Origin: Diaphorobacter caeni | GTDB lineage: Bacteria; Pseudomonadota; Gammaproteobacteria; Burkholderiales; Burkholderiaceae_C | Direction of reading: 5' to 3' | Assembly: GCF_015354245.1 (NCBI RefSeq) | Contig: NZ_JADKYZ010000001.1 | Span: 186,001 to 250,000, forward strand | DNA: 64,000 bases | Shown: positions 1-64,000 of the stretch, piece after piece | Layout: every line of letters starts with the position of its first letter | How positions within the stretch are numbered: the stretch's first letter is position 1 | Notes under the pieces: generated by a model | What the model was told of the DNA's origin: nothing | The model's database searches: none | What the model saw: only the letters and a program-made list of their open reading frames with translations | Program-made: the position numbers and the translations under genes

Positions 1-1051
1 CTGCCGCATGAAACTTGCGCCAGTCTTGCCCTTGCTGTTCGAACAGCGCGATGAACGCTGGCACGAGATCGTCGTAGGCTCCCTGCGCTCCGAAGGCGGC
101 GTTGTTGGCTTCTCGGACCCAGCGGTCCAGGTTGGTGAGCTGGTCTGGCTTGACCTTGTCTTCGGTGATCCAGCGCTCGCGCTGTCGTGCGTAGGCTTCG
201 TGAAAAGACTGCATGGCGCGCTGTTTTTCCGCCTCCAGGCGAGCGCTTCCCTCGGCGGTGTCGGGGTTGCCGTTGTCGTAGACCTGCGCGAGCGCGGCGC
301 GGGCGTCGCGGGTGAGGGTGCGGAATTCGGCGCGGCGCTTTTCGCTGATGGCGAATTCGGCTTTTGCCTTGGTGCTGGAATGCTCGCTCAGCCACTTTTC
401 CACGCCAAGGCGTTCCACGGCGGTGGCGTACGACTCGTTGAACGCGGTGTCTCCCTCGGCATAGACCACCTGATGCGCGAGCTCATGGAACAGCAGGCGC
501 ACGAAGTCGCCCTCGGGCCAGCCGATGAAGGTGTTGAGCAGTGGGTCGCCGCCGAGCCAGTTGGAATAGCCGAGTGTGGAATACGCTGGCACGGGGTAGA
601 CGCTGACCTCCTGTCCCGACCGCGCGAGGCGCTCGGATTCGGCCTTGGCGTCGGCCTCGGCGAAGTAGCCGCGGTAGCCAATGCAGCCCGTCACCGGAAA
701 GCACCAAGTGTGCAGCTTGAGCGAATAGGGCGGCGCGCCCACCACGTTCCAGACGGCGGCGGTGCGGCCCAGTTGGGCGTAGCGGCGGTAGCTGGCGTTG
801 TCGGGCAGGGCGAGGGCGTCGATGGCGAACTGGCGTGCGCGCTGGGCCAGCGCCAGACGGTCGCGCAGCGCGGGTTTCAGGCTGGGATCGTCGATCCAGT
901 CCTGCACGGGCTTGGCCGCGCCCATGATGCCCATGTGCCCGCGAAAAGACTGCCAGTAGTAACCGACGGTGCTGTCGTCCGACGAGGACGCGCAGCCGCC
1001 GAGCGCCGACGCGGCGAGCAGCGACAGAACCCACAAAACAGATTTTTTCAT
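1..1051 (-). CDS. Putative zinc aminopeptidase lipoprotein (PF10023-type), cut by the left edge
   Basis: About 350 residues are readable; the gene runs off the left edge and the visible end (DWRKFHAA) looks close to the natural C-terminus. It starts at ATG 1051 with a hydrophobic signal ending in the lipobox LGGC, so it should be a lipid-anchored periplasmic protein. A metallopeptidase motif HELAH, followed by QVVY, is readable around positions 476-500. Together with the GYRGYF segment and the downstream NESYAT stretch this matches the putative-aminopeptidase family PF10023. Substrate is unknown. It diverges from tag with only 44 bases between start codons, so the promoters must overlap. Confidence 0.82.
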   Translation of the reverse strand, partial: MKKSVLWVLSLLAASALGGCASSSDDSTVGYYWQSFRGHMGIMGAAKPVQDWIDDPSLKPALRDRLALAQRARQFAIDALALPDNASYRRYAQLGRTAAVWNVVGAPPYSLKLHTWCFPVTGCIGYRGYFAEADAKAESERLARSGQEVSVYPVPAYSTLGYSNWLGGDPLLNTFIGWPEGDFVRLLFHELAHQVVYAEGDTAFNESYATAVERLGVEKWLSEHSSTKAKAEFAISEKRRAEFRTLTRDARAALAQVYDNGNPDTAEGSARLEAEKQRAMQSFHEAYARQRERWITEDKVKPDQLTNLDRWVREANNAAFGAQGAYDDLVPAFIALFEQQGQDWRKFHAA

Positions 1052-1095
1052 GGATGGATATACAGTATTTCCGGATTTCACGGCACAATGCGCCG

Positions 1096-1761
1096 ATGGC
1101 CGACACCAAACACACTCATGAACCAGTGGCGGGGCTTTTCACCGATGACAGCGGCCATGCGCGCTGTTTCTGGTGCGACGCCTCGCCTTTGTACAAGCAT
1201 TATCACGACCACGAATGGGGCTTCCCCGTGGATGACGAGCGGCGCTTGTTCGAGAAGCTTTGTCTCGAAGGGTTCCAGGCGGGGCTGAGCTGGATCACCA
1301 TTCTCAAGAAGCGAGAGTCCTTCCGGTCGGGGTTCGCGAATTTCGAGGCGGAGGAACTGTCGCGCTTCGATGAGAAGGACATCGCGCGGCTGCTGGCGGA
1401 CGCGGGCATCGTGCGCCATCGCGGCAAGATCGAGTCGACCATCAACAATGCCCGGCGGGTGATCGAACTGCGCCGGGAATTCGGTTCGCTCGGGGCCTAT
1501 GTCTGGGGCTACGAGCCGCAGGCGGGGCTGGACCGACCCAAGGTGAACACCTATGACGCGGTGCGCGCGATCACGGCGACGCAGGCATCACTGGCCTTGT
1601 CCAAGGATCTCAAGAAGCGGGGATGGAGTTTTGTCGGGCCGACCACGATGTACGCCTTCATGCAGGCCATGGGGCTGGTCAACGACCATATCGACGGTTG
1701 CCACGTGCACAAAGCGGCGGCTGAGGCGCGCAGCCGGTTCAAGGTACCGCAGCGCAGCTAG
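1096..1761 (+). CDS. tag: DNA-3-methyladenine glycosylase I
   Basis: Excises 3-methyladenine from alkylated DNA as the first step of base excision repair. The 221-residue protein has the family N-terminus (CFWCDASPLYKHYHDHEWG) and the C-terminal NDHxxGCxxH segment; together these give the Cys/His residues that bind zinc in E. coli Tag. GFQAGLSWITILKKR is the usual core helix. I chose ATG 1096 (MADTKH) over the in-frame ATG at 1054 because the latter adds a segment foreign to the family and would nearly abut the divergent lipoprotein gene. Confidence 0.95.
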   Translation: MADTKHTHEPVAGLFTDDSGHARCFWCDASPLYKHYHDHEWGFPVDDERRLFEKLCLEGFQAGLSWITILKKRESFRSGFANFEAEELSRFDEKDIARLLADAGIVRHRGKIESTINNARRVIELRREFGSLGAYVWGYEPQAGLDRPKVNTYDAVRAITATQASLALSKDLKKRGWSFVGPTTMYAFMQAMGLVNDHIDGCHVHKAAAEARSRFKVPQRS

Positions 1762-1918
1762 AGCTTCCGGAAATCTGCGGGGTGCAGCGGAAGAGGGAGA
1801 GAAAGACGGGAGAAAAGAGAACCAGCAGTTCAGCGGTTCAGCCTTCCATCCGCAGTGCGTCGCGGTTCAAGCGGGTTGAAGCGCGGGTCGCAAAGCGAAT
1901 GAAAGAGACCCTTGCGGA

Positions 1919-2086
1919 TCAACCTTGGTGCGGACGCTTGCCAGGGTTCTTCTTGCTGCGTGTCGACACGCCGCGCTCCAGGCTCACGCGCTGGCCGCGA
2001 CCGGCGGTCGCCACAGGCATGCCGGGCATAGGTGTTGGACGGGGCGCGCGCTTGCGGTCTGCTTCGGTAACGATCTTGTTGCCCAT
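1919..2086 (-). CDS. Small basic protein of unknown function (55 aa)
   Basis: A short open frame starting MGNKIVTEADRKRAP, rich in Arg, Lys, Pro and Gly, with no cysteine, signal peptide or membrane segment. The case for it being real is the strong Shine-Dalgarno AGGAGCC about five bases before ATG 2086, and a frame kept open with a strongly basic composition. It could be a nucleic-acid or ribosome-associated small protein, but nothing in the sequence proves this. It is divergent from the methyltransferase gene at 2348. I did not recognise a family. Confidence 0.5.
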   Translation of the reverse strand: MGNKIVTEADRKRAPRPTPMPGMPVATAGRGQRVSLERGVSTRSKKNPGKRPHQG

Positions 2087-2347
2087 GATTGGCTCCTCTA
2101 AAGAAAAATCCACTAAACCCGCTATTAGGCCATATTTGCGAGGAGGATGGTCTGAATCGGGTTTTTCTGGGGTGTTTTTGCCCCGCTTTGACAGATTTTT
2201 GACGCATGAAGCGCACATCGGCGCATGACATGCGCATGTACGTCCGCGTCGGAAAAAGGCGGTCCGCCCTGTAAGACAAAGTCCATTGACTATTGCTCGC
2301 TCGAGGGCAAAAAATCAACGACGTTGAATTTTTCACAAGGAGCCGGT

Positions 2348-3676
2348 GTGAAGGACTTGATGAAGTCGCTCGAGCTCAGTCTTGCAGCGTCACCCGTCAG
2401 CGTGCAGGTGCAGCTTCCCGATGGAAAGCGCCTGGGAGCCGTGGACCCTGAGGTGCGGCTGGGGTTCAAGGACCGATTGTCCATGGTGGCCTTGGCCATG
2501 GGGGAGATCGGCAACGTGGGGGCGGCCATCGTCGAGGGCCGCGTGGCCATCGAGGGCAGCATGCGGCACCTGATGACGGTCGCCACGTCGCTGCTCAAGT
2601 TCGACCCGACCAGCGAGACGGGCGGCTGGTGGCACCGCGTGGTCCAGCGGACCCGCTCGATGGCCGCGCACACCGTGCTGCACGATGCGCGCAACATCCA
2701 GTTCCACTATGACCTTTCCGACGATTTCTACGCGCTGTGGCTCGATCCGCGCCGCGTGTATTCCTGTGCCTACTACCGCACGCAGGATCTGAGTCTTGCG
2801 ATGGCGCAGGAAGCCAAGCTCGATCACATCTGCCGCAAGCTCCATCTGCAGCGCGGCGAGCGTTTTCTCGACATCGGCGCGGGCTGGGGCGGGCTGCTGC
2901 TGTGGGCGGCCGAGCACTACGGCGTGGACGCGACCGGCATCACGCTTTCCAAGAACCAGTTCGCCCATGTACAGCGGCTCATCGAGGAGCGCGGTCTTGC
3001 GGGCAGGGTGCGCATGAAGCTCGTCGACTACCGGGAGCTCAAGACCGACGAGCTCTTTGACAAGATCGCGTCGGTCGGCATGTTCGAGCACGTGGGCCGC
3101 GCCCAGATGGTGCGCTACTTCCAGACCGTGCACGGTCTGCTGCGCCCGGGTGGCCTGCTGATGAACCATGGCATCACGGCGGGCGGAGTGGACAACTCCC
3201 AGCTCGGCGCGGGCATGGGCGACTTCATCGAGCGCTACATCTTCCCCGGCGGCGAACTGCTGCATGTGAGCACGGTGCAGCGCGACATGGCGCTCGGCGG
3301 GCTGGAGATGGTGGATACCGAAAATCTGCGCCCGCATTACGCGAAGACGCTCTGGGCCTGGTCCGATGCGCTGGAGGCCCGCCTCGACGAGGCGACCGCC
3401 ATCCTGAACCGGCAGTACGGCGAGGACAAGGGCGGCAAGGCGCTGCGGGCCTATCGGCTGTATCTGGCGGGCAGCGCCATCGGTTTCGAGCGCGGCTGGA
3501 TCGCGCTGCACCAGATGCTTGCGACGCGCCCCAGTGGCGATTTACAGACCGGAACGATGACTGGAGCCCAATCGGTTTATCCTTTCACCCGTGACTACAT
3601 GTATGCGCCGCGCGAGGCGGCCGCAGACACACCGTCCGAGAAGCCATCACCGACACCTCTCTCTGCAACTCCCTGA
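2348..3676 (+). CDS. Cyclopropane-fatty-acyl-phospholipid synthase family methyltransferase
   Basis: SAM-dependent enzyme expected to methylenate or methylate unsaturated acyl chains of membrane phospholipids. The 442-residue protein has a family N-terminal domain and then a Rossmann methyltransferase core with motif FLDIGAGWGG near residues 172-182, followed by GITLSKNQ and FEHVG, as in Cfa. The N-terminal QFHYDLSDDFYALWLDP stretch is also characteristic. The start is GTG 2348, chosen because AAGGAG lies at 2337-2342 with a five-base spacer; an in-frame ATG-like extension back to 2225 is unlike the family. It is longer than E. coli Cfa (382 aa). The following DUF1840 gene begins 16 bases after the stop and may be cotranscribed. 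Confidence 0.9.
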   Translation: MKDLMKSLELSLAASPVSVQVQLPDGKRLGAVDPEVRLGFKDRLSMVALAMGEIGNVGAAIVEGRVAIEGSMRHLMTVATSLLKFDPTSETGGWWHRVVQRTRSMAAHTVLHDARNIQFHYDLSDDFYALWLDPRRVYSCAYYRTQDLSLAMAQEAKLDHICRKLHLQRGERFLDIGAGWGGLLLWAAEHYGVDATGITLSKNQFAHVQRLIEERGLAGRVRMKLVDYRELKTDELFDKIASVGMFEHVGRAQMVRYFQTVHGLLRPGGLLMNHGITAGGVDNSQLGAGMGDFIERYIFPGGELLHVSTVQRDMALGGLEMVDTENLRPHYAKTLWAWSDALEARLDEATAILNRQYGEDKGGKALRAYRLYLAGSAIGFERGWIALHQMLATRPSGDLQTGTMTGAQSVYPFTRDYMYAPREAAADTPSEKPSPTPLSATP

Positions 3677-3692
3677 ACGAAGCGACGCCGCG

Positions 3693-4031
3693 ATGCTCTA
3701 CAAATTCAAATCCCGTTCCACAGCCGATCTCATCATGCTGGAGCCCACGGCTCGCCAGATTCTGCCGATCATCGGCAAGGACCCTGCAGATGCCCACGGC
3801 ATCGTGACCGTGGCGCAGATTCCCGGTGCCATCGCGGCTCTGGAGGCAGCGGTGGATGCCGAAGAAAACCTCGGTCGCAAGGAAAGCGACAAGGCCCCCG
3901 ACTACGCGAGCACCAACGAGGAAGACCAGCAGGTCAATGAAGGCGAGGTCATCGGCCTGCGCCAGCGCGCAGTGCCCTTCATCGACATGCTGCGCCGCAG
4001 CGCCGCCGAGAACAACGACGTGGTCTGGTAA
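3693..4031 (+). CDS. DUF1840 domain-containing protein
   Basis: A 112-residue acidic cytoplasmic protein starting MLYKFKSRSTADLIML, which is the signature opening of the DUF1840 family common in Betaproteobacteria; function unknown. The C-terminal part ends in LRRSAAENNDVVW, also typical. ATG 3693 is chosen because the family begins exactly at MLYKF; an upstream in-frame start at 3591 lies inside the preceding gene. It probably shares the transcript of the methyltransferase gene and is followed by a bidirectional terminator. Confidence 0.85.
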   Translation: MLYKFKSRSTADLIMLEPTARQILPIIGKDPADAHGIVTVAQIPGAIAALEAAVDAEENLGRKESDKAPDYASTNEEDQQVNEGEVIGLRQRAVPFIDMLRRSAAENNDVVW

Positions 4032-4055
4032 ACGCCTCGTTCTTGCGGCACACGC

Positions 4056-4092
4056 AAAAAAGCGGTGGGCTCTTTCGAGTCCACCGCTTTTT
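4056..4092. terminator. Bidirectional intrinsic terminator
   Basis: AAAAAGCGGTGG at the left pairs with CCACCGCTTTTT at 4081-4092; the stem continues inward through GCTC/GAGT (one G-U) to a TTTC loop. A-run on one side and T-run on the other make it work for the rightward DUF1840 gene and the leftward Bug gene, which converge here. Confidence 0.88.
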
Positions 4093-4155
4093 CTTTGACT
4101 TGCCGCAGCGGGCTGACCGACACCAGGCTCGGTCAGCCACTGCGGCTCGGATCAA

Positions 4156-5145
4156 TCAGTCTGCATAGGCACCGGCGGCCTTGATGATCGGGCCCCACTT
4201 GTTGATTTCGCTGATCACGAACTTCTTGTGACCTTCGGGGGTCAGGCGGTCGTCATTGGCGATCACGGCGCCCAGAGCCTCTTCGTTCTTCACGAAGGTC
4301 GGGTCCTTCAGCGCGACCTTCAGCGCGTCGTTCACCGTCTTGATCACGGCGGCGGGCGTTCCCTTGGGTGCGTACAGGCCGTGCCAGATCGTCACTTCAA
4401 AGCCCTTGAGACCCGATTCCTGCAGCGTTGGCAGGTCCTTCAGATCGGGCGTGGTCAGACGCTTGGGCGTGGTCACGGCGTAGGCCTTGACCTTCTTGCC
4501 GGCGATCTGCTGCGTCGTGTTGGTGGTCTGGTCGCACAGCAGGTCGACCTGATTGCCCATCAGATCGGCGATCGCGGGGGCCGCACCCTTGTAGGGAACG
4601 GGCGTCATGTCGGTCTGCAGCTGGCTTTGGAACAGCAGGCCGCACAGGTGCGAGGCAGAGCCCACGCCGGCGTTGGCCAGATTGATCTTGCCCTTGTTGG
4701 CGGCGATCCAGGTGCTCAGTTCCTTGTAGTTGTTGGCGGGCAGCGTGGGCTTGCCGATCAGAGTCATCGGCACATCATTGATGATGCCCATGTACTCGAA
4801 GTCCTTTTCCACGTTGAACGGCAGCTTGCGATACAGGCCCGGCACGGTGGCCATGCCGATGTGGTTCAGCAGCAGGGTGTAGCCATCGGGGGTCGCACGC
4901 GCCACCTTGGCCATGCCGATGGAGCTGCCTGCGCCAGCGGTGTTGTCGATGACGATGGTCGCGCCGTTCAGCGGCTTGCGCAGCGCTTCTGCCAGATCAC
5001 GCGCCACGCGGTCGGTCGGACCGCCAGCCGTGAATGGAACCACGATGGTGATCGTCTTTCCCTTTTCGGGGTAGCCTTCGGCGGATGCGCCAAAGGCGGC
5101 GAACACGGCAGCAGCGGCTACGGCGAACTTGAAAGTTGTCTTCAT
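4156..5145 (-). CDS. Bug-family tripartite tricarboxylate transporter substrate-binding protein
   Basis: Periplasmic solute receptor of 329 residues, starting with a Sec signal (MKTTFKFAVAAAAVFAAFGASA). The mature part opens with YPEKGKTITIVVPFTAGGPTD, the anion-cradling start of Bug proteins; ATPDGYTLLL and PYKGAAPAIADLMGNQ are further hallmarks. Ligand is usually a carboxylate but cannot be predicted here. No tctA/tctB membrane genes are next to it, which is common for Betaproteobacterial Bug genes. A palindrome overlapping a plausible -35 box lies about 180 bases upstream. Confidence 0.92.
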   Translation of the reverse strand: MKTTFKFAVAAAAVFAAFGASAEGYPEKGKTITIVVPFTAGGPTDRVARDLAEALRKPLNGATIVIDNTAGAGSSIGMAKVARATPDGYTLLLNHIGMATVPGLYRKLPFNVEKDFEYMGIINDVPMTLIGKPTLPANNYKELSTWIAANKGKINLANAGVGSASHLCGLLFQSQLQTDMTPVPYKGAAPAIADLMGNQVDLLCDQTTNTTQQIAGKKVKAYAVTTPKRLTTPDLKDLPTLQESGLKGFEVTIWHGLYAPKGTPAAVIKTVNDALKVALKDPTFVKNEEALGAVIANDDRLTPEGHKKFVISEINKWGPIIKAAGAYAD

Positions 5146-5299
5146 GATGTTCCTATTGAAAGAGGGCGCAATGGTAAAAAAAGATTGCCGTGGGTGACAT
5201 TAAGGAAACCACTGAGAAGTAAGCGCAAACGCCCTTGACTTAAATGGGTTGAGGCAGCGATTCGTTTACAAGAAAGCTCCATATCTATGGTGGTTGTCA

Positions 5300-5338
5300 A
5301 TTTGATGTAATTTTTCTCTGATAGTCAATTGAATTGAC
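5300..5338 (-). promoter_or_regulatory. Candidate promoter and operator of the Bug gene
   Basis: A perfect palindrome GTCAATT-G-AATTGAC occupies 5324-5338. Reading leftward, TTGACT (5328-5323) could be a -35 box and TCAAAT (5305-5300) a weak -10 box with a 17-base spacer, so a regulator bound to the palindrome would cover the -35. A further half site GTCAATT lies at 5296-5302. The palindrome is seen directly; promoter role is inferred. Confidence 0.45.
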
Positions 5339-5386
5339 CATGGTTGAAGTTCGAATGCCTGTCCATCGCACGGGGACATGATGCAT

Positions 5387-5416
5387 GAAAAAAAACCTCC
5401 CGAGGCTTGGGAGGTT
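5387..5416 (-). terminator. Intrinsic terminator of the ABC transporter/ligase operon
   Basis: AACCTCCC (5394-5401) pairs with GGGAGGTT (5409-5416) around a seven-base loop. On the leftward transcript the stem is followed by a run of about eight T. It lies 31 bases after the stop of the PaaK-like gene, the last gene of the operon. Confidence 0.9.
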
Positions 5417-5446
5417 CGTGTCGCGAAACCGCAGTGGCGGTGCGTA

Positions 5447-6694
5447 TCACTTGTAGCTGCGCGCGTCCTCGATCACCTTGCCGTCGTTGGGCAGGCTGCC
5501 GGGCGTGACCATCTGGATCTCGCCGCGCAGCTTGGTCACCTCGCGCAGCACCTCGGCCACCTGCTCTGCGAAGCCCGGCGCGGTTTCGGTGGTCTCGACG
5601 AAGAGCGTCATCTGGTCGTTGGCCATTTCGCCGCTCACGACAAGGCGCGACTTGGTGATCTGTGGGAAGCGCTTGGCGACGGCCGCGACCTGGCCCGGAT
5701 GCACGAACATGCCGCGCACCTTGGTGGTCTGATCGGCTCGGCCCATCCAGCCCTTGATGCGGGTGTTGGTGCGACCCGTGGGGCAGGGACCGGGCAGCAC
5801 GGCCGAGAGGTCGCCGGTGCCGAAACGGATCAGAGGATAGTCGCTGTTCAATGTGGTGATGACGAGTTCACCCACTTCACCTTCGGCCACGGGGTCGCCC
5901 GTGCCGGGGCGCACGATTTCGACAATCACGCCTTCATCAAGCACCAGTCCTTCACGCGCTGAAGTTTCATAGGCGATCAGGCCCAAATCGGCGGTGGCAT
6001 AGCACTGGTAGCCCACCACGCCGCGTTCGGCCATCCAGTCGCGCAGAGAAGGAGGGAACGCTTCGCCGGAAACCAGCGCCTTGGTCACGCTGTCGAGTTT
6101 CACGCCTTGTTCTGAGGCTTTTTCGATGATGATCTTCAGGAAGCTCGGCGTGCCGATGTAGCCAGCGGGTTTGAGTTCGGCCATCGCCTGCACCTGCTGC
6201 TCGGTCTGGCCCGTGCCGCCGGGAAACACGGTGCAGCCAAGCGCATGTGCGCCCGTTTCCATCATCGAGCCGGCGGGCACGAAGTGGTAGCTGAAGCTGT
6301 TGTGAATGAGCTCGCCCTCGCGAAAGCCTGCGGCGTACATGGCGCGCGCCATGCGCCAGTAATCCTTCTTGGTGCCCTCGGGCTCGTAGATGGTGCCGGG
6401 GCTGGCGAAGACGCGCGGCATCCGCGCTCCGAACTGCAGGGTGCTGAAGCCGCCGATGGGATCGCTCGCGCGCTCCTTCTGCTGGCGCTCGAGCAGTTCG
6501 TATTTGCGCGTGACGGGCAGTTGGGCGAGCGCCTCGCGGCTCGTCACCGAAGCGGCATCCACGCCCGCGAGAATCTCCGCGAAGGCCTTCGAGTGCTGCT
6601 GCGCGTTGGCGATCTGCGCGGGCAGCGCGGCCATCAAAGCCGCTTCACGATCCTTGGGATCGCGGGTTTCCAGTGCATCGTAGAAGGACGTCAT
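5447..6694 (-). CDS. Phenylacetate-CoA ligase-like (PaaK family) AMP-forming enzyme
   Basis: A 415-residue member of the PaaK branch of adenylate-forming enzymes, expected to activate a carboxylic acid to its CoA thioester. PaaK-like features are SYHFVPAGSMMETGAHALG, the VSGEAFPPSLRDW hinge region, LNSDYPLIRFGTGDLS and the C-terminal RADQTTKVRGMFVHPGQV. The usual phosphate-binding loop (SSGTTGKPT) is replaced at residues 96-107 by FASPGTIYEPEG, so catalysis may differ from true PaaK. It is the last gene of the leftward operon, about 100 bases after the ATPase gene, and is followed by a terminator. Substrate unknown; an aromatic or short-chain acid fits the context. Confidence 0.85.
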   Translation of the reverse strand: MTSFYDALETRDPKDREAALMAALPAQIANAQQHSKAFAEILAGVDAASVTSREALAQLPVTRKYELLERQQKERASDPIGGFSTLQFGARMPRVFASPGTIYEPEGTKKDYWRMARAMYAAGFREGELIHNSFSYHFVPAGSMMETGAHALGCTVFPGGTGQTEQQVQAMAELKPAGYIGTPSFLKIIIEKASEQGVKLDSVTKALVSGEAFPPSLRDWMAERGVVGYQCYATADLGLIAYETSAREGLVLDEGVIVEIVRPGTGDPVAEGEVGELVITTLNSDYPLIRFGTGDLSAVLPGPCPTGRTNTRIKGWMGRADQTTKVRGMFVHPGQVAAVAKRFPQITKSRLVVSGEMANDQMTLFVETTETAPGFAEQVAEVLREVTKLRGEIQMVTPGSLPNDGKVIEDARSYK

Positions 6695-6794
6695 GACAGG
6701 TTCCTGGGGCTTTCGGGCGTGTGAAAGCCGCCCGAGTTGGGTGATGTTTTTATGGGGTCTGAAAACGGCGCTCTGAACTTCGCTTCTGGCGGCT

Positions 6795-7631
6795 TCAAGC
6801 CAGCCAGCGCTTGCGGCGCTTGTAGCTCTTCACGTCCTTGAAGGACTTGCGCTCGCCGCCGCCCATGCCAAGGTAGAACTCCTTGACGTCTTCGTTGTTG
6901 GCGAGGTCGCTGGCGACGCCGTCCATCACCACGCGACCGCTTTCCATGATGTAGCCGTAGTCGGCATATTTCAGCGCCATGTTGGTGTTCTGCTCGGCCA
7001 GCAGGAAGGTGGTGCCCTCCTTGCTGTTGAGGTCCTTCACGATGTTGAAGACCTCTTCGACGATCTGCGGGGCAAGGCCCATGGAGGGCTCATCCAGCAA
7101 CACGATGTTCGGGTTGCTCATCAGCGCGCGGCCGATGGCACACATCTGCTGCTCACCGCCCGATGTGTAGGCGGCCTGGCTGGTGCGGCGCGTTTTCAGG
7201 CGCGGAAAATAGTTGTAGACCTTTTCCAGATTGGCTGCGATCTCCGCCTTGTTGGTGCGGGTGTAGCTGCCGGTCATGAGGTTTTCTTCGATGGTGAGGT
7301 GGGCAAAGCAATGCCGCCCCTCCATCACCTGCACCACGCCGCGCTTGACCAGATCGGCGGGTGAGAGGTTTTCGATGCGCTCACCGCGCAATTCGATGGT
7401 GCCCTTGGTGACTTCTCCGCGCTCGCCCTTGAGCAGGTTGGAGATGGCGCGCAGCGTCGTCGTCTTGCCCGCGCCGTTGCCACCGAGCAGCGCGACGATG
7501 CCTTTTTCAGGCAACTGCAGCGACACGCCCTTGAGCACCAGAATGACGTGGTTGTAGATGACTTCGATGCCGTTGACCACGAGCACGGGCGCGGCTGAAG
7601 AGGTGGCAGTGGTGTTGGAAATATCGGTCAT
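6795..7631 (-). CDS. Branched-chain-amino-acid-type ABC transporter ATPase (LivF-like)
   Basis: Second ATP-binding subunit of the HAAT-type importer encoded in this operon. The 278-residue protein has Walker A GGNGAGKT at residues 50-57, signature TSGGEQQM (Thr where Leu is usual), and Walker B NIVLLDEPSMGL. A basic tail (KSYKRRKRWLA) extends past the normal LivF end. ATG 7631 (MTDISN) is preferred over an in-frame TTG at 7646. Gene order suggests one transporter with the LivG-, LivH- and LivM-like genes; the substrate is probably the acid used by the two ligases rather than an amino acid (inference). Confidence 0.92.
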   Translation of the reverse strand: MTDISNTTATSSAAPVLVVNGIEVIYNHVILVLKGVSLQLPEKGIVALLGGNGAGKTTTLRAISNLLKGERGEVTKGTIELRGERIENLSPADLVKRGVVQVMEGRHCFAHLTIEENLMTGSYTRTNKAEIAANLEKVYNYFPRLKTRRTSQAAYTSGGEQQMCAIGRALMSNPNIVLLDEPSMGLAPQIVEEVFNIVKDLNSKEGTTFLLAEQNTNMALKYADYGYIMESGRVVMDGVASDLANNEDVKEFYLGMGGGERKSFKDVKSYKRRKRWLA

Positions 7632-7735
7632 GGTTTCAGCAATCAATCGTCATCGGAAGTGTGGCTAAAGGCGTTGCGGGCCCCGGACTGGCCGCACGGC
7701 GTGTGAGTGCAGACAGCCCGGGAACTCGGCGACGC

Positions 7736-9043
7736 TCAGTTGCAGGAGCGGACCTTGATGTTCTTGTCCTTGGCGTACCTGTCGGCGAAGTCCTTCACCA
7801 GCGGATCGATGAGGGACTTGTCGGCCTGGTACCAGTCAGAGGTCACGACCCACTTGCTTCCGTTCCACTGCGCAATGCGTGCCCAGTCGGCGCCGATGTG
7901 GTTCTCGCAGCTGGTCTTGAACGGGCGCAGGATCTTGCCGAAGCCCAGTTCGTTGAGGCGCTCTTGCGTGAGGTTCAGGTTCTCCATGCCCCAGCGGATT
8001 TGCTCGGGTGTCATGACCTTGCCCTTGCCGTATTTTTCTTGCGCAGCGCGAATGCCTTCCACCTGCAGCATGGCAATCATCATGCCGCGTGTGTGCGCGA
8101 TGGCACCCAGTTCCTTGGCATTGCCCGCCGCGCCTTGGCCCTTGTCGTAGAGCATAGCCTTGACTTCGTCGTGCACCTTGTCGCGCTCGGCGGTGTTGTG
8201 GATGGTGACGGTGTTGTAGCCCTTGGCGCCGTCGATGTCCTTCACGTCATGGTCGGAGCCAGCCCACCACACGGCGTACATCTTTTCGCGCGCAAAACCG
8301 GTGGCTTGCGCTTCGCGGATGGCGGTGGGAGTCATCACGCCGGCAGACCACAGAATCACGTAGTCCGGGCGGAGCTGGCGCACTTGCAGCCAGGCCGATT
8401 TTTGCTCCACACCCGGTGCGGTAACCGGCAGCAGCGTGAGCGCAAAGCCTTCTTTTTCAGCGCGCTTTTGCAGCAGCGGAATGGGTTCCTTGCCGTACGG
8501 CGAGTCGTGGTAGACGAGCGCAATCTTCTTGCCCTTGAGGCTGCCCTTTTCCTTCTTCAGGATGTCCTGCACGATCGAGTCTGCAGCGGTCCAGTAGGTG
8601 CCGAGCAGCGGGAAATTCCACTCGAACACTTTGCCGTCCACCGATTGCGACAGGCCGTAGCCCGGCGTGACCACCGAGATCTTGTCGATCGGCGCCTTTT
8701 CGGTCACCGCGAAGGTGATGCCGGTGGACTGCGTGTCAAAGCCTGCAGCGCCGCTTCCCTTGCCCTTCAGACGCTCATAGCACTCCACGCCACGGCTGGT
8801 GTCGTAGGCGGTTTCGCACTCTTCATAAGAGAGCTTCACGCCGTTGACGCCACCTTTGGCATTGACGAGCTTGATGTAATCAAGCTTGCCGTCCCCCCAC
8901 GGAATACCGAGCGGCGCGAACTGGCCGGTGCGGTATGAGAGCAGCGGAACGAACTGCTCCTGTGCCTGCGCGGCTGCGCTGGCGGCGGCGCCCAGCCCTG
9001 CGAGGGCGAGCGTCATGGTGGCTGTCAAACGAGTGAGTTTCAT
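7736..9043 (-). CDS. ABC transporter substrate-binding protein, second of a tandem pair
   Basis: Periplasmic type I binding protein (435 aa) with signal peptide MKLTRLTATMTLALAG...AAAQAQ and Peripla_BP_6-type core: EQFVPLLSYRTGQFAP, KLDYIKLVNAKGGVNG, CETAYDTSRGVECYERLK. Closely similar to the neighbouring gene at 9141-10451 over its full length, including APGVEQKSxWLQVRQxRPDY, so the two are a tandem duplication. ATG 9043 is selected by its Shine-Dalgarno GGAGACAAGC and the signal peptide; the frame is open further upstream but without signal features. Cys pairs near the C-terminus (TSCENH, VRSCN) may form a disulfide. Confidence 0.93.
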   Translation of the reverse strand: MKLTRLTATMTLALAGLGAAASAAAQAQEQFVPLLSYRTGQFAPLGIPWGDGKLDYIKLVNAKGGVNGVKLSYEECETAYDTSRGVECYERLKGKGSGAAGFDTQSTGITFAVTEKAPIDKISVVTPGYGLSQSVDGKVFEWNFPLLGTYWTAADSIVQDILKKEKGSLKGKKIALVYHDSPYGKEPIPLLQKRAEKEGFALTLLPVTAPGVEQKSAWLQVRQLRPDYVILWSAGVMTPTAIREAQATGFAREKMYAVWWAGSDHDVKDIDGAKGYNTVTIHNTAERDKVHDEVKAMLYDKGQGAAGNAKELGAIAHTRGMMIAMLQVEGIRAAQEKYGKGKVMTPEQIRWGMENLNLTQERLNELGFGKILRPFKTSCENHIGADWARIAQWNGSKWVVTSDWYQADKSLIDPLVKDFADRYAKDKNIKVRSCN

Positions 9044-9140
9044 GCTTGTCTCCGGTTGGTGATGTGGAACGCTGCGGTGACATGACAGGCGCGACGCTTG
9101 TGGCGTTGCACCGGTCATGTCGGGGTGCTCTGTGCTGTGC

Positions 9141-10451
9141 TTACTTGCAATCGCTACGGCGGGTGATCTTCTTTTCCGCCAGGTACTTGTCGCCATGCTC
9201 CTTCACGAGTGGATCAAGCACCTTGGCGTCGGCTTGATACCAGTCGGATGTGTACTTCCAATCCTTGCCATCCCACGCATAAACGCGTGCGGCGCTGGAG
9301 CCCATGTGATTGGAGCAGCTGGTGGACATCGGCTGCATCACGCCGTCAAAGCCCAGTTCCTTGAGGCGGGCGGCATCCAGCTTGAGGTTCTCCATGCCCC
9401 AGCGCACTTGCTCGCCGGTCATGACTTGGCCCTTGCCGAATTTCTCTTGTGCAATGCGCACGGCCTCGATCGCCAGCATCTGTGTGATCACGCCATGCAC
9501 GTAGAGCACGCTGCCCACTTCGTCCTTGGGGCCGGTGCCTTGCTTGGCGTCGTGCACGTGCTTGAGGATGTCCTGCATCACCTTGGATGCCGTGCCGTGG
9601 CCATACAGCGAGAGCGCGTTGAAGCCCTTCGCACCATCGGCAACGTCACGCACTGCAGGCTCGGTGCCGCCCCACCACACGCTGTACATCTTCTCGCGCG
9701 GGAAACCGGTGGCTTGCGCTTCCTTCAGCGCGGTGGAATTCATCACGCCCCAGCCCCACAGCAGCAGGTAGTCAGGACGGTTCTGGCGCACTTGCAGCCA
9801 GGTGGATTTCTGCTCCACGCCGGGCGCGGTCACGGGCATCAATTGCAGCGTGAAGCCGTGCATCTGCGCGCGTTTTTCCAGCAGCGGAATGGCATCCTTG
9901 CCGAACGGGCTGTCGTGATAAACGTAAGCGATCTTCTTGCCCTTGAGCTTGTCGAGGCCGCCAGCCTGCTTGCCCAAATGCTGGATCAGGATGTCCGCGC
10001 CGGTCCAGTAGCTGCCCAGAAATGGGAAGTTCCACTGGAACGCATTGCCGTCCTGCGAGATCGACAGGCCGTAGCCCTGCGTCATCAGCGGGATCTTGTC
10101 CACGGGGGCTTTTTCGGTCAGCGCAAACGTGATGCCGGTGGCCAGAGGTTCCACCACGGCCACGCCGGGACGTGTCTTCAGGCGCTCGTAGCATTCCACG
10201 CCGCGGTCGGTGGCGTAGGCGGTTTCGCACTCTTCAAACGTGAGCTTCACGCCGTTCACGCCGCCATCGCGCGCGTTGATCATCTTGATGTAGTCCACCT
10301 TGCCGTTGGACCATGGAATACCGTAGGCCGCATAAGCACCGGTGCGATAGGTCAGTTGCGGAAAGAACTGTTCCTTGGCTTGTGCCATGGCGCTGGAGGC
10401 GAAGCCCGCAGTCAGCGCGGCGGCCAGTGCGATGTGGGTGAGTTTCTTCAC
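9141..10451 (-). CDS. ABC transporter substrate-binding protein, first of a tandem pair
   Basis: Periplasmic binding protein of 436 residues with signal KKLTHIALAAALTAGFASSAMAQA. The mature part (EQFFPQLTYRTGAYAAYG, KVDYIKMINARDGGVNG, CETAYATDRGVECYERLK) parallels the second copy. The start is GTG 10451, set by GAGGAGACAACC just upstream, the same ribosome site style as the paralogue. It sits 73 bases after the LivM-like permease gene. Having two receptors for one translocon suggests two related ligands or a high- and a low-affinity version (inference). Confidence 0.93.
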   Translation of the reverse strand: MKKLTHIALAAALTAGFASSAMAQAKEQFFPQLTYRTGAYAAYGIPWSNGKVDYIKMINARDGGVNGVKLTFEECETAYATDRGVECYERLKTRPGVAVVEPLATGITFALTEKAPVDKIPLMTQGYGLSISQDGNAFQWNFPFLGSYWTGADILIQHLGKQAGGLDKLKGKKIAYVYHDSPFGKDAIPLLEKRAQMHGFTLQLMPVTAPGVEQKSTWLQVRQNRPDYLLLWGWGVMNSTALKEAQATGFPREKMYSVWWGGTEPAVRDVADGAKGFNALSLYGHGTASKVMQDILKHVHDAKQGTGPKDEVGSVLYVHGVITQMLAIEAVRIAQEKFGKGQVMTGEQVRWGMENLKLDAARLKELGFDGVMQPMSTSCSNHMGSSAARVYAWDGKDWKYTSDWYQADAKVLDPLVKEHGDKYLAEKKITRRSDCK

Positions 10452-10524
10452 GGTTGTCTCCTCGGGGATTGGTTTGAAGTAAATGGGTTGCTGTTGTCTC
10501 AAGCGTTGCGGATCGTGTTGACCC

Positions 10525-11601
10525 TCAATGCGGGAACGGCCACACGCGCATCTTTTGTTTGCCGGTGGACCACAGCTTGGCGATGCCGTGCGGCTCCACG
10601 ATCAGGAACCAGACGATCAACGCGCCAAAGATGATGAACTCGGCGTGCGAAATGCCCGCCGTGGAAATCTGCACGCCGAACACGCCTGCGATGGCGGGCA
10701 GCACCAGATTCAGCACGATCGGCAGCACCACGATGAAGGCCGCACCGAAGAAGCTGCCCATGATGGAGCCCATGCCGCCGATGATCACCATGAACAGCAG
10801 CTTGAACGAAATGTCCACCGAGAACGCCGCAGGCTCCCACGCGCCCAGGTGCACAAAGCCCCACAGCGCGCCCGCCATACCGACGATGAACGAGCTGACC
10901 GCAAACGCGCTGAGCTTGGCGTACATCGGGCGAATGCCGATCACGCTGGCTGCCACGTCCATGTCGCGTATGGCCATCCACTCGCGCCCGATGGCACCGC
11001 GCACAAGGTTCTTGGCCAGCAGCGCAATCACCACCAGCACCGCAAGGCAGAACAGGTATTTGGATTGGGGCGACTGGATGGGCATGCCCAGCAGTTCAAG
11101 GTTAGCCACCGACACCGAGCCCGAAGGCGAATCGTTGGTGAACCACTTGATGCGCAGGAACATCCAGTCGGCAAAGAACTGCGCAGCCAGCGTCGCAACG
11201 GCCAGATAGAGGCCCTTCACGCGCAGGCTGGGCAGACCGAACAGGATGCCGAAAAACGTGGCGCACAAGCCGCCCAGAATCAGCGCCGCCACCAGCGGCA
11301 TGCCCGGCACGCGCACCATGAAGTTGTACGCGCCGTACGCACCCACCGCCATGAAAGCGCCCGAGCCCAGCGAGATTTGCCCGCAGTAGCCGACAAGGAT
11401 ATTCACCCCCAGCGCGGCCAGCGACATGATGACCAGCGGGGTCAGAATGGCGAGATAGAAGTAATCGGTGGCGAACATTGGCACCACCAGAAACGCTGCC
11501 GCCACGAGCAGCAAAATCGCGATCTTGTCCTGCCGGATCGGGAAGATCTGCTGATCGGCGCGGTAGCTGGTTTTGAACTGACCGTTCTCACGATAGAACA
11601 T
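10525..11601 (-). CDS. Branched-chain-type ABC transporter permease (LivM-like)
   Basis: Integral membrane subunit of 358 residues with about nine to ten hydrophobic segments. The LivM hallmark GVNILVGYCGQISLGSGAFMAVGAYGAY is present in the second quarter, and the EAA-like loop GREWMAIRDMDVAASVIGI follows later. ATG 11601 gives MFYRENGQFKTSYRADQQIF, a cytoplasmic leader before the first membrane helix. It pairs with the LivH-like permease 110 bases upstream in the same operon. Confidence 0.93.
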   Translation of the reverse strand: MFYRENGQFKTSYRADQQIFPIRQDKIAILLLVAAAFLVVPMFATDYFYLAILTPLVIMSLAALGVNILVGYCGQISLGSGAFMAVGAYGAYNFMVRVPGMPLVAALILGGLCATFFGILFGLPSLRVKGLYLAVATLAAQFFADWMFLRIKWFTNDSPSGSVSVANLELLGMPIQSPQSKYLFCLAVLVVIALLAKNLVRGAIGREWMAIRDMDVAASVIGIRPMYAKLSAFAVSSFIVGMAGALWGFVHLGAWEPAAFSVDISFKLLFMVIIGGMGSIMGSFFGAAFIVVLPIVLNLVLPAIAGVFGVQISTAGISHAEFIIFGALIVWFLIVEPHGIAKLWSTGKQKMRVWPFPH

Positions 11602-11711
11602 GTGAGCTTCTCCTTATCGTTATGCGTTCACACGCGATCGATGTTTTTGCACGCGGGCGCATCCATCCATGGTGCTGCGCGCCGTCTTCGAAAAATGATT
11701 GCTCTCGTATG

Positions 11712-12641
11712 TCATACGCGATCAATGATCTTTTCACCGAACAGTCCTTGCGGACGGAACAGCAGGAACACCAGCGCCAGCACATAGGCGAACCAGATTT
11801 CAATACCGCCGCCGACAAACGGGCCAAGATACACCTCGGAGAGCTTCTCGCCCACGCCGATGATCAGGCCGCCGATGATGGCGCCGGGCACTGATGTAAG
11901 GCCGCCCAGAATCACCACCGGCAGCGCGCGCAGCGCAACGGTTGTGAGCGTGAACTGCACGCCGAGCTTGGAGCCCCAGATCATTCCCGCCACCAGCGCC
12001 ACCACACCCGCCACGCACCACACGATCACCCAGATACGGTTGAGCGGAATGCCGATGGATTGCGCGGCCTGGTGGTCGTCGGCCACGGCGCGCAGCGCGC
12101 GGCCGGTGCTGGTTTTCTGAAAGAAGATCGACAGCGCCACCACCAAGCAGGCAGCGATCACGGCGGCAATCACGTCTTCCTGATTGACCATCACGCCGCC
12201 TTCAAACACCGACTCCAGCAGGAACACGGGGTCCTTGGGCATGCCCACGTCGATCTTGTAGATCTCGCTGCCGAACAGCGTCTGGCCGACGCCTTCCAGA
12301 AAGTAGGTGATGCCGAGCGTCGCCATCAGCAGCGTGGCTGCCTCCTGATTCACCAGATGGCGCAGCACGAGTCGCTCGATCAGCCACGCGCAGATGAACA
12401 TCACCACCGCCGCCAGAATGAAGGCCACCACGTTGGCGAAGATTTTGTTTTCGATGCCGGTCCACTGCGGAATCCATTCCGCAAAACGCGCCATCGCCAG
12501 CGCCGCGAACAGCACCATCGCACCTTGCGCGAAGTTGAAGACACCGGACGCTTTGAAGATCAGCACGAAGCCGAGCGCAACCAGCGCATACAGCATGCCC
12601 GCCATGAGGCCGCCGAACAGGGTTTCCAGAAAGAATGCCAT
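11712..12641 (-). CDS. Branched-chain-type ABC transporter permease (LivH-like)
   Basis: Membrane subunit of 309 residues starting MAFFLETLFGGLMAGMLYALVALGFVLIFKASGVFNFAQG, the standard LivH opening. The conserved cytoplasmic loop GRALRAVADDHQAAQSIGIPLNRI contacts the ATPases. The GLTSVPGAIIGGLIIGVGE helix and the C-terminal LVFLLFRPQGLFGEK are also typical. It lies 17 bases downstream of the LivG-like ATPase gene, so translation is probably coupled. Confidence 0.94.
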   Translation of the reverse strand: MAFFLETLFGGLMAGMLYALVALGFVLIFKASGVFNFAQGAMVLFAALAMARFAEWIPQWTGIENKIFANVVAFILAAVVMFICAWLIERLVLRHLVNQEAATLLMATLGITYFLEGVGQTLFGSEIYKIDVGMPKDPVFLLESVFEGGVMVNQEDVIAAVIAACLVVALSIFFQKTSTGRALRAVADDHQAAQSIGIPLNRIWVIVWCVAGVVALVAGMIWGSKLGVQFTLTTVALRALPVVILGGLTSVPGAIIGGLIIGVGEKLSEVYLGPFVGGGIEIWFAYVLALVFLLFRPQGLFGEKIIDRV

Positions 12642-12658
12642 TTCGTATGTCTCCCCGA

Positions 12659-13447
12659 TCAGTGGCTCGTGCCCAGATAGGCGCGGATCACGTCTTCGTT
12701 GTTGCGCACTTCATCGGGCGCGCCGTCGCCGATCTTCTTGCCGTAGTCGAGCACGACCACGCGGTCCGAGATGTCCATCACCACACCCATGTCATGCTCG
12801 ATCAGCACGATGGTGGTGCCGAACTCGTCATTCACATCAAGAATGAAGCGGCACATGTCCTGCTTTTCTTCCACGTTCATGCCGGCCATCGGCTCGTCGA
12901 GCAGCAGCACTTGCGGCTCCATGGCGAGGGCACGTCCCAGGTCCACGCGCTTTTGCAGGCCGTAGGGCAACTGGCCCACAGGCGTTTTGCGGAAGGCTTG
13001 GATTTCAAGGAAGTCGATGATGTGTTCGACGAACTCGCGGTGCTTGATCTCTTCACGCTCCGCAGGGCCGATGCGCAGGGCCTGAAGGAGCATGTTGCTT
13101 TTGATCTTCAGATTGCGACCAGTCATGATGTTGTCGATCACGCTCATGCCCTTGAACAGCGCAAGGTTCTGAAACGTGCGCGCCACGCCCATCTCGGCGA
13201 CCTGGCGGCTGTTCATGTGATCGAAGGTCTTGCCGCGGAACGTGATCGAGCCTTCGCTGGGCGTATACACGCCGTTGATGCAGTTGAGCATGGAGCTCTT
13301 GCCTGCGCCATTCGGGCCGATGATGGAGCGGATTTCGTGCTCCTTCACGTTGAACGAGATATCGGTGAGCGCCTTCACGCCGCCGAATCTGAGGCTGATA
13401 TTTTTGATGTCGAGGATGACATCGCCAATCTTCTTGTCGTTGCTCAT
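12659..13447 (-). CDS. Branched-chain-type ABC transporter ATPase (LivG-like)
   Basis: ATP-binding subunit of 262 residues with Walker A GPNGAGKS at 44-51, Walker B VLLLDEPMAGM and the LivG-specific end VLDYGKKIGDGAPDEVRNNEDVIRAYLG. The signature region reads LPYGLQKRVDLGRALA, the usual divergent form in this subfamily. Only 26 bases separate it from the preceding ligase gene, so ligase and transporter are on one transcript. Confidence 0.94.
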   Translation of the reverse strand: MSNDKKIGDVILDIKNISLRFGGVKALTDISFNVKEHEIRSIIGPNGAGKSSMLNCINGVYTPSEGSITFRGKTFDHMNSRQVAEMGVARTFQNLALFKGMSVIDNIMTGRNLKIKSNMLLQALRIGPAEREEIKHREFVEHIIDFLEIQAFRKTPVGQLPYGLQKRVDLGRALAMEPQVLLLDEPMAGMNVEEKQDMCRFILDVNDEFGTTIVLIEHDMGVVMDISDRVVVLDYGKKIGDGAPDEVRNNEDVIRAYLGTSH

Positions 13448-13473
13448 GATGGGTGCTTGCCTCGTGTTGCGCC

Positions 13474-15399
13474 TCAGGCGCTGGCCTTGTGGAGCTTGGC
13501 GCCGGTGATCTTCAGCGTGGCGCTCACGCTGCCCTTGCGACCGTCCTCGAACTTCACCTGCGTTTCAATGAACTGCTCGGTCTTGCCGCCGTAGAGCGCA
13601 TCGACGAGCACGCCATACTTGTCGGCGATGAAGTTGCGGCGCACCTTGCGGGTGCGGGTCAGCTCGTCATCGTCGGGATCGAGTTCCTTGTGCAGCACGA
13701 TGAAGCGCGCGATCTGCGTGTCGGCCATGCCGGGCTCGCCCGCGAGATCCTTGTTGACTTGGCCGATGCAGTCGGCGATCAGCGTGATCACCTTTTCCTT
13801 GGTGGCCAGATCGACATAGCCGCCGTACGGCAGGTTCTGGCGCTCGGCCCAGTTGCCCACGGCTTCGTAGTCGATGTTGATGAACGCGCAGACCTCATCG
13901 CGCTGATTGCCAAAGCACACGGCCTCTTTGATCTGCGGGAAGAACTTGAGCTTGTTCTCGATGTAGTTCGGCGCAAACATGGCGCCGGTGTTCATCTTGC
14001 CCACGTCCTTGGCGCGGTCGATGATGCGCAGGTCACCATCGGCATCGAGCACGCCCGCGTCGCCGGTTTTGAAGTAGCCGTTTTCGTCGATCACTTCGGC
14101 GGTGGCGTCGGGGCGCTTGTAGTACTCCTTGAGCACCGAAACGCCCTTGACCAGCACTTCGCCGTTGTCGGCGATCTTGAGTTCGATGCCCGGTGCGGCG
14201 CGGCCCACGCTGTTGAGCTTGACCGCCTTGTCGCGCTGGATGCAGACATACGCGCAGGTCTCGGTCTGGCCGTAGAGCTGTTTCAGGTTGATGCCGATGG
14301 AGCGGAAGAAACGGAACAGGTCGGGACCGATGGCGGCGCCCGCCGTGTAGGCCACGCGGATCTGCGACAGGCCCATCACGTTGCGCAGAGGACCGTAGAT
14401 GAAGAGGTCGCCAAGCTTGTACTTGAAGCGGTCCATCGCGCCGACGGGTTTGCCGTCGAGAATGTCGGAGCCCACGCGGCGCGCGAGATCCATGCACTTC
14501 TCGAACAGCCAGCGCTTGGGCCTGGCCGCGTCTTCCATGCGGATCGACACCGATGTGAGCATGCCCTCGAACACGCGCGGTGGCGCGAAGTAGTAGGTCG
14601 GTCCGATCTCGCGCAGGTCGATGCTCACCGTGGCGGCGGACTCAGGACAGTTGATGGTGAAGCCCGCGGTCAGCCACTGCGCGAGCGAGAACAGGTGATC
14701 ACCCACCCATGCCGGTGGCAGGTAGGAGATGACGTTGTCATGGGGGTTGAGGTTGTCCACCTCGATGGCGCCCTTGGCCGATCCGGCGAAGCTCGCATGC
14801 GTCTGGCACACGCCCTTGGGCGTGCCGGTGGTGCCGGAGGTGTAGAGAATCACCGAGACGTCGGATGGCTCGATGAGCTCGATCCGCTTGTCCCATTCGC
14901 CCGGATGGGCGCGGGCCCATTCGGCGCCTTTCTTCATCAGGTCTTCGGTGCTGATGAGGCCGGGCGCGTCGTACTTGCGCAGGCCGCGTGGGTCGTCATA
15001 GATGATGTGGCGGATGCTTGGAACCGATTCGCGCACTTCGAGCAGCTTGTCGACCTGTTCCTGGTTTTCGGCGAAGGCGAACTGGATCTCAGCGTCCTTC
15101 ATCACGAAATTCATTTCGGAAGCGACCGCGTCCTGATACAGCGGAATCGGCACGCCGCCGATGCTCTGCACGGCCACGAAGCCGAGGTACAGATGAGGGC
15201 GGTTGTCGCTCACGAAGGCCAGGTTCTGCCCACGCTCGAAGCCCAGCGCCAGCAAACCGCAGGCCATCTGGCGCACCTCGGTCGCGGCCTCACGCCAGCT
15301 CCATGTCTGCCAGATGCCATACTCTTTTTCGCGCAGCGCTGGCGCATCCGGTCTTTCGGCGGCGTGTCGCAACAGCAAATGGGGGAACGTTGTCTTCAT
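13474..15399 (-). CDS. AMP-dependent acyl-CoA ligase (FadD/long-chain type)
   Basis: First gene of the eight-gene operon; a 641-residue adenylate-forming enzyme expected to make an acyl-AMP and then acyl-CoA. The phosphate-binding loop YTSGTTGTPKG is at residues 186-196, LYGQTET gives the adenine motif, YFKTGDAG the hinge, and RTRKVRRNFI near the C-terminus carries the catalytic-lysine region. Length and the long C-terminal domain match the long-chain/FadD15-like group. Genetic linkage to a Liv-type transporter and a PaaK-like ligase implies uptake coupled to CoA activation (inference); the substrate could be a fatty, aryl-alkanoic or aromatic acid. Confidence 0.9.
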   Translation of the reverse strand: MKTTFPHLLLRHAAERPDAPALREKEYGIWQTWSWREAATEVRQMACGLLALGFERGQNLAFVSDNRPHLYLGFVAVQSIGGVPIPLYQDAVASEMNFVMKDAEIQFAFAENQEQVDKLLEVRESVPSIRHIIYDDPRGLRKYDAPGLISTEDLMKKGAEWARAHPGEWDKRIELIEPSDVSVILYTSGTTGTPKGVCQTHASFAGSAKGAIEVDNLNPHDNVISYLPPAWVGDHLFSLAQWLTAGFTINCPESAATVSIDLREIGPTYYFAPPRVFEGMLTSVSIRMEDAARPKRWLFEKCMDLARRVGSDILDGKPVGAMDRFKYKLGDLFIYGPLRNVMGLSQIRVAYTAGAAIGPDLFRFFRSIGINLKQLYGQTETCAYVCIQRDKAVKLNSVGRAAPGIELKIADNGEVLVKGVSVLKEYYKRPDATAEVIDENGYFKTGDAGVLDADGDLRIIDRAKDVGKMNTGAMFAPNYIENKLKFFPQIKEAVCFGNQRDEVCAFINIDYEAVGNWAERQNLPYGGYVDLATKEKVITLIADCIGQVNKDLAGEPGMADTQIARFIVLHKELDPDDDELTRTRKVRRNFIADKYGVLVDALYGGKTEQFIETQVKFEDGRKGSVSATLKITGAKLHKASA

Positions 15400-15489
15400 T
15401 CCTGTACCTATCCAGTGAGTGAACGGATGGGCCAGTTGCCAAAAGCAAAGGGCGAGTCCATCAAGATGTTGCGAATGGTAGAAACAACT

Positions 15490-15499
15490 TTGACGTCAA
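15490..15499. promoter_or_regulatory. 10-bp palindrome upstream of the ligase/ABC operon
   Basis: TTGACGTCAA is perfectly self-complementary and lies 91 bases before the operon start codon. Its leftward reading TTGACG could also serve as a -35 box, but no good -10 box follows. Operator role is an inference from position. Confidence 0.35.
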
Positions 15500-15523
15500 T
15501 ATGTCTTTCCGCTGACAATTTGC

Positions 15524-15548
15524 GGGTTAGTCCTCACGGGTCTAACCC
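15524..15548. promoter_or_regulatory. Inverted repeat GGGTTAG-N11-CTAACCC
   Basis: Seven-base perfect arms separated by 11 bases, in the divergent promoter region. Spacing fits a dimeric regulator contacting successive major grooves (inference). Confidence 0.35.
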
Positions 15549-15702
15549 TGCTGTGGTGAAAGACGTGACAAGGATCAAAAAATGCCGACCGTTCAAGGGT
15601 TTTCGATGATGTTTGCATCACTTTTCTTGTTTATCCCCGCGCGCACGGTCACCGCGTCCGCGTGTTCACGAGACTGATCCACACTGGCGGTATCCTCACA
15701 CC

Positions 15703-17514
15703 ATGTACGCCTCGTTTTTCGGGCTGGAGCACCAGCCCTTTTCCATCGCGCCCGACCCGCGTTACCTGTTCATGAGCGACCGCCATCGCGAGGCGCTGGC
15801 GCATCTGCTCTACGGCCTTGATGCGGGCGGCGGCTTCGTGCTGCTCACGGGCGAAGTCGGTACCGGCAAGACCACGGTCTGCCGCTGTTTTCTCGAGCAG
15901 ATTCCGGCGCACTGCAACGTGGCCTACATCTTCAATCCCAAGCTCACCGTGCTCGAGCTGCTGCGCTCGATCTGCGATGAGTTCGGCGTCGCGCATGCGG
16001 CGTCCGTGCCGGGCTCGGAGACGGTCAAGGACTGCATCGATCCGCTCAACGCCTTTTTGCTCGAGTCGCACGCACGTGGGCGCAACAACGTGCTGATCAT
16101 CGATGAGGCGCAGAACCTCGCGCCCGATGTACTCGAGCAGCTGCGCCTGCTCACCAATCTCGAGACCAGCGAACGCAAGCTGCTGCAGATCATCCTGATC
16201 GGCCAGCCCGAGCTGCGCGCGATGGTGGCCGAGCCATCGATGGAGCAGCTCGCGCAGCGCGTGATCGCACGCTATCACCTCGATGCGCTGAGCCTTGACG
16301 AGACGCGCCAATACGTCGCGCACCGCTTGAATGTGGCGGGCCTGAAGGCGCCGACGCCGTTTGGCGAAAAGGCAGTGCAGCGCGTGCATTCGCTCGCTGG
16401 GGGCGTGCCCCGGCGCATCAATCTGCTGTGCGACCGCGCGCTGCTCGGGGCGTATGCGGCGGGCTCGCGCGAGGTTTCGGAAGCGGTCGTGAAGAACGCG
16501 GCCAACGAGGTCTTCGACGCGAAGAGCAAGGCCGCCGCATCGGCGCGGCAGGCGGGTGGAGCCTCTGCGGCGTCGCGCCTGTGGTGGCCGGTGGGCGCAT
16601 TGGCTTTGGCGTTGGTGGCGGGCGGCGCGGGTTGGGCCTTGCGTGGCGAGTCCACGCGCGATGCGGGCGCAGACGCCAAGGCCGTGGCGAAGAGCGCAGC
16701 GACTCAGCCGGCCGCATCCCCCGCACCGGTTCCGGGCGCATCGCAACCGGGTGGCGCAGCGTCGGATTCGGCACCTGCACCAGCGCAAGCACCGACACAG
16801 GCAGCCGCATCGGAAACATCGTCTGCAGTCCCCGCCACGCCCGCACAAGCGGCGGCGAGCGGCACATCATCCGCAGCGTCGCCGATGCAGCTTGAGCAGT
16901 TTTTGAACGTGCAATCAGCCGATGATGGCTTTGGCGCATGGAAGGTGCTGGCCTCGAGCTGGAACTTGAAGCTCACGGGCAAGAGCGCCGACCCCTGTCC
17001 CGCGCTCGCGCGTGGCGGCGTACAGTGCTATCGCAACCGCAAGGCCGGGCTGGGACTGGTGCGTCAACTCAATCGCCCAGTGCTGCTCACGCTGGTCGCC
17101 CAGCGCGATGGGCAACCCGTCAAGGTCAGCGCCGTGCTCGAAGGTCTGAACGAGGAGGAGGCCTGGCTTGAAGGCGTCAACGGCTCGCAGCTGGTGATTC
17201 CGGTGAGCGAGCTGGCATCGCTCTGGCATGGCGAAATCACCACGTTCTGGCGTGCGCCCAAGGCGTTGGCGGACGGTGCCGATCCGTTGAGCAACCCCGA
17301 TGCCCAGGCCTGGCTTGACGAGCAGCTGACGCGCTCGCTTGGCACCCATGTGAAGCCCGCATCGGGCAAGCCGGCGACGGTGCGCCGTGAGCGCATTCGG
17401 CAGTTCCAGCTGGCGCAGGGCATCACGCCCGATGGCCAGCCCGGACCGCTGACCCTGATGTTGTTGAATCGTGCGGCCGGCGTGACGGAGCCGCGTCTGC
17501 GTACTGGAGTTTGA
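15703..17514 (+). CDS. ExeA/GspA-like AAA ATPase of the general secretion pathway
   Basis: A 603-residue inner-membrane ATPase. The AAA domain starts MYASFFGLEHQPFSIAPDPR, has Walker A GEVGTGKT at about 50-57 and Walker B NNVLIIDEAQNL at about 128-139. One membrane helix lies near residues 293-313, followed by an Ala/Pro-rich linker and a C-terminal peptidoglycan-binding-like domain (RERIRQFQLAQGITPDGQPGPLT). In ExeA/ExeB systems this protein with GspB helps assemble the type II secretin through the cell wall. ATG 15703 is chosen because the family begins MYxxFFGL. The gspB-like gene follows after seven bases. No other gsp genes are in the window. Confidence 0.92.
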   Translation: MYASFFGLEHQPFSIAPDPRYLFMSDRHREALAHLLYGLDAGGGFVLLTGEVGTGKTTVCRCFLEQIPAHCNVAYIFNPKLTVLELLRSICDEFGVAHAASVPGSETVKDCIDPLNAFLLESHARGRNNVLIIDEAQNLAPDVLEQLRLLTNLETSERKLLQIILIGQPELRAMVAEPSMEQLAQRVIARYHLDALSLDETRQYVAHRLNVAGLKAPTPFGEKAVQRVHSLAGGVPRRINLLCDRALLGAYAAGSREVSEAVVKNAANEVFDAKSKAAASARQAGGASAASRLWWPVGALALALVAGGAGWALRGESTRDAGADAKAVAKSAATQPAASPAPVPGASQPGGAASDSAPAPAQAPTQAAASETSSAVPATPAQAAASGTSSAASPMQLEQFLNVQSADDGFGAWKVLASSWNLKLTGKSADPCPALARGGVQCYRNRKAGLGLVRQLNRPVLLTLVAQRDGQPVKVSAVLEGLNEEEAWLEGVNGSQLVIPVSELASLWHGEITTFWRAPKALADGADPLSNPDAQAWLDEQLTRSLGTHVKPASGKPATVRRERIRQFQLAQGITPDGQPGPLTLMLLNRAAGVTEPRLRTGV

Positions 17515-17521
17515 GTTACCC

Positions 17522-18289
17522 ATGTCCTACATCCTCGATGCGCTGCGGCGCGCACAAGCCGAACGCGGCAGGGGTAACGTGCCCGGTCTGCACACGCAGT
17601 CCGTTTCCGTTCCATCGGCCAAGGAAGCGCCCGTTCGCAGCGGCGGCAACCGCGGTGCCTGGCTGATCGCAGGCGTTGCGGGCGCTGCGGCGCTGGTGCT
17701 CGCGTGGTTGCAGTTTTCGCCCAAGGGGCCAACGCACCAGCCGGTGGTCGTGGCGCAGGCACCCGTGCCCGCACCGGCTCCTGCACCGCTTGCTGCTCCG
17801 GAGCCAGCGCCCACTCCTGCTCCTGCTCCCAAGCCAGCGGTCATCAAGAACGACGCGCCCGCGCCCGTTGAAATCGACGTGACGCCACCACCGCCACCAC
17901 CTCCGCCGCCCGCAGCACCCAAGCCTGTCGCGCAGCCGGCAGCCGCGCAGGCGCCTGCACAGACGAAGCGCGAACGCGAAGAAGCAGCGCGCGCAGCCCG
18001 GCTGGCAGCGGCTCCTGCGGATGCGGTGCCTGCACCAGCGCCCGCTCCGGCACCCGCCGCAGCGCCGGTCTACAACGTCGCCAACCTGCCGCCAGCCGTG
18101 CGCGAGCAACTGCCCAACCTGCAGCTCGCGGGCATCACCTATTCGTCGAACCCCAAGTACCGCATGGTGATCGTCAATGGCCAGGTGCTGCACGAAGGCG
18201 AATCGGCAGGGCCTGGGCTGGTGCTCGAACGCATCGAGAACGCGCGCACGATCTGGGCATTTCGCGGCTATCGCTATGCTCTGCCATGA
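17522..18289 (+). CDS. gspB: General secretion pathway protein B
   Basis: Partner of the ExeA-like ATPase. The 255-residue protein starts MSYILDALRRAQAERGRG, the signature opening of GspB. A membrane helix spans about residues 46-63, a long Pro/Ala-rich periplasmic spacer covers about 75-190, and the C-terminal GspB domain contains NLQLAGITYSSNPKYRMVIV and VLERIENARTIWAFRGYRY. It starts seven bases after the upstream stop, consistent with a two-gene operon. Confidence 0.93.
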   Translation: MSYILDALRRAQAERGRGNVPGLHTQSVSVPSAKEAPVRSGGNRGAWLIAGVAGAAALVLAWLQFSPKGPTHQPVVVAQAPVPAPAPAPLAAPEPAPTPAPAPKPAVIKNDAPAPVEIDVTPPPPPPPPPAAPKPVAQPAAAQAPAQTKREREEAARAARLAAAPADAVPAPAPAPAPAAAPVYNVANLPPAVREQLPNLQLAGITYSSNPKYRMVIVNGQVLHEGESAGPGLVLERIENARTIWAFRGYRYALP

Positions 18290-18411
18290 TCGATTGAGCA
18301 GGCGGGAGCGTTCCTGAGATCGTCAACACGCTCTGAGCGCGGCGCGCCCACAACGCGATGGGGTTATCCCCCCTTCCTATAAGTGGGCCTCCTGAGCCAT
18401 GCTCACGCGCT

Positions 18412-19233
18412 ATGAGTCAGGAACTCTCGCTGCATCAACGTCGTCGCCTGCCATCCGCCAACGAGCTGGATGGGATTCCATGGCTGCGTCTTCTCAACTC
18501 CAATGAACGCGACCGCGCCGTCGCATCGCTGGTCGTGGGCGACGCCCTGCGCGGAGACTATGTCTGCCGTGTCGGGCGACCCGTGACCTACTGGTTTGGC
18601 GTGGTCGAAGGGCTGCTCAAGATGAGCGCCGACAACGCCGAAGGTCTCACCATGACCTTCACCGGCGTGCCGCCAGGCGGTTGGTTCGGCGAGGGCACGG
18701 CGATGAAGCGCGAGCCCTACCGCTACAACATCCAGGCGCTGCGCAAGAGCCTGGTGGCGGGCCTGCCCATCGACACCTTTCACTGGCTGCTCGATCACTC
18801 CATTGGCTTCAACCGCTTCGTGATGAACCAGCTCAACGAGCGGCTTGCACAGTTCATCGCGGCGCGCGAGATCGACCGCATGGCCAACCCCGACGTGCGC
18901 GTGGCGCGCAGCCTCGCGGCGCTGTTCAACCCGGTGCTTTATCCGGCCGTCGGCGAGATCCTGCGCATCACGCAGCAGGAGCTGGCCTACATCGTCGGCC
19001 TGTCGCGCCAACGCGTGAACGAGGCGCTGTCGGCGCTCGAAGAGCACCGTGCCATCAGCGTCGAGTACGGCGGCGTGCGCGTGCTCGACCTGCAGGCGCT
19101 GCGCACCGGCATGTTCACGCAGGACCCCGCCGCCAGCGGCGTGGGCGGCCGCCGCATCAAGCGCAGCGCTGATCCTGCCGCCATGCGCAGCGACGTGGTC
19201 GACACCTCGGGCGCTTCGATCCAGATCGCTTGA
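18412..19233 (+). CDS. Crp/Fnr family transcriptional regulator
   Basis: A 273-residue DNA-binding regulator with an N-terminal cyclic-nucleotide-binding fold (GDALRGDYVCRVGRPVTYWFGV, then GGWFGEGTAMKREPYRYNIQALR) and a C-terminal winged helix whose recognition region is ITQQELAYIVGLSRQRVNEAL. No cysteine cluster like that of Fnr is visible, so it is not an obvious iron-sulfur sensor. ATG 18412 (MSQELSLHQRRR) is preferred over the in-frame ATG at 18358, which adds an unrelated Pro-rich leader. The effector is unknown. It stands alone. Confidence 0.9.
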   Translation: MSQELSLHQRRRLPSANELDGIPWLRLLNSNERDRAVASLVVGDALRGDYVCRVGRPVTYWFGVVEGLLKMSADNAEGLTMTFTGVPPGGWFGEGTAMKREPYRYNIQALRKSLVAGLPIDTFHWLLDHSIGFNRFVMNQLNERLAQFIAAREIDRMANPDVRVARSLAALFNPVLYPAVGEILRITQQELAYIVGLSRQRVNEALSALEEHRAISVEYGGVRVLDLQALRTGMFTQDPAASGVGGRRIKRSADPAAMRSDVVDTSGASIQIA

Positions 19234-19303
19234 AGACTGGCCGAAAAAGTCCATAAGCCCGACTTGGTGACGTGCCTCGTCGAGGCTTGAGACAATACGG
19301 GCC

Positions 19304-20368
19304 ATGCCCGATAAGCCATCTTCTTCCAAACCAGCCGCCGACGCCAACAGCACCCCGGCGGCTGCGTCCGCTGCTCGCCCACGTCTGGCCCTCAAGCGCC
19401 CCGCCGCCAAGGCTGCGCCTGCGCCCGCTCCCGCCAGCTCGCGCGGCCCTGCGCGCGCACCGGCCTCCGGCGCGGCTCGTTCGACATCCTCCGGCTACGG
19501 CAACAACAAGCCCGCCTACGAACCCAAGCCGCGCGGCAACACCTGGACTGCACCTGCGGGCGGCGCGTCGGCCTCTCGCCAGGCCCCTCCGGTGATCCGC
19601 AAGGAACCCACCGACAAGATCCGCCTGAACAAGCGCATGGCCGACCAGGGCCTGTGCTCGCGCCGCGAGGCCGATGACTGGATCGCCAACGGCTGGGTGC
19701 GCGTGAACGGCACGGTCGCCGAAATGGGCCTGCAGGTCGGCCCCGAAGACCGCATCGAGGTCGACCGCCGCGCGCAGGGCCAGCAGGAGCAGCAGGTCAC
19801 CATCCTGCTGCACAAGCCCATGGGCTACGTGAGCGGCCAGGCCGAAGACGGCCATACGCCCGCCGTCGCGCTGATCAACCCGCGCACGCACTGGCGCGAA
19901 GACACCAGCCGCACGCGCTTCTCGCCGGGCCAACTGCGCGGCATCGCACCCTGCGGACGTCTCGACATCGACTCCGTCGGCCTCCTTGTGCTCACGCAGG
20001 ATGGCCGCGTCGCGCGCCAGCTCATCGGCGAGAACTCCGCCGTCGACAAGGAGTACCTCGTGCGCGTGATCTACGAAGACCGCGAAAAGGACGTGCGCTC
20101 CGTTTTCCCCGAGGAAAAGCTCGCGCTGCTCAACCACGGCCTCTCGCTCGACGGTCAACCGCTCAAGCCCGCCAAGGTCGACTGGCAGAACCCGGAGCAA
20201 CTGCGCTTCGTTCTGGTCGAAGGCAAGAAACGCCAGATCCGCCGCATGTGCGAGCAGGTCGGCCTGAAAGTCGTCGGCCTCAAACGCATCCGCATCGGCA
20301 AGATCACGCTGGGCAATCTGCCGGTGGGGGAGTGGCGGTATCTGGGGGCGAATGAGCGGTTTGAGTGA
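19304..20368 (+). CDS. rRNA pseudouridine synthase (RsuA/RluB/RluF family)
   Basis: Converts a specific uridine in ribosomal RNA to pseudouridine. The 354-residue protein has an Ala/Pro/basic low-complexity leader (about 1-100), then an S4 RNA-binding domain (IRLNKRMADQGLCSRREADDWI) and the catalytic domain with GRLDIDSVGLLVLTQDG carrying the catalytic Asp. GKKRQIRRMCEQVGLKVVGLKRIRIG is the family motif III. The C-terminal IRIGKITLGNLPVGEWRYL is closest in style to RluF, which modifies 23S rRNA, but the target site cannot be fixed from sequence alone. Its stop is three bases from the stop of the convergent pilus gene. Confidence 0.9.
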   Translation: MPDKPSSSKPAADANSTPAAASAARPRLALKRPAAKAAPAPAPASSRGPARAPASGAARSTSSGYGNNKPAYEPKPRGNTWTAPAGGASASRQAPPVIRKEPTDKIRLNKRMADQGLCSRREADDWIANGWVRVNGTVAEMGLQVGPEDRIEVDRRAQGQQEQQVTILLHKPMGYVSGQAEDGHTPAVALINPRTHWREDTSRTRFSPGQLRGIAPCGRLDIDSVGLLVLTQDGRVARQLIGENSAVDKEYLVRVIYEDREKDVRSVFPEEKLALLNHGLSLDGQPLKPAKVDWQNPEQLRFVLVEGKKRQIRRMCEQVGLKVVGLKRIRIGKITLGNLPVGEWRYLGANERFE

Positions 20369-20371
20369 CGA

Positions 20372-21466
20372 TCAGTAGCTGACCTTGACGGTGACCGTGT
20401 CGGAATAGGTGCCCGGGTTGATGTTCACGTTGCTGATGCGCCCGTAGACCGTCCACGGCGTTGCAGGATAGTTGCCGGTTCCGTTGCTGCTGACGGTGTT
20501 GGTGCCGATTTGGCTGCCCCAGGGCTTGGTGAACGACGCGTCTTGAAAAAGGCTGTAATTCAGATAGGTGTCCGGGTCGCTCAGAGAGGTGCCCGCATTG
20601 GTCAATCGGCCCGTGCCGTTGGTCGGGGCTGGAGAGCCTCCGGGAGACAGCGCGATATTGAAAGCGGTTGAATTGGTGCAGCGCGCATTCACGGTGCTGT
20701 TTTGCGTGATGGCACCTGGCGCGATCGATTCTGTGTTGTTGAAATTCATGGCTGTCGCCGTGACCTGGCAGTCGGACAGCACGGTGGCGCTGATGGTGAA
20801 GCTCTGAGAGAAGGAGCTGTCGAGCCCGGTGTCGCTGTTCGCGGTGGAGCCAAGACAGCTCACATTGGACGATGTGCTCGCCACGGCAAACACTTCCGTA
20901 TCACCCGCACCATAGTTGCCCTGATAGCTTCCGGGAGAAACGGTGGACTGTCCTGAGATCACTTGCGCTGCATAGCTGGCGGAGCCGGATGCATATTTGG
21001 GTGCGTTGGATCCGAAGTCCATGGGCGCAAGCGGGCCCAGTTTCAGTTGCATGGGGGTGGAGCCCGTGTTCCAGCGCGATCCCCACACCGTGACGCCTGA
21101 TTGATATACCTGATATCCCAACCGGCTGCTTGAGGAGGTGACCGTTGATGGCATCACCCGAGGACTCCAGACACCGGTGGCTGCACCGCTGCCCGTACCC
21201 AGATGTATGCAAAGCGCTACGTAGTATGAGGGGGCGGTGGTGAGCCAGCCATTGCGCTGCGTGCTGTAGCAGCGGAAAGAAAGGTTGCCGTTGGTGCTTG
21301 GAGCCGCATCGAACGGCGAGAACGAACCGAACGCGAGACTGCTGATGGAGAAGTTTTCGCACTTGACGCTCTGCGCCTGCGCTTCGGTCGAAGACAGCCA
21401 TGATGCGCCGATCAGCAGGAGGCCGAGCAGCAGCCGGGACATTTTGGCAATTGATGTTGAGCTCAT
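20372..21466 (-). CDS. Csu-type pilus tip subunit with two spore-coat-U domains (CsuE-like)
   Basis: Last gene of the pilus operon. The 364-residue exported protein has a signal peptide (LLLGLLLIGASWLSSTEAQAQ), an N-terminal SCPU domain (VKCENFSISSLAFGSFSPFD) and a second SCPU domain (SATVLSDCQVTATAMNFNNTE) ending in GTYSDTVTVKVSY, the donor-strand-type C-terminus. Two domains indicate the two-domain tip adhesin of archaic chaperone-usher pili. ATG 21466 (MSSTSIAKMSRLL) begins four bases after the usher stop; a long in-frame upstream extension lies inside the usher gene. Confidence 0.9.
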   Translation of the reverse strand: MSSTSIAKMSRLLLGLLLIGASWLSSTEAQAQSVKCENFSISSLAFGSFSPFDAAPSTNGNLSFRCYSTQRNGWLTTAPSYYVALCIHLGTGSGAATGVWSPRVMPSTVTSSSSRLGYQVYQSGVTVWGSRWNTGSTPMQLKLGPLAPMDFGSNAPKYASGSASYAAQVISGQSTVSPGSYQGNYGAGDTEVFAVASTSSNVSCLGSTANSDTGLDSSFSQSFTISATVLSDCQVTATAMNFNNTESIAPGAITQNSTVNARCTNSTAFNIALSPGGSPAPTNGTGRLTNAGTSLSDPDTYLNYSLFQDASFTKPWGSQIGTNTVSSNGTGNYPATPWTVYGRISNVNINPGTYSDTVTVKVSY

Positions 21467-21470
21467 GATG

Positions 21471-23924
21471 TCATGGCACCTTTTTGCAGACGACGGGGCC
21501 GACGAGAGGTATGTCCGTGGTCTCGCCTTCTGGAATGACGACTTCCGCCTGACATTGTCCACCGCCAGCCAGGTAGACCTGAATGCGGGCACGGGCGTCC
21601 ACGTTTTCGAAGTAGGTCATGCCGTCGTGTCCCACGATGCTTGTCAAGGGAGTCGGGGCCGTTGTCTTGCTGCCAGTTGCCTGCGCCCGGCTTCCAAGTG
21701 GCAGCGGCTTAGCGTTTTCATCGACAAGAATGACGCTGGCCGAGTGGATGCGCTCGATGTCGAACTTCACCAGTGTGCCCGCGCGGTCGGTGGGTACGAT
21801 GTTCTGATCGGGCGTGGGCACCTTCAGTTGAGCAGGCAGCGCCAGTGCATCGATGGACAGCTTGTTGTTTCGATATGCGCCCATGTCGGTAATCAACATG
21901 CGGCCGCTGCTGTTCGTGTGGCCAATCAGTGTGTTGTCCCGCTTGATGGGGACATCCGGGATCCCATTGGTGCTGACGACGGCGAAGCTGTCATAGATTC
22001 TGCGGCTGGCAAAAAGATGGCTGTCCATGAAAACCAGCGAGCCCGCCGCGCCGAAAGCCGTACTGGTGTTTCCATGGTCGGAGGTGATCGACGCATTGGC
22101 CTCAAATTTGCTGGCCAGGTAATCTACGCGAGCCTGCCCTGAAGTACCGCTGCCATCATGTTGCGCCGCAGTGCTCCAGCCCCAACCGCCATCCGCCGGA
22201 CGCGACTGGTTGGCATAGGCATTGAAAGCATTCTCTTTGTTCTGGCGTGAGACTGATGTTCCGGCATTGATGCGACCGTCGAGGTACCAGCTCAAAACGA
22301 ACTGCATGGTGCTGCGTCGGCTGTCATCGAGATTGTGATTGACATTGAAGTTCAACATTCCACGCCCATTCAGGCTCCTGCTCCAGCCTGCGGTGACGTA
22401 ACGCTGCGCGCTGTCGCCGAAATTTTGAAGGTAGAGCGCGCCGATATTGAAGCTGCCAAGAAGAGGGTCGTTGTATCCCACCATCGCACGTCCCGACGCA
22501 CGCTGGCGTTGGCTGTCATAGAGCGAAGCAGTGTCTCGGTAGCCAGCGCTGGCTCGCGTAGCCTGAATGCTGGTGGAGAACGACTGATTGTTCCAGTCGT
22601 GCCCCAATTGAACCAGCGCGCCCGAATCGCCATGCGATTGACTCGTTGCGAGTGCCGCGGAGAACACGCCGATGCGGTTCGCGCTCCACATGGCACCGCC
22701 ACCTGCATTGGCGAGGCCGCTGGTTGCTTCCGCGTGCGACTGCAGTGTGAGACGATCCGACCACCCATAGCTGTAGGAGCCAGACAGTGCCGGATCGGAG
22801 CCATAAGAGAATGATTTCTCGCCATAGTTGCGGCGTACCCAACCCAACTCTGCCGACCAATTGCTCAGCCCCTTGCTGAGCAATTGCGTGGTTCCGTAGA
22901 TGTTGTACTGCACCGTGGTGGAGCGCCCATACGCGTCGGTCAGAACAACCTGCGCCAGACCAGAGCCGTTGATGCCGGTCGGAACGTTGAGGGCGAAGGG
23001 GCCCGCATTGAGCGAGCCTTGGTATTGCTTGATGCCATTGATGTAGAGCTCGACGGCAGATGGCAGTGCACTCGTGCCCATCAGGGCGGGAATCGGGGAC
23101 GTGGAGAAATAGGGCTGCAGTCCAAAGTTCCGGGCAATCTGAATGCCGCCAATGCGCGTGGCGCGAGACCACGGCTGCGCGCCGGTGGTCGTGTCTCCCA
23201 CCCGCACCGAAATCATGCTGTCAGGCAACGAGAGAGCATACGTGGTGTCCAGCCGAACCTGAGAGAAATTGCTTGGCGAACTGCTTGAGTCAGTGGCATC
23301 GCTTCTCACCCAACGCGAGGACATGGTGTTGCTCAGTACAGAGTTCTGGGAAAACGCACGCCATTCCGTCAATGCACTCAGAGAGTGACTGTTTTTGAAG
23401 TTGGACGCATACAGGTCGTAGTTCACCAGCAAACCAGGTGCCGAGGTGGCTTGCTGAGATTTCTGCCGCGAAGTGTCGACGAGCGTGCGTGCCCAGTTCA
23501 GGTGTTCGAAGGGCATCTGCAGCGTCAGTGACTGCAATGCCATGTTGAACTGCACCTGCATTCCGGTGATCTGGTCCAGGCGAATCCACTCATCGTCGTT
23601 CTCTGAGACTGGGCCAACAGGCATTGCTGCTGGCTGCAGTCCAAGCGTTGTGAGCGTGCTGCGGCGCATTTCAAGCCCGCCTGCGCGCATCCGCGCCGGG
23701 AGCATGCCGAAATCTCGAGTGTTCAGCTGCGTCGCGAGCGTCATCGCAATAGGCGCTGCCCTCGCATCCGCGCGGGTTTTCGCCGGCGTAGTCATGGGAA
23801 GATCGGACTCCCGGAAGGCGCCGCTCTGCGCGAACGCCGGCAAGGTGCCGAATGCCACCGCCAATGCGGCGCTTGTCACACCCCAGCGGAATGCGCAAGC
23901 CGTGTCACGGGGTGCCGGAGACAT
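21471..23924 (-). CDS. csuD: Outer-membrane usher of an archaic (Csu-type) pilus
   Basis: An 817-residue outer-membrane translocation pore for pilin subunits. It carries a signal peptide (ALAVAFGTLPAFAQ), the usher N-terminal domain, a beta-barrel with the plug region (YINGIKQYQGSLNAGPFALNVPTGING), repeated strand motifs, and the C-terminal domain with SSGRMLITDMGAYRNNKLSIDALALPAQ. Two C-terminal Cys flank GQCQAEVVIPEGETTDIPLVGPVVC. The start ATG 23924 overlaps the end of the chaperone gene by 20 bases, so translation is coupled. Base composition looks lower in G+C than in the flanking genes. Confidence 0.94.
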   Translation of the reverse strand: MSPAPRDTACAFRWGVTSAALAVAFGTLPAFAQSGAFRESDLPMTTPAKTRADARAAPIAMTLATQLNTRDFGMLPARMRAGGLEMRRSTLTTLGLQPAAMPVGPVSENDDEWIRLDQITGMQVQFNMALQSLTLQMPFEHLNWARTLVDTSRQKSQQATSAPGLLVNYDLYASNFKNSHSLSALTEWRAFSQNSVLSNTMSSRWVRSDATDSSSSPSNFSQVRLDTTYALSLPDSMISVRVGDTTTGAQPWSRATRIGGIQIARNFGLQPYFSTSPIPALMGTSALPSAVELYINGIKQYQGSLNAGPFALNVPTGINGSGLAQVVLTDAYGRSTTVQYNIYGTTQLLSKGLSNWSAELGWVRRNYGEKSFSYGSDPALSGSYSYGWSDRLTLQSHAEATSGLANAGGGAMWSANRIGVFSAALATSQSHGDSGALVQLGHDWNNQSFSTSIQATRASAGYRDTASLYDSQRQRASGRAMVGYNDPLLGSFNIGALYLQNFGDSAQRYVTAGWSRSLNGRGMLNFNVNHNLDDSRRSTMQFVLSWYLDGRINAGTSVSRQNKENAFNAYANQSRPADGGWGWSTAAQHDGSGTSGQARVDYLASKFEANASITSDHGNTSTAFGAAGSLVFMDSHLFASRRIYDSFAVVSTNGIPDVPIKRDNTLIGHTNSSGRMLITDMGAYRNNKLSIDALALPAQLKVPTPDQNIVPTDRAGTLVKFDIERIHSASVILVDENAKPLPLGSRAQATGSKTTAPTPLTSIVGHDGMTYFENVDARARIQVYLAGGGQCQAEVVIPEGETTDIPLVGPVVCKKVP

Positions 23925-24699
23925 TGATGGATTGGATTTCCGAGTTGATCATGGCTTGATAGCCGGTGATCGTCTGGCCAGTCGCCAATTTGGGCACCAG
24001 AAGCGACCAGCGCATGGAGCTTCCAGGCAAGACGTAGCCAAGAAGGCCTTCTCGCAGCGGCAGGGCCTGATTGGCTCCAACAACGGCCTGCACGTCGGCT
24101 ACCTGGGCGCGGATGGTGCCGGTGTTGCGAGCCAGCAGGACCCAATCCTTGGAGGTTTTTTCAATGGAAAACTGAAGCGCAGACCCTGCGGCTTTGATTT
24201 GATCCTCGCTTGCGCTTCCGATGTAAACGGGAACTGAATAGCGCATCAGAAAATTCATCGTCAAAACTGCGGGCGATTTTTTATCGTTTGACGATGCAGG
24301 TTGGGGCGCTGCTTCGGTCGCCTCATTCGGGAGTTCGTCGATGATGAGCCGATAGGTGGCTTCGGTTCCAGTCGCGGGTGCGGGGCCAGTGCGCAACACA
24401 CGCACCAACTGACGTGAGCCAGCCGGGATCTCCACCAACGGTGGGCTGACGGTCAGATTTGTGGATGGCGAGAGCAGGTCTTCCCCGCCTTGTTGCAACC
24501 ACTGAAATACGCGTACTTGAGCACTGAGCGGGGTGGTGCCGGAGTTGGTCAGCCAGATGCCTTCCGCATTCTGCGTGGGCCTGATCTGCAATGAAACCGG
24601 CGAGACTTGCAGCCCACCCGCAAATAACGCTTGGGAAAAGCCGGCCAGTACGGTCCCCGCGATCCAGCCAATCATGGGACGAGTAAAAACAGAGAACAT
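23905..24699 (-). CDS. csuC: Periplasmic pilus chaperone (CsuC-like)
   Basis: Two-domain Ig-fold chaperone that caps pilin subunits in the periplasm. The protein has signal MIGWIAGTVLAGFSQALFAGG, an N-terminal domain with LQVSPVSLQIRPTQNAEGIWLTN, the edge strand PPLVEIPAGSRQLVRVLR and the LIIDELP motif of fimbrial chaperones. ATG 24699 (MFSVFTRPM) is the best start; a TTG at 24747 overlapping the pilin stop is possible and would add 16 residues. Neither has a strong ribosome site. It overlaps the usher start. Confidence 0.9.
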   Translation of the reverse strand: MFSVFTRPMIGWIAGTVLAGFSQALFAGGLQVSPVSLQIRPTQNAEGIWLTNSGTTPLSAQVRVFQWLQQGGEDLLSPSTNLTVSPPLVEIPAGSRQLVRVLRTGPAPATGTEATYRLIIDELPNEATEAAPQPASSNDKKSPAVLTMNFLMRYSVPVYIGSASEDQIKAAGSALQFSIEKTSKDWVLLARNTGTIRAQVADVQAVVGANQALPLREGLLGYVLPGSSMRWSLLVPKLATGQTITGYQAMINSEIQSINVSGTP

Positions 24700-24743
24700 G
24701 GTTGGGCGGAGTCGTTGAAGGTCTTGGTCGGCTCTTCTTGCGA

Positions 24744-25286
24744 TCAATAGGTCACTTTGACTTGGACTGTGTCGCTATAGGCACCGGGCTCCACATTCCA
24801 CGCACCAGCAGCGACTGAGCCGTTCACGATGATCGGTTGGACAGCGCCGTTGCCGGTGCCTGTGTAAACATTGGGGCCCGTGCCGGTGACATTGCCCCAA
24901 ACCCCAGAACCGGTTGGCTGTTGCAGCTGGTATGCGATCTTCTGATCGGCGCTGGCGGACGCGAAATCCATGCCACCCAGCGTCATCACGCCGGCGCCTG
25001 ATGTCGAGGCGTTGCTGGGTGTCAGTGCGATGGTGTAGCCCGTTTTTTTGGAGCAAGTCACATTGATCGTCGTAGTCTGTGCTGCACTGGCGGTGGAATT
25101 CGTCTCGAACTCGCCGAAGGCGATGCCCGCAGCACTGTTCATGGCGACGGTGCAGGCTTTGACGACCGTGGCTGTTACCGGAAAGCTGGTGGTGGCCGGA
25201 TTGGATGCCGCCGCAATGGCTCCGGTTGCGAAAACGGCCAGAGCGCAGGAGGCCAGGGAGGTGAGTACGACGCGACGTGTAGACAT
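24744..25286 (-). CDS. Csu-type major pilin, spore coat protein U domain
   Basis: First gene of the pilus operon. The 180-residue pilin has signal peptide MSTRRVVLTSLASCALAVFATGAIAA and one SCPU domain with two cysteines (VKACTVAMNSAAG, INVTCSKKTGY) forming the usual disulfide. Its C-terminus AYSDTVQVKVTY closely matches that of the tip protein. ATG 25286 (MSTRRVV) is selected because the signal peptide begins there. Homologous to CsuA/B of Acinetobacter, which builds biofilm-promoting thin pili. Confidence 0.92.
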   Translation of the reverse strand: MSTRRVVLTSLASCALAVFATGAIAAASNPATTSFPVTATVVKACTVAMNSAAGIAFGEFETNSTASAAQTTTINVTCSKKTGYTIALTPSNASTSGAGVMTLGGMDFASASADQKIAYQLQQPTGSGVWGNVTGTGPNVYTGTGNGAVQPIIVNGSVAAGAWNVEPGAYSDTVQVKVTY

Positions 25287-26076
25287 GAAAAATCCAATCA
25301 AAAAGGACAGACCCAACAAGTTGGTGGGCTCCAAGGCCCCACTTCAACCCTTGAACGAGAACAACAAAAGGCCGTTGCGGCAGGCCTCTGAACATGGCGG
25401 ATTTCGTCTTCAAGCACCTGTCGAGTCCATTGAAGAATGTCAACTTCGCATTGTCAGAACGGCATCGCTGCTCAGACCGCTGAATCTGCCCTTTTCCCTG
25501 ACTGAACAGCGAAAATTTAGTAAAACGCTATTGCAATAAAAAAAAGATGGTCAGATACCAACGCAACGCGAATTTACGGCAAAAGGATGACCATGGGTTA
25601 CATTTTGAAAGTTACAAAAAGTAATAAACCATAGCTTGCTAATCTTCATTGTGAAAATAGATAGCAGTGTTGCTTTGCTGATATTTGATGGGTTGAGATT
25701 TTTCGTGCTTTTTTATGTACGACCGTTCGCACTAGATCGTTTTTACAGATTGGGGCATTGAAGATACAAGTGGATGGACGATTCGGTGGCGATGGTCAAC
25801 CGCACCGCTGTCGGGTTCCGGGTTGCTGTACCGAAATGTTTCGCATGCAGACAGGCGCCAAAAGTTTATTCCTATCAAACTTCGTAGCGAAGTCCTGTTT
25901 CCCACGGGTGTTTTGGGACACTTGAAGTCCGCGTCGCTGTCCCCAAATAAAAGGCAGCTCGGCAGCGGCGCCACGGCGCACGGGCGCTGGACCGCTCGCC
26001 ATGCATCACAAGCGGATGCCCGCCGAGAGGGCGGCGCATCGTCGGGATCAGAGACTTTTCCGTTTTCATTCATCCA
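25287..26076. other. Long divergent promoter region between pilus operon and htpG
   Basis: About 790 bases without a credible gene. The stretch about 25500-25735 is markedly A/T-rich compared with the surroundings, as expected for the pilus promoter and its regulators. The htpG-proximal part holds a sigma-32 promoter at 25921-25948. Short open frames here (for example 25823-26080) lack ribosome sites and family features. Confidence 0.7.
25921..25948 (+). promoter_or_regulatory. Sigma-32 (RpoH) heat-shock promoter of htpG
   Basis: CTTGAA at 25921-25926, a 14-base spacer and CCCCAAAT at 25941-25948 match the heat-shock consensus CTTGAA-N(13-15)-CCCCATnT almost exactly. It is on the same strand as htpG and about 130 bases before its ATG. 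This predicts htpG induction by heat through RpoH. Confidence 0.85.
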
Positions 26077-28029
26077 ATGAGCAACAAACACACCCATTCC
26101 TTCCAGGCCGAAGTGGCGCAACTGCTGCATCTGGTCACTCACTCGCTGTATTCCAACAAGGAAATCTTTCTGCGCGAGCTGATTTCCAACGCGTCGGACG
26201 CATGCGACAAGCTGCGGTTCGAGGCGCTGAACAAGCCCGAGCTCTATGAAGGTCAGCCGAATCTGGAAGTGCGCGTTTCCTTTGATCAGAAGGCGCGCAC
26301 GATCACGATCGCCGATACCGGCATCGGCATGAGCGAGCAGGAGGCCATCGAGAATCTGGGCACCATCGCCAAGAGCGGCACCAAAGACTTCATGAGCAAG
26401 CTCTCGGGCGATCAGAAGTCGGATTCGCAGCTCATCGGCCAGTTCGGCGTGGGCTTTTATTCGGGCTTCATCGTGGCCGACAAGATCAGCGTCGAGTCGC
26501 GCCGTGCGGGCCTTGCCGCGAGCGAGGGCGTGCGCTGGGTGAGCGGGGGCTCGGGCGATTTCGAGGTCGAGCAGATCGAGCGCGCCGAGCGCGGCACCGC
26601 GATCACGCTGCATCTGCGCGAGGATGCCGAAGAGTTCCTCAACGCCTGGAAGCTCAAGCAGCTGATCAGCAAGTATTCCGACCACATCAGCCTGCCCATC
26701 CTCATGGAAAAGGAAGAGTGGAAGGATGGCGAGAACGATCAGCCCGGCGAGATGGTCAAGACCGGCGAATGGGAGACCGTCAACCAGGCGAGCGCGCTGT
26801 GGACGCGTCCCAAGAAGGACATCACGTCCGAGCAGTACGTCGAGTTCTACAAGGCCATCAGCCATGACCACGAAGACCCGCTGACCTGGAGCCACAACCG
26901 CGTCGAAGGCAACACGGAGTACACGCAGCTGCTGTACATCCCCTCGCACGCGCCGATGGATCTGTGGAACCGCGACAAGAAGGCGGGCGTGAAGCTCTAC
27001 GTCAAGCGCGTGTTCATCATGGACGACGCGGAGGCGCTGATGCCGACCTACATGCGCTTCGTGAAGGGCGTGATCGATTCGGCCGACCTGCCGCTCAACG
27101 TGAGCCGCGAGCTGCTGCAGGAAAGCCGCGACGTGCGTCTGATCCGCGACGGCAACACGCGCCGCGTGCTGTCGATGCTCGAGGATCTGGCCAAGCACGA
27201 CAGCCATGAAGCCGCAGCGACCAATGCCGATGGCGTGACCGATGTGGTCAGCGACGACGACAAGGCCAAGGAAGGCAAGTACACCAAGTTCTATGGCGAG
27301 TTCGGCGCGGTGCTCAAGGAAGGTCTGGGCGAGGATTTCGGCAATGCCGAGCGCATCGCCAAGCTGCTGCGCTTCGCGTCCTCGACCACCGACACGGTGA
27401 GCGTGTCCTTCGCCGACTACAAGGCGCGCATGAAGGACGGTCAGGAAGCGATCTACTACATCACCGCCGACACGCTGGCCGCCGCCAAGAACAGCCCGCA
27501 GCTTGAGGTGTTCAAGAAGAAGGGCATCGAAGTTCTGCTGATGACCGACCGCGTGGACGAGTGGGCGCTGAACTATCTGAACGAGTTCGACGGCACGCCG
27601 CTGCAGTCGGTCGCCAAGGGCGCGGTGGATCTGGGCAAGCTGCAGGACGAGGCCGAGAAGAAGGCCGCCGAGGAGGCTGCCGAGGCCTTCAAGCCGATGC
27701 TCGCCAAGCTCAAGGAAGCGCTCAAGAACGAGGTGGACGACGTGCGCGCCACGACCCGCCTGGTCGATTCGCCCGCCTGCATCGTGGTGCAGGACGGTGG
27801 CATGAGCGCACAGCTCGCCCGCATGCTCAAGCAGGCGGGGCAGGCGATTCCGCAGAGCAAGCCGGTGCTGGAAGTGAATCCCGACCACCCGCTGGTCAAG
27901 AAACTCGACGGCTCGGTGCACTTCAATGATCTCGCGCACATTCTGTTTGACCAGGCGCTGCTGGCCGAGGGCGGCATGCCCGAAGACCCGGCCGCATATG
28001 TCAAACGTGTGAATGCGTTGCTTGTTTGA
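26077..28029 (+). CDS. htpG: Hsp90-family molecular chaperone HtpG
   Basis: A 650-residue cytoplasmic ATP-dependent chaperone. The N-terminal GHKL ATPase domain shows [21 protein letters not shown], the ATP-lid motif DTGIGMS and the [11 protein letters not shown] motif; the middle domain has [13 protein letters not shown] and ends in a dimerisation domain. Full family length, no truncation. ATG 26077 gives [20 protein letters not shown], the normal start. It has a sigma-32 promoter upstream and an intrinsic terminator just after the stop, so it is a single-gene unit. Confidence 0.98.
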
Positions 28030-28084
28030 CTCGGGCAAAGCCCTGATCTGGCCACAATGATGGCCTGATCTCCCGGTTTGGACG

Positions 28085-28122
28085 AAAATGCCGTGTAACT
28101 ACGAGTTGCACGGCATTTTTTT
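28085..28122 (+). terminator. Intrinsic terminator of htpG
   Basis: AAAATGCCGTG (28085-28095) pairs with CACGGCATTTT (28109-28119); an inner AACT-ACG-AGTT adds to the stem, and seven T follow (28116-28122). It begins 56 bases after the htpG stop. Confidence 0.9.
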
Positions 28123-28165
28123 GCATTGTGGAACTCGCGAACATGCTCAGGGGCCATTCACGGAT

Positions 28166-28786
28166 ATGTTGCGTTTCTTCCTGCTATTTCTTTCCATTCA
28201 GCTGTCGCTGTTCGGCCTGAACATGCTCAACTGGGTGCAGCAGCACATCGTGCTGCCCTGGACCGCGCTGCTCGCCAAGATCTGTTCCGGACTGGTGGTC
28301 TGGTTCGACGATACCGCGACGGCCCAGGGCAAGGTGCTGTGGAACAGCGCGACGGGCTTCGGCGTCTCCATCGAGGCAGGCTGCAACGGCATCGAGGCCT
28401 GCATCGTGCTGTTCGCGGCCATCATCGCGTTTCCTTCGAGCTGGCGTCACAAGCTGGTGGGATTCGTCGTCGGCTTCATCGCGATTCAGGCGCTCAACGT
28501 GGTGCGCGTGATCAGCCTGTTCTACCTTGGTCAGTGGAACATGGCGGTGTTCAACTTCGCGCACGAATTCCTCTGGCAGGGCCTGATCATGCTGGACGTG
28601 CTGATCGTCTGGCTGCTGTGGGTGCGTGCGGGCTCGAAGGAGCGCGCCGCCAATGAGCCGCCTCCGCCGGACGAGCCGCCCGCACCGCCCGTGGTGCAGA
28701 GCGCCCCGCGCATGGGTCACGGAGAGGGCACCGTCAGCCATTCGCTGGACCTGTCGCCGCACGCACGGCCACGGCCATCGGTTTGA
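28166..28786 (+). CDS. xrtH: Exosortase H (XrtH)
   Basis: Membrane cysteine protease/transpeptidase predicted to process exported proteins carrying an IPTLxxWG-type CTERM tail. The 206-residue protein has about five membrane helices. The catalytic triad is visible: Cys73 in EAGCNGIEA, Arg114 in NVVRV and His133 in FAHEFLWQ. A Pro-rich cytoplasmic tail follows residue 170. ATG 28166 (MLRFFLLFLS) is chosen because any earlier in-frame start lies in the htpG terminator. The next gene encodes the usual exosortase-H-associated membrane protein, supporting the subtype. No IPTL-CTERM substrate gene is in the window. Confidence 0.9.
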   Translation: MLRFFLLFLSIQLSLFGLNMLNWVQQHIVLPWTALLAKICSGLVVWFDDTATAQGKVLWNSATGFGVSIEAGCNGIEACIVLFAAIIAFPSSWRHKLVGFVVGFIAIQALNVVRVISLFYLGQWNMAVFNFAHEFLWQGLIMLDVLIVWLLWVRAGSKERAANEPPPPDEPPAPPVVQSAPRMGHGEGTVSHSLDLSPHARPRPSV

Positions 28787-28825
28787 AGCGTTTGAGGTCA
28801 CAGAGAGGGATTGAGGGAGCGACAC

Positions 28826-29521
28826 ATGACAGAACAGGCGACGACGGCAACGGCAGGGCAGACCAGCGATGACGACGGAGTGACGACGGCCAAGAGCAAG
28901 GTGCTGCCGCGCTTCGTGATCTTCGCGTTTGCGGGAATGATTCTGTTCACGCTCCTGTGGACCAAGATCACGCCGTGGACTTCGTATCCGATTGCGCTTC
29001 TGTCCCATGTGGCGCTCGAGGAAGTCGCTCCGATGTGGGTGCGCGCGGTGCACAAGAAGCCCGGTCAGATCGAGGTCGAGACCAGCGTGGGCGTAGTGGT
29101 TCCGAGCGCCGGCGGGCAGATCGCCGACGTGGTGGTGGATGCCGATCCGGGGCGCTACGCGTTCGGTCTGCCGATCTTTCTGGCGCTGGTGTTTGCGGCC
29201 TACGCGGCCAACCGCGCGCCGGGTCGTCTGACCAAGGCGATCGGCGGGTATCTGATCCTGTTGCCGATCCAGAGCTTCAGCCTCGTGATGTATCTGCTCA
29301 TGCAGGTGCTGGTGGCCGCCAAGCTCGACATCCGCACGCTGCGCGTGGACCCGTGGCAGGTCGAGTCCATCGTGTTCGGTTATCAGGTGGGAGTGCTGGT
29401 GCTGCCCACGCTCGCTCCCGTGCTGGTGTGGCTGCTGCTGGACCGCAAGTTCTTTGGAGATGTGATCGTCAATGGCTGGAAGCGTTCGCTCAAGGCCAAA
29501 CCGGCGGTCAGCAAGAAGTGA
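28826..29521 (+). CDS. Exosortase H-associated membrane protein
   Basis: A 231-residue membrane protein with helices near FVIFAFAGMILFTLLW, FGLPIFLALVFAAYAAN, GGYLILLPIQSFSLVMYLLMQ and VGVLVLPTLAPVLVWLLL. A periplasmic loop with the segment SAGGQIADVVVDADP lies between the first two. Such a protein regularly accompanies XrtH; its role is not known. ATG 28826 is supported by GGGAGCGACAC upstream. Its stop overlaps the next start (TGATG), so the three genes from 28166 form a coupled operon. Confidence 0.82.
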   Translation: MTEQATTATAGQTSDDDGVTTAKSKVLPRFVIFAFAGMILFTLLWTKITPWTSYPIALLSHVALEEVAPMWVRAVHKKPGQIEVETSVGVVVPSAGGQIADVVVDADPGRYAFGLPIFLALVFAAYAANRAPGRLTKAIGGYLILLPIQSFSLVMYLLMQVLVAAKLDIRTLRVDPWQVESIVFGYQVGVLVLPTLAPVLVWLLLDRKFFGDVIVNGWKRSLKAKPAVSKK

Positions 29522-30303
29522 TGCAAGCAAAGACGAACCGACCGACATGGAAGGCCGTGGCAATTGTGGCGGGGCTGCTGGCCGTGCACATGGCGGCAGT
29601 GGCCGAAACGCCGACGAGACAGGCGGTGCATGCGCTCACCGACGAGTCCCACCAGCAGGCCGCCATGGCGACCACTGAAGCCGCCCATCGCAAGGCGGTG
29701 CATGGCAAGGCGCTTGGTGATCAACTGCTCAAGTTTGCGCGCGTGGGTGACGAGCTTGCGGTGCGCAAGCTGCTGGCGCGCGATGCGCCGGTGGATGCGC
29801 GGGACGTCGACGGCAACACGCCGCTGCTGCTCGCGACGGCAGGCAATCACGTTGAAGTGGCGCGCTCACTGATCCTGCATGGCGCGGACGTGAACATCCA
29901 GAACGCCCAGCAGGACAGCGCCTATCTGCTCGCCGGTGCACGAGGCAACATCGAGATTCTGCGGATGACGCTGTCGCGCGGCGCCGATCTGAAAAGCACG
30001 AACCGCTACGGCGGCACGGCGCTGATTCCCGCCTGCGAGCGCGGCCACGTGGCGACTGCCAAGACGCTGATCGATGCGGGCGTCGATGTGAACCATGTGA
30101 ACCGCCTCGGCTGGACCTGCCTGATGGAGGCCGTCGTGCTGGGCAACGGAGGCGAGGCGCATCAGCAGATCGTGCGCGACGTGATCGCTGCAGGTGCCGA
30201 CGTGAACCTGGCCGACAAGGAAGGCGTCACGCCGCTGGCCCATGCCCGCCAACGTCAGCAGGAAGCGGTCGCCGCGATGCTGACCGCTGCTGGCGCGCGC
30301 TGA
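29521..30303 (+). CDS. Exported ankyrin-repeat protein
   Basis: A 260-residue protein with an N-terminal hydrophobic signal (AVAIVAGLLAVHMAAVAE) followed by about five ankyrin repeats, e.g. DVDGNTPLLLATAGNHVEVARSLILHGADVN and later NLADKEGVTPLAHARQ, each with the TPLxxA and GADVN signatures. Export suggests a periplasmic protein-interaction module. The ATG overlaps the stop of the exosortase partner gene by one base, so it is translationally coupled to the XrtH operon. Its link to exosortase function is unproven but the coupling is direct evidence of co-expression. Confidence 0.87.
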   Translation: MQAKTNRPTWKAVAIVAGLLAVHMAAVAETPTRQAVHALTDESHQQAAMATTEAAHRKAVHGKALGDQLLKFARVGDELAVRKLLARDAPVDARDVDGNTPLLLATAGNHVEVARSLILHGADVNIQNAQQDSAYLLAGARGNIEILRMTLSRGADLKSTNRYGGTALIPACERGHVATAKTLIDAGVDVNHVNRLGWTCLMEAVVLGNGGEAHQQIVRDVIAAGADVNLADKEGVTPLAHARQRQQEAVAAMLTAAGAR

Positions 30304-30307
30304 CGGA

Positions 30308-31327
30308 TCACACCATCAGCGGTTCTTCCTGCATGGCCTCGATCTGCTCGACGAGCATGTCGATCTGGCCGCGCCAGTAGTCGCTCGATCCGAACCATGG
30401 GAAATTGATCGGGAAGATGGGGTCGCTCCAGCGCCGCGCGAGCCAGGCGCTGTAGTGGATCAGGCGCAGCGTGCGCAGCGGCTCGATCAGCGACAGCTCG
30501 CGTCGGTCGAAATCGCGGAACTGCTCATAGCCCTCGAGCAGCGTGGACAGCTGCATGCTCCGCTGGGCACGCTCGCCCGAGAGCAGCATCCACAGGTCCT
30601 GCACCGCCGGGCCCATGCGCGCGTCATCCAGATCGACGAAGTGCGGGCCGCCGTGGCCGTTGTCGTCCACCGGCGTCCACAGCACGTTGCCGGGGTGGCA
30701 GTCGCCGTGCAGGCGCAGTGAAGTGAAGCGGTGCGCGTTCATCTTCTCGGTGATGATGTCGAGCGCCTCATTGCAGGCCTTGTGCCAGCCGCTTTCCTGG
30801 TCGAGTGGAATGCTCTGGTGCGAGAGCAGCCAGTCACGGCTGTCGATGCCGAAGGTCTGCACGTCAAGCGCCGGGCGCAGCGTGAAGGGCCGTTGGCTGC
30901 CCACGGTGTGGATGCGCGCGAGAAAGCGGCCGATCCATTCCAGCGTTTCGAAATCATCGAGCTCCGGTGTGCGCCCGCCGCGCCACGGACTCACCGAAAA
31001 CGCGAAGCCCGCGTGGTGGTGCAGCGTTTTGCCGTGGACCGAAAGCGGGGCCACCATCGGCACTTCGGCGGCCGCGAGCTCGACCGCGAAGGCATGCTCT
31101 TCCAGGATCTGCTGATCGCTCCAGCGCTCGGGCCGGTAGAACTTGGCGACCACGCGAGCACCGTCTTCGAGCGAGACCTGATAGACGCGGTTCTCGTAGG
31201 AGCCCAGCGCCATCAGCCGCCCGTCGCCATACAGGCCCAGCTCGGCAAGCGCGTCGAGCACCAGATCGGGCGTGAGCGGAGAGTACGGGTGCTGCGCGGG
31301 GCTGGCGCTGGAATCATCGGTGTGCAT
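30308..31327 (-). CDS. srkA: Stress response serine/threonine kinase (SrkA/YihE family)
   Basis: A 339-residue aminoglycoside-phosphotransferase-fold kinase. Family signatures include LGLYGDGRLMALGSYENRVYQV, VVAKFYRPERWSDQQILEEH with the ATP-binding Lys, the catalytic LHGDCHPGNVLW and FVDLDDARMGPAVQDLWMLL. E. coli SrkA protects from stress-induced death under oxidative and envelope stress. ATG 31327 (MHTDDSS) is preferred over TTG 31351. It lies 36 bases downstream of the kinase-USP gene on the same strand and may be cotranscribed. The stop is four bases from that of the convergent ankyrin gene. Confidence 0.9.
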   Translation of the reverse strand: MHTDDSSASPAQHPYSPLTPDLVLDALAELGLYGDGRLMALGSYENRVYQVSLEDGARVVAKFYRPERWSDQQILEEHAFAVELAAAEVPMVAPLSVHGKTLHHHAGFAFSVSPWRGGRTPELDDFETLEWIGRFLARIHTVGSQRPFTLRPALDVQTFGIDSRDWLLSHQSIPLDQESGWHKACNEALDIITEKMNAHRFTSLRLHGDCHPGNVLWTPVDDNGHGGPHFVDLDDARMGPAVQDLWMLLSGERAQRSMQLSTLLEGYEQFRDFDRRELSLIEPLRTLRLIHYSAWLARRWSDPIFPINFPWFGSSDYWRGQIDMLVEQIEAMQEEPLMV

Positions 31328-31363
31328 GCGGGCTATTGTCGCAGCCGCCAATGGCCCTCGGGC

Positions 31364-32836
31364 TCACATGGCAGCGCGGGTGGACGGGCTCGAGACCTCG
31401 TCGGCGGCGGGTGCCGCGGCCAGCGCGTGAAAGGGCAGCTGCTGTTTCACCAGAATCACGGTGCAGGGCGCATCGCGCACCACGCGGATCGGCACGGTAT
31501 CCACGAAGCGCTGCATCTGCAGGCCGTGCGTGGCCGCGCCCATGATGATCATCATGACCTGATTGCCGCGCGCATAGCGCACAAGGGCCTGCGCGACATC
31601 GCTGGATTCAAGCACGTGGCAGCTCGCGCTGTGGCCCGCCAGATTGAGCGTGGCGGACCATTGCTTGAGGCGCGCGAGATGCGTGCGGTGCAGCGTGGTC
31701 TCGCTGCGCTCGTGCTGGCTGGTGTTGCTGGCCGAGGGCGAGATCACCGTCACGCAGGCCAGCCGCGCACCGGGGCGGATGCCGAGCGAGCGATTCACCG
31801 CCTGACGCAGCGAATACATAGTGGCGTCGCTCACGTCCTGATGCGGCACGGCCACCATGAGAATGGGCACGTCCTGCAGCTGTTCCTTGGGCAGAGGGCT
31901 GGGCTGGTAGTGCATGCCGGCCGCCTTGATCCAGCGCTTGAACTGCGATCGTGCGCCGGGCGCGCTCCTGCGGTCGCCGCGTTCGGTGACGGGCACATGC
32001 TCGGGGTGCGTGAGATCGAAGGCCAGATGCGCGGCCGATGGGTAGCGCTGCGCGGCCTCGGGCTCAAGGCAGCGCAGGATGATCTCCTGCAGCCAGGACG
32101 GAACGTCGTCCCGCAACTGAAGCGGCGGCGTCGGCGACATCCACAGGCGCTGGCGCAGGCCGCCCTGCGTGACCGGCGCACCGAACGGCAGTTCGCCGGT
32201 GACCATCTCGTAGAGCATCACGCCGATGGCGAAGAGGTCGCTGCGCACGTCGCCGCGCACGCCGACGATCTGCTCGGGCGCGATCCACGCGGGCGAGCCC
32301 ACGGCGCTGCGCATCTCCTCGGCGAGCAGGTCCGGATAGTGCGAGTGGCAGGAGAGACCGAAGTCCAGCAGCGCCGCCGTTCCATCGGGCTTGAGCAGCA
32401 CGTTGGCGGGCTTGAGGTCGAGGTGGCAGACATGCTGCTGGTGCAGGCTGTGCACGGCCCAGGCGACGGCATTGGCGATCAGCGTGATCTCGTCGATGTC
32501 CCCGTGTGGATGGGCGTCCAGCCACTGCTGCAGCGTCTGGCCTTCGAGATACTCCATGACGATGTAGGGCAGGCGCATGAGATCGCCAGCCGCGACGAAG
32601 CGCGGCACATGCGGACCGGAGAGCGTGGGGTGAATCAGCAGTTCCACCTCGAAGCTCACGATGTTCTCGGCACCATCGCCGGTGGCCATGCGCGGAATCT
32701 TCATCACCAGCGGAAAGCCGGGGTCGCGCGAACTCTGCGCGTACGTCACGTGGTAGATGTGCGCCATGCCCCCCGCATGTACGCATTCATGAACGATGAA
32801 ACCATCGATCTCGGTTCCCGGTGTCAGCATTTTCAT
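31364..32836 (-). CDS. Serine/threonine protein kinase fused to a universal stress protein domain
   Basis: A 490-residue soluble protein. The N-terminal Hanks kinase has the glycine-rich start CVHAGGMAHIYHV, ATP-binding Lys46 (VMKIP), catalytic loop HLDLKPAN at 138-145, DFG at 158-160, and GSPAWIAPEQI. In the catalytic loop Leu replaces the Arg of HRD, a non-RD kinase. The C-terminal part from about residue 330 is a UspA domain (VPILMVAVPHQDVS, then MGAATHGLQMQRFVDTVP with the nucleotide-binding glycine/His pattern). No membrane helix. The start ATG 32836 (MKMLTPGTE) excludes a long unrelated extension. It is followed by the SrkA-like gene, giving two kinases in one run. Confidence 0.88.
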   Translation of the reverse strand: MKMLTPGTEIDGFIVHECVHAGGMAHIYHVTYAQSSRDPGFPLVMKIPRMATGDGAENIVSFEVELLIHPTLSGPHVPRFVAAGDLMRLPYIVMEYLEGQTLQQWLDAHPHGDIDEITLIANAVAWAVHSLHQQHVCHLDLKPANVLLKPDGTAALLDFGLSCHSHYPDLLAEEMRSAVGSPAWIAPEQIVGVRGDVRSDLFAIGVMLYEMVTGELPFGAPVTQGGLRQRLWMSPTPPLQLRDDVPSWLQEIILRCLEPEAAQRYPSAAHLAFDLTHPEHVPVTERGDRRSAPGARSQFKRWIKAAGMHYQPSPLPKEQLQDVPILMVAVPHQDVSDATMYSLRQAVNRSLGIRPGARLACVTVISPSASNTSQHERSETTLHRTHLARLKQWSATLNLAGHSASCHVLESSDVAQALVRYARGNQVMMIIMGAATHGLQMQRFVDTVPIRVVRDAPCTVILVKQQLPFHALAAAPAADEVSSPSTRAAM

Positions 32837-32970
32837 GTCAGCGAACGAGGACGTGAAGGAGCGGGAGATTGAAGTCGTCGATCTTGTTTTTGCGCTCTGA
32901 TGGCGGTGATCAACGACGCGGCGTGACGTTCTGCGCGTCTTTGCCGTTTTGTTTTTATATCCAACCAACT

Positions 32971-32998
32971 ATCTATCTATCTGTGTTTCTGTGTTTCT
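32971..32998. repeat. Short tandem repeats in the kinase promoter region
   Basis: Three ATCT units (32971-32982) are followed directly by two GTGTTTCT units (32983-32998). They lie about 135 bases upstream of the kinase-USP start codon in a T-rich stretch. Confidence 0.6.
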
Positions 32999-33014
32999 GC
33001 AATGCGCCGACCGT

Positions 33015-33776
33015 TCACAGCCCCCATTCCAGCCGGTCGGCAAAGTGCGGCGGCATGGCATGGGTGCGCCGCACCGTCGCCGCCGCCGCCATGTGGTCGT
33101 AGACCACTCGGTGAAAGGTGAGCGTCGCCGCGTCGCTGTCGTACATCGTGTACATGGCGCGCGGATCGCGGTCGCGCGGCTGGCCGCAGGAGCCCACGAC
33201 CGCCAGCCACTGCCGATGCGGCGGCACGGGCACGGGCACGCCGGGCTCGGGGCTGAAGCGCATCAGCTTGGCCGTGGGAGTCAAAAAATACAATGACTGC
33301 GTGTGCACATGGCCCACAAACACGTAGCGAATGGAGGCATCCTGCTCGGCCGCCGCGCGCATGCAGCGCTCGGCCGCGCCGCTGTCGCTCACGTAGTGCC
33401 AGCTGCCCGGTGAGTCGGCACTCGCGTGGGCGAGCAGCACGTCCTGTTCGAGCTTGACGGTGAGCGGCAGGTTCTCGAGAAAGCTCTTGTGCAGCGGCTG
33501 GAGCTGGTCGTGCGTCCAGGCCGCACCTTCGTCCTGCACCTGCCGGATGACGGTGGGCGGGTGGAGCGCCATGTGCTCATGGTTGCCGCGCACGCACAGC
33601 GCGCCGCACGAGACCATGTCCATGACCCGGTCCAGCACCTGCGCGGGATTGCCGCCGTAGCCGACCAGATCGCCCAGAAACGCAAACTGCTGTGCATCAT
33701 GGGCGCGGGCATGCTCAAGACAGGCGTCCAGCGCATGCAGGTTGGAGTGCAGATCGGCGAGAAGAGCGTATTTCAT
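33015..33776 (-). CDS. Calcineurin-like metallophosphoesterase
   Basis: A 253-residue binuclear-metal phosphoesterase. All five motifs are readable: ADLHSNLHAL (DxH), LGDLVGYGGNP (GDxxxxG), RGNHEHM (GNHE), a His in LLAHASADS and VFVGHVHTQSL (GHxH). This order matches YfcE/ApaH-type cytoplasmic enzymes acting on phosphodiesters or phosphoproteins; the substrate is unknown. Same strand as the two kinase genes downstream, 178 bases apart, so a phosphatase role opposite the kinases is conceivable but unproven. Confidence 0.88.
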   Translation of the reverse strand: MKYALLADLHSNLHALDACLEHARAHDAQQFAFLGDLVGYGGNPAQVLDRVMDMVSCGALCVRGNHEHMALHPPTVIRQVQDEGAAWTHDQLQPLHKSFLENLPLTVKLEQDVLLAHASADSPGSWHYVSDSGAAERCMRAAAEQDASIRYVFVGHVHTQSLYFLTPTAKLMRFSPEPGVPVPVPPHRQWLAVVGSCGQPRDRDPRAMYTMYDSDAATLTFHRVVYDHMAAAATVRRTHAMPPHFADRLEWGL

Positions 33777-33892
33777 GCGCGGTGCGAGTGGCTATGTGCA
33801 CATGATGAGGGCACAAGCTGATTCCATGCTTGCAATCCCTAGTGGATTTGAGGTGCATTTCAGCTGCTTTGCACACTACCGCTCTTCGCAGC

Positions 33893-34729
33893 TCAATAGG
33901 TGCTTCGTGCGATCGTGCCGTCACCGCCGCTTGGGCGAAAGCGTGCGGCGCAGCCGTCGGCGGCCTCGCGCAGCAGCACCATGTCGAGCGCCACGGCCAC
34001 GAACAGCGCGCCGAGCGCGAGGCATTCGCGTGCACGTTCCTCATTGACCTGCAGGATGCCGGGCGCCTTGCCGGTGGCGCGGATGCGGCGGATGGCGTCA
34101 TCGATGGCGGCGCGCACTTCAGGGTGGTTGGGCTGGCCGGGGTGCCCCATGCTGGCCGAGAGGTCGGACGGGCCGATGAAGATGCCGTCCACCCCATCGA
34201 CCGCCGCGATGGCCTCGATCTGGGCGAGCGCCTCCTTGGTCTCCACCTGCACGAGCAGGCACAGCTCTTTTTCTGCATCGCGGATGTAGTGGGCGTCACG
34301 TCCGAAGTTGGAGGCGCGCACCGATCCGCCGAGGCCGCGCACGCCGTTGGGGGCGTAGCGGATGGCGTTCACCGCTGCCTTTGCTTCTTCGGCGTTCTGC
34401 ACGAAGGGGATCAGCAGGGTCTGTGCGCCGATGTCGAGGTAGCGCTTGATGAGGACGTGGTCGTTCCAGGCGGGGCGGATGACGGCGTGGGTGGTCTTTC
34501 TCTGGTCCTGTTGCTGTTGTTGTTGCTGTGCCGTTGCGGCGGCTACGGCCTGCAGATGGGGGACCATCAGCGGGACGTCGTTGGGGGAGTGCTCCGTGTC
34601 GAGGAGGATCCAGTCGAAGCCTGAGCCTGCGAGGAGTTCTGCCACCAGCGGCGAGGCCAGCGTGGACCAGATGCCTATTTGTTGCTGGCCTGCGGCGAGG
34701 GCTTGTTTGAAGGGGTTGGGAGTGGGCAT
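33893..34729 (-). CDS. HpcH/HpaI family aldolase
   Basis: A class II (metal-dependent) aldolase of 278 residues, in the family cleaving 4-hydroxy-2-keto acids to pyruvate and an aldehyde. Visible motifs: FDWILLDTEHSPND, AVIRPAWND, the metal-ligand Glu in LLVQVETKEAL, and VDGIFIGPSDLSASMGHPG with the metal-ligand Asp. An unusual run of seven glutamines (ATAQQQQQQQDQRK) is inserted between the DTEHSPND strand and the AVIRP strand. The C-terminus beyond ALDMVLLREAAD is Arg/Gly-rich. The neighbour downstream is the phosphoesterase, with no obvious pathway link. Confidence 0.9.
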   Translation of the reverse strand: MPTPNPFKQALAAGQQQIGIWSTLASPLVAELLAGSGFDWILLDTEHSPNDVPLMVPHLQAVAAATAQQQQQQQDQRKTTHAVIRPAWNDHVLIKRYLDIGAQTLLIPFVQNAEEAKAAVNAIRYAPNGVRGLGGSVRASNFGRDAHYIRDAEKELCLLVQVETKEALAQIEAIAAVDGVDGIFIGPSDLSASMGHPGQPNHPEVRAAIDDAIRRIRATGKAPGILQVNEERARECLALGALFVAVALDMVLLREAADGCAARFRPSGGDGTIARSTY

Positions 34730-34785
34730 TTGTTTGTCTCCTTCTGCTTCTTGCTCGGCTTCGGCTGGGTGGTTTTGTTCAGAGG

Positions 34786-34975
34786 CCGGGAGTTCCGCCC
34801 GGCGGCGGAATCACTTTTTGCTTGCGCGCAAAAAGTAACCCAAAACGCGCTTTTCAATACCCGCGGCAGAACTCACTTTGCGACGGCGTCGCTCCGTTCG
34901 GACAACCGCCGCGAGCTAGAGGTTAATTCGGAGGAGTGGTCGGCACTTCGCTTCGCTCGTGCCGATGCGCCGGTC
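34786..34975. repeat. Probable extragenic repeat element with a palindromic core
   Basis: Between the aldolase and dehydrogenase genes there is a noncoding block with a perfect hairpin: ACTTTTTGC (34813-34821), six-base loop, GCAAAAAGT (34828-34836). The following text (GCGACGGCGTCGCTCCG around 34877-34893) resembles extragenic repeats I recall from Comamonadaceae genomes. The palindrome is seen directly; repeat status needs other copies, and I see none in this window. Confidence 0.4.
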
Positions 34976-34981
34976 AATCAA

Positions 34982-35830
34982 TCAGTACTTGTACACGCCT
35001 TGACCCGTCTTGCGGCCCAGGCGGCCTGCCGCGACCATTTCCTTGAGCAGGGGGCAGGGGCGGTACTTGCTGTCGCCGAATTCTTCGAGGTACACGTCCA
35101 TCACAGCCAGGCAGACGTCGAGGCCGATCATGTCGGCGAGCGCCAGTGGGCCGATGGGCTGGTTGCAGCCGAGCTTCATGCCGGCGTCGATGTCTTCGGC
35201 GGTGGCGGAGCCTTCTGCGAGCACGAAGAAGGCTTCGTTGATCATGGGCACCAGAATGCGGTTGACGACGAAGCCGGGGGCGTTCTTCACGGTGATCGGG
35301 CTCTTGCCGAGGCGCTCGGACAGGGTCTTCACGGCTGCATGGGTGTCGTCGGAGGTCTGCAGACCGCGGATGATTTCGACCAGCGCCATCATCGGCACGG
35401 GGTTGAAGAAGTGCATGCCGATGAAGCGGTCGGCGCGGCTCGTCACGGCGGCGAGCTTGGTGATCGAGATCGACGAGGTGTTCGATGCGAGGATCACTTC
35501 GGGTGCGAGCAGGGCGTCGACCTGCTTGAGGATCTTGACCTTGAGGTCGAAGTTTTCGGTCGCGGCCTCGATCACGATCTGTGCGGCCTTGAGGTCGTCG
35601 TAGTTGGTCGAACCCTTGATGCGTGCGAGCGCCGCGGCCTTGTCGGCTTCCGAGATCTTTTCCTTCTTGATCAGGCGGTCGAGACTGCCGGCCACGGTGG
35701 CGATGCCCTTTTGCACGGCCGCGTCGGAGATGTCCACCATCACCACGTTGATGCCGGAAACCGCACACGCCTGCGCAATGCCATTGCCCATCGTGCCAGC
35801 GCCAATGATGCCCACGGTAGAAATCGTCAT
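34982..35830 (-). CDS. 3-hydroxybutyryl-CoA / 3-hydroxyacyl-CoA dehydrogenase
   Basis: NAD-dependent oxidation of a 3-hydroxyacyl-CoA to the 3-ketoacyl-CoA, in beta-oxidation, phenylacetate or PHB/butyrate routes. The 282-residue single-domain enzyme has VGIIGAGTMGNGIAQA (NAD loop), ASNTSSISIT, the catalytic His in GMHFFNPVPMM, and NAPGFVVNRI plus DxGMKLGCNQPIGPLALAD in the C-terminal helical domain. ATG 35830 gives the normal start MTISTVGIIG; an in-frame extension upstream is noncoding. It is divergent from the GMC oxidoreductase gene with 141 bases between. Confidence 0.95.
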   Translation of the reverse strand: MTISTVGIIGAGTMGNGIAQACAVSGINVVMVDISDAAVQKGIATVAGSLDRLIKKEKISEADKAAALARIKGSTNYDDLKAAQIVIEAATENFDLKVKILKQVDALLAPEVILASNTSSISITKLAAVTSRADRFIGMHFFNPVPMMALVEIIRGLQTSDDTHAAVKTLSERLGKSPITVKNAPGFVVNRILVPMINEAFFVLAEGSATAEDIDAGMKLGCNQPIGPLALADMIGLDVCLAVMDVYLEEFGDSKYRPCPLLKEMVAAGRLGRKTGQGVYKY

Positions 35831-35971
35831 ATAAAGTCTGCCTTGTAGAGAAAAAAGAAAATGGGTTGGTAGGTAGGGTAAGTCGGTGGCCGCGCGCAAT
35901 GCTGCGGCGCAACCATACATGGTATCGACAAAAAAGCGCAGGCACGCTTTTTCAACGGAGACGGGTGTCAC

Positions 35972-37564
35972 ATGTTCGACTACATCGTGGTGGGTGGCGG
36001 ATCGGCCGGCTCGGTGCTCGCGGGGCGTCTGAGCGAGGATCCTCAGGTGCGCGTCTGCCTGATCGAGGCGGGAGGACACGACGCCAGCGTGTTGATTCAC
36101 TGCCCCGCGGGCCTTGCAGTCATGGCCAGGACCGGTGTCAACAACTGGAAGCTGTCGACCACGCCGCAGGCCGGACTGGGCGGGAGGCGCGGGTATCAGC
36201 CGCGTGGCAAGACGCTGGGCGGCTCCAGTTCCATCAACGCGATGATCTACGCGCGCGGACATGCGAGCGACTATGACCACTGGGCCGCACAGGGCAACGC
36301 GGGCTGGGGCTGGAGCGATGTGCTGCCGTACTTCAAGCGCTCCGAGAACAACGAGCGCGGCGCGGACGCGCTGCATGGCGCGGGAGGGCCGCTCAACGTG
36401 GCCGATCTGCGCAGTCCGAATCCACTGAGCCATGCCTTTGTGGATGCCTGCGTTCAGGCCGGGCACACCCACAACCACGATTTCAACGGGCCCGAGTTCG
36501 AAGGCGTGGGGCTGTACCAGGTCACGCACAGGAACGGCGAACGCTTCAGTGCCGCCAAGGCCTATCTCACGCCGCATCTCTCGCGCCCCAACCTGCAGGT
36601 GGTGACGGGCGCGCAGGTCACACGCATTCTCATGGAAGGCAAGCGCGCGGTGGGCGTGCAGTATTTCAAGGGCGGCGCACTGCATTCCGAGCGTGCCACG
36701 CGCGAGGTGCTGCTCAGTGCGGGCGCGCTGCTGTCACCGCAGATACTGATGCTTTCGGGCATAGGCAATGGCGCGGATCTGCAGAAGCTCGGCATCGGCG
36801 TCGTGCACGATCTGCCGGGCGTCGGCGAGCATCTGCACGATCATCCCGACGTGGTGACCGTGGTCGACGGTGCGCAGCTCACCGACTCGTTTGGTCTGTC
36901 GCTCAAGGGCGCGAGCAATGCGGTGCGCGGCATGTTCGAGTGGAATTCTCGGCGCACCGGCATGCTGACCACCAACTTCGCCGAAGCGGGCGGCTTCATC
37001 AAGAGCAGCGAGAGCGAGGCCGTGCCCGATCTGCAGCTGCACTTCGTCGTCGGCAAGCTGCTCGACCATGGCCGCAAGATGGTCTGGGGGCATGGCTACT
37101 CCTGCCATGTCTGTCTGCTCCAGCCCAGAAGCAGAGGCCGCGTCACGCTCGCCAGCGCCGATGCGCTCGCCGCGCCGCTGATCGATCCTGCGTTCTTCGC
37201 CGACCCCGAGGACATGCGGAAAATGATCGGCGCGGTGAAAACCATGCGCCGGATTCTGATGCAGCCGGCGCTCGCGAACCTTGGCGGCAAGGAGCTGGAG
37301 CATTCCGCAAATGCGCAAAGCGACGAGCAGATCGCCGAGTACATCCGCGACTATGCGGACACCATCTATCACCCGGTCGGAAGCTGCCGCATGGGGGCGG
37401 GGCCTCTGGACGTGGTCGACGCCGAACTGCGGGTGCATGGCGTGCAGGGACTGCGGGTGGTCGATGCGTCGATCATGCCCCGGGTGGTGAGCGGTAACAC
37501 GAACGCTCCCGTGATCATGATCGCGGAGAAGGCGGTGGATTTGATCCGCTCTTCCGTGCCTTGA
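35972..37564 (+). CDS. GMC-family FAD-dependent oxidoreductase (alcohol/choline dehydrogenase type)
   Basis: A 530-residue flavoenzyme oxidising an alcohol to an aldehyde. The FAD-binding start [21 protein letters not shown], the GMC signature 1 region [16 protein letters not shown], signature 2 [17 protein letters not shown], the active-site His in [10 protein letters not shown], and the closing [17 protein letters not shown] are all present. Closest in style to AlkJ/BetA-like quinone-coupled dehydrogenases. It begins at ATG 35972. A terminator follows at 37630. Confidence 0.93.
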
Positions 37565-37629
37565 CGCTCTCGCCTGCGGGGCATCGGAGCGCGGGAAGCG
37601 TGACGTGACAGGACGAGGAGAAAGCATGG

Positions 37630-37656
37630 CCACGCATGCGTGGAGTTTTTTCTTTT
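37630..37656 (+). terminator. Intrinsic terminator after the GMC oxidoreductase gene
   Basis: CCACGCATGCGTGG (37630-37643) is a perfect palindrome able to form a five-base stem with a CATG loop, followed by AGTTTTTTCTTTT. It lies 66 bases after the stop codon. Confidence 0.7.
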
Positions 37657-37728
37657 AATGAATCTTTAGGATTTGCTTAAGCGCTTTTTAGCAGCGCAAA
37701 TCATGGTCCGTTTCTAGACTTTGAACCC

Positions 37729-37761
37729 GCCGGCAAACCGTGATTTCAACGGGGTTGCCGG
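37729..37761 (+). promoter_or_regulatory. Hairpin in the leader of the hemerythrin gene
   Basis: CCGGCAA (37730-37736) pairs with TTGCCGG (37755-37761), extended inside by CCG/CGG with a small bulge. It ends 33 bases before the hemerythrin start codon and has no T-run, so a leader structure or operator is more likely than a terminator. Confidence 0.4.
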
Positions 37762-37794
37762 TCCATTCCAACGTTCAATATCAGGACAACGACC

Positions 37795-38523
37795 ATGCGA
37801 TTCAGTACCGAAGAAACAGGACAGGCGCTTACCCAGGAGACGGCCGACGCAGCACCGCGTGCGGACATTTACGTGATCATCCACAAGGCCCTGCGTGCCT
37901 ACATGAGCGACATGCTGGTCGCGTTGGGACGCATGGACGCGCACGACGACGCCGAAGTGCGGACGGTGTGCGCGGAGCTGCATGGGCTGCTGGATTTCTG
38001 CAGCTCCCATGTGACGCATGAGAACGAGTTCGTGCACAAGGCGATGCAGGCGCGCGTACCGGGCAGCAGCGAGAAGATCGCGCAGGAGCATGTCGAGCAT
38101 GTGCAGGCGATTGCCATGCTCCATGAAGAGGCCCGCGCACTCCCGCAGCAACCGAAGGGCCGCCGTGGTGCGGCGGCGCTGGCGCTGTATCGACGCTTTG
38201 CGCTGTTCGTGGCGCACAATTTTGAACACATGCACTACGAGGAAACGGTGCACAACCTGGTGCTGTGGAGGCACTACAGCGACGCTGAAATCCAGCAGGT
38301 GGAAGCGGCATTGGTCGCCACCATCGGGCCGGAGGAAAGCATGCTGTGCTTGCGGTGGATGATTCCCAGCGTCAACGCGGACGAGCGCACGCTGATGCTC
38401 GATGACGTGCGCGACAAGGCGCCGCCGCCAGTCTTCGCAGCGGCGATGGACCTCGCGCGCGAGCACCTGCGGGCGCGGGACTGGACTCGGTTGCAGGGTG
38501 ATCTGTTGGGCGTGCCCGCGTGA
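37795..38523 (+). CDS. Hemerythrin-domain protein
   Basis: A 242-residue four-helix protein of the HHE/hemerythrin type. Metal-ligand candidates are spaced as in that fold: IIHKALRAYM, SHVTHENEFVH, EHVEHVQAI and NFEHMHYEE. It probably carries a non-haem di-iron centre binding oxygen or nitric oxide, or acting in iron/redox stress. No membrane or signal segment. The C-terminal 60 residues (WMIPSVNADERTLML) lie outside the core. It converges with the PNPOx-GAF gene (30 bases between stops). Confidence 0.87.
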   Translation: MRFSTEETGQALTQETADAAPRADIYVIIHKALRAYMSDMLVALGRMDAHDDAEVRTVCAELHGLLDFCSSHVTHENEFVHKAMQARVPGSSEKIAQEHVEHVQAIAMLHEEARALPQQPKGRRGAAALALYRRFALFVAHNFEHMHYEETVHNLVLWRHYSDAEIQQVEAALVATIGPEESMLCLRWMIPSVNADERTLMLDDVRDKAPPPVFAAAMDLAREHLRARDWTRLQGDLLGVPA

Positions 38524-38552
38524 CGGGAGCGCGGGCGGATCGCGCGGTCCGC

Positions 38553-39908
38553 TCAAGCGGCGATGAGGTGCACCGAACCGGCGAGCACCAGTCGCATGCG
38601 GCCGCGTCCCGTCTTCTGGAGCTGGATGGCACCGTCGCTTTCCTGAAGGCGGCGCTGGAGCAGCAGCAGCCGTGCTTCAAGATTGTCGGCCACGTCGGGC
38701 AGGCGCAACGCGGGGTCCAGCCGCAGCTCGCGATTGGAAAAATCCACGCGAGCGCTGCTTTCGTGGTCGCGCAGCAGTTTCCAGAGAATCGCTCCCGCCA
38801 CGCCCTTGATGAGATAGACGTCGTTCACGAAGATGCTGCAGTTGCTGTCGAAGTACCTGACGCGCACGGGGACGCTTGGCGTGCTCGGAGGCGCTATGGC
38901 GGCAGGTGGCGCCTCAGGTGCGGTGGCGGTTTCTTCGGCGGGCTGCTGCAGCGCGTCGATGGCGGCGGCAAGATGCGCGCCCAGCGTCATCAGCGCGTCT
39001 TCTTCGAGGTAGCGGAACTGCAGATCGAAAGGGCTCTCGACGAACAGCACGCCGACGGTGCGCTGGGCGCTGATGAGCGGCACGGCAAGCTGACTGTGGG
39101 GGGCAGCCAGACCGGGATAGGGAATGCTGGGTTCGGCCTGCATCATCTCGCCGAGGCTGCTGCGGATGGTGTGGCTGTAGAGCGCAGCGTGCGTCATGTG
39201 GCTGATGCGCACCGGCGTGACTTCTCGCGCGGCCATGCCGATGACGCCTTGCCCGAGCTTGATCTCCGAGCCCACGCCAGACCTCGCATAGCCGTGGCTG
39301 GCCACGGTGTAGAGCTGTGCCGCCGCGGCGTCGAGCATCAGCACCATCGAGTGCGCGATCGACAGATGCTCCTCCAGTGCCGCCAGAGTTTCCCTCAGCA
39401 GCTCAGCAAGAGTCGTGCAGCGTGTCATGCGCTGCGTGCACAGGCGCAGCGCGATCAGCAGGTCGGCGCGTGGCGGGGCGGGCGCGAGCGTCTCGCCAGG
39501 AACGGTTTCTATGCGCTCGACAGCGTAGATGTCCGAGCCCTTGAGCGCAAACACGTCGGCCATGCCGCAATGCGATGCGATGCCCGCGAGCTGCGCTTTC
39601 ATGCGCTCGAACAGCGGGCCCTGGCTTTCGGTGTGCAGGTAGCGCAGATGCAGGCGGTAGCAGCGCGCGGTGACCGGGTCCATCACCAGCACGTTGGCGA
39701 AGGGATTGACCAGTATGTTCTGCCGCGTCTTGTTGAAGAACTGGAACGACAGCGCGACATGCCCGTCGTCGACGAAGAGCACCTGCGAGATGTAGGCGAC
39801 ATTGGGCGTGCCGTCCGCCGCGCAGGTGGCGGCGATGGCGGGAATCGCGCCCTCCAGGCACGCACGGATTCCCCGCAGCGTGGGTTCGATGGTGTCCGGC
39901 TGGCTCAT
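38553..39908 (-). CDS. PNPOx-like / GAF / winged-helix three-domain sensor protein
   Basis: A 451-residue cytoplasmic protein. Residues about 1-150 resemble the pyridoxamine-phosphate-oxidase-like flavin/haem-binding split barrel (IPAIAATCAADGTPNVAYISQV). About 160-325 is a GAF sensor domain (LAELLRETLAALEEHLSI, GQGVIGMAAREVTPVRI, LAVPLISAQRTVGVLFVES). After a Pro/Ala-rich linker, about 350-451 looks like an OmpR-type winged helix (VNDVYLIKGVAGAILWKLL, LQKTGRGRMRLVLAG). This suggests a one-component redox or ligand sensor that binds DNA. Its ATG directly follows the stop of the upstream PNPOx gene. Domain calls are by eye. Confidence 0.72.
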   Translation of the reverse strand: MSQPDTIEPTLRGIRACLEGAIPAIAATCAADGTPNVAYISQVLFVDDGHVALSFQFFNKTRQNILVNPFANVLVMDPVTARCYRLHLRYLHTESQGPLFERMKAQLAGIASHCGMADVFALKGSDIYAVERIETVPGETLAPAPPRADLLIALRLCTQRMTRCTTLAELLRETLAALEEHLSIAHSMVLMLDAAAAQLYTVASHGYARSGVGSEIKLGQGVIGMAAREVTPVRISHMTHAALYSHTIRSSLGEMMQAEPSIPYPGLAAPHSQLAVPLISAQRTVGVLFVESPFDLQFRYLEEDALMTLGAHLAAAIDALQQPAEETATAPEAPPAAIAPPSTPSVPVRVRYFDSNCSIFVNDVYLIKGVAGAILWKLLRDHESSARVDFSNRELRLDPALRLPDVADNLEARLLLLQRRLQESDGAIQLQKTGRGRMRLVLAGSVHLIAA

Positions 39909-40394
39909 TCAGGCACCTTGCGTCAGCGGCAGTCCTGCGCCGGTGCCGGGGGTCTGGTTGAACGCCTGTTCGGGCGAAAACTCCACGGCAATCAGATCGT
40001 GCAGCGGCGCGCTCAACATGGCGTCCACATAGTGTGCGCCGTAGCCGACCTGCGCGATCGCCTTCTGCATTGCCAGCCGGTAGGCGAGCAGCGCGGGGGC
40101 GTCGGCATCGGTGACGCCCCGTTCGGTGGCGTGCGAGGCCTTGACCTGCACGGTGCGCTCGGAGGGCGGGTCGCTGAACACCACGGCGATCTGTCCCGTT
40201 TCGCGGATGTCGGCCAGCAGCTGGCGCGATTGGCTTGGACGCAGAAAAACCGTGATGTGCCCGCCGTCGGCGCTGATCGACGACCCCACGGCGCGCATCA
40301 GGCTGGGGCGCAGCCGCACGTCGCGCGACGCGACGATGGTGGAGACGCCACTCTGGATCAGTGCGATGTGATCGGCTTGGAGCAGGGACGGCAT
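39909..40394 (-). CDS. Pyridoxamine 5'-phosphate oxidase-like flavin-binding protein
   Basis: A 161-residue split-barrel protein: LLQADHIALIQSGVSTIVASRDVRLRPSLMRAVG, then ITVFLRPSQSRQLLADIRETGQIAVVFSDP and VQVKASHA. This pattern fits small PNPOx-family proteins that bind FMN, F420-like cofactors or haem rather than the B6 enzyme PdxH. Its stop (TGA) directly abuts the ATG of the GAF sensor gene, so the two are co-translated and probably interact. True substrate unknown. Confidence 0.75.
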   Translation of the reverse strand: MPSLLQADHIALIQSGVSTIVASRDVRLRPSLMRAVGSSISADGGHITVFLRPSQSRQLLADIRETGQIAVVFSDPPSERTVQVKASHATERGVTDADAPALLAYRLAMQKAIAQVGYGAHYVDAMLSAPLHDLIAVEFSPEQAFNQTPGTGAGLPLTQGA

Positions 40395-40581
40395 GGACGG
40401 TGCGGTGGTGAGGTGAATGGACAGTCCACCCCGCAGGCCATGCGCGGACCGCCCGCACCCCTTCAGCCGACGTCAGGGAACTTCTGCCACGTATTGTGGA
40501 AAGTTTTCCCTCTGGCCGCTGTCGAAAAACTTCAACCGATACGCAGGACCGATTGCATTTGACAAAGCGGCTGCGGCAGCA

Positions 40582-42063
40582 TCACTGGAACGCCACTTCC
40601 GCAAAGCTGCGCAGCTTGCGGCTGTGCAGGCGCTGCGAGCCGCCCTCGCGCAGAATGTCGACCGCACGCATGCCGATGCGCAGGTGCTGGTCGACGCGCT
40701 CGCGGTAGAAATGGTTGGCCATGCCGGGCAGCTTGATCTCGCCGTGCAGCGGCTTGTCGCTCACGCACAGCAGGGTTCCGTACGGCACGCGGAAGCGAAA
40801 GCCGTTGGCCGCGATGGTGGCGCTTTCCATGTCGAGCGCGACGGCGCGGCTCTGGCTGAAGCGGCGCTGGGGCATGTTGTCGGGCAGCAGCTCCCAGTTG
40901 CGGTTGTCGGTGCTGGCGACCGTGCCCGTGCGCATGATGCGCTTGAGCTGGTCTTCGGGCACCTTGGCCACATCGGCCACGGCCTGCTGGAGCGCGAGCT
41001 GGATTTCGGCCAGCGCAGGAATCGGCACCCACAGCGGCAATTCTTCGTCGAGCACATGGTCTTCGCGCACGTAGGCGTGGGCGAGCACGTAGTCGCCCAG
41101 CTGCTGGCTGTTGCGCAGTCCGGCGCAGTGGCCGAGCATCATCCAGGCATGCGGGCGCAGCACGGCGATATGGTCGGTGATGGTCTTGGCGTTGGCGGGA
41201 CCGACGCCGATGTTGACCATGGTGATGCCGCTGCCGTCTGCGCGCACCAAGTGATACGCCGGCATCTGCGGCAGGCGCGGCGGGGCGACGCCGAGTTCGT
41301 CTCCGGGCTTGGTGGCCAGGCCTTTGCGGCGCTTGACGACGTTGCCGGGCTCGATGAAGGCGATGTATTCGCTGTCTTCTTTGGCCATCTCGGCCTGGCC
41401 CAGACGCACGAATTCGTCGATGTAGAACTGGTAGTTGGTGAACAGCACGAAGTTCTGGAACCACTCGGGCTGGGTGCCGGTGTAGTGGCGCAGGCGGTGC
41501 AGCGAGTAGTCCACGCGCGGTGCGGTGAACAGCGACAGCGGCTGCGCCTCGCCCGGCTTGGCCTCCCAGGTGCCGTTGGCGATGCCGTCATCCATCGAGG
41601 ACAGGTCGGGCAGGTCGAACACGTCGCGCATCAGCGTGCGGCGCTCCTGCGTGAGCGAGCCTTCGATGTGGTCGTTTTCGGCGAACGAGAAATGGATGGG
41701 AATCGGCTGGGTGCTCAGACCCACTTCGAGCTCGACGCCATGGCTTTCGCGCAGCAGGCGGAACTGCTCCAGGTAGTAGTTGGCGAACAGGTCGGGGCGG
41801 GTCAACGTGGTTTCATATCGACCCGGACCTTCGACGAAACCGTAGGCGAACGGCGAGGGCTTGCGCGACACCGTCGTGGTCTGCATGCGCACGAAGGGGT
41901 AGTAAGCGCGTACGTGCTCCGCCGGAGTTTCCCCTGCCACAAAGCGCTGCATCGCATCGCGCAGGAGGTTGATCTGCTGTTGGTAAATGCGTTGTACCTG
42001 CGCCAGCGCGTCGGCCGGGTCGGTATGCAGCGTCGGTTCTGTGAACATGGGAATGGATGACAT
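40582..42063 (-). CDS. amn: AMP nucleosidase
   Basis: Hydrolyses AMP to adenine and ribose 5-phosphate, controlling adenylate pools. The 493-residue protein matches full-length Amn (484 aa in E. coli): an N-terminal Amn-specific domain (YYPFVRMQTTTVSRKPSPFAYGFVEGPG) and a C-terminal nucleoside-phosphorylase-like domain with ITMVNIGVGPANAKTITDH, LGHCAGLRNSQQLGDYVLAHAY and VALDMESATIAANGFRFRVPYGTLLCVSDKPLHGE. ATG 42063 (MSSIPMFTEP) is preferred over an upstream in-frame start with a Cys-rich leader that overlaps the divergent gene's region. Confidence 0.96.
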   Translation of the reverse strand: MSSIPMFTEPTLHTDPADALAQVQRIYQQQINLLRDAMQRFVAGETPAEHVRAYYPFVRMQTTTVSRKPSPFAYGFVEGPGRYETTLTRPDLFANYYLEQFRLLRESHGVELEVGLSTQPIPIHFSFAENDHIEGSLTQERRTLMRDVFDLPDLSSMDDGIANGTWEAKPGEAQPLSLFTAPRVDYSLHRLRHYTGTQPEWFQNFVLFTNYQFYIDEFVRLGQAEMAKEDSEYIAFIEPGNVVKRRKGLATKPGDELGVAPPRLPQMPAYHLVRADGSGITMVNIGVGPANAKTITDHIAVLRPHAWMMLGHCAGLRNSQQLGDYVLAHAYVREDHVLDEELPLWVPIPALAEIQLALQQAVADVAKVPEDQLKRIMRTGTVASTDNRNWELLPDNMPQRRFSQSRAVALDMESATIAANGFRFRVPYGTLLCVSDKPLHGEIKLPGMANHFYRERVDQHLRIGMRAVDILREGGSQRLHSRKLRSFAEVAFQ

Positions 42064-42146
42064 GGGCCTATTGTCCACGCCTTGGTGACATTTGCATGGA
42101 TACGTGCATTTCTGCCTGCACTTCATCGGCAAAGGGTCGGGCGCGC

Positions 42147-43133
42147 ATGGGGATAATGGCGGCCATGCCCAACGACCCTCTTGAACGCGCTTCGTCGCCA
42201 GCGCCGTCGCATGCGTCAGTTCCCGCGTGGATGACGCCTTCCACCCTGCTGCGTGCGTCCGTGGCCGTGGCCGTGCTCACCATCGTGCTGAAGACGCTGG
42301 CCTGGTGGGTGACGGGTTCGGTGGGCATGTTGTCCGACGCGCTGGAGTCCTTCGTCAATCTCGCGGGCGCGGTGTTTGCGCTCGCAATGGTGACGATCGC
42401 GCGCCGGCCCGCGGATGAAGACCATCCTTACGGGCATCACAAGGCGGAGTTCTTCTCCTCGGGCTTCGAGGGCATTCTCATCATCGGCGCGGCCATCGCG
42501 ATTCTCTGGGCGGGCGTGTCGCGGCTGCTGCAGCCGCAGCCCATCGAGCAGGTGGGCTGGGGATCCGTGCTGCTGGTGGCCAGCAGCGTGTGCAACGGCG
42601 TGCTCGCGTGGTACATGCTGCGCGCGGCGCGGGTGCACCACTCCAAGGCGCTCGAGGGAGATGCGCGGCATTTGTTCACCGACGTGTGGACCTCGGCGGG
42701 CGTGCTGGTCGGTTTGATTGCGGCGGCCCTCACAGGCTGGCACTGGATCGATCCGGTGGTCGCGATTCTGGTGGCGCTCAACATTCTGCGCGAGGGCGGC
42801 TCCATGCTGTGGGAGTCTTCGCAGGGCCTGATGGACGAGGCTTTGCCGCCCGATCAGTTGCATGGCGTGGAGCAGGTACTCGCACGTTACGGAGAGCAAA
42901 GCGGCGGAGAGGCACGTTTCGACAGTCTGATATCCCGCCGAGCAGGAAGCCGTAACTTCGTGGACGTGCACATGCATGTGCCCGCCGAATGGACGCTTGG
43001 CCGCGCCGCGCAGCTGCGCACTGATGTGGAAGCGGCGCTGATGCAGGCCGTTCCGAACCTGCGCGCGACCATCGAAATCCTGCCGCTGGGGCAGGCCACC
43101 GTCTTTGAGACGGTGGCGTCGCGGGGCGAGTGA
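42147..43133 (+). CDS. Cation diffusion facilitator (FieF-like divalent metal efflux)
   Basis: A 328-residue metal/proton antiporter exporting Fe(II), Zn(II) or similar ions. It has about six membrane helices with the metal-site pattern MLSDALESFVNLAG in helix II and DARHLFTDVWTSAGVL in helix V (the paired His/Asp site), plus the HPYGHHKAEFFSSGFEG loop. The cytoplasmic C-terminal domain (DVHMHVPAEWTLGRAAQLRTDVE) is the dimerising ferredoxin-like fold. Start uncertain: ATG 42147, 42156 and 42165 are all possible. It is divergent from amn with under 100 bases between them. Confidence 0.92.
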   Translation: MGIMAAMPNDPLERASSPAPSHASVPAWMTPSTLLRASVAVAVLTIVLKTLAWWVTGSVGMLSDALESFVNLAGAVFALAMVTIARRPADEDHPYGHHKAEFFSSGFEGILIIGAAIAILWAGVSRLLQPQPIEQVGWGSVLLVASSVCNGVLAWYMLRAARVHHSKALEGDARHLFTDVWTSAGVLVGLIAAALTGWHWIDPVVAILVALNILREGGSMLWESSQGLMDEALPPDQLHGVEQVLARYGEQSGGEARFDSLISRRAGSRNFVDVHMHVPAEWTLGRAAQLRTDVEAALMQAVPNLRATIEILPLGQATVFETVASRGE

Positions 43134-43177
43134 ATTCCTGGGGATTCGTGTTGAATTGAAATGACAAGGACAGTGAA

Positions 43178-43624
43178 GTGATCACGGTATTGCAACGTGT
43201 GCGCGAGGCGCGTGTGGAAGTGGCTGGTGACGTCGTCGGCCAGATCGGACAGGGGCTGCTGGTGCTGTTGTGCGCCGAGCAGGGCGACACGGACAAGCTG
43301 GCGGACAAGCTGCTGGCAAAGATCCTGAAGCTGCGGATCTTCAGCGATGACGCCGGCAAGATGAACCGCAGCGTTCAGGACGTGGGGGGCGGTTTGCTGG
43401 TGGTGAGTCAGTTCACTCTGGCGGCCGATACCAAGGGAGGCAATCGTCCCAGTTTCACCGCCGCTGCCGCGCCGGACGAGGGGCGGCGTTTGTATGAGTA
43501 TTTCGTCTCGCAGGCCCGGGCCGTGCACCCCATGGTTCAAACCGGGCAGTTTGCGGCGGACATGCAAGTGCATCTGGTCAACGATGGTCCCGTCACCATT
43601 CCCATGACCATGCGCGAGGTTTGA
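43178..43624 (+). CDS. dtd: D-aminoacyl-tRNA deacylase
   Basis: Removes D-amino acids, such as D-tyrosine, from mischarged tRNA. The 148-residue protein shows the family start [14 protein letters not shown], the [17 protein letters not shown] catalytic segment and the Gly-cisPro motif in NDGPVTIPM. It starts with GTG 43178; AAGGA at 43166-43170 fixes this start. It begins 44 bases after the cation transporter gene and may share its transcript. Confidence 0.96.
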
Positions 43625-43698
43625 TTTTTAGGATTTTTGCAGCGAACCTGATCCGTTGGCATGGATGAGCTGCTGCTTGAAGGCCATTCCTTGCGGTC

Positions 43699-43729
43699 AA
43701 AAAAATGGCCCGGCAAACCATGCCGGGCC
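43699..43729 (-). terminator. Intrinsic terminator of protease gene 1
   Basis: GGCCCGGCA (43707-43715) pairs with TGCCGGGCC (43721-43729) around AACCA. A run of A to the left (43699-43705) gives the T-tract of the leftward transcript. It is 74 bases after the protease stop. Confidence 0.85.
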
Positions 43730-43802
43730 CAATTCCCCTAGAGTCACCCTGTCAAATCAATTCGGGCTCTTCGTTCTTCTTTTCAAATCCTGATTCCCAC
43801 TT

Positions 43803-45710
43803 TTATTGGCCTTGCCACACGTTGTACGACACGCCTTCGTACTGGAGTGCGGCGTAGGTGGCGATCACGAAGTCGCGTTCGCCGACGCTGGCGGAGTAGA
43901 AGTAGCGGCCAGTCTGCACGTTGCGGAAGCGGAAGACCTGCACGGTGTCGTTGGTGGATTCGGCCTTGGCGTACCAGGCCACGCCGTCGTAGCCGAAGGT
44001 GGCGCTGTCGGCTTGCATGGCGGCGCGTTCGCCATCGTTGATGGTGTAGACGTGCGAGTCGGTCTGGCGGTTGTAGAAGCGGTGCACTGCAACCATGCCT
44101 TCACCAGCCTGTGCGTAGGCCTGGAACACCACGTTTTCATATTGGTAGGCGCGGTAGTTGTTGATCACCAGATCGCGTTCGGCGACGTTGCTGGTGTAGA
44201 AGTGCGCGCCGGTCTGTGTGTTGTAGAAGCGGTAGACGGCGGTGCGGGCACCACCGGTCTGGGTGCCGGTCACTTCGGGGTAGAGCCATTGCTTGATGGC
44301 GGGGAAGATCTTGTCGAAGCGGGCGTAGTTGTTCACGCCGCCGGTGGCGGTGCAGGATGCGGTGCCGTTGGAGAGCACGCCGGTCAGCACGCCGTTCACG
44401 AACAGGCCGGAGCCACTGCTGCCGCCTTCGGTCATGCCCTTGGTCCATTGAACGCGGTAGAAGCTCTCGGTCATGGCGCTGGTGCCCATGCAGGTGTAGT
44501 AGCCCTTGCCGGGGGTGCAGGCCGAGGTGCCGATCACGTTGCCGAAGCTGATCTTCTGCATGTCGCCGCCGGGGTGGTGGATGCCGACGATGGCGGTGCC
44601 GTTGTTGAGCGCGGTGGTGTCCCAGCCGGCGAACACGGCGCCTGCGGGTGGGGTGTCGTTGAGCACCAGCAGAGTGGCGTCGGGGGTGCTCGATGTGTAG
44701 AGCAGCTTGGCGCCGTTCTTCAGCGTCTTGCTGGCCGAGGACAGCAGGCGGCTGTTGCAGCTGGGGGTGCGGTAGAACCAGAAGGTCTGCAGAGTCGAGG
44801 CTTCGGTCTGCGAGGCGATGCAGTGGTTGGCGGTCAGGAAGTAGGGCGTGCCGCTGCCGGTGCGGTCATTGAGCAGGGTGCCGGTGCAGAGGTAACCGCC
44901 TTCGGCTGTCACGTAGTGCATGCGGGCGACGGCGTCGCGCTGGCGGGAATATTCGTCAAAGCAGGTGGAGTCGAGCGTGCAGGCACCGGCGTTGTTGAGC
45001 TTGGTGCTGACGGCGGTTCCGTCGTCCACCAAGTTGAAGATGTTTTCATAGATGTGCAGCACGCTGGGCACCGACACCTGAACCTGGCTGGGAGCGAAGC
45101 CTGCGGGCAGTTCGATCTCGATCACGAGCTGGTCGCCGTCGACGGCGGGGGTCCACCAGGTGTTGGCTGCGGCCGAGGTGTCACCGGAGGCGGCGTTGTT
45201 CTGCAGCAGTTGCTGGATGCGCTGACCGGCGATTTCGAAGGCTTCGTCGCGGAACTCGGGCTCGTAGACGCGGACCAGTGCGTTGCCGGGCAGGGCGTCG
45301 ATCTGCAGACCGGCACGCATGCCGAAGGCATCGTTGGAGACGAAGTTCATGGCGGCGATCAGGCCGCCGCGTGGCGAGGGCTTCCAGTTCAGCAGCGCGC
45401 TGACGGCCTGCACCGATGCCGAGGCTTCGCTGGTGCGGGTGGCGCCGATCTTGATGAGGTCGTCACGGCTCGAGGCGGGTGCCGCCTTGGGGGTCACCCA
45501 TGCGCCCAGCTCCACCATCGTCGCGGCCACCGGTGCCACGGCCGAGCGCTTGAGGTTCACGAATTCCTCTGCCACCTCTGCGGGCTGCACACGGGCCGAC
45601 ATGCGGACTCCCTCGCCGTTCGCAGCGGCGGAACCGGCCATCACGAAGAGCATCGCTGCGACTGCGGCGGTCTTGGCGGCTTGGATCGATTGGTTGAGCA
45701 AGGGGGTCAT
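43803..45710 (-). CDS. Secreted trypsin-like protease with three DUF5648 repeats (protease 1)
   Basis: A 635-residue exported protease with signal AAVAAMLFVMAGSAAANG, an N-terminal propeptide-like region of about 210 residues, a trypsin-fold domain and three C-terminal repeats. Catalytic residues appear as His in FLTANHCI (about 295), Asp in TPDATLL (about 345) and Ser in GMTEGGSSGSG (about 430), in the style of Achromobacter/Lysobacter lysyl endopeptidase. DUF5648 repeats start near residues 491, 541 and 590, each with the pattern RFYN..T..H.YT....ER. It is paralogous to the next two genes. A terminator follows; its A/T-rich upstream region shares a 13-base motif with that of protease 3. Confidence 0.87.
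   Translation of the reverse strand: MTPLLNQSIQAAKTAAVAAMLFVMAGSAAANGEGVRMSARVQPAEVAEEFVNLKRSAVAPVAATMVELGAWVTPKAAPASSRDDLIKIGATRTSEASASVQAVSALLNWKPSPRGGLIAAMNFVSNDAFGMRAGLQIDALPGNALVRVYEPEFRDEAFEIAGQRIQQLLQNNAASGDTSAAANTWWTPAVDGDQLVIEIELPAGFAPSQVQVSVPSVLHIYENIFNLVDDGTAVSTKLNNAGACTLDSTCFDEYSRQRDAVARMHYVTAEGGYLCTGTLLNDRTGSGTPYFLTANHCIASQTEASTLQTFWFYRTPSCNSRLLSSASKTLKNGAKLLYTSSTPDATLLVLNDTPPAGAVFAGWDTTALNNGTAIVGIHHPGGDMQKISFGNVIGTSACTPGKGYYTCMGTSAMTESFYRVQWTKGMTEGGSSGSGLFVNGVLTGVLSNGTASCTATGGVNNYARFDKIFPAIKQWLYPEVTGTQTGGARTAVYRFYNTQTGAHFYTSNVAERDLVINNYRAYQYENVVFQAYAQAGEGMVAVHRFYNRQTDSHVYTINDGERAAMQADSATFGYDGVAWYAKAESTNDTVQVFRFRNVQTGRYFYSASVGERDFVIATYAALQYEGVSYNVWQGQ
43806..44240 (-). repeat. 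Three DUF5648-coding repeats in protease 1
   Basis: Protein residues about 491-540, 541-589 and 590-635 are tandem copies of roughly 48 residues with the core RFYN-x2-TG-x-HFYT. The last copy (VFRFRNVQTGRYFYS) is the most diverged. Such modules may bind cell surface or carbohydrate, but their function is unknown. Confidence 0.8.
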
Positions 45711-45802
45711 TGGGGGTCTCCGGGGAAGCGGAAATATCTAATGACTTAAATGTACCAATAGCTACAAACAATTTAATAAATGAAACATCAATATTGACCT
45801 TG

Positions 45803-45815
45803 GTTTGCAAATGTA
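45803..45815. promoter_or_regulatory. Shared protease promoter motif, copy 1
   Basis: GTTTGCAAATGTA, containing the palindrome TTTGCAAA, lies 93 bases upstream of the protease 1 start. The identical 13-mer, inverted, lies about 103 bases upstream of protease 3. Candidate binding site of a common regulator. Confidence 0.5.
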
Positions 45816-46054
45816 TTGATTCAATAGTTTTTGTTAATATCGATGAGGGCGGCTCGACGCCAGCGCAATGGCAGCGCTTTTCTTTGCTGATGAGGTTGTG
45901 CTTACTAAATCAACAAGAAAGCGTGTGCTTGCAAACAATCGCTTTGAAGGCCGGTTCAGCCGCGATGGCAGGGCGACAATCTGTTGCGTGCAGGGTGCAA
46001 TGTGTCGGCGCAGCGGGGTCGAGAGCGCCCGCGATCCGCGGTTTCACGCGCCGC

Positions 46055-46087
46055 AAAAGACAACAGCCCGGCGATGGCCGGGCTGTT
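46055..46087 (-). terminator. Intrinsic terminator of protease gene 2
   Basis: AACAGCCCGGC (46062-46072) pairs perfectly with GCCGGGCTGTT (46077-46087) around GATG. AAAA at 46055-46058 supplies a short T-run on the leftward transcript. It lies 36 bases after the protease 2 stop. Confidence 0.85.
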
Positions 46088-46122
46088 GGTGGGGAGGGAC
46101 GAGGCGGGGCGAGGACTCGCGC

Positions 46123-48114
46123 CTACTGCGAAGTCCACACGTGGTAGACGGGGCCTTCGTATTGGAAGTCCTTGTACTCCGAGATCACGAAGTCGCGCTC
46201 CGCCGCGTTGACCGTGTAGAAGTGCGCCCCGGTCCGCGTGTTGTAGAAGCGGAAGATCGGCGTGGAGCCGTTGCCCTCGGCCTTCTGTGCATACCAGACG
46301 GGGCCTTCGAGGCGGAAGGCGGGATAGGTCTGGACCACGAAATCACGCTCGTCGGCGTTGATGGTGTAGAAGTGCGCGCCGGTCTGCGAGTTGTAGAAGC
46401 GGTAGACCGCGTCCTTGCTGGGGCTTGCCTGACCATAGGCGTAGAAGGCCACGTTCTCGTACTGGTACTCGGGGTAGGTCTGGATCACGAAGTCCCGTTC
46501 GCCCGCGCTGATCGTGTAGAAATGCGCGCCCGACTTGATGTTGTAGAAGCGGTAGACGGCCGAGCGGGTGGACGCCGTGCTGCCCGTGCCTGCACCGGTG
46601 CCGGCGCCGCTCCCGGTTTCGGATCCTGTCTCGGGCGCTGCGGCCAGCCACTTCTTGAGCGCGGGGTAGACCACGTCGAAGCGCGCGTAGTTGGTATAGG
46701 CCTGATTAGCGAAGCACGAGCCCGTGCCGCTCGAGAGAATGCCCGTCAGCGCGCCGTTGAAGAACAGGCCGGAGCCGCTGCTGCCGCCCTCGGTCGTGCC
46801 GGTGCTCCATTTCACGCGGTAGTAGGTGCCGGACATCGAGGTCGCGCTGCTGCTCACGCAGCTCACATTGCCCGTGCCGGTGGGCGTGCAGGTCGTGGCG
46901 CCGTCGATTGCGCCCGAGCTGAGCTTGAGCAGATCGCCTCTCGGATGGTGCAGGCCGATGACGGCGGCGCTGCGGCTCATCGACGCGGCGTCCCAGCCCG
47001 CGAAGACGGCACCGGCGGGCGGCGTGTCGTTCAGGCGCAGCAGCGTGACGTCGGGCGACTCCGCGCTGTAGAGCAGCGTGGCGCCGTTCTTCAGAATCCG
47101 CGACGCGGGCGAGAGCGTGCTGGCGTTGCAGGTCGGCGAGCGGTAGAACCAGTAGGTCTGCAGGGTCGAGGCGACGGTCTGCGTCTCGATGCAGTGGTGG
47201 GCCGTCAGAAAGTAGGGCGTGGCGCTGCTGGTCGCGTCGTTGACCAGCGTGCCGGTGCAGGCGTAGGCGCCATCGGACTCGACGAAGACCATGCGGGCGA
47301 CGGCGTTGCGCTGGCTGACGAGGTCGCTGGAACAGGTGGCGTCCTGCTCGCAGAACGAGGCCTCGCCGATCTTGGCGATGCCTTGCTCGGCGGCGGCGTC
47401 GTGGTCGTCATCGTTGGCCACCGGGCGCGACAGCGCTTCAAAGAAGTGCAGCACGGATGGCACGGACAGCTGCACCGACGAGGTCAGCGTGCCGGGCGGC
47501 AGCTCGATCTCCAGCGTCAGTTCGTCGGCGTCGGAGCCGGGCGTCCACCAGGTGCGGGCGGCGTCCGAGGTATCACCGGCGAGGCGGTTGTTCTCAAGAA
47601 CCTGCAGCACGCGTTGACCGGCGATCTCGAAGGCGTCGTCGCGCGCGTTCTGCGAATACACGCGCAGCAGCGCGCTGCCGGGCAGCTTGTCGATCAGCAC
47701 GCCAAGCCGCATGCCGAGCGCACCGGAAGACTCAAAGCTCAGCGCGGCGATCTGGCCGCCACGCGCGGAGGTCTGCCATTGCAGCACGGCGCGCGTCTGC
47801 TCGGCATGGGTCGTCGCGGCACTGGCGCGCGGCGCGCCGATCTGGGTGACGCCCTCGCGCTTGACGCTGGCGGACTTGAGACCCGCCCATTCACCGAGCT
47901 GAATGACGGACGGCGCGACAGGCTGCGCCGATGCGCGCTTCAAACGCACGAACTCTTCGGGCGTGGTGTCGGGCTGCACCAGCGCATCCACGCGCAACAG
48001 GTTCGGCGCGACCTTCTGGGCCTGGGCGAAACCTGTGCTCAGGGTCGCCACGACGGCTCCAAAAGCCACGGCCCGGCCCACGGCACGGACGCCGTGCAGG
48101 AATTCGGTACGCAT
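46123..48114 (-). CDS. Secreted trypsin-like protease with three DUF5648 repeats (protease 2)
   Basis: A 663-residue exported protease with signal AVAFGAVVATLSTGFAQAQ, a propeptide-like region and trypsin-fold domain: His in FLTAHHCIETQ, Asp in SPDVTLLRL, Ser in GTTEGGSSGSG. A Gly/Ser/Thr linker (TGSGAGTGAGTGSTAS) joins it to three DUF5648 repeats at residues about 519-568, 569-618 and 619-663; the copies are more regular here than in protease 1. Cys pairs (FCEQDATC, TCTPTG) fit the disulfides of lysyl endopeptidases. It begins 96 bases after protease 3 with no terminator between, so the two may be cotranscribed. Confidence 0.87.
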   Translation of the reverse strand: MRTEFLHGVRAVGRAVAFGAVVATLSTGFAQAQKVAPNLLRVDALVQPDTTPEEFVRLKRASAQPVAPSVIQLGEWAGLKSASVKREGVTQIGAPRASAATTHAEQTRAVLQWQTSARGGQIAALSFESSGALGMRLGVLIDKLPGSALLRVYSQNARDDAFEIAGQRVLQVLENNRLAGDTSDAARTWWTPGSDADELTLEIELPPGTLTSSVQLSVPSVLHFFEALSRPVANDDDHDAAAEQGIAKIGEASFCEQDATCSSDLVSQRNAVARMVFVESDGAYACTGTLVNDATSSATPYFLTAHHCIETQTVASTLQTYWFYRSPTCNASTLSPASRILKNGATLLYSAESPDVTLLRLNDTPPAGAVFAGWDAASMSRSAAVIGLHHPRGDLLKLSSGAIDGATTCTPTGTGNVSCVSSSATSMSGTYYRVKWSTGTTEGGSSGSGLFFNGALTGILSSGTGSCFANQAYTNYARFDVVYPALKKWLAAAPETGSETGSGAGTGAGTGSTASTRSAVYRFYNIKSGAHFYTISAGERDFVIQTYPEYQYENVAFYAYGQASPSKDAVYRFYNSQTGAHFYTINADERDFVVQTYPAFRLEGPVWYAQKAEGNGSTPIFRFYNTRTGAHFYTVNAAERDFVISEYKDFQYEGPVYHVWTSQ
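46126..46560 (-). repeat. Three DUF5648-coding repeats in protease 2
   Basis: Tandem modules of about 50, 50 and 45 residues share AVYRFYN-x2-TGAHFYT-x4-ERDFV. The DNA copies are visibly similar, with a period of about 150 bases, consistent with internal duplication. Confidence 0.82.
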
Positions 48115-48210
48115 TGTCGTCTCCTCGCTTGTATTTTTTCAGTGGCCGCCGCTCCTCATTCGTCCGGCGGCCACGCCCTCGCACAGATCTTCGATCAGTG
48201 GCTCACCGGA

Positions 48211-49734
48211 TCAGGGGTTGAGCCACTGCTTGAGCTTGGCCTTGTAGGGCACGTCGAAGCGGCCGTAGTAGTCCGCTCCGTTGCGGACCTCGCACGACGC
48301 GGTGCCGCCGTAGAGCGAGCCCGTCACATAGCGCGACGATCCAATGGCGTAGAACAGGGCGGAGCCGCTGCTGCCGCCTTCGGTCGTGCCCTGCTGCCAG
48401 TTCACCGCGTAGAAGCCGTTGTTGCTGTCCGAGGAGTCGATGCAGGTGTCGTTGCTGCACTGGCCGAGGCCCTTGACCGTGCCGACGCTCATCTTCTGCA
48501 GATCACCGCTGGGATGGTGGACACCTGCAATTCCATTGCCGGTGGTGAGCGCGGAGCCGTAATACGAGCCCGCGTAGACGACGCCCGAGGGCGGAGCCTC
48601 GTTGAGCTGCAGGAACGAGGTGTCGGTGCTTGCGGTGGCGTAGAGCAGGGACGCGCCCTTGTTCAGGCGGCGCGTGTTGGTGGACACGGTGCCCGAGTTG
48701 CAGGCCGACGCGGTGTAGAACCAGTCCGTGATCAGCGAGGAGGCTTCCGCCTGGGTCGAAATGCAGTGGTTGGCCGTGAGGAAGTACGGCGTGCCGCTCG
48801 ACTTGGCGTCATTGATGAGCGTGCCGGTGCAGTAGTACGAGCCGGCACCGCTCACATAGATCATGCGCGCGACCGAGCGACCCTGCTGGAGGTAGTCGGA
48901 CTGGCACATCACGTCGATGTTGCAGCTCTCTGACGTGGCCTTTTCCAGAACGTTCTTCTCCATCTCTGCGGCGCTGAAGGCGAAGTGCGAGAGGGTGGGC
49001 ACGGCGATCTGCACCTGCGAAGCGTCGGCTGCGGCGGCGATCTCGACTTCGAGAATCGTTCTCGCGCCGCCGAATTCGGGGCTCCAGTAGGTGCGCGCGA
49101 CCTGGTCGTCGGCACCGCTGTTCCTGAGCTGTTCGGTCTGGGTCTGCAGTTCGGCGGCGGTGACTTCGACCGCCTCGCCACCCGCGGCGTCGTAGAAGCG
49201 CAGCACGGCCTTGGCGGGCAGCTGCTGCACCAGAACGCCCAGACGCACGCCTTGCGCGGTCGGGGAGTCGAACGCGATGGCGGCCACGCTCGCGCCGCTG
49301 TCGGTGGGCTTCCATGCGAGCAGCGCGCTGGTTGCGGCTACGCTCGCAGTCGCGGAGACCTCACGCTGCACGCCGATCTGGATGGGCGTGCCGGGCTTGG
49401 CGTCCACTGCGGCGGTCAGCGTGCTCGATTTGAGCGTGGATGAGGGTGCCGACAGAGCCACGTTCGCAATCGCCTGCGACGTCGCAGCGCCGCGCACGGT
49501 GGCGCTTGATTTGGCGGAGGCCTGCACGCTCTTGGTGGCGGTGTCGTAGGGCTCGATGCGTTCCGCAAGGTTGGGCTGCGCGGGTGTCGTTGTGCCGGTG
49601 CCCGACCCGGTATCGGTGCCCGTGCCGGACCCGCTGCCGCTGTCCGTGTTGCTGCTGCCACTGCCGCCGCCGCAACCGGCGATGACCAGCGCCACGCTGC
49701 CGGCCAGCCACCATGCTTTGGAATGTTTACTCAT
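48211..49734 (-). CDS. Lipoprotein trypsin-like protease without DUF5648 repeats (protease 3)
   Basis: A 507-residue paralogue of the two neighbours. Its signal ends in the lipobox VIAGC, so it should be lipid-anchored, followed by a Gly/Ser/Thr tether (SGSGTGTDTGSGTGTTTP). Catalytic residues: His in FLTANHCIST, Asp in STDTSFLQL, Ser in GTTEGGSSGSA. It ends right after the protease domain (KAKLKQWLNP), lacking repeats. ATG 49734 has AGGAG six bases upstream. It is the first gene of a likely two-gene unit with protease 2; the upstream region carries the shared motif. Confidence 0.86.
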   Translation of the reverse strand: MSKHSKAWWLAGSVALVIAGCGGGSGSSNTDSGSGSGTGTDTGSGTGTTTPAQPNLAERIEPYDTATKSVQASAKSSATVRGAATSQAIANVALSAPSSTLKSSTLTAAVDAKPGTPIQIGVQREVSATASVAATSALLAWKPTDSGASVAAIAFDSPTAQGVRLGVLVQQLPAKAVLRFYDAAGGEAVEVTAAELQTQTEQLRNSGADDQVARTYWSPEFGGARTILEVEIAAAADASQVQIAVPTLSHFAFSAAEMEKNVLEKATSESCNIDVMCQSDYLQQGRSVARMIYVSGAGSYYCTGTLINDAKSSGTPYFLTANHCISTQAEASSLITDWFYTASACNSGTVSTNTRRLNKGASLLYATASTDTSFLQLNEAPPSGVVYAGSYYGSALTTGNGIAGVHHPSGDLQKMSVGTVKGLGQCSNDTCIDSSDSNNGFYAVNWQQGTTEGGSSGSALFYAIGSSRYVTGSLYGGTASCEVRNGADYYGRFDVPYKAKLKQWLNP

Positions 49735-49836
49735 CACCTGCTCCTATTGAATCGCCCGATTATTCGCTGGGCACTCAATCGATTTATGCCAAGCCAAGCC
49801 CATTTGCGGATCAGGTGTGTAAAGTTGCCAGTCGCC

Positions 49837-49849
49837 TACATTTGCAAAC
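49837..49849. promoter_or_regulatory. Shared protease promoter motif, copy 2
   Basis: TACATTTGCAAAC is the exact reverse complement of the 13-mer at 45803-45815 and sits at nearly the same distance from the start codon of its gene. Confidence 0.5.
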
Positions 49850-50068
49850 AAAACCGCCGACTCCTACTCCCGGACATCGGACAAAGCAACAGGTCTCGCG
49901 AATGAACTTGTCAATCAAGTTGAACAGAACTCAGCATTTATCTCAAATGCAGTTCTGAATCAGGTACAGGCTCACCATCGATCACAGCAAATATGAGTGA
50001 ATCATATGGCAGAAAATCGCAAATATATGCGGTACATCACGGTGCAATGGTCATCTGATGCCGCTGCG

Positions 50069-50114
50069 CGACGACACAAGTCAAGACACAAAGGTGTCTC
50101 GATTTGTGTCGTCG
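50069..50114. terminator. Long hairpin downstream of ruvA
   Basis: Two 21-base arms (50069-50089 and 50094-50114) around an AAAG loop pair with only two non-Watson-Crick positions. It starts eight bases after the ruvA stop on the leftward transcript. No T-run follows, so it may act with Rho, protect the 3' end, or mark a repeat rather than be a standard terminator. Confidence 0.5.
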
Positions 50115-50121
50115 ACGAGGG

Positions 50122-50694
50122 TCACTTGGCGAGTGACTTGAGCGCCATCTTGATGCCGTCGCTCACGCCCACGTCCGCAGGCAGGGCCTTGAGGGCCGCG
50201 GCCGCCTCCTTGTCGTTGTAGCCAAGGGCCAGCAAGGCCTGGAGGATGTCGGCCTGCGCGTCGTTCACCGCATGGGCCTTGAGGCCGATGTCCGCGCCGA
50301 GCTTGCCCTTGAGCTCGAGCAGCAGGCGCTCTGCGGTCTTCTTGCCGATGCCGGGCACCTTCACGAGGCGGCCGGCTTCCTGCAGCGTAACGGCCTGCGC
50401 CAGATCTCCCACGCCCAGGCCCGAGAGGATCGACAGCGCGGTGCGCGGGCCGACGCCCGAAATCTTGATGAGCTCGCGGAAAGTCTGGCGTTCCTCGACC
50501 GATCCGAAGCCGTAGAGCAGCTGCGCATCCTCGCGCACGATGAACTGTGTGAGCAGCGCCACGCGCTCGCCGACGGCGGGCAGGTTGTAGAAGGTACTCA
50601 TGGGAACTTGCACCTCATAGCCCACTCCGTTGCAGTCCACCAGGACCTCGGGAGGGTTCTTTTCAAGCAGGGTGCCGGTCAATTTGCCTATCAT
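50122..50694 (-). CDS. ruvA: Holliday junction branch migration protein RuvA
   Basis: Binds four-way junctions and recruits the RuvB motor in recombination repair. The 190-residue protein starts [28 protein letters not shown]. Domain II carries helix-hairpin-helix motifs ([37 protein letters not shown]), and domain III ([22 protein letters not shown]) contacts RuvB. ATG 50694 is the family start; an upstream extension exists in frame. ruvB and ruvC are not in the window. Confidence 0.97.
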
Positions 50695-50741
50695 TGCAAT
50701 CCTCAGCCGCACTTTGCGGCGCAATCAACCAAATTATCCGC

Positions 50742-51701
50742 GTGATTCAACGCCACACTTTCACCCCACACAACAATACCCGCCTCACCAACCTCTGTGG
50801 ACCGGCCGATGCGCACCTGCGCACCATCGAAGACGCATTGCAGGTCAAGATCGCTCATCGCCACGAGCAGTTCAAGGTGGACGGCACCAAGGCCAAGGCG
50901 ACGCAGGCCATGGAGCTGCTGCAGGCGCTCTATGAACTGGCGGACCGCCCCATCAAGGAAGAACAGCTGCAGCTCATGCTCGCGGGCGACAGCGACATGC
51001 TGGCCGAGGGCGAGGCGCAGAGCCAGATCCAGCTCACCACGCGCCGCGCCGACCTGCGCGCGCGCACGCCGACGCAGATCACCTATCTCGAGAACATCGC
51101 CAGTCACGACATCACCTTCGGCATCGGCCCCGCCGGTACCGGCAAGACCTATCTGGCCGTGGCCTGCGCCGTGGACGCGCTTGAGCGCAGCAACGTGCAG
51201 CGCATCGTGCTCACGCGCCCGGCCGTCGAGGCGGGCGAGCGCCTCGGTTTCCTCCCGGGCGATCTCACGCAGAAGGTCGATCCCTATCTGCGGCCGCTGT
51301 ACGACGCGCTCTACGAACTGATGGGCTTCGACAAGGTGCAGAAGGCCTTCGAGCGCAACCAGCTCGAGATCGCGCCGCTCGCCTTCATGCGCGGACGCAC
51401 GCTGAACAACGCGTTCGTGATCCTCGACGAGGCGCAGAACACCACGCCCGAGCAGATGAAGATGTTCCTCACCCGCATCGGCTTCGGCGCCAAGGCCGTG
51501 GTGACCGGCGACGTGAGCCAGATCGACCTGCCCAAGGGCGCGCCGAGCGGCCTGATCGACGCCGAGCGCGTGCTCAAGCGCGTCAAGGGCATTGCGGTCT
51601 CGCGCTTCACTTCGGCCGACGTGGTGCGTCACCCGCTGGTGGCGCGCATCGTCGATGCCTACGACGCGCAGGGCAAGACCCGCAGCGGCTCGCGTGCCTG
51701 A
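50742..51701 (+). CDS. ybeZ: PhoH-like ATPase (YbeZ)
   Basis: A 319-residue P-loop NTPase/helicase-like protein linked to ribosome and RNA metabolism with YbeY. Walker A GPAGTGKT, Walker B FVILDEAQN, and the PhoH motifs RPAVEAGERLGFLPGDL and VVTGDVSQIDLPKG are present. GTG 50742 (reading MIQRHTFTPHNNTRLTNLCG) is chosen since relatives begin at this point; the open frame extends upstream to a TTG overlapping the ruvA start. It is followed 25 bases later by ybeY. Confidence 0.94.
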   Translation: MIQRHTFTPHNNTRLTNLCGPADAHLRTIEDALQVKIAHRHEQFKVDGTKAKATQAMELLQALYELADRPIKEEQLQLMLAGDSDMLAEGEAQSQIQLTTRRADLRARTPTQITYLENIASHDITFGIGPAGTGKTYLAVACAVDALERSNVQRIVLTRPAVEAGERLGFLPGDLTQKVDPYLRPLYDALYELMGFDKVQKAFERNQLEIAPLAFMRGRTLNNAFVILDEAQNTTPEQMKMFLTRIGFGAKAVVTGDVSQIDLPKGAPSGLIDAERVLKRVKGIAVSRFTSADVVRHPLVARIVDAYDAQGKTRSGSRA

Positions 51702-51726
51702 GACGGCAGGAAAGACGGACATCACC

Positions 51727-52185
51727 ATGGCACTCAACCAACTCTCCCTGTCCCTGCAGTTCGCCAAATTCGATGATGTGGCCGAGCACCGCGCCGTGCT
51801 CTCCCGCAGCAAGGTCACGCGCTGGATCCGTCACGCGCTGGCGGTCGACGCGGAAATCACCGTGCGCATCGTCGGCACCGAAGAAGGCCAGAGCCTCAAC
51901 CGCGAATTCCGCAAGAAGGACTACGCGACCAACGTGCTCACGTTCGACTACCAGCAGGAGCCAAGCGTGATGGCCGACCTCGTGCTGTGCGCGCCCGTCG
52001 TCGAGCGCGAGGCGAAAGGGCAGAACAAGTCGCTCGAAGAGCACTACGCCCACCTGCTGGTGCACGGCACGCTGCACGCCCAGGGCTGGGACCACGAGAC
52101 CAGCACCGAAGACGCCGAGGAAATGGAAGCCTACGAAACCGACATCATGGCGGAACTGGGCTTCGAGGATCCGTACGCGAAATGA
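51727..52185 (+). CDS. ybeY: Endoribonuclease / rRNA maturation factor YbeY
   Basis: Metal-dependent RNase for 16S rRNA 3'-end maturation and 70S quality control. The 152-residue protein carries the zinc motif HGTLHAQGWDH (HGxLHxxGxDH) and the upstream LNREFRKKDYATNVLTFDY. ATG 51727 gives the normal start; a longer in-frame start lies inside ybeZ. The ybeZ-ybeY pairing is conserved in proteobacteria. Confidence 0.97.
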   Translation: MALNQLSLSLQFAKFDDVAEHRAVLSRSKVTRWIRHALAVDAEITVRIVGTEEGQSLNREFRKKDYATNVLTFDYQQEPSVMADLVLCAPVVEREAKGQNKSLEEHYAHLLVHGTLHAQGWDHETSTEDAEEMEAYETDIMAELGFEDPYAK

Positions 52186-52307
52186 GCGAGGGAGCGGCTG
52201 ACGGCGTGATGGCCATACAGCCGTACAGCTTGGCCGCTGTTAAGCAGTATTGCGTTCAGGTGGCGTAACGGGCGGCCCGAGTCGGCCTAACATGCATCCC
52301 ATGGACG

Positions 52308-52344
52308 ATGCCGCGAGTCTCCTGTCCAAAGAGACCCGCGGCAT
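52308..52344 (+). promoter_or_regulatory. Hairpin in the leader of the TSUP gene
   Basis: ATGCCGCG-AG-TCTC (52308-52321) pairs with GAGA-CC-CGCGGCAT (52331-52344) with a two-by-two internal mismatch and nine-base loop. It ends 36 bases before the permease start codon and has no T-run. Could be a leader control element or a Rho-independent remnant. Confidence 0.4.
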
Positions 52345-52380
52345 GGCCATGTAGAGTCACGACAACGAGAGACACAACGC

Positions 52381-53145
52381 ATGGATTTCTTCGCGCAATG
52401 GGGCCTGCTCCTCGCTGCGGCCTTCGTGGCCGGGGCGCTCAATTCCGTCGCCGGCGGCGGCAGCTTTCTGACCCTGCCCGCGCTGGTCTTCACCGGCGTG
52501 CCTCCGGTCATCGCCAACGCCACCGGCACCGTCGCGCTGTTCCCCGGCTATGTCGCGGGCGCCTGGGGCTTTCGCGAAGACATGCAGCCGCCGCCCGGCC
52601 TGTCGATGCGCACGGTGGTCATCACCTCGCTGATCGGCGGCATGGCAGGCGCCGCGCTGCTGCTGGTCACCCCGGACGCCGTGTTCCGCAAGGTCGTGCC
52701 CTGGCTGCTGCTCGCGGCCACCGCCATGTTCGCCTTCGGCCCCCAACTGCGCGCCTGGGCCGCCAAGGAGGCCCATCCCGGACAGACCGCATCGCCCATC
52801 AAGGGCATTCTCGGCATGCTGGCGGTCGCGGTCTACGGCGGCTATTTCAACGGCGGCCTCGGCATCCTGCTGCTCGCGCTGTTCGGCCTGCTCGGCCAGA
52901 CGAATCTGCACGCGATGAACGGCATGAAGAATCTGGTCTCGGCACTGCTGACCGCCATCGCGGTCGCCATCTACGCCGTCGGCGGACTGGTGCAATGGAA
53001 GCAGGCGCTGATCATGATGATCGCAGCCACTTTGGGTGGCTACATTGGTGCCCGTCTGGCGCGCAAGGTGCCTGCGACCTGGTTGCGATGGGGCATCGTA
53101 GCCACAGGCCTGATCATGGCCATCCTGTTCTTCATGCGGGGCTGA
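52381..53145 (+). CDS. TSUP family (TauE/SafE) membrane permease
   Basis: A 254-residue membrane protein with about seven helices, of the family moving sulfite, sulfonates, taurine or related organic anions. Both family repeats are visible: LAAAFVAGALNSVAGGGSFLTLPALVFTGVPP and, in the second half, AVAVYGGYFNGGLGILLLALFGLLG followed by LHAMNGMKNLVSALLTAIA. The last helix region is TLGGYIGARLARKVPATWLRWGIV. The ligand is not predictable. Two hundred bases separate it from ybeY. Confidence 0.92.
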   Translation: MDFFAQWGLLLAAAFVAGALNSVAGGGSFLTLPALVFTGVPPVIANATGTVALFPGYVAGAWGFREDMQPPPGLSMRTVVITSLIGGMAGAALLLVTPDAVFRKVVPWLLLAATAMFAFGPQLRAWAAKEAHPGQTASPIKGILGMLAVAVYGGYFNGGLGILLLALFGLLGQTNLHAMNGMKNLVSALLTAIAVAIYAVGGLVQWKQALIMMIAATLGGYIGARLARKVPATWLRWGIVATGLIMAILFFMRG

Positions 53146-53176
53146 CCTGATTTCTTCGCGGTGGATTGGATCGTGA

Positions 53177-53193
53177 CGCCGCCTTTGGCGGCG
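53177..53193. terminator. Short GC hairpin after the TSUP gene
   Basis: Perfect seven-base stem with a TTT loop, 31 bases after the stop. The downstream sequence is not strongly T-rich, so terminator function is only probable. Confidence 0.4.
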
Positions 53194-53459
53194 ATGGGTC
53201 CATCATTTTGGGGCGACGATATGTGCCATCCCGCGTCGTTGCGCTTCCTTGTCGTGCGCTTGCACTGATCTGCGGAAGCGACGCCTAGCGCTATGGCCCA
53301 TCTCGTCGTTGTGGTGCTTGCACGATCGCTCGCTGGGCTTCGTAGGCCCACTCCGGCTTGCCGGGCGGCCATGGAGAGGCTGCGATGAACTTGGAAAATT
53401 TCACGCGCGAAGCGCCGGCAGATGCGGCAGTGAGCGCATTCTTTGAATCACCCCCACAA

Positions 53460-53552
53460 CGGCAAGATCGCCCTTGAGACGCGACGCGCTGCCGCAGACA
53501 GTATGCCCATACGGCAAGGCTGCGCAACAAAGTATCAAGGGCGATATTGCCG
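53460..53552. repeat. 93-base fold-back element
   Basis: The arms 53460-53477 and 53535-53552 are inverted copies of 18 bases with one mismatch (core ATCGCCCTTGA). Between them GTATG-CC-CATAC forms a smaller inner hairpin, so the whole segment can fold. It ends 25 bases from the LysR stop codon. It may be a miniature mobile element remnant, an RNA gene or an extended terminator. Confidence 0.5.
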
Positions 53553-53577
53553 CCTTGAAACGATCAACGAACCAATC

Positions 53578-54471
53578 TCAAAGTGATTCAGCCTGAACGC
53601 AGGAGCGAACGGTTTCGACCAGGGCGGAGAGAAGCACCCGATCATCGGATTTGCGCCAGGCCATGATCGCGGGGGTGAGCATCTTCACGCCGCGCAGCGG
53701 AAGAAACCGCACCCCATGGATTCCCGCCTTCGCCATGCAGGCGGGCACCAGCGCCACTCCGCATCCTGTCGACACCAGCGCGACGACGGTGAGCCACTGC
53801 CTTGCGGCGTGGCTGGTGCGGGGGTGGATTCCGGCCTGATGCATGCAGGCCATCACGTTGTCGTAGTTGGCGGGCGAGACATCGCGGGAGAACATCACGA
53901 AATCCTCGCGTGCGATCTGGGTGAGTTCGATGTCGGCATTCGCCGCGAGCGGGTGGCTTGCGGGCAGGCAGGCCACCAGCACTTCGGATTCGAGCGGCAG
54001 CATGACCAGCTCGTCGGGCGGAAAGCCGATGTTGAGAAAACCCACGTCGATGTCGCCCGAGGCGAGCGCGCGCAGCTGCTCGCCGGTGGACATCTCGTGC
54101 ATGCACAGCTCGACGTTGGGCCGCGCGGTCTCGAAGGCCTTGCAGTACTGGGGCACGTTGCGGTAGACCATCGATCCGGTGATGCCAACATCCAGACGAC
54201 CTTCGGTGCCCTGGGCCACGCTGCGCACCACGTCGGCCGCGCGCTGCAGTTGCGCGAGCACCTTGCGGGCTTCCAGCAGAAACGCCTCGCCCGCAGGCGT
54301 GAGCCGCACGTGCTTGGCGTCGCGTTCGACCAGCAGCACGCCGAGGTCTTCCTCCAGCGTCTTGAGCGCCGTGGACAGCGGGGGCTGGGTGATGAACAGA
54401 CGCTGCGCCGCGCGACCGAAATGGCGTTCTTCGGCGAGCACGACAAAGTAGCGGAGCAGATGGGTTTTCAT
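53578..54471 (-). CDS. LysR family transcriptional regulator
   Basis: A 297-residue regulator with the N-terminal winged helix-turn-helix HLLRYFVVLAEERHFGRAAQRLFITQPPLSTALKTLEEDLG and a periplasmic-binding-like effector domain (GRLDVGITGSMVYRNVPQ, ASGDIDVGFLNIGFPPDELV, STGCGVALVPACMA). Starts at 54471 (MKTHLLRYF), 54489 and 54543 are all in frame; 54471 fits the usual distance to the HTH, but no start has a clear ribosome site. It follows the acyl-CoA dehydrogenase gene on the same strand, an unusual position for a LysR regulator, which is more often divergent from its targets. Its likely target is this Bug-cupin-dehydrogenase cluster. Confidence 0.9.
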   Translation of the reverse strand: MKTHLLRYFVVLAEERHFGRAAQRLFITQPPLSTALKTLEEDLGVLLVERDAKHVRLTPAGEAFLLEARKVLAQLQRAADVVRSVAQGTEGRLDVGITGSMVYRNVPQYCKAFETARPNVELCMHEMSTGEQLRALASGDIDVGFLNIGFPPDELVMLPLESEVLVACLPASHPLAANADIELTQIAREDFVMFSRDVSPANYDNVMACMHQAGIHPRTSHAARQWLTVVALVSTGCGVALVPACMAKAGIHGVRFLPLRGVKMLTPAIMAWRKSDDRVLLSALVETVRSCVQAESL

Positions 54472-54565
54472 GAACGCGATATCTTGCATCCATCCACCGG
54501 CTTTGGACACGGGCATCCAACTGGCGTTTTCCCGGACGTTCATGTGAGCGCGCTGGCCGGCGGAG

Positions 54566-55729
54566 TCAGTACGACTTGGGAAGACCCAGTACCTTTTCCG
54601 CGATGAAGTTCATGATCATCTGCGGGCTTACCGGCGCGAGGCGCGGAATCCATGATTCGCGCATGTAGCGCTCGACGTGGTATTCCTTGGCGTAACCCAT
54701 GCCGCCGAGCGTGAAGATCGCCGTCTCGCAAGCCTTGCCGCAGGCCTCGGCGCCGAGGTATTTGGCGGCGTTGGCCTCGGCTCCGCAGGGCAGGTGGCGG
54801 TCGTAGAGAAAGGCGGCCTTCTGCACCATGAGATGCGCGGATTCGAGCTGCATCCACGACAGCGCGAGCGGATGCTGTATGCCCTGATTCTTGCCGATGG
54901 GGCGGTCGAAGACGATGCGCTCGTTGGCATAGCGCGTGGCGCGGGCGAGGGCGGCGCGGCCCAGTCCCACGGCCTCCGCCGCGATCAGTATGCGCTCGGG
55001 GTTGAGTCCGTGCAGGATGTACGAAAAGCCCTTGTGTTCCTCGCCCACGCGGTCTTCGACGGGAATGCGCAGGCCGTCGATGAAGACCTGGTTGGAGTCC
55101 ACGCACTTGCGCCCGAGCTTGTCGATCTCGCGGATCTCCATGGTGCTGCGGTCGACGTCGGTGTAGAACAGGCTCAGGCCGTCCGTGCCCTGGCATTCTT
55201 CGATGGGCTTGGTGCGCGCGAGCAGCAGGATCTTGTTGGCGACCTGCGCGGTCGAGATCCACACCTTCTGGCCGTGCACGATGTAGTGGTCGCCTTGACG
55301 CTCGGCGCGGGTCTTGAGCTTGAGCGTGTTGAGCCCGGTGTTGGGCTCGGTCACGCCGAAGCAGGCCTTGTCCTTGCCTGCGATGAGCGGTGGCAGCCAG
55401 CGCTTTTTCTGCTCCTCGGTGCCGAACACCACGACTGGATGCAGGCCGAAGATGTTCATGTGCACCGCCGATGCGCCCGACAGGCCCGCGCCGGTTTCGG
55501 CAATGGTGTGCATCATCAGCGCGGCTTCGCTGATGCCGAGGCCCGCACCGCCGTATTCCTCGGGCATGGCGATGCCGAGCCAGCCGGCATCGGCCAGCGC
55601 CCTGTGAAAGTCGTCGGGAAAGCCGCCATCGCGGTCCTTCTTGAGCCAGTAGTCGTCGTCGAAGGGGTGGCACACGCGCGCGATCGCGTCGCGGATCTGC
55701 TCTTGCTGTTCGTTCAGGAGAAAGTCCAT
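54566..55729 (-). CDS. Acyl-CoA dehydrogenase family protein
   Basis: A 387-residue flavoprotein that would introduce a double bond alpha-beta to the CoA thioester. It shows the family layout: LADAGWLGIAMPEEYGGAGLGISEAALM, CFGVTEPNTGLNTLKLKTRA, the flavin/substrate motif GQKVWISTAQ, and LGGMGYAKEYHVERYMRE near the C-terminus. At the place of the usual IYEGT with the catalytic Glu the sequence reads RLAPVSPQ, so the base is missing from its common position. It starts 28 bases after the cupin stop in the same leftward run. Substrate unknown. Confidence 0.88.
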   Translation of the reverse strand: MDFLLNEQQEQIRDAIARVCHPFDDDYWLKKDRDGGFPDDFHRALADAGWLGIAMPEEYGGAGLGISEAALMMHTIAETGAGLSGASAVHMNIFGLHPVVVFGTEEQKKRWLPPLIAGKDKACFGVTEPNTGLNTLKLKTRAERQGDHYIVHGQKVWISTAQVANKILLLARTKPIEECQGTDGLSLFYTDVDRSTMEIREIDKLGRKCVDSNQVFIDGLRIPVEDRVGEEHKGFSYILHGLNPERILIAAEAVGLGRAALARATRYANERIVFDRPIGKNQGIQHPLALSWMQLESAHLMVQKAAFLYDRHLPCGAEANAAKYLGAEACGKACETAIFTLGGMGYAKEYHVERYMRESWIPRLAPVSPQMIMNFIAEKVLGLPKSY

Positions 55730-55756
55730 GGTCGGGGTTCGCTTTCGCTTTAGGGT

Positions 55757-56161
55757 TCAGGCGGGGCGGCGCACGCGCTCGGGGTTTTCGGCGTAGGGCG
55801 GGCTGTAGATCACGAGCAGCCGCACCGGCGTGTCGCTCGTCACGCGGAAGATGTGCATGCGGTCTTCGGGGAAGAAGCAGGTGTCGCCGGGCTGCATCTG
55901 AAAGCGCTCGCCCTCGATCTCGACCTCGGCCGTGCCCTCCAGCAGATAACAGGCCTGCTCCATGCCTGGGTGGGCATGCGGCAGCGCGCCGCCGCCTTTC
56001 TCGAGCGTGCCGAGCACGACCTCCATGTGTTTCGCGCCCACGTTGGCCGCGCTGACCAGCCGGCGGTTCACCGTGCCATGGTGGTTGGCGGGGCTGTAGC
56101 CCTCGACGTCCTGCTCGCGGATCAGGTATTTGCTTGTCGTGTTTGTCATGGTGCCGGTCAT
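55757..56161 (-). CDS. Cupin-domain protein
   Basis: A 134-residue single-domain cupin. Motif 1 includes ALPHAHPGMEQACYLLEGTAEVE and motif 2 PGDTCFFPEDRMHIFRV, giving the His/Glu/His metal-ligand set. Could be a small dioxygenase, isomerase or sensor. The ATG at 56161 has AAGGAG, formed by the last codons of the Bug gene, six bases upstream; the two genes are thus coupled. Longer in-frame extension into the Bug gene is not plausible. Confidence 0.85.
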   Translation of the reverse strand: MTGTMTNTTSKYLIREQDVEGYSPANHHGTVNRRLVSAANVGAKHMEVVLGTLEKGGGALPHAHPGMEQACYLLEGTAEVEIEGERFQMQPGDTCFFPEDRMHIFRVTSDTPVRLLVIYSPPYAENPERVRRPA

Positions 56162-56166
56162 GCGCG

Positions 56167-57156
56167 TCACTCCTTCTCGATGCCGGCCTGCTTGATCAGC
56201 TTGCCCCAGTAGGCGAGCTGATCGTTCACGTAGCCGGCGAATTCCTCGGGCGTCTTCGTGGGCCAGACTTCGAAGCCCACGCCCGCGAGCTGCTCGCGCA
56301 CGGCCTTGTCGGCCAGAATCACCTGCAGCTCGGCGTTGATGCGGTCCACGACCTCCTTGGGCGTGTGCGCTGGCGCGAAGATGCCGTTCCACGAGGTGAG
56401 GTCAAAGCCCGCGATCGTCTTGCCGATGGGCGGCAGATTCGGCAGCAGGCTCGAGCCTTTGGCGGCGGTCACGCCGAGCGCGCGCACGCGATCGCTTTTG
56501 ATCATGCTCCAGCTCGATCCGAGATCCGCGACGTAGACTTGGATCTGGTCGCCCATCAGGTCGGTCAACGCCTGGGGGCTCGACTTGTACGGCACCTTGG
56601 TGATCTGCAGCCTGGAGATGAATTTGATGGTCTCCAAGGCCACTTCGGAGGTGCTGTTGGGCGTGCCGTAGGAGAGCTTGTCGGGATGGGCCTTGGCGTA
56701 GTCGAGCAGTTCCTGCACGCTCTTGACCGGCAGTTTGGGACTGACCACCAGCGCGAACGGCAGCTCGCCCACGCGGGCGATCGGCGTGAAGTCCTTGATG
56801 GGGTCGTACTTGAGGCTTTTGAACAGCCACGGGTTCGCCGAGTGCGAGGTGTTCGTGGTCATGAAGAGCGTGTAGCCATCGGGCTTGGCCTTGGCCGCGA
56901 ACTGCGCGCCGATCTGCGCGCTGGCACCGGCACGGTTGTCCACGATGACCGATTGCTTGAGCCGCTCGCCGAGCTTCTGGGCGACGACGCGCGCGACCGC
57001 ATCGGTGCCGCTGCCGGCCGCGAACGGCACGACCAGCGTGATCGTGCCGGCGCCGGGGTAGGGCACCTGTGCCGACGCGAGGCCCGTGACGGCCAGGGCG
57101 CCCGCGAGCGTGGACGCCTTGAGAAGCCTGAGGAAAGCGGAACGCTGCATGAACAT
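56167..57156 (-). CDS. Bug-family tripartite tricarboxylate transporter substrate-binding protein
   Basis: A second Bug receptor in the window (329 residues), not an evident close duplicate of the first. Signal LLKASTLAGALAVTGLASAQ, then PGAGTITLVVPFAAGSGTDAVARVVAQKLGE and AKAKPDGYTLFM. PYKSSPQALTDLMGDQIQVY is the family mid-motif. It starts at ATG 57156 with AAGGAGAC nine bases upstream; MQRS at 57150 is an alternative. First gene of the run with cupin, acyl-CoA dehydrogenase and LysR, which suggests uptake and degradation of an acid (inference). Confidence 0.92.
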   Translation of the reverse strand: MFMQRSAFLRLLKASTLAGALAVTGLASAQVPYPGAGTITLVVPFAAGSGTDAVARVVAQKLGERLKQSVIVDNRAGASAQIGAQFAAKAKPDGYTLFMTTNTSHSANPWLFKSLKYDPIKDFTPIARVGELPFALVVSPKLPVKSVQELLDYAKAHPDKLSYGTPNSTSEVALETIKFISRLQITKVPYKSSPQALTDLMGDQIQVYVADLGSSWSMIKSDRVRALGVTAAKGSSLLPNLPPIGKTIAGFDLTSWNGIFAPAHTPKEVVDRINAELQVILADKAVREQLAGVGFEVWPTKTPEEFAGYVNDQLAYWGKLIKQAGIEKE

Positions 57157-57309
57157 GCTGGATGTCTCCTTGAATCCAACGCCGTGTCGTGTCTGCCATT
57201 CATTCGGCTTCCGGCGTTGGGCTCATGGTGCGCAGTTCAAGTATTCGCGTCCAATTCCTTTTGGCGAGTCAATGATTCGTTTTGGAGATGCTTGGCGAAC
57301 CCAGCGCGC

Positions 57310-60138
57310 TCAGCGCAGCAGGCTCAGGCCGGGCGGAAGGCTGTCGCCGAAGCTGCGCTTGCGGTCCTCGGCATCCATCTCCTGCACCGACCGCACGAGC
57401 TCCATCCAGCGCTCGGGCGCGCCGGACGTTCTGAGCTTGTCGAGCACGGCGGCGCGCTGGGCATCGCTCATGTCGCGCGCCCGGTCGCCGGTCATGCGGG
57501 CGATCTGCACGGCCGCGAACATCGCGGTTTCGTTTCTTCGCCAGTCCTGCGCGAGCGTGGCGTCGAGAAATTCGGAGGCAGGTCCCGGCGGCATGGTCAG
57601 ATGCGCGTTGGCCGCCACCGGCTGGCGCGCGGCGATGCGGCCGATCGCCCACCAGGTCTGCGGTGTCTCGTCCGCGCGCTTGAGGCGCGAGAGCATCCAC
57701 TGGCCCATCTCCTGGCGGTACTGCCAGGGCACGGCCTCCATCGCGGCGAAAAGGCGCAGCATGTCCTCATAGCTGCCGTGCGTGGACTTGCCCGCGCTGC
57801 GCTGCGTGGTCTGCTGCACTGCCTTCTGCATCTGGCCCGCGACGTCCTCGAGCACCTGCATCTGCTGCGCTTCGTTCAGACCTGCGGCCACGCGCCGCCA
57901 GAACACCCACCACTCGGTCCAGTTGGCCGACTCCTTGCCGTAGGCGATGCCCTGATCGTAGAGCTGCCAGATCTGCGCGATGCGCCAGTCGTCGAGCTCC
58001 GCGCCCACGCCGGGGCGCAGGCACCAACCGGCGAGATTGAGCCATACGCGCTCGTGCTCGGCGGAGCGGCGACGGCGTCTGGTGCGCGCGAGCAGCGCGT
58101 CGAACAACGCGCGCAACGCGGCCACGCACCACGACTCGCGCGGGCCGAGCACCTTCTCGATGGCCTGCCGCAGTTGGCGCACTTCCTTGGCCGTGACCTC
58201 CTTGGCCTGCGTGCCGAAGATGCGGTCGATCTGTTCGATGGCGGCGCTGAGCAGCGAGCCTGATTTCGTCGCGGAGTTCTCGTCGTCCAGTGCATCGTCG
58301 CCCGTCTGCGCGCGCAGATCGAAGGGCAGCAGCCATGGCTCCGCGCCTTCGTCGGCATTGTCGGCCGAAATGCAGCGCACCTCGAGCGTGCCCACTTCGG
58401 TCATGCAGGCCTGCAGTTGCACCTCGACCGACGTGCGTTTGGCTGCGGTATCGGAAGCGTGCAGCACGGTGGCGAGAGGCGGCAGTCTCAACCAGCCTTC
58501 GCCGTGCAGCGTGATCAGTTGCCCGGCCTGAAAGGGTTGATCGCTGAGGCTGTTGGACACGAGTTCAAAACGCACCGCCTGCCCCAGCTTGAGCGCGAAG
58601 CGCCGCCCGGTCAGCGTGATGCGTGTGCCTTCCTGCGTGCCGCGCGGCAGCAGGCACAGGCCCTGTGCGGCGGCGCCGGGTTGGCCGCGCAGCACCAGCC
58701 AGTAGCTGCGCGCCGCGCCGCCGCCGATGCGAGGCAGAGCGGCGACAGGTTGTTGGTGGTGGGCGCGGGCCGCCTGCGCCTCGTCGAGCGTCAGTCCGTA
58801 CGCCGCCGCACCGCGCGCCACGGCCCAGTCGGGATGCGGGTTGTGCAGCACGCGCACGGCGCTGCCGCGCCATTGCTGGAGCTGTGCGGTGAGCCGTTCG
58901 ACCAGCGCATGGGCATGGAAAACGCCGCCGTTGAGCAGCACGGTGTCGGGCAGTTCGCCTGCCGCGTGCTGCGAGAGAAACTGCGCCAGATGCCGCGAGA
59001 TGGCCGCATCGGCGGGATAGGGCAGGCCGAAGCCGCGCAGCGCTCCCTGGCGTTTGGCGGGCGCATCGCCGATGGCCGCCAGCGGCAGAAAGCCTTCGAC
59101 GATCCACGAGCGTACGTCCTCGCGCGTCAGCACGGCCGAGCGCGTCTGCGCCATCAGGCGCGAGCCGCTGCCGAGCAGGGTGACAGTGACCGTCGCGGGC
59201 GCTTGCTCGGCCAGCAGCTGGATCTTCGCGATGCGGCAGCGCTGCACGAGCTGCGCAAAGCGCGTGGCGGGCAGGCGCTGTTCGCCGGGAGCGAAAAACT
59301 GCGGCTCGAGGCGGTGCGCGAGCGCCAGATCCATGTTGTCGCCGCCGAGCATGAGATGCTCGCCGACGGCGATGCGGTTGAGCGCGGGCTGCGCGTCGGC
59401 ATCGGGGGATGGCTCCACGCGGATCAGCGTGAGGTCGGTGGTGCCGCCGCCCACGTCGACGACGAGCACCAGTCTGCTGTCCTTGAGCTGCGCCTTGAGC
59501 TGCTCGCCCTGCAGCACCAGCCAGTCGTGAAACGCGGCCTTGGGTTCTTCGAGCAGACGCACCTGCGGCAGACCGGCGAGCCTTGCGGCCTCCAGCGTCA
59601 GGGCGCGCGCGCCTTCGTCAAACGATGCGGGCACCGTGAGCACGACGATCTGCCGCGCGAGCGGCGCGTCGGGGTGCGCGGCATCCCACGCGGCCTTCAC
59701 ATGGGCGAGATAGCTGGCGGATGCGGTGACGGGCGAAATCTTGTGCACGTCCTCCGCAGCGCCCCAGGGCAGGATCGCCGCGCTGCGGTCCACGCCCGTG
59801 TGCGAGAGCCAGCTCTTGGCGCTGGCCACAAGGCGCGACGGCACGGCCGCGCCCAGATCGCGCGCCCAGCGGCCGACGACGGCGGGAGTGGCGGCACTCG
59901 CGTCCATGGTGGGCCAGGGCTTCTGCCATGCGGCCTCGCCGAGTTCACCGACGGCCCCGTGATAGCGCACCGAGGGCAGCAGCGGCTGCGCGGAAATCTC
60001 GTCCGGCGCGGTGCGCTGCGGGATCTGCAGCAGTTCGATGCCGACGCCGGCATCCGTCAACGAAACCGAGGCGGCCACCGTGTTGCTGGTGCCGAGGTCG
60101 ATGCCGACGACATGGGTCGCTGCAGGTACGGTGGTCAT
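57310..60138 (-). CDS. Large Hsp70-like ATPase with C-terminal DUF3731-type domain
   Basis: A 942-residue protein, last gene of the double-Hsp70 operon. The N-terminal actin-like ATPase has phosphate 1 VVGIDLGTSNTVAAS, phosphate 2 VLVVDVGGGTTDLTLI and the adenosine region LLNGGVFHAHALVERL. It is followed by a substrate-domain-like section and a long helical C-terminus (RQLRQAIEKVLGPRESW, VWLNLAGWCLRPGVG, GRIAARQPVAANAH) that resembles DUF3731. Both partners share SAKSWLSHTGVDRSAAILP-like and LGGDNMDLALA segments found neither in DnaK nor HscA. It starts seven bases after the preceding gene's stop. Not DnaK: no DnaJ or GrpE gene nearby and the lid is replaced. Confidence 0.87.
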   Translation of the reverse strand: MTTVPAATHVVGIDLGTSNTVAASVSLTDAGVGIELLQIPQRTAPDEISAQPLLPSVRYHGAVGELGEAAWQKPWPTMDASAATPAVVGRWARDLGAAVPSRLVASAKSWLSHTGVDRSAAILPWGAAEDVHKISPVTASASYLAHVKAAWDAAHPDAPLARQIVVLTVPASFDEGARALTLEAARLAGLPQVRLLEEPKAAFHDWLVLQGEQLKAQLKDSRLVLVVDVGGGTTDLTLIRVEPSPDADAQPALNRIAVGEHLMLGGDNMDLALAHRLEPQFFAPGEQRLPATRFAQLVQRCRIAKIQLLAEQAPATVTVTLLGSGSRLMAQTRSAVLTREDVRSWIVEGFLPLAAIGDAPAKRQGALRGFGLPYPADAAISRHLAQFLSQHAAGELPDTVLLNGGVFHAHALVERLTAQLQQWRGSAVRVLHNPHPDWAVARGAAAYGLTLDEAQAARAHHQQPVAALPRIGGGAARSYWLVLRGQPGAAAQGLCLLPRGTQEGTRITLTGRRFALKLGQAVRFELVSNSLSDQPFQAGQLITLHGEGWLRLPPLATVLHASDTAAKRTSVEVQLQACMTEVGTLEVRCISADNADEGAEPWLLPFDLRAQTGDDALDDENSATKSGSLLSAAIEQIDRIFGTQAKEVTAKEVRQLRQAIEKVLGPRESWCVAALRALFDALLARTRRRRRSAEHERVWLNLAGWCLRPGVGAELDDWRIAQIWQLYDQGIAYGKESANWTEWWVFWRRVAAGLNEAQQMQVLEDVAGQMQKAVQQTTQRSAGKSTHGSYEDMLRLFAAMEAVPWQYRQEMGQWMLSRLKRADETPQTWWAIGRIAARQPVAANAHLTMPPGPASEFLDATLAQDWRRNETAMFAAVQIARMTGDRARDMSDAQRAAVLDKLRTSGAPERWMELVRSVQEMDAEDRKRSFGDSLPPGLSLLR

Positions 60139-60145
60139 TGCAAGA

Positions 60146-60772
60146 TCAGAGCAAGGCTTGAATGTCTCTGAGAAGCGCGGGACGCGATTCGACGATCACG
60201 AGCGGCACGGCGATCCAGTTCTCCGCGTGGTCCTTCGCGGGCAGCAGGCGCATGTACATGCACACGGGCAGCGCGAACTTGGCCAGCAGCGTCATCTGCA
60301 GCGGCAGCAGCGCGTTGAAGCCCGAGGCGAAATAGTCCGGGGTGGTGATCAGGTCGATGTAGCGGCCATGTTCGAGACCGCGCAGCTGAAAGTGGCTCGA
60401 CTGCGCGGTCACCACGTCCTGACCGTCGCGCTGCGATTTGCTGCGCACCTGAAACGTCGAGAGATGCCCCTGCACCCAGCCGAATTCCGACATCGAACGC
60501 TCGGCGTATTCGCTCACGTTCACCGCCGGTTGCTCGGTCAGATCGGGCCAGATCTCCATCAGCATCCGCGACGAGGACACGTCAAACGAGCGCATCTCTC
60601 GCGCGCTGACCTCGGCGGAAAACGGAAGCGTGTTCGCGCCGGATTTCTTGCCTTGCGGGCGGGTGATGGTGGTCGGCGCGGGCTCGCCCGTTGCGAGTTC
60701 GTAGCGGTCGGCGACAAAGTCCTTGTCCAGATAGACGAGGCTGTCGAGCAAAGATTGGTGCAGGGTGGACAT
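60146..60772 (-). CDS. Unrecognised protein between two Hsp70-like genes (208 aa)
   Basis: I do not recognise a family. The 208-residue protein has no signal peptide, cysteine cluster or clear membrane segment; hydrophobic stretches (FNALLPLQMTLLAKFALPVCMYM) are moderate. Its start MSTLHQSLLDSLVYLDKDFVADRYEL is acidic, and the middle has several strand-like segments (HFQLRGLEHGRYIDLITT). It lies 31 bases after one Hsp70 gene and 7 bases before the next, so it is certainly part of the operon and a plausible co-chaperone or client adaptor (inference). Confidence 0.78.
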   Translation of the reverse strand: MSTLHQSLLDSLVYLDKDFVADRYELATGEPAPTTITRPQGKKSGANTLPFSAEVSAREMRSFDVSSSRMLMEIWPDLTEQPAVNVSEYAERSMSEFGWVQGHLSTFQVRSKSQRDGQDVVTAQSSHFQLRGLEHGRYIDLITTPDYFASGFNALLPLQMTLLAKFALPVCMYMRLLPAKDHAENWIAVPLVIVESRPALLRDIQALL

Positions 60773-60803
60773 GGTGCGTTCGTCTACAGGATCGGGTCCT
60801 GGG

Positions 60804-62702
60804 TCATTGCTGCTCGTCGGCGGTGCTTTCGGCGGTCGTTTCGGCGCGCACGTCGAACTCTACCTTCCAGCGCTCGCTGCCGCCCACGGGAACGGCGTTG
60901 AGCTCAAGCGTGCCGATGTCGGTCACGCGCGCATGCAGCGTCACGGGCACGACGTCGCCCGCGCTGCGGCCTTCGGCGGGCAGCAGGGCTTCGATTTCCT
61001 GCAGCTCGACCAGTTCATCGGGGCCCCAGAAATCGAGCATCGTGCCCACGGCATCGCTGCGGCGCACGGACGAGCCGAAGAAGCGCAGGCGCACCGGCTC
61101 GCCGACCACGAGGCCGAACTCTTCGCCGTCGAGCGCCACTTCCGAGCCTTCTTCCAGGCCGAACGGCGCGAGGCACAGCGCAGAAATGGGCGGCTCCATG
61201 CCGGGAATCGCGGGCATGTTGGACTCGATGCCGACGTAGTACGACTGCGCCGTGCCGCCGCGGATGCGCACGCCACGGCCCTGGCGCACATGGCCGTAGT
61301 AGGCCGCGCCGCGCGCGACCGCGAGATCGAGGTTCGCGCCGTCGAGCACGCGCAGCGCGGGTGCGCCCTCAGCCGTCAGCCAGCCGTTGATGACATCGAT
61401 GATGCGCTGCTCGATCTGGGTGGACTTGAGTACGCCGCCGTTGAACAGGACCGCCGACGGATGCAGGAATGCGGCGCCCTGCGGCTGCGTGCCCTGCAGG
61501 CCGTCGATCTGCTCGGTGGCTCCTGCCTGGCGCGCGAGGAAGGCCGCGAGGTGGCGGGTGACGGCCGCGTCCTGCGCATAGGGCAGGCCGAGCTGCGTGA
61601 GCGCGGAGCGGGCGCGCGTCTGCGGCTTGTCGCTTGCGGCCACCTTGGGAAAGAAGCCTTCGACCAGCATGGCCAGCACTTCGGCGCGCGTGAGTTCGGT
61701 GCGGATGCTGCCGCCGATCAGCTTGCTGCCGCGGCTGGGCACGACGACCGCAACGCTCTGCAGATTCTCATCGGCGAGCAGCTGCTCCTTGGCCGCGCGG
61801 CAGCCGTGCGAGAGAGAGCGCGTCTGCCACGCGTCGAGCTGTTTGCCCTCGGCGGCGAGCTTGCGCGCAAGGCCGTAGGCCAGCGCCAGATCCATGTTGT
61901 CGCCGCCGAGCAGAATGTGCTCGCCCACGGCCACGCGCTGCAGTTCGAGATTGCCCTCGCGCTCCAGCACGGCGATCAGCGAGAGGTCGGTCGTGCCGCC
62001 ACCCACGTCGACGACGAGGATGATGTCGCCGTTCTTCACCTGCTTGCGCCACTGGCCGCCGCTTTGCTGGATCCAGCTGTAGAGCGCGGCCTGCGGCTCT
62101 TCGAGCAGCGTGAGGTTCTGAAAACCCGCGTTGCGGCAGGCTTCGGCGGTCAGCTCGCGCGCGGCAGGATCGAACGACGCGGGAATGGTGACGGTGATGT
62201 CCTGCTCGTCAAACGGCGCTTCCGGATGCGCGTTGTTCCACGCCCAGCGCAGATGCTTGAGATAGCGCGTCGAGGCTTCGAGCGGCGACACACGCGCGAC
62301 TTCCGGCGGCGCATCGGAGGGCAGGATCGCCGCGCGGCGATCCACGCCCGGATGGCACAGCCAGCTCTTGGCGCTGCTCACCAGACGGATGGGCGTGTTC
62401 GCACCGCGCGTGCGCGCCAGCTCGCCGACGATGAAGCTCTGCTCGCCCGCGCCCGGCAGCGCCATGTCGGCGGCGGTCAGCTCGGTCTCGTGCGGCAGAT
62501 AGAGGAAGGACGGCAGCAGCGGCTTGCCCTCCACGCTCGCGGGCGCGGTGAGCTGCGGCACGCTCAGCACTTGCTGATCGACCTTGTCGCCATCACTGGC
62601 GGTCTTGTCCACATACGACAGCGCGCAGTGCGTGGTGCCCAGATCGATGCCGATGCAGAACAGGGCATTGGGATTGGAGTGGGAGGAAGAAGACGAGTCC
62701 AT
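60804..62702 (-). CDS. Hsp70-like ATPase
   Basis: A 632-residue member of the Hsp70 superfamily. ATPase motifs: CIGIDLGTTHCALSY near residues 16-30, VTIPASFDPAARELTAEA, ILVVDVGGGTTDLSLI, and VLFNGGVLKSTQIEQRI. The substrate domain is DnaK-like in length but the C-terminus ends in an acidic tail (TAESTADEQQ). It shares SAKSWLCHPGVDRRAAILP and LLGGDNMDLALAYGL with the larger partner, so the two arose from one ancestor. ATG 62702 is preferred over an in-frame start at 62717. Only a weak ribosome site precedes it. Confidence 0.9.
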   Translation of the reverse strand: MDSSSSSHSNPNALFCIGIDLGTTHCALSYVDKTASDGDKVDQQVLSVPQLTAPASVEGKPLLPSFLYLPHETELTAADMALPGAGEQSFIVGELARTRGANTPIRLVSSAKSWLCHPGVDRRAAILPSDAPPEVARVSPLEASTRYLKHLRWAWNNAHPEAPFDEQDITVTIPASFDPAARELTAEACRNAGFQNLTLLEEPQAALYSWIQQSGGQWRKQVKNGDIILVVDVGGGTTDLSLIAVLEREGNLELQRVAVGEHILLGGDNMDLALAYGLARKLAAEGKQLDAWQTRSLSHGCRAAKEQLLADENLQSVAVVVPSRGSKLIGGSIRTELTRAEVLAMLVEGFFPKVAASDKPQTRARSALTQLGLPYAQDAAVTRHLAAFLARQAGATEQIDGLQGTQPQGAAFLHPSAVLFNGGVLKSTQIEQRIIDVINGWLTAEGAPALRVLDGANLDLAVARGAAYYGHVRQGRGVRIRGGTAQSYYVGIESNMPAIPGMEPPISALCLAPFGLEEGSEVALDGEEFGLVVGEPVRLRFFGSSVRRSDAVGTMLDFWGPDELVELQEIEALLPAEGRSAGDVVPVTLHARVTDIGTLELNAVPVGGSERWKVEFDVRAETTAESTADEQQ

Positions 62703-62795
62703 AAAAATTCTTTGCAATCAAACGAGGCGCAATCAGGCGCACATTCTTCGTTGTAGCGCGGCGTCGCCCATCAAAAGGCCGCGGAGCAGGCCATA

Positions 62796-62875
62796 CCAGC
62801 AGACGCCGAGCAAGAGCCGCCTCGCGGCGAAGGCGTCGTCCCCCAGGGGGAAGGCGCGAAGCGACTCAGGGGGAG
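62796..62875. repeat. Comamonadaceae-type extragenic repeat
   Basis: The sequence between the DUF2760 and Hsp70 genes contains GCCGC-CTC-GCGGC, CCCCC-A-GGGGG and GACTC-N5-GAGTC hairpins in a row, and abuts the DUF2760 stop. Its wording (GTCCCCC...GGGGGAAGGCGCGAAGCG) resembles an extragenic repeat I recall as very common in Comamonadaceae genomes. Multiple copies elsewhere would confirm it; none is seen in this window. Confidence 0.5.
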
Positions 62876-63508
62876 TCACAGCTCCACTTCGGCCTGGGCC
62901 ACGATCTCGGCGGCCTTCTCATCGGTCAGCTGCGGCAGCTGCATCCGGGTCACCTTCCAGCCACGGTGCGTGAGCGTGCCGGTGAACGGCGCCTGACCCA
63001 CGACGTTGCCGGTGAGCCGGATCGCCGTGGTGTCGAAGCCGGGCGCGACGGTGATGCGGCTGCCTTCGGCTTCATCGCGCACGGGGGCGAGCGTGAAGTG
63101 CTCCTTGAGCACCTTGCGGCAGCCCTCATGCACCACGCGCGCGGCCGCGCCGATCTCGGCGTCGGTGTAGTGCTTCACCTCTTCCTGGATGAAGTCCACG
63201 AAGCGCGCCTCGCGCTGCATCAGGCCCAGCACCTGCAGGGCCGCCGTGTCGGTCGGCACGCGGATCTGCACCGTGCGCTCGATGATCTTCTCGACGGGGA
63301 CTTCCACGCGGGTCGCGACGATCTTCTCGACCGGCACTTCGATGCGCACTTCCCGAGGTTCGGGCGTGGGCACGTCGGCAGCGAGCGCTTCGCCGCCGCG
63401 CAGACGGGTGATGTCGCCCGCCAGGCGCGCATTGCCCAGAATGGCAAAGAAACTGCCGATGGCAATCGCGACGCGACTGAAAAACGAGGGGGGATTCTGT
63501 TGGGTCAT
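62876..63508 (-). CDS. DUF2760 domain-containing protein
   Basis: First gene of the double-Hsp70 operon; 210 residues of unknown function. It has one hydrophobic N-terminal segment (VAIAIGSFFAILGNARL), then at about residues 54-85 a periodic stretch RIEVPVEKI-VAT / RVEVPVEKI-IER / TVQIRVPT, and a C-terminal domain (GLMQREARFVDFIQEEV, VHEGCRKVLKEHFTLAPV, TGTLTHRGWKVTRMQLPQL) matching DUF2760. ATG 63508 (MTQQNPPSFF) starts the family; a longer frame reads upstream without support. DUF2760 genes habitually neighbour Hsp70-like genes. Confidence 0.87.
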   Translation of the reverse strand: MTQQNPPSFFSRVAIAIGSFFAILGNARLAGDITRLRGGEALAADVPTPEPREVRIEVPVEKIVATRVEVPVEKIIERTVQIRVPTDTAALQVLGLMQREARFVDFIQEEVKHYTDAEIGAAARVVHEGCRKVLKEHFTLAPVRDEAEGSRITVAPGFDTTAIRLTGNVVGQAPFTGTLTHRGWKVTRMQLPQLTDEKAAEIVAQAEVEL

Positions 63509-63736
63509 ATCGTGGGTCCCGAAGTGCGATTCGGGTGCAACCCCGGCCAACTCGTGTGCTGGCGCCGGAGAGGGGACAAAAGGGGCTCGCTCAGTCGCTC
63601 AGCGGAAATCGTCGGGATGAAATCAGTCCCCAGGACCCGCCGCTGGCACGTGCACGCGCATGCGCGAGGGGCTCCATGTTACCGAAAGCAGGCAACCCCA
63701 GCGTCACTGCGGGGCTTGGAGGCGTCGCGGTGCGTT

Positions 63737-64000
63737 TCAATCCCGCTTCGGCGCGCCCAGCGGAAAGAAATGCCGGAACGGCCGGGCTTCGTCCACCGCC
63801 CGTGCAAAGGACGGGCGTGCGAGCAGCCGGGCGTGGTAGGCCTTGAGGGTGGGGCAGTCGTCGGGAATCGCCACCGTCCAGTCCGCATAGAACAGCGACG
63901 GAGCGGCCGCGCAGTCGGCCATGCTGAAGTCGCAGCCTGCCGCCCAGACGCGTCCGGCCAGCCTTTCATCCAGCCAGCGGTAGGCGATGGCGAGCTTGTC
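63737..64000 (-). CDS. Glutathione S-transferase, C-terminal part (cut by the right edge)
   Basis: The last 87 residues of a GST are visible; the N-terminal thioredoxin-fold part lies outside. The C-terminal helical domain reads LAIAYRWLDERLAGRVWAAG, then DFSMADCAAAPSLFYADW with the N-capping box (S/T-x-x-D), and ends YHARLLARPSFARAVDEARPFRHFFP. These features are typical of bacterial beta/theta GSTs. It is upstream of the DUF2760 gene on the same strand, with 228 noncoding bases between. Confidence 0.88.
   Translation of the reverse strand, partial: DKLAIAYRWLDERLAGRVWAAGCDFSMADCAAAPSLFYADWTVAIPDDCPTLKAYHARLLARPSFARAVDEARPFRHFFPLGAPKRD

Follow-up and report, generated by a model that had tools for sequence, protein, structure and literature searches.

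In eukaryotes, Hsp110 is an enlarged Hsp70 and Ssz1 is a lidless Hsp70, and each of these partners another Hsp70. For prokaryotes, three types of Hsp70 (DnaK, HscA and HscC) are counted in a 2021 review (PMC8215388). The locus described in this study lies in a 64,000-nucleotide stretch of the Diaphorobacter caeni genome (the whole of which is called the window below), and encodes two Hsp70-like proteins, designated HspS and HspL, together with a DUF2760 protein. As with DnaK in the DnaK-DnaJ-GrpE system, HspS and HspL combine an Hsp70 ATPase domain, in which the catalytic residues that were checked are kept, with a substrate-binding beta domain (SBD-beta, predicted for HspS) and possibly a GrpE-like cofactor; unlike that system, the module has two Hsp70s, the lid is missing or replaced by DUF3731, the DVLLLDV linker is absent, there is no linked J-protein and the cofactor is apparently membrane-linked. 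HspS and HspL resemble HscA and HscC in being additional Hsp70s beside DnaK, but group apart from them and have no J-protein gene alongside. The pairing of an unusual Hsp70 with another one is shared with Hsp110 (Sse1) and Ssz1 (RAC), although HspS and HspL are bacterial, both keep the catalytic residues, and only a general Hsp70 relation was found. With regard to GrpE, the DUF2760 domain, modelled as helices with a beta part at the C-terminal end, has GrpE chains as its top, albeit weak, structural matches, but it lacks sequence-profile similarity, has an N-terminal hydrophobic helix and forms its own Pfam family. HspL belongs plainly to Pfam family DUF3731 (PF12531) and the DUF2760 protein to DUF2760 (PF10816); for neither family does the Pfam description give a function. 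The literature searched named neither family and gave no function for the cluster, in line with a preliminary description of this DNA which knew of none.

The four genes are located on the minus strand in the order DUF2760, HspS, a 208 aa orphan and HspL, with the following features:

62876..63508, minus strand: DUF2760 protein, 210 aa (PF10816, E 3e-55)
63398..63484, minus strand: hydrophobic/amphipathic helices (residues 9-37) at the N-terminal end of the DUF2760 protein (AF2 helices 9-25 and 27-37)
62879..63262, minus strand: conserved DUF2760 domain, residues 83-210, helices followed by six strands, C-terminus ..AEVEL
62703..62875, no strand: DUF2760-HspS intergenic stretch, mostly a dispersed genomic repeat (repeat matches in its own genome)
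60804..62702, minus strand: HspS, Hsp70-like ATPase of 632 aa, nucleotide-binding domain (NBD) and predicted SBD-beta, without lid
60146..60772, minus strand: orphan, 208 aa, a non-core passenger that occupies the HspS-HspL slot in this genus only
57310..60138, minus strand: HspL, 942 aa, Hsp70-like ATPase with a C-terminal DUF3731 domain
58315..58707, minus strand: SBD-beta-like domain of HspL, about residues 478-608 (AF2 strands 478-591; structural alignment to about residue 608)
57319..58065, minus strand: DUF3731 domain of HspL, all-helical in the model, replacing the lid (PF12531, residues 692-940, E 1.5e-90)

The gene order, protein lengths and the spacings of 31 bases (HspS-orphan) and 7 bases (orphan-HspL) are exactly as first described, while the gap between DUF2760 and HspS measures 173 bases and contains a repeat with 43 matches in the same genome, itself included. 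Strand, spacing and conserved order suggest that these genes are transcribed together. A four-gene operon, as originally proposed, is however confined to the genus of the window, and elsewhere the conserved set consists of three genes. The orphan is present in all six genomes of this genus, in none of 54 other relatives, and in only one genome besides its own in a phylum sample of 398; the three relatives detected outside the genus (L007, L030, L126) are not beside Hsp70 genes. Searches of Pfam, NCBIfam and PADLOC gave no match to the orphan at E 0.1, and PDB sequences and PHROGs no useful one (PHROGs best 0.046, not meaningful). Its occurrence in the HspS-HspL slot in a single genus only and its absence from all 80 named HspL loci led us to reject it as a core cofactor, and the orphan is a local addition outside the machine.

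The other three genes are inherited together. In the sample of 398 Pseudomonadota genomes, DUF3731 was found in 27, DUF2760 in 28 and both in 27, so that every genome with DUF3731 also has DUF2760 (Fisher p 5e-41, kinship ignored); this tight link between the two Pfam families is reported here. The order DUF2760-HspS-HspL is seen in 65 of the 80 named HspL loci, from hosts that include Burkholderiales, methanotrophs and vibrios. At the remaining 15 HspL stands alone, and the 12 of these 15 genomes that were searched all keep DUF2760-HspS elsewhere, with HspS directly following DUF2760 at all 13 places. It is thus strongly supported that the conserved unit consists of DUF2760, HspS and HspL. 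The dedicated Hsp70 machine with its own cofactors which had been suggested is well backed by co-occurrence for the two Hsp70s and DUF2760 (27/27), but loses the 208 aa protein; correspondingly, a search for genes occurring freely without the others found the three holding together and only the orphan separating.

The unlinked HspL genes count against a single machine, and would fit with HspS and HspL being two separate specialised Hsp70s serving one pathway, for example membrane-protein assembly, with DUF2760 as a client or assembly factor. The membrane-type helix frequent in DUF2760 would also suit such an arrangement, as would the small, apparently exported protein encoded upstream at seven methanotroph loci. 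We nevertheless consider it distinctly unlikely, given the near-perfect co-occurrence of the three genes and the finding that no further gene is widely conserved near the module in the flanks of the 80 loci (crude gene picking).

HspS and HspL share 40% identity over about 650 aligned columns, and in a phylogenetic tree they cluster apart from DnaK, HscA and HscC (99/99 support, long branches) with largely matching subtrees; they are paralogues of common ancestry. The genome of the window has separate DnaK, HscA-like and HscC-like genes, these labels being an interpretive reading. The HSP70, DnaK and HscA models match HspS and HspL in the ATPase part only, with at most 81 bits versus cut-offs of at least 620, and the NCBIfam cut-offs are not reached by either protein (HscA model 81 bits at best versus 620, DnaK model 50 versus 822). 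Residues D8, K70, E171, D194, T199 and D201 (DnaK numbering) are invariant in 65/65 HspS proteins, and all but D8 are found in 80/80 HspL proteins, where D8 is present in 77 and gapped in three N-terminally incomplete ORFs. The DVLLLDV linker of DnaK is absent from both proteins, and LLLDV is kept in the DnaK and HscA of the same genome; at the linker place, judged by position between the end of the NBD and the first SBD strand, the 65 HspS and 80 HspL proteins share a conserved RIRGGTA.. / IGGGSAR.. motif. The 40% identity with HspL over the same span suggests that HspS has an SBD-beta, about 20 residues after which the protein stops without a lid. Two segments shared by HspS and HspL, SAKSWL and LGGDNMD, had been listed as absent from DnaK; alignment places them at the K70 loop and the LGGEDFD motif of DnaK, of which they are the family versions, and they were rejected as new elements.

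The AF2 model of HspL (pLDDT 82.9, pTM 0.82) has C-terminal helices at about residues 620-930, which together with the PF12531 match bears out the suggestion of a helical DUF3731-type C-terminus in place of the normal lid. The model can be superposed on ATP-bound BiP and DnaK from about residue 4 to residue 608 (Z 31-36); the VIA-align comparison covered residues 7-608, stops short of DUF3731 and therefore says nothing about the fold of that domain; DUF3731 gave only chance-level matches to PDB sequences. In the Foldseek search with HspL, chains of RAC (Ssz1) and of Sse1/Hsp110 were among the first 50 matches, with Hsp110 ranked below DnaK and BiP. HspL could be an Hsp110- or Ssz1-type partner, with one Hsp70 doing the work, the other bound to it as exchange factor or regulator, and DUF2760 a mere tether. 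The lasting pairing of a lidless with an enlarged Hsp70, their largely parallel subtrees and the site of DnaK R167, which has Arg in none of the 65 HspS but in 65/80 HspL proteins, are all compatible with such a division of labour, while the complete catalytic residues in both proteins and the higher rank of DnaK and BiP speak against it, and we regard it as unlikely.

The absence of a J-protein and GrpE gene from the surroundings, as noted initially, holds by sequence for the 80 HspL loci: none has a GrpE match, and the single J-domain ORF, at one locus, is beside another Hsp70; P0002 and P0004 also had no J-domain family match. This is qualified by the DUF2760 fold, which weakly resembles that of GrpE, and an exchange factor may therefore be hidden in the operon itself. 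For the AF2 model of the DUF2760 protein (pLDDT 80.6, pTM 0.53), GrpE chains took Foldseek ranks 1-3 (weak: E 0.16-0.75, TM-score about 0.2) and VIA ranks 1-5 (weak: Z 3.3-4.2, rmsd 6-7 Å). Sequence homology with GrpE was unsupported: PF10816 was the sole Pfam match at E 0.1, with no match to the GrpE family PF01025, and alignment to a profile of 22 of 30 fetched GrpE loci (eight omitted as off pattern or off centre) was no better than chance, with 28 to 86 of 100 column shuffles scoring equally high in four settings. When forced, the alignment pairs GTL.HRGW..PAEVEL of DUF2760 with TVV.QKGY..RPALVTV of GrpE at a score not above the shuffles. Residues 9-26 of the DUF2760 protein in the window have a mean hydrophobicity of 0.82 and a moment of 0.44; a strong N-terminal hydrophobic helix is found in 13/65 DUF2760 proteins, all from gammaproteobacteria (13/16 of their loci), and the N-terminus of betaproteobacterial members, including that of the window, has no clear transmembrane helix.

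Our preferred reading, to which we give a probability of roughly 0.45, is a membrane-linked machine of two Hsp70s distinct from DnaK, HscA and HscC, with DUF2760 as GrpE-like exchange factor and docking site. The lidless HspS and the DUF3731-bearing HspL, with apparently intact ATPase sites and DnaK-like substrate-binding beta domains, would form a complex with DUF2760, whose N-terminus would attach to the inner membrane, also in betaproteobacteria, and whose GrpE-like domain would face the cytoplasm as their dedicated exchange factor and docking site, so that the pair could act as holdase or foldase for clients at the membrane; we infer this mechanism as well as the type of client. If true, the module would be an Hsp70 type beyond the three listed in PMC8215388, and two domains of unknown function would gain a shared, directly testable role. 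With its co-inherited Hsp70 pair, the lid missing or replaced and the linker altered, it also offers a test of whether the Hsp70 cycle can do without particular parts such as the linker, the lid or the J-protein. More doubtful is the wider proposal of an additional class of Hsp70 machine in bacteria, in which an obligate pair of lidless and DUF3731-capped proteins would cycle without a J-protein by means of a membrane-anchored GrpE-fold DUF2760, with chromosomes and conjugative plasmids carrying the module as one block.

Two conjugative plasmids of Bradyrhizobium carry the full trio in one place, which favours the preferred reading; against it, DUF2760-HspS occurs in one plasmid stretch with no HspL. 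The conjugative plasmids and the patchy distribution (27/398) could point to a function in defence or of mobile elements rather than in proteostasis, as could one plasmid copy that has annotated anti-phage genes on one side and a TIR gene on the other, and a weak PADLOC match to PDC-M61B (24-26 bits). That match spans 67-98 residues, which lie in the generic ATPase core, HspL had no match in the phage collection, no shared defence genes were seen in the flanks of the 80 HspL loci, and on one plasmid the trio adjoins groES-groEL, which makes this explanation very improbable.

Finally, the sequences upstream of DUF2760 were searched for promoters, with sigma70 words near expectation and sigmaE words at or below it. 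Sigma32-like sites with at least 10/12 matches were present at 11/64 loci versus 6.0 expected from block shuffles, and sites with 11/12 matches at 5/64 versus 0.1; these give a hint of sigma32-type control in some lineages only, because the stretches are not free of coding sequence and the shuffling procedure is simple. The site in the window reaches only 9/12, and two of the five best loci are from vibrios.

All four genes that the preliminary description placed at this locus were recovered from the window sequence, on the minus strand and with the lengths and spacings claimed. The first protein matches DUF2760 in Pfam, and the two Hsp70-like proteins, here named HspS (632 aa) and HspL (942 aa), are 40% identical, have a Pfam HSP70 match confined to the ATPase domain and score far under the cut-offs of the DnaK and HscA models, with residues 692-940 of HspL, the last protein, matching DUF3731. 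The terms DUF2760, DUF3731, PF10816 and PF12531 were absent from the literature searched, which covered few subscription papers and no preprints, and the word 'DUF' is absent from the main texts of PMC8215388 and PMC11019930. The gap between DUF2760 and HspS is mostly a dispersed repeat (62703-62875) with 43 genomic matches, itself counted, of which the best three other copies are 80-82% identical over ~100 bases. Most other genomes have a possible HspS start overlapping the DUF2760 stop by 4 bases (53/60 loci, the script picking the start closest to such an overlap; 5/65 loci were not measurable). In another member of the genus (G001, locus L022, 8193-13619) the end of HspS seems out of frame, and one 1808-codon open frame spans the HspS, orphan and HspL regions, which is either a real frameshift or a sequencing error.

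Joint presence across genomes, which the preliminary description had put forward as a check, holds for DUF2760 and DUF3731: within the phylum sample of 398 genomes, 27 have DUF3731 and 28 have DUF2760, with 27 common to both (Fisher p 5e-41, uncorrected for kinship), and each domain occurs in 12 of the 213 genera. The sole genome with only DUF2760 (G265, 220 contigs) has a contig which stops 2 kb downstream of the match. In 26 of the 27 shared genomes a single contig carries both domains, their starts separated by 4.1 to 7.4 kb; in the other (G289) they are on two separate contigs. At class level, six of 185 genomes have DUF3731, of which five also have DUF2760 and the remaining one, G233, has an HspS gene that extends to the contig end; neither domain was found in any of 14 control genomes.

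A scan of genome contigs gave 579 HspL relatives, and at 65 of the best 80 the trio DUF2760, HspS and HspL is found in the same order and strand. HspL stands alone at the other 15 loci, some close to contig ends. Twelve of these 15 genomes were searched: every one encodes DUF2760 away from HspL, at 13 places in total, and HspS comes immediately after it at 13/13. DUF2760 and HspS are therefore the most closely linked pair, which HspL regularly accompanies. HspL is also matched by 11 plasmid records (E 1e-30 or better), five of which were examined (that of Caballeronia SBC2 being without annotation), and the annotated trio is carried by plasmids of Bradyrhizobium CB82, Bradyrhizobium CC829 and Comamonadaceae OTU4NAUVB1, the two Bradyrhizobium plasmids being classed as conjugative. 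The Thiodictyon plasmid pTs485 has only DUF2760-HspS, with no HspL on the stretch examined, and this pair has annotated anti-phage genes on one side and a gene for a TIR protein on the other. No further gene around the trio stood out as conserved, gene picking being crude in G+C-rich DNA.

The 208-aa orphan, which had been suggested as part of a possible dedicated machine, does not belong to this set: it is present in 6/6 genomes of the genus and 0/54 other relatives, in one other genome among 185 of the class, in the own genome plus one among 398 of the phylum, and at none of the best 80 HspL loci. Outside the genus it has three stand-alone relatives (in G205, in G387 and on a Synechococcus plasmid), none of them adjacent to an Hsp70 gene, and the family has no Pfam match. 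Of these three, L126 is separated by a few kb from a gene with a TIR domain, L030 has small genes of no known kind nearby, and L007 is the one on the Synechococcus plasmid. In the slot between HspS and HspL, Acidovorax MR-S7 has a DUF1801 protein and Rhodoferax OV413 has two proteins, one ClpP-like and one of YhcG type. The orphan is a passenger or late recruit.

A tree was built from 26 HspS and 26 HspL proteins, taken from the window and from 25 of the 65 loci, together with four Hsp70s of the own genome; its outgroup branches are very long. It separated HspS and HspL from DnaK, HscA, HscC and YegD-like rows (99/99) and placed all HspS in a single group (100/100). Among the HspL rows two label changes are required, one of them in only 7% of bootstrap trees, and hence the tree does not establish a single HspL origin. 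Several subgroups repeated in both halves (window/Comamonas/Acidovorax, Duganella/Janthinobacterium, and vibrios with Chromatiaceae) are as would be expected of a pair inherited together. Unlike in the trio, the gene next after the own genome's HscC-like gene (L129, 572 aa) has, by eye, a J-domain-like start and a membrane helix.

With DnaK positions mapped via profile alignments, D8, T11, K70, P143, R151, E171, D194, T199 and D201 are retained in 65/65 HspS and 80/80 HspL, save D8 and T11 missing from three late-starting ORFs. SAKSWL and LGGDNMD, earlier taken as foreign to DnaK, turned out to be the K70 loop and the LGGEDFD motif. Position N170 is Glu in all 145 proteins, and T173 is Gln in 65/65 HspS and 78/80 HspL and Lys in the remaining two; the window's HspL also has Lys. 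The review PMC8215388 locates J-domain contacts at linker L391 and at R167. The DnaK linker, judged by position, is replaced in both proteins, and Arg is found at 167 in 0/65 HspS and 65/80 HspL. The replaced linker and the lack of Arg at 167 in HspS suggest that canonical J-protein control may be weakened, at least for HspS.

The HspL model (30 of the 80 loci; pLDDT 82.9, pTM 0.82) has an ATPase domain, a beta domain and then ~300 helical residues. Its residues 4-608 align to ATP-bound BiP (Z 32.9), and a similar span aligns to DnaK (best row an integrative DnaK model, 7-612, Z 36.4). The DUF2760 model (42 of 65 relatives; pLDDT 80.6, pTM 0.53, block means of at least 90 from residue 101 to 190) starts with a pair of helices at the N-terminus; a disordered linker follows, then a helical region and finally six strands that reach the C-terminus. 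Ranks 1-3 in a Foldseek search of 350,542 PDB chains were GrpEL1 chains (weak E, 0.16-0.75), and the five best rows among 450 chains aligned with VIA were GrpE chains from human, E. coli and Geobacillus, at Z 3.3-4.2 (which on the tool's scale means little by itself) and rmsd 6.2-7.1 over 93-100 residues, with GrpE identity read from chain lengths (151-187), as the matched entries also hold Hsp70 chains. Sequence profiles did not confirm this kinship; the match was given weight because the sole family returned is an Hsp70 exchange factor and the gene is tied to Hsp70s.

In 13/65 DUF2760 proteins the N-terminus carries a strongly hydrophobic helix (Kyte-Doolittle mean of at least 1.9 over 19 residues); by our own count from record titles, all 13 are among the 16 gammaproteobacterial loci. 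One row (L098) is truncated by a contig end. Most others have, by eye, a segment of the kind FF.RI.LA.G.FF..L; amphipathicity was computed for the window's protein only. Our preferred reading is that the trio, which is co-inherited, has intact ATPase sites and has a membrane-type DUF2760 N-terminus in gammaproteobacteria, would form a membrane-linked chaperone machine, in which HspS and HspL would bind clients and ATP, and DUF2760 would dock both and reset their nucleotide. The main rival to this reading is an Hsp110- or Ssz1-like split of labour between HspS and HspL. Seven methanotroph loci encode a small protein, exported-looking by eye, 14 to 521 bases upstream of DUF2760, for example:

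L063, 6332-6712: small-protein gene upstream of DUF2760 (six like loci besides)

One of these proteins has a lipobox-like, lipoprotein-like start (Methyloprofundus, L090), and G195 (L025) has an upstream protein of the same kind. The methanotroph protein is a possible periplasmic partner.
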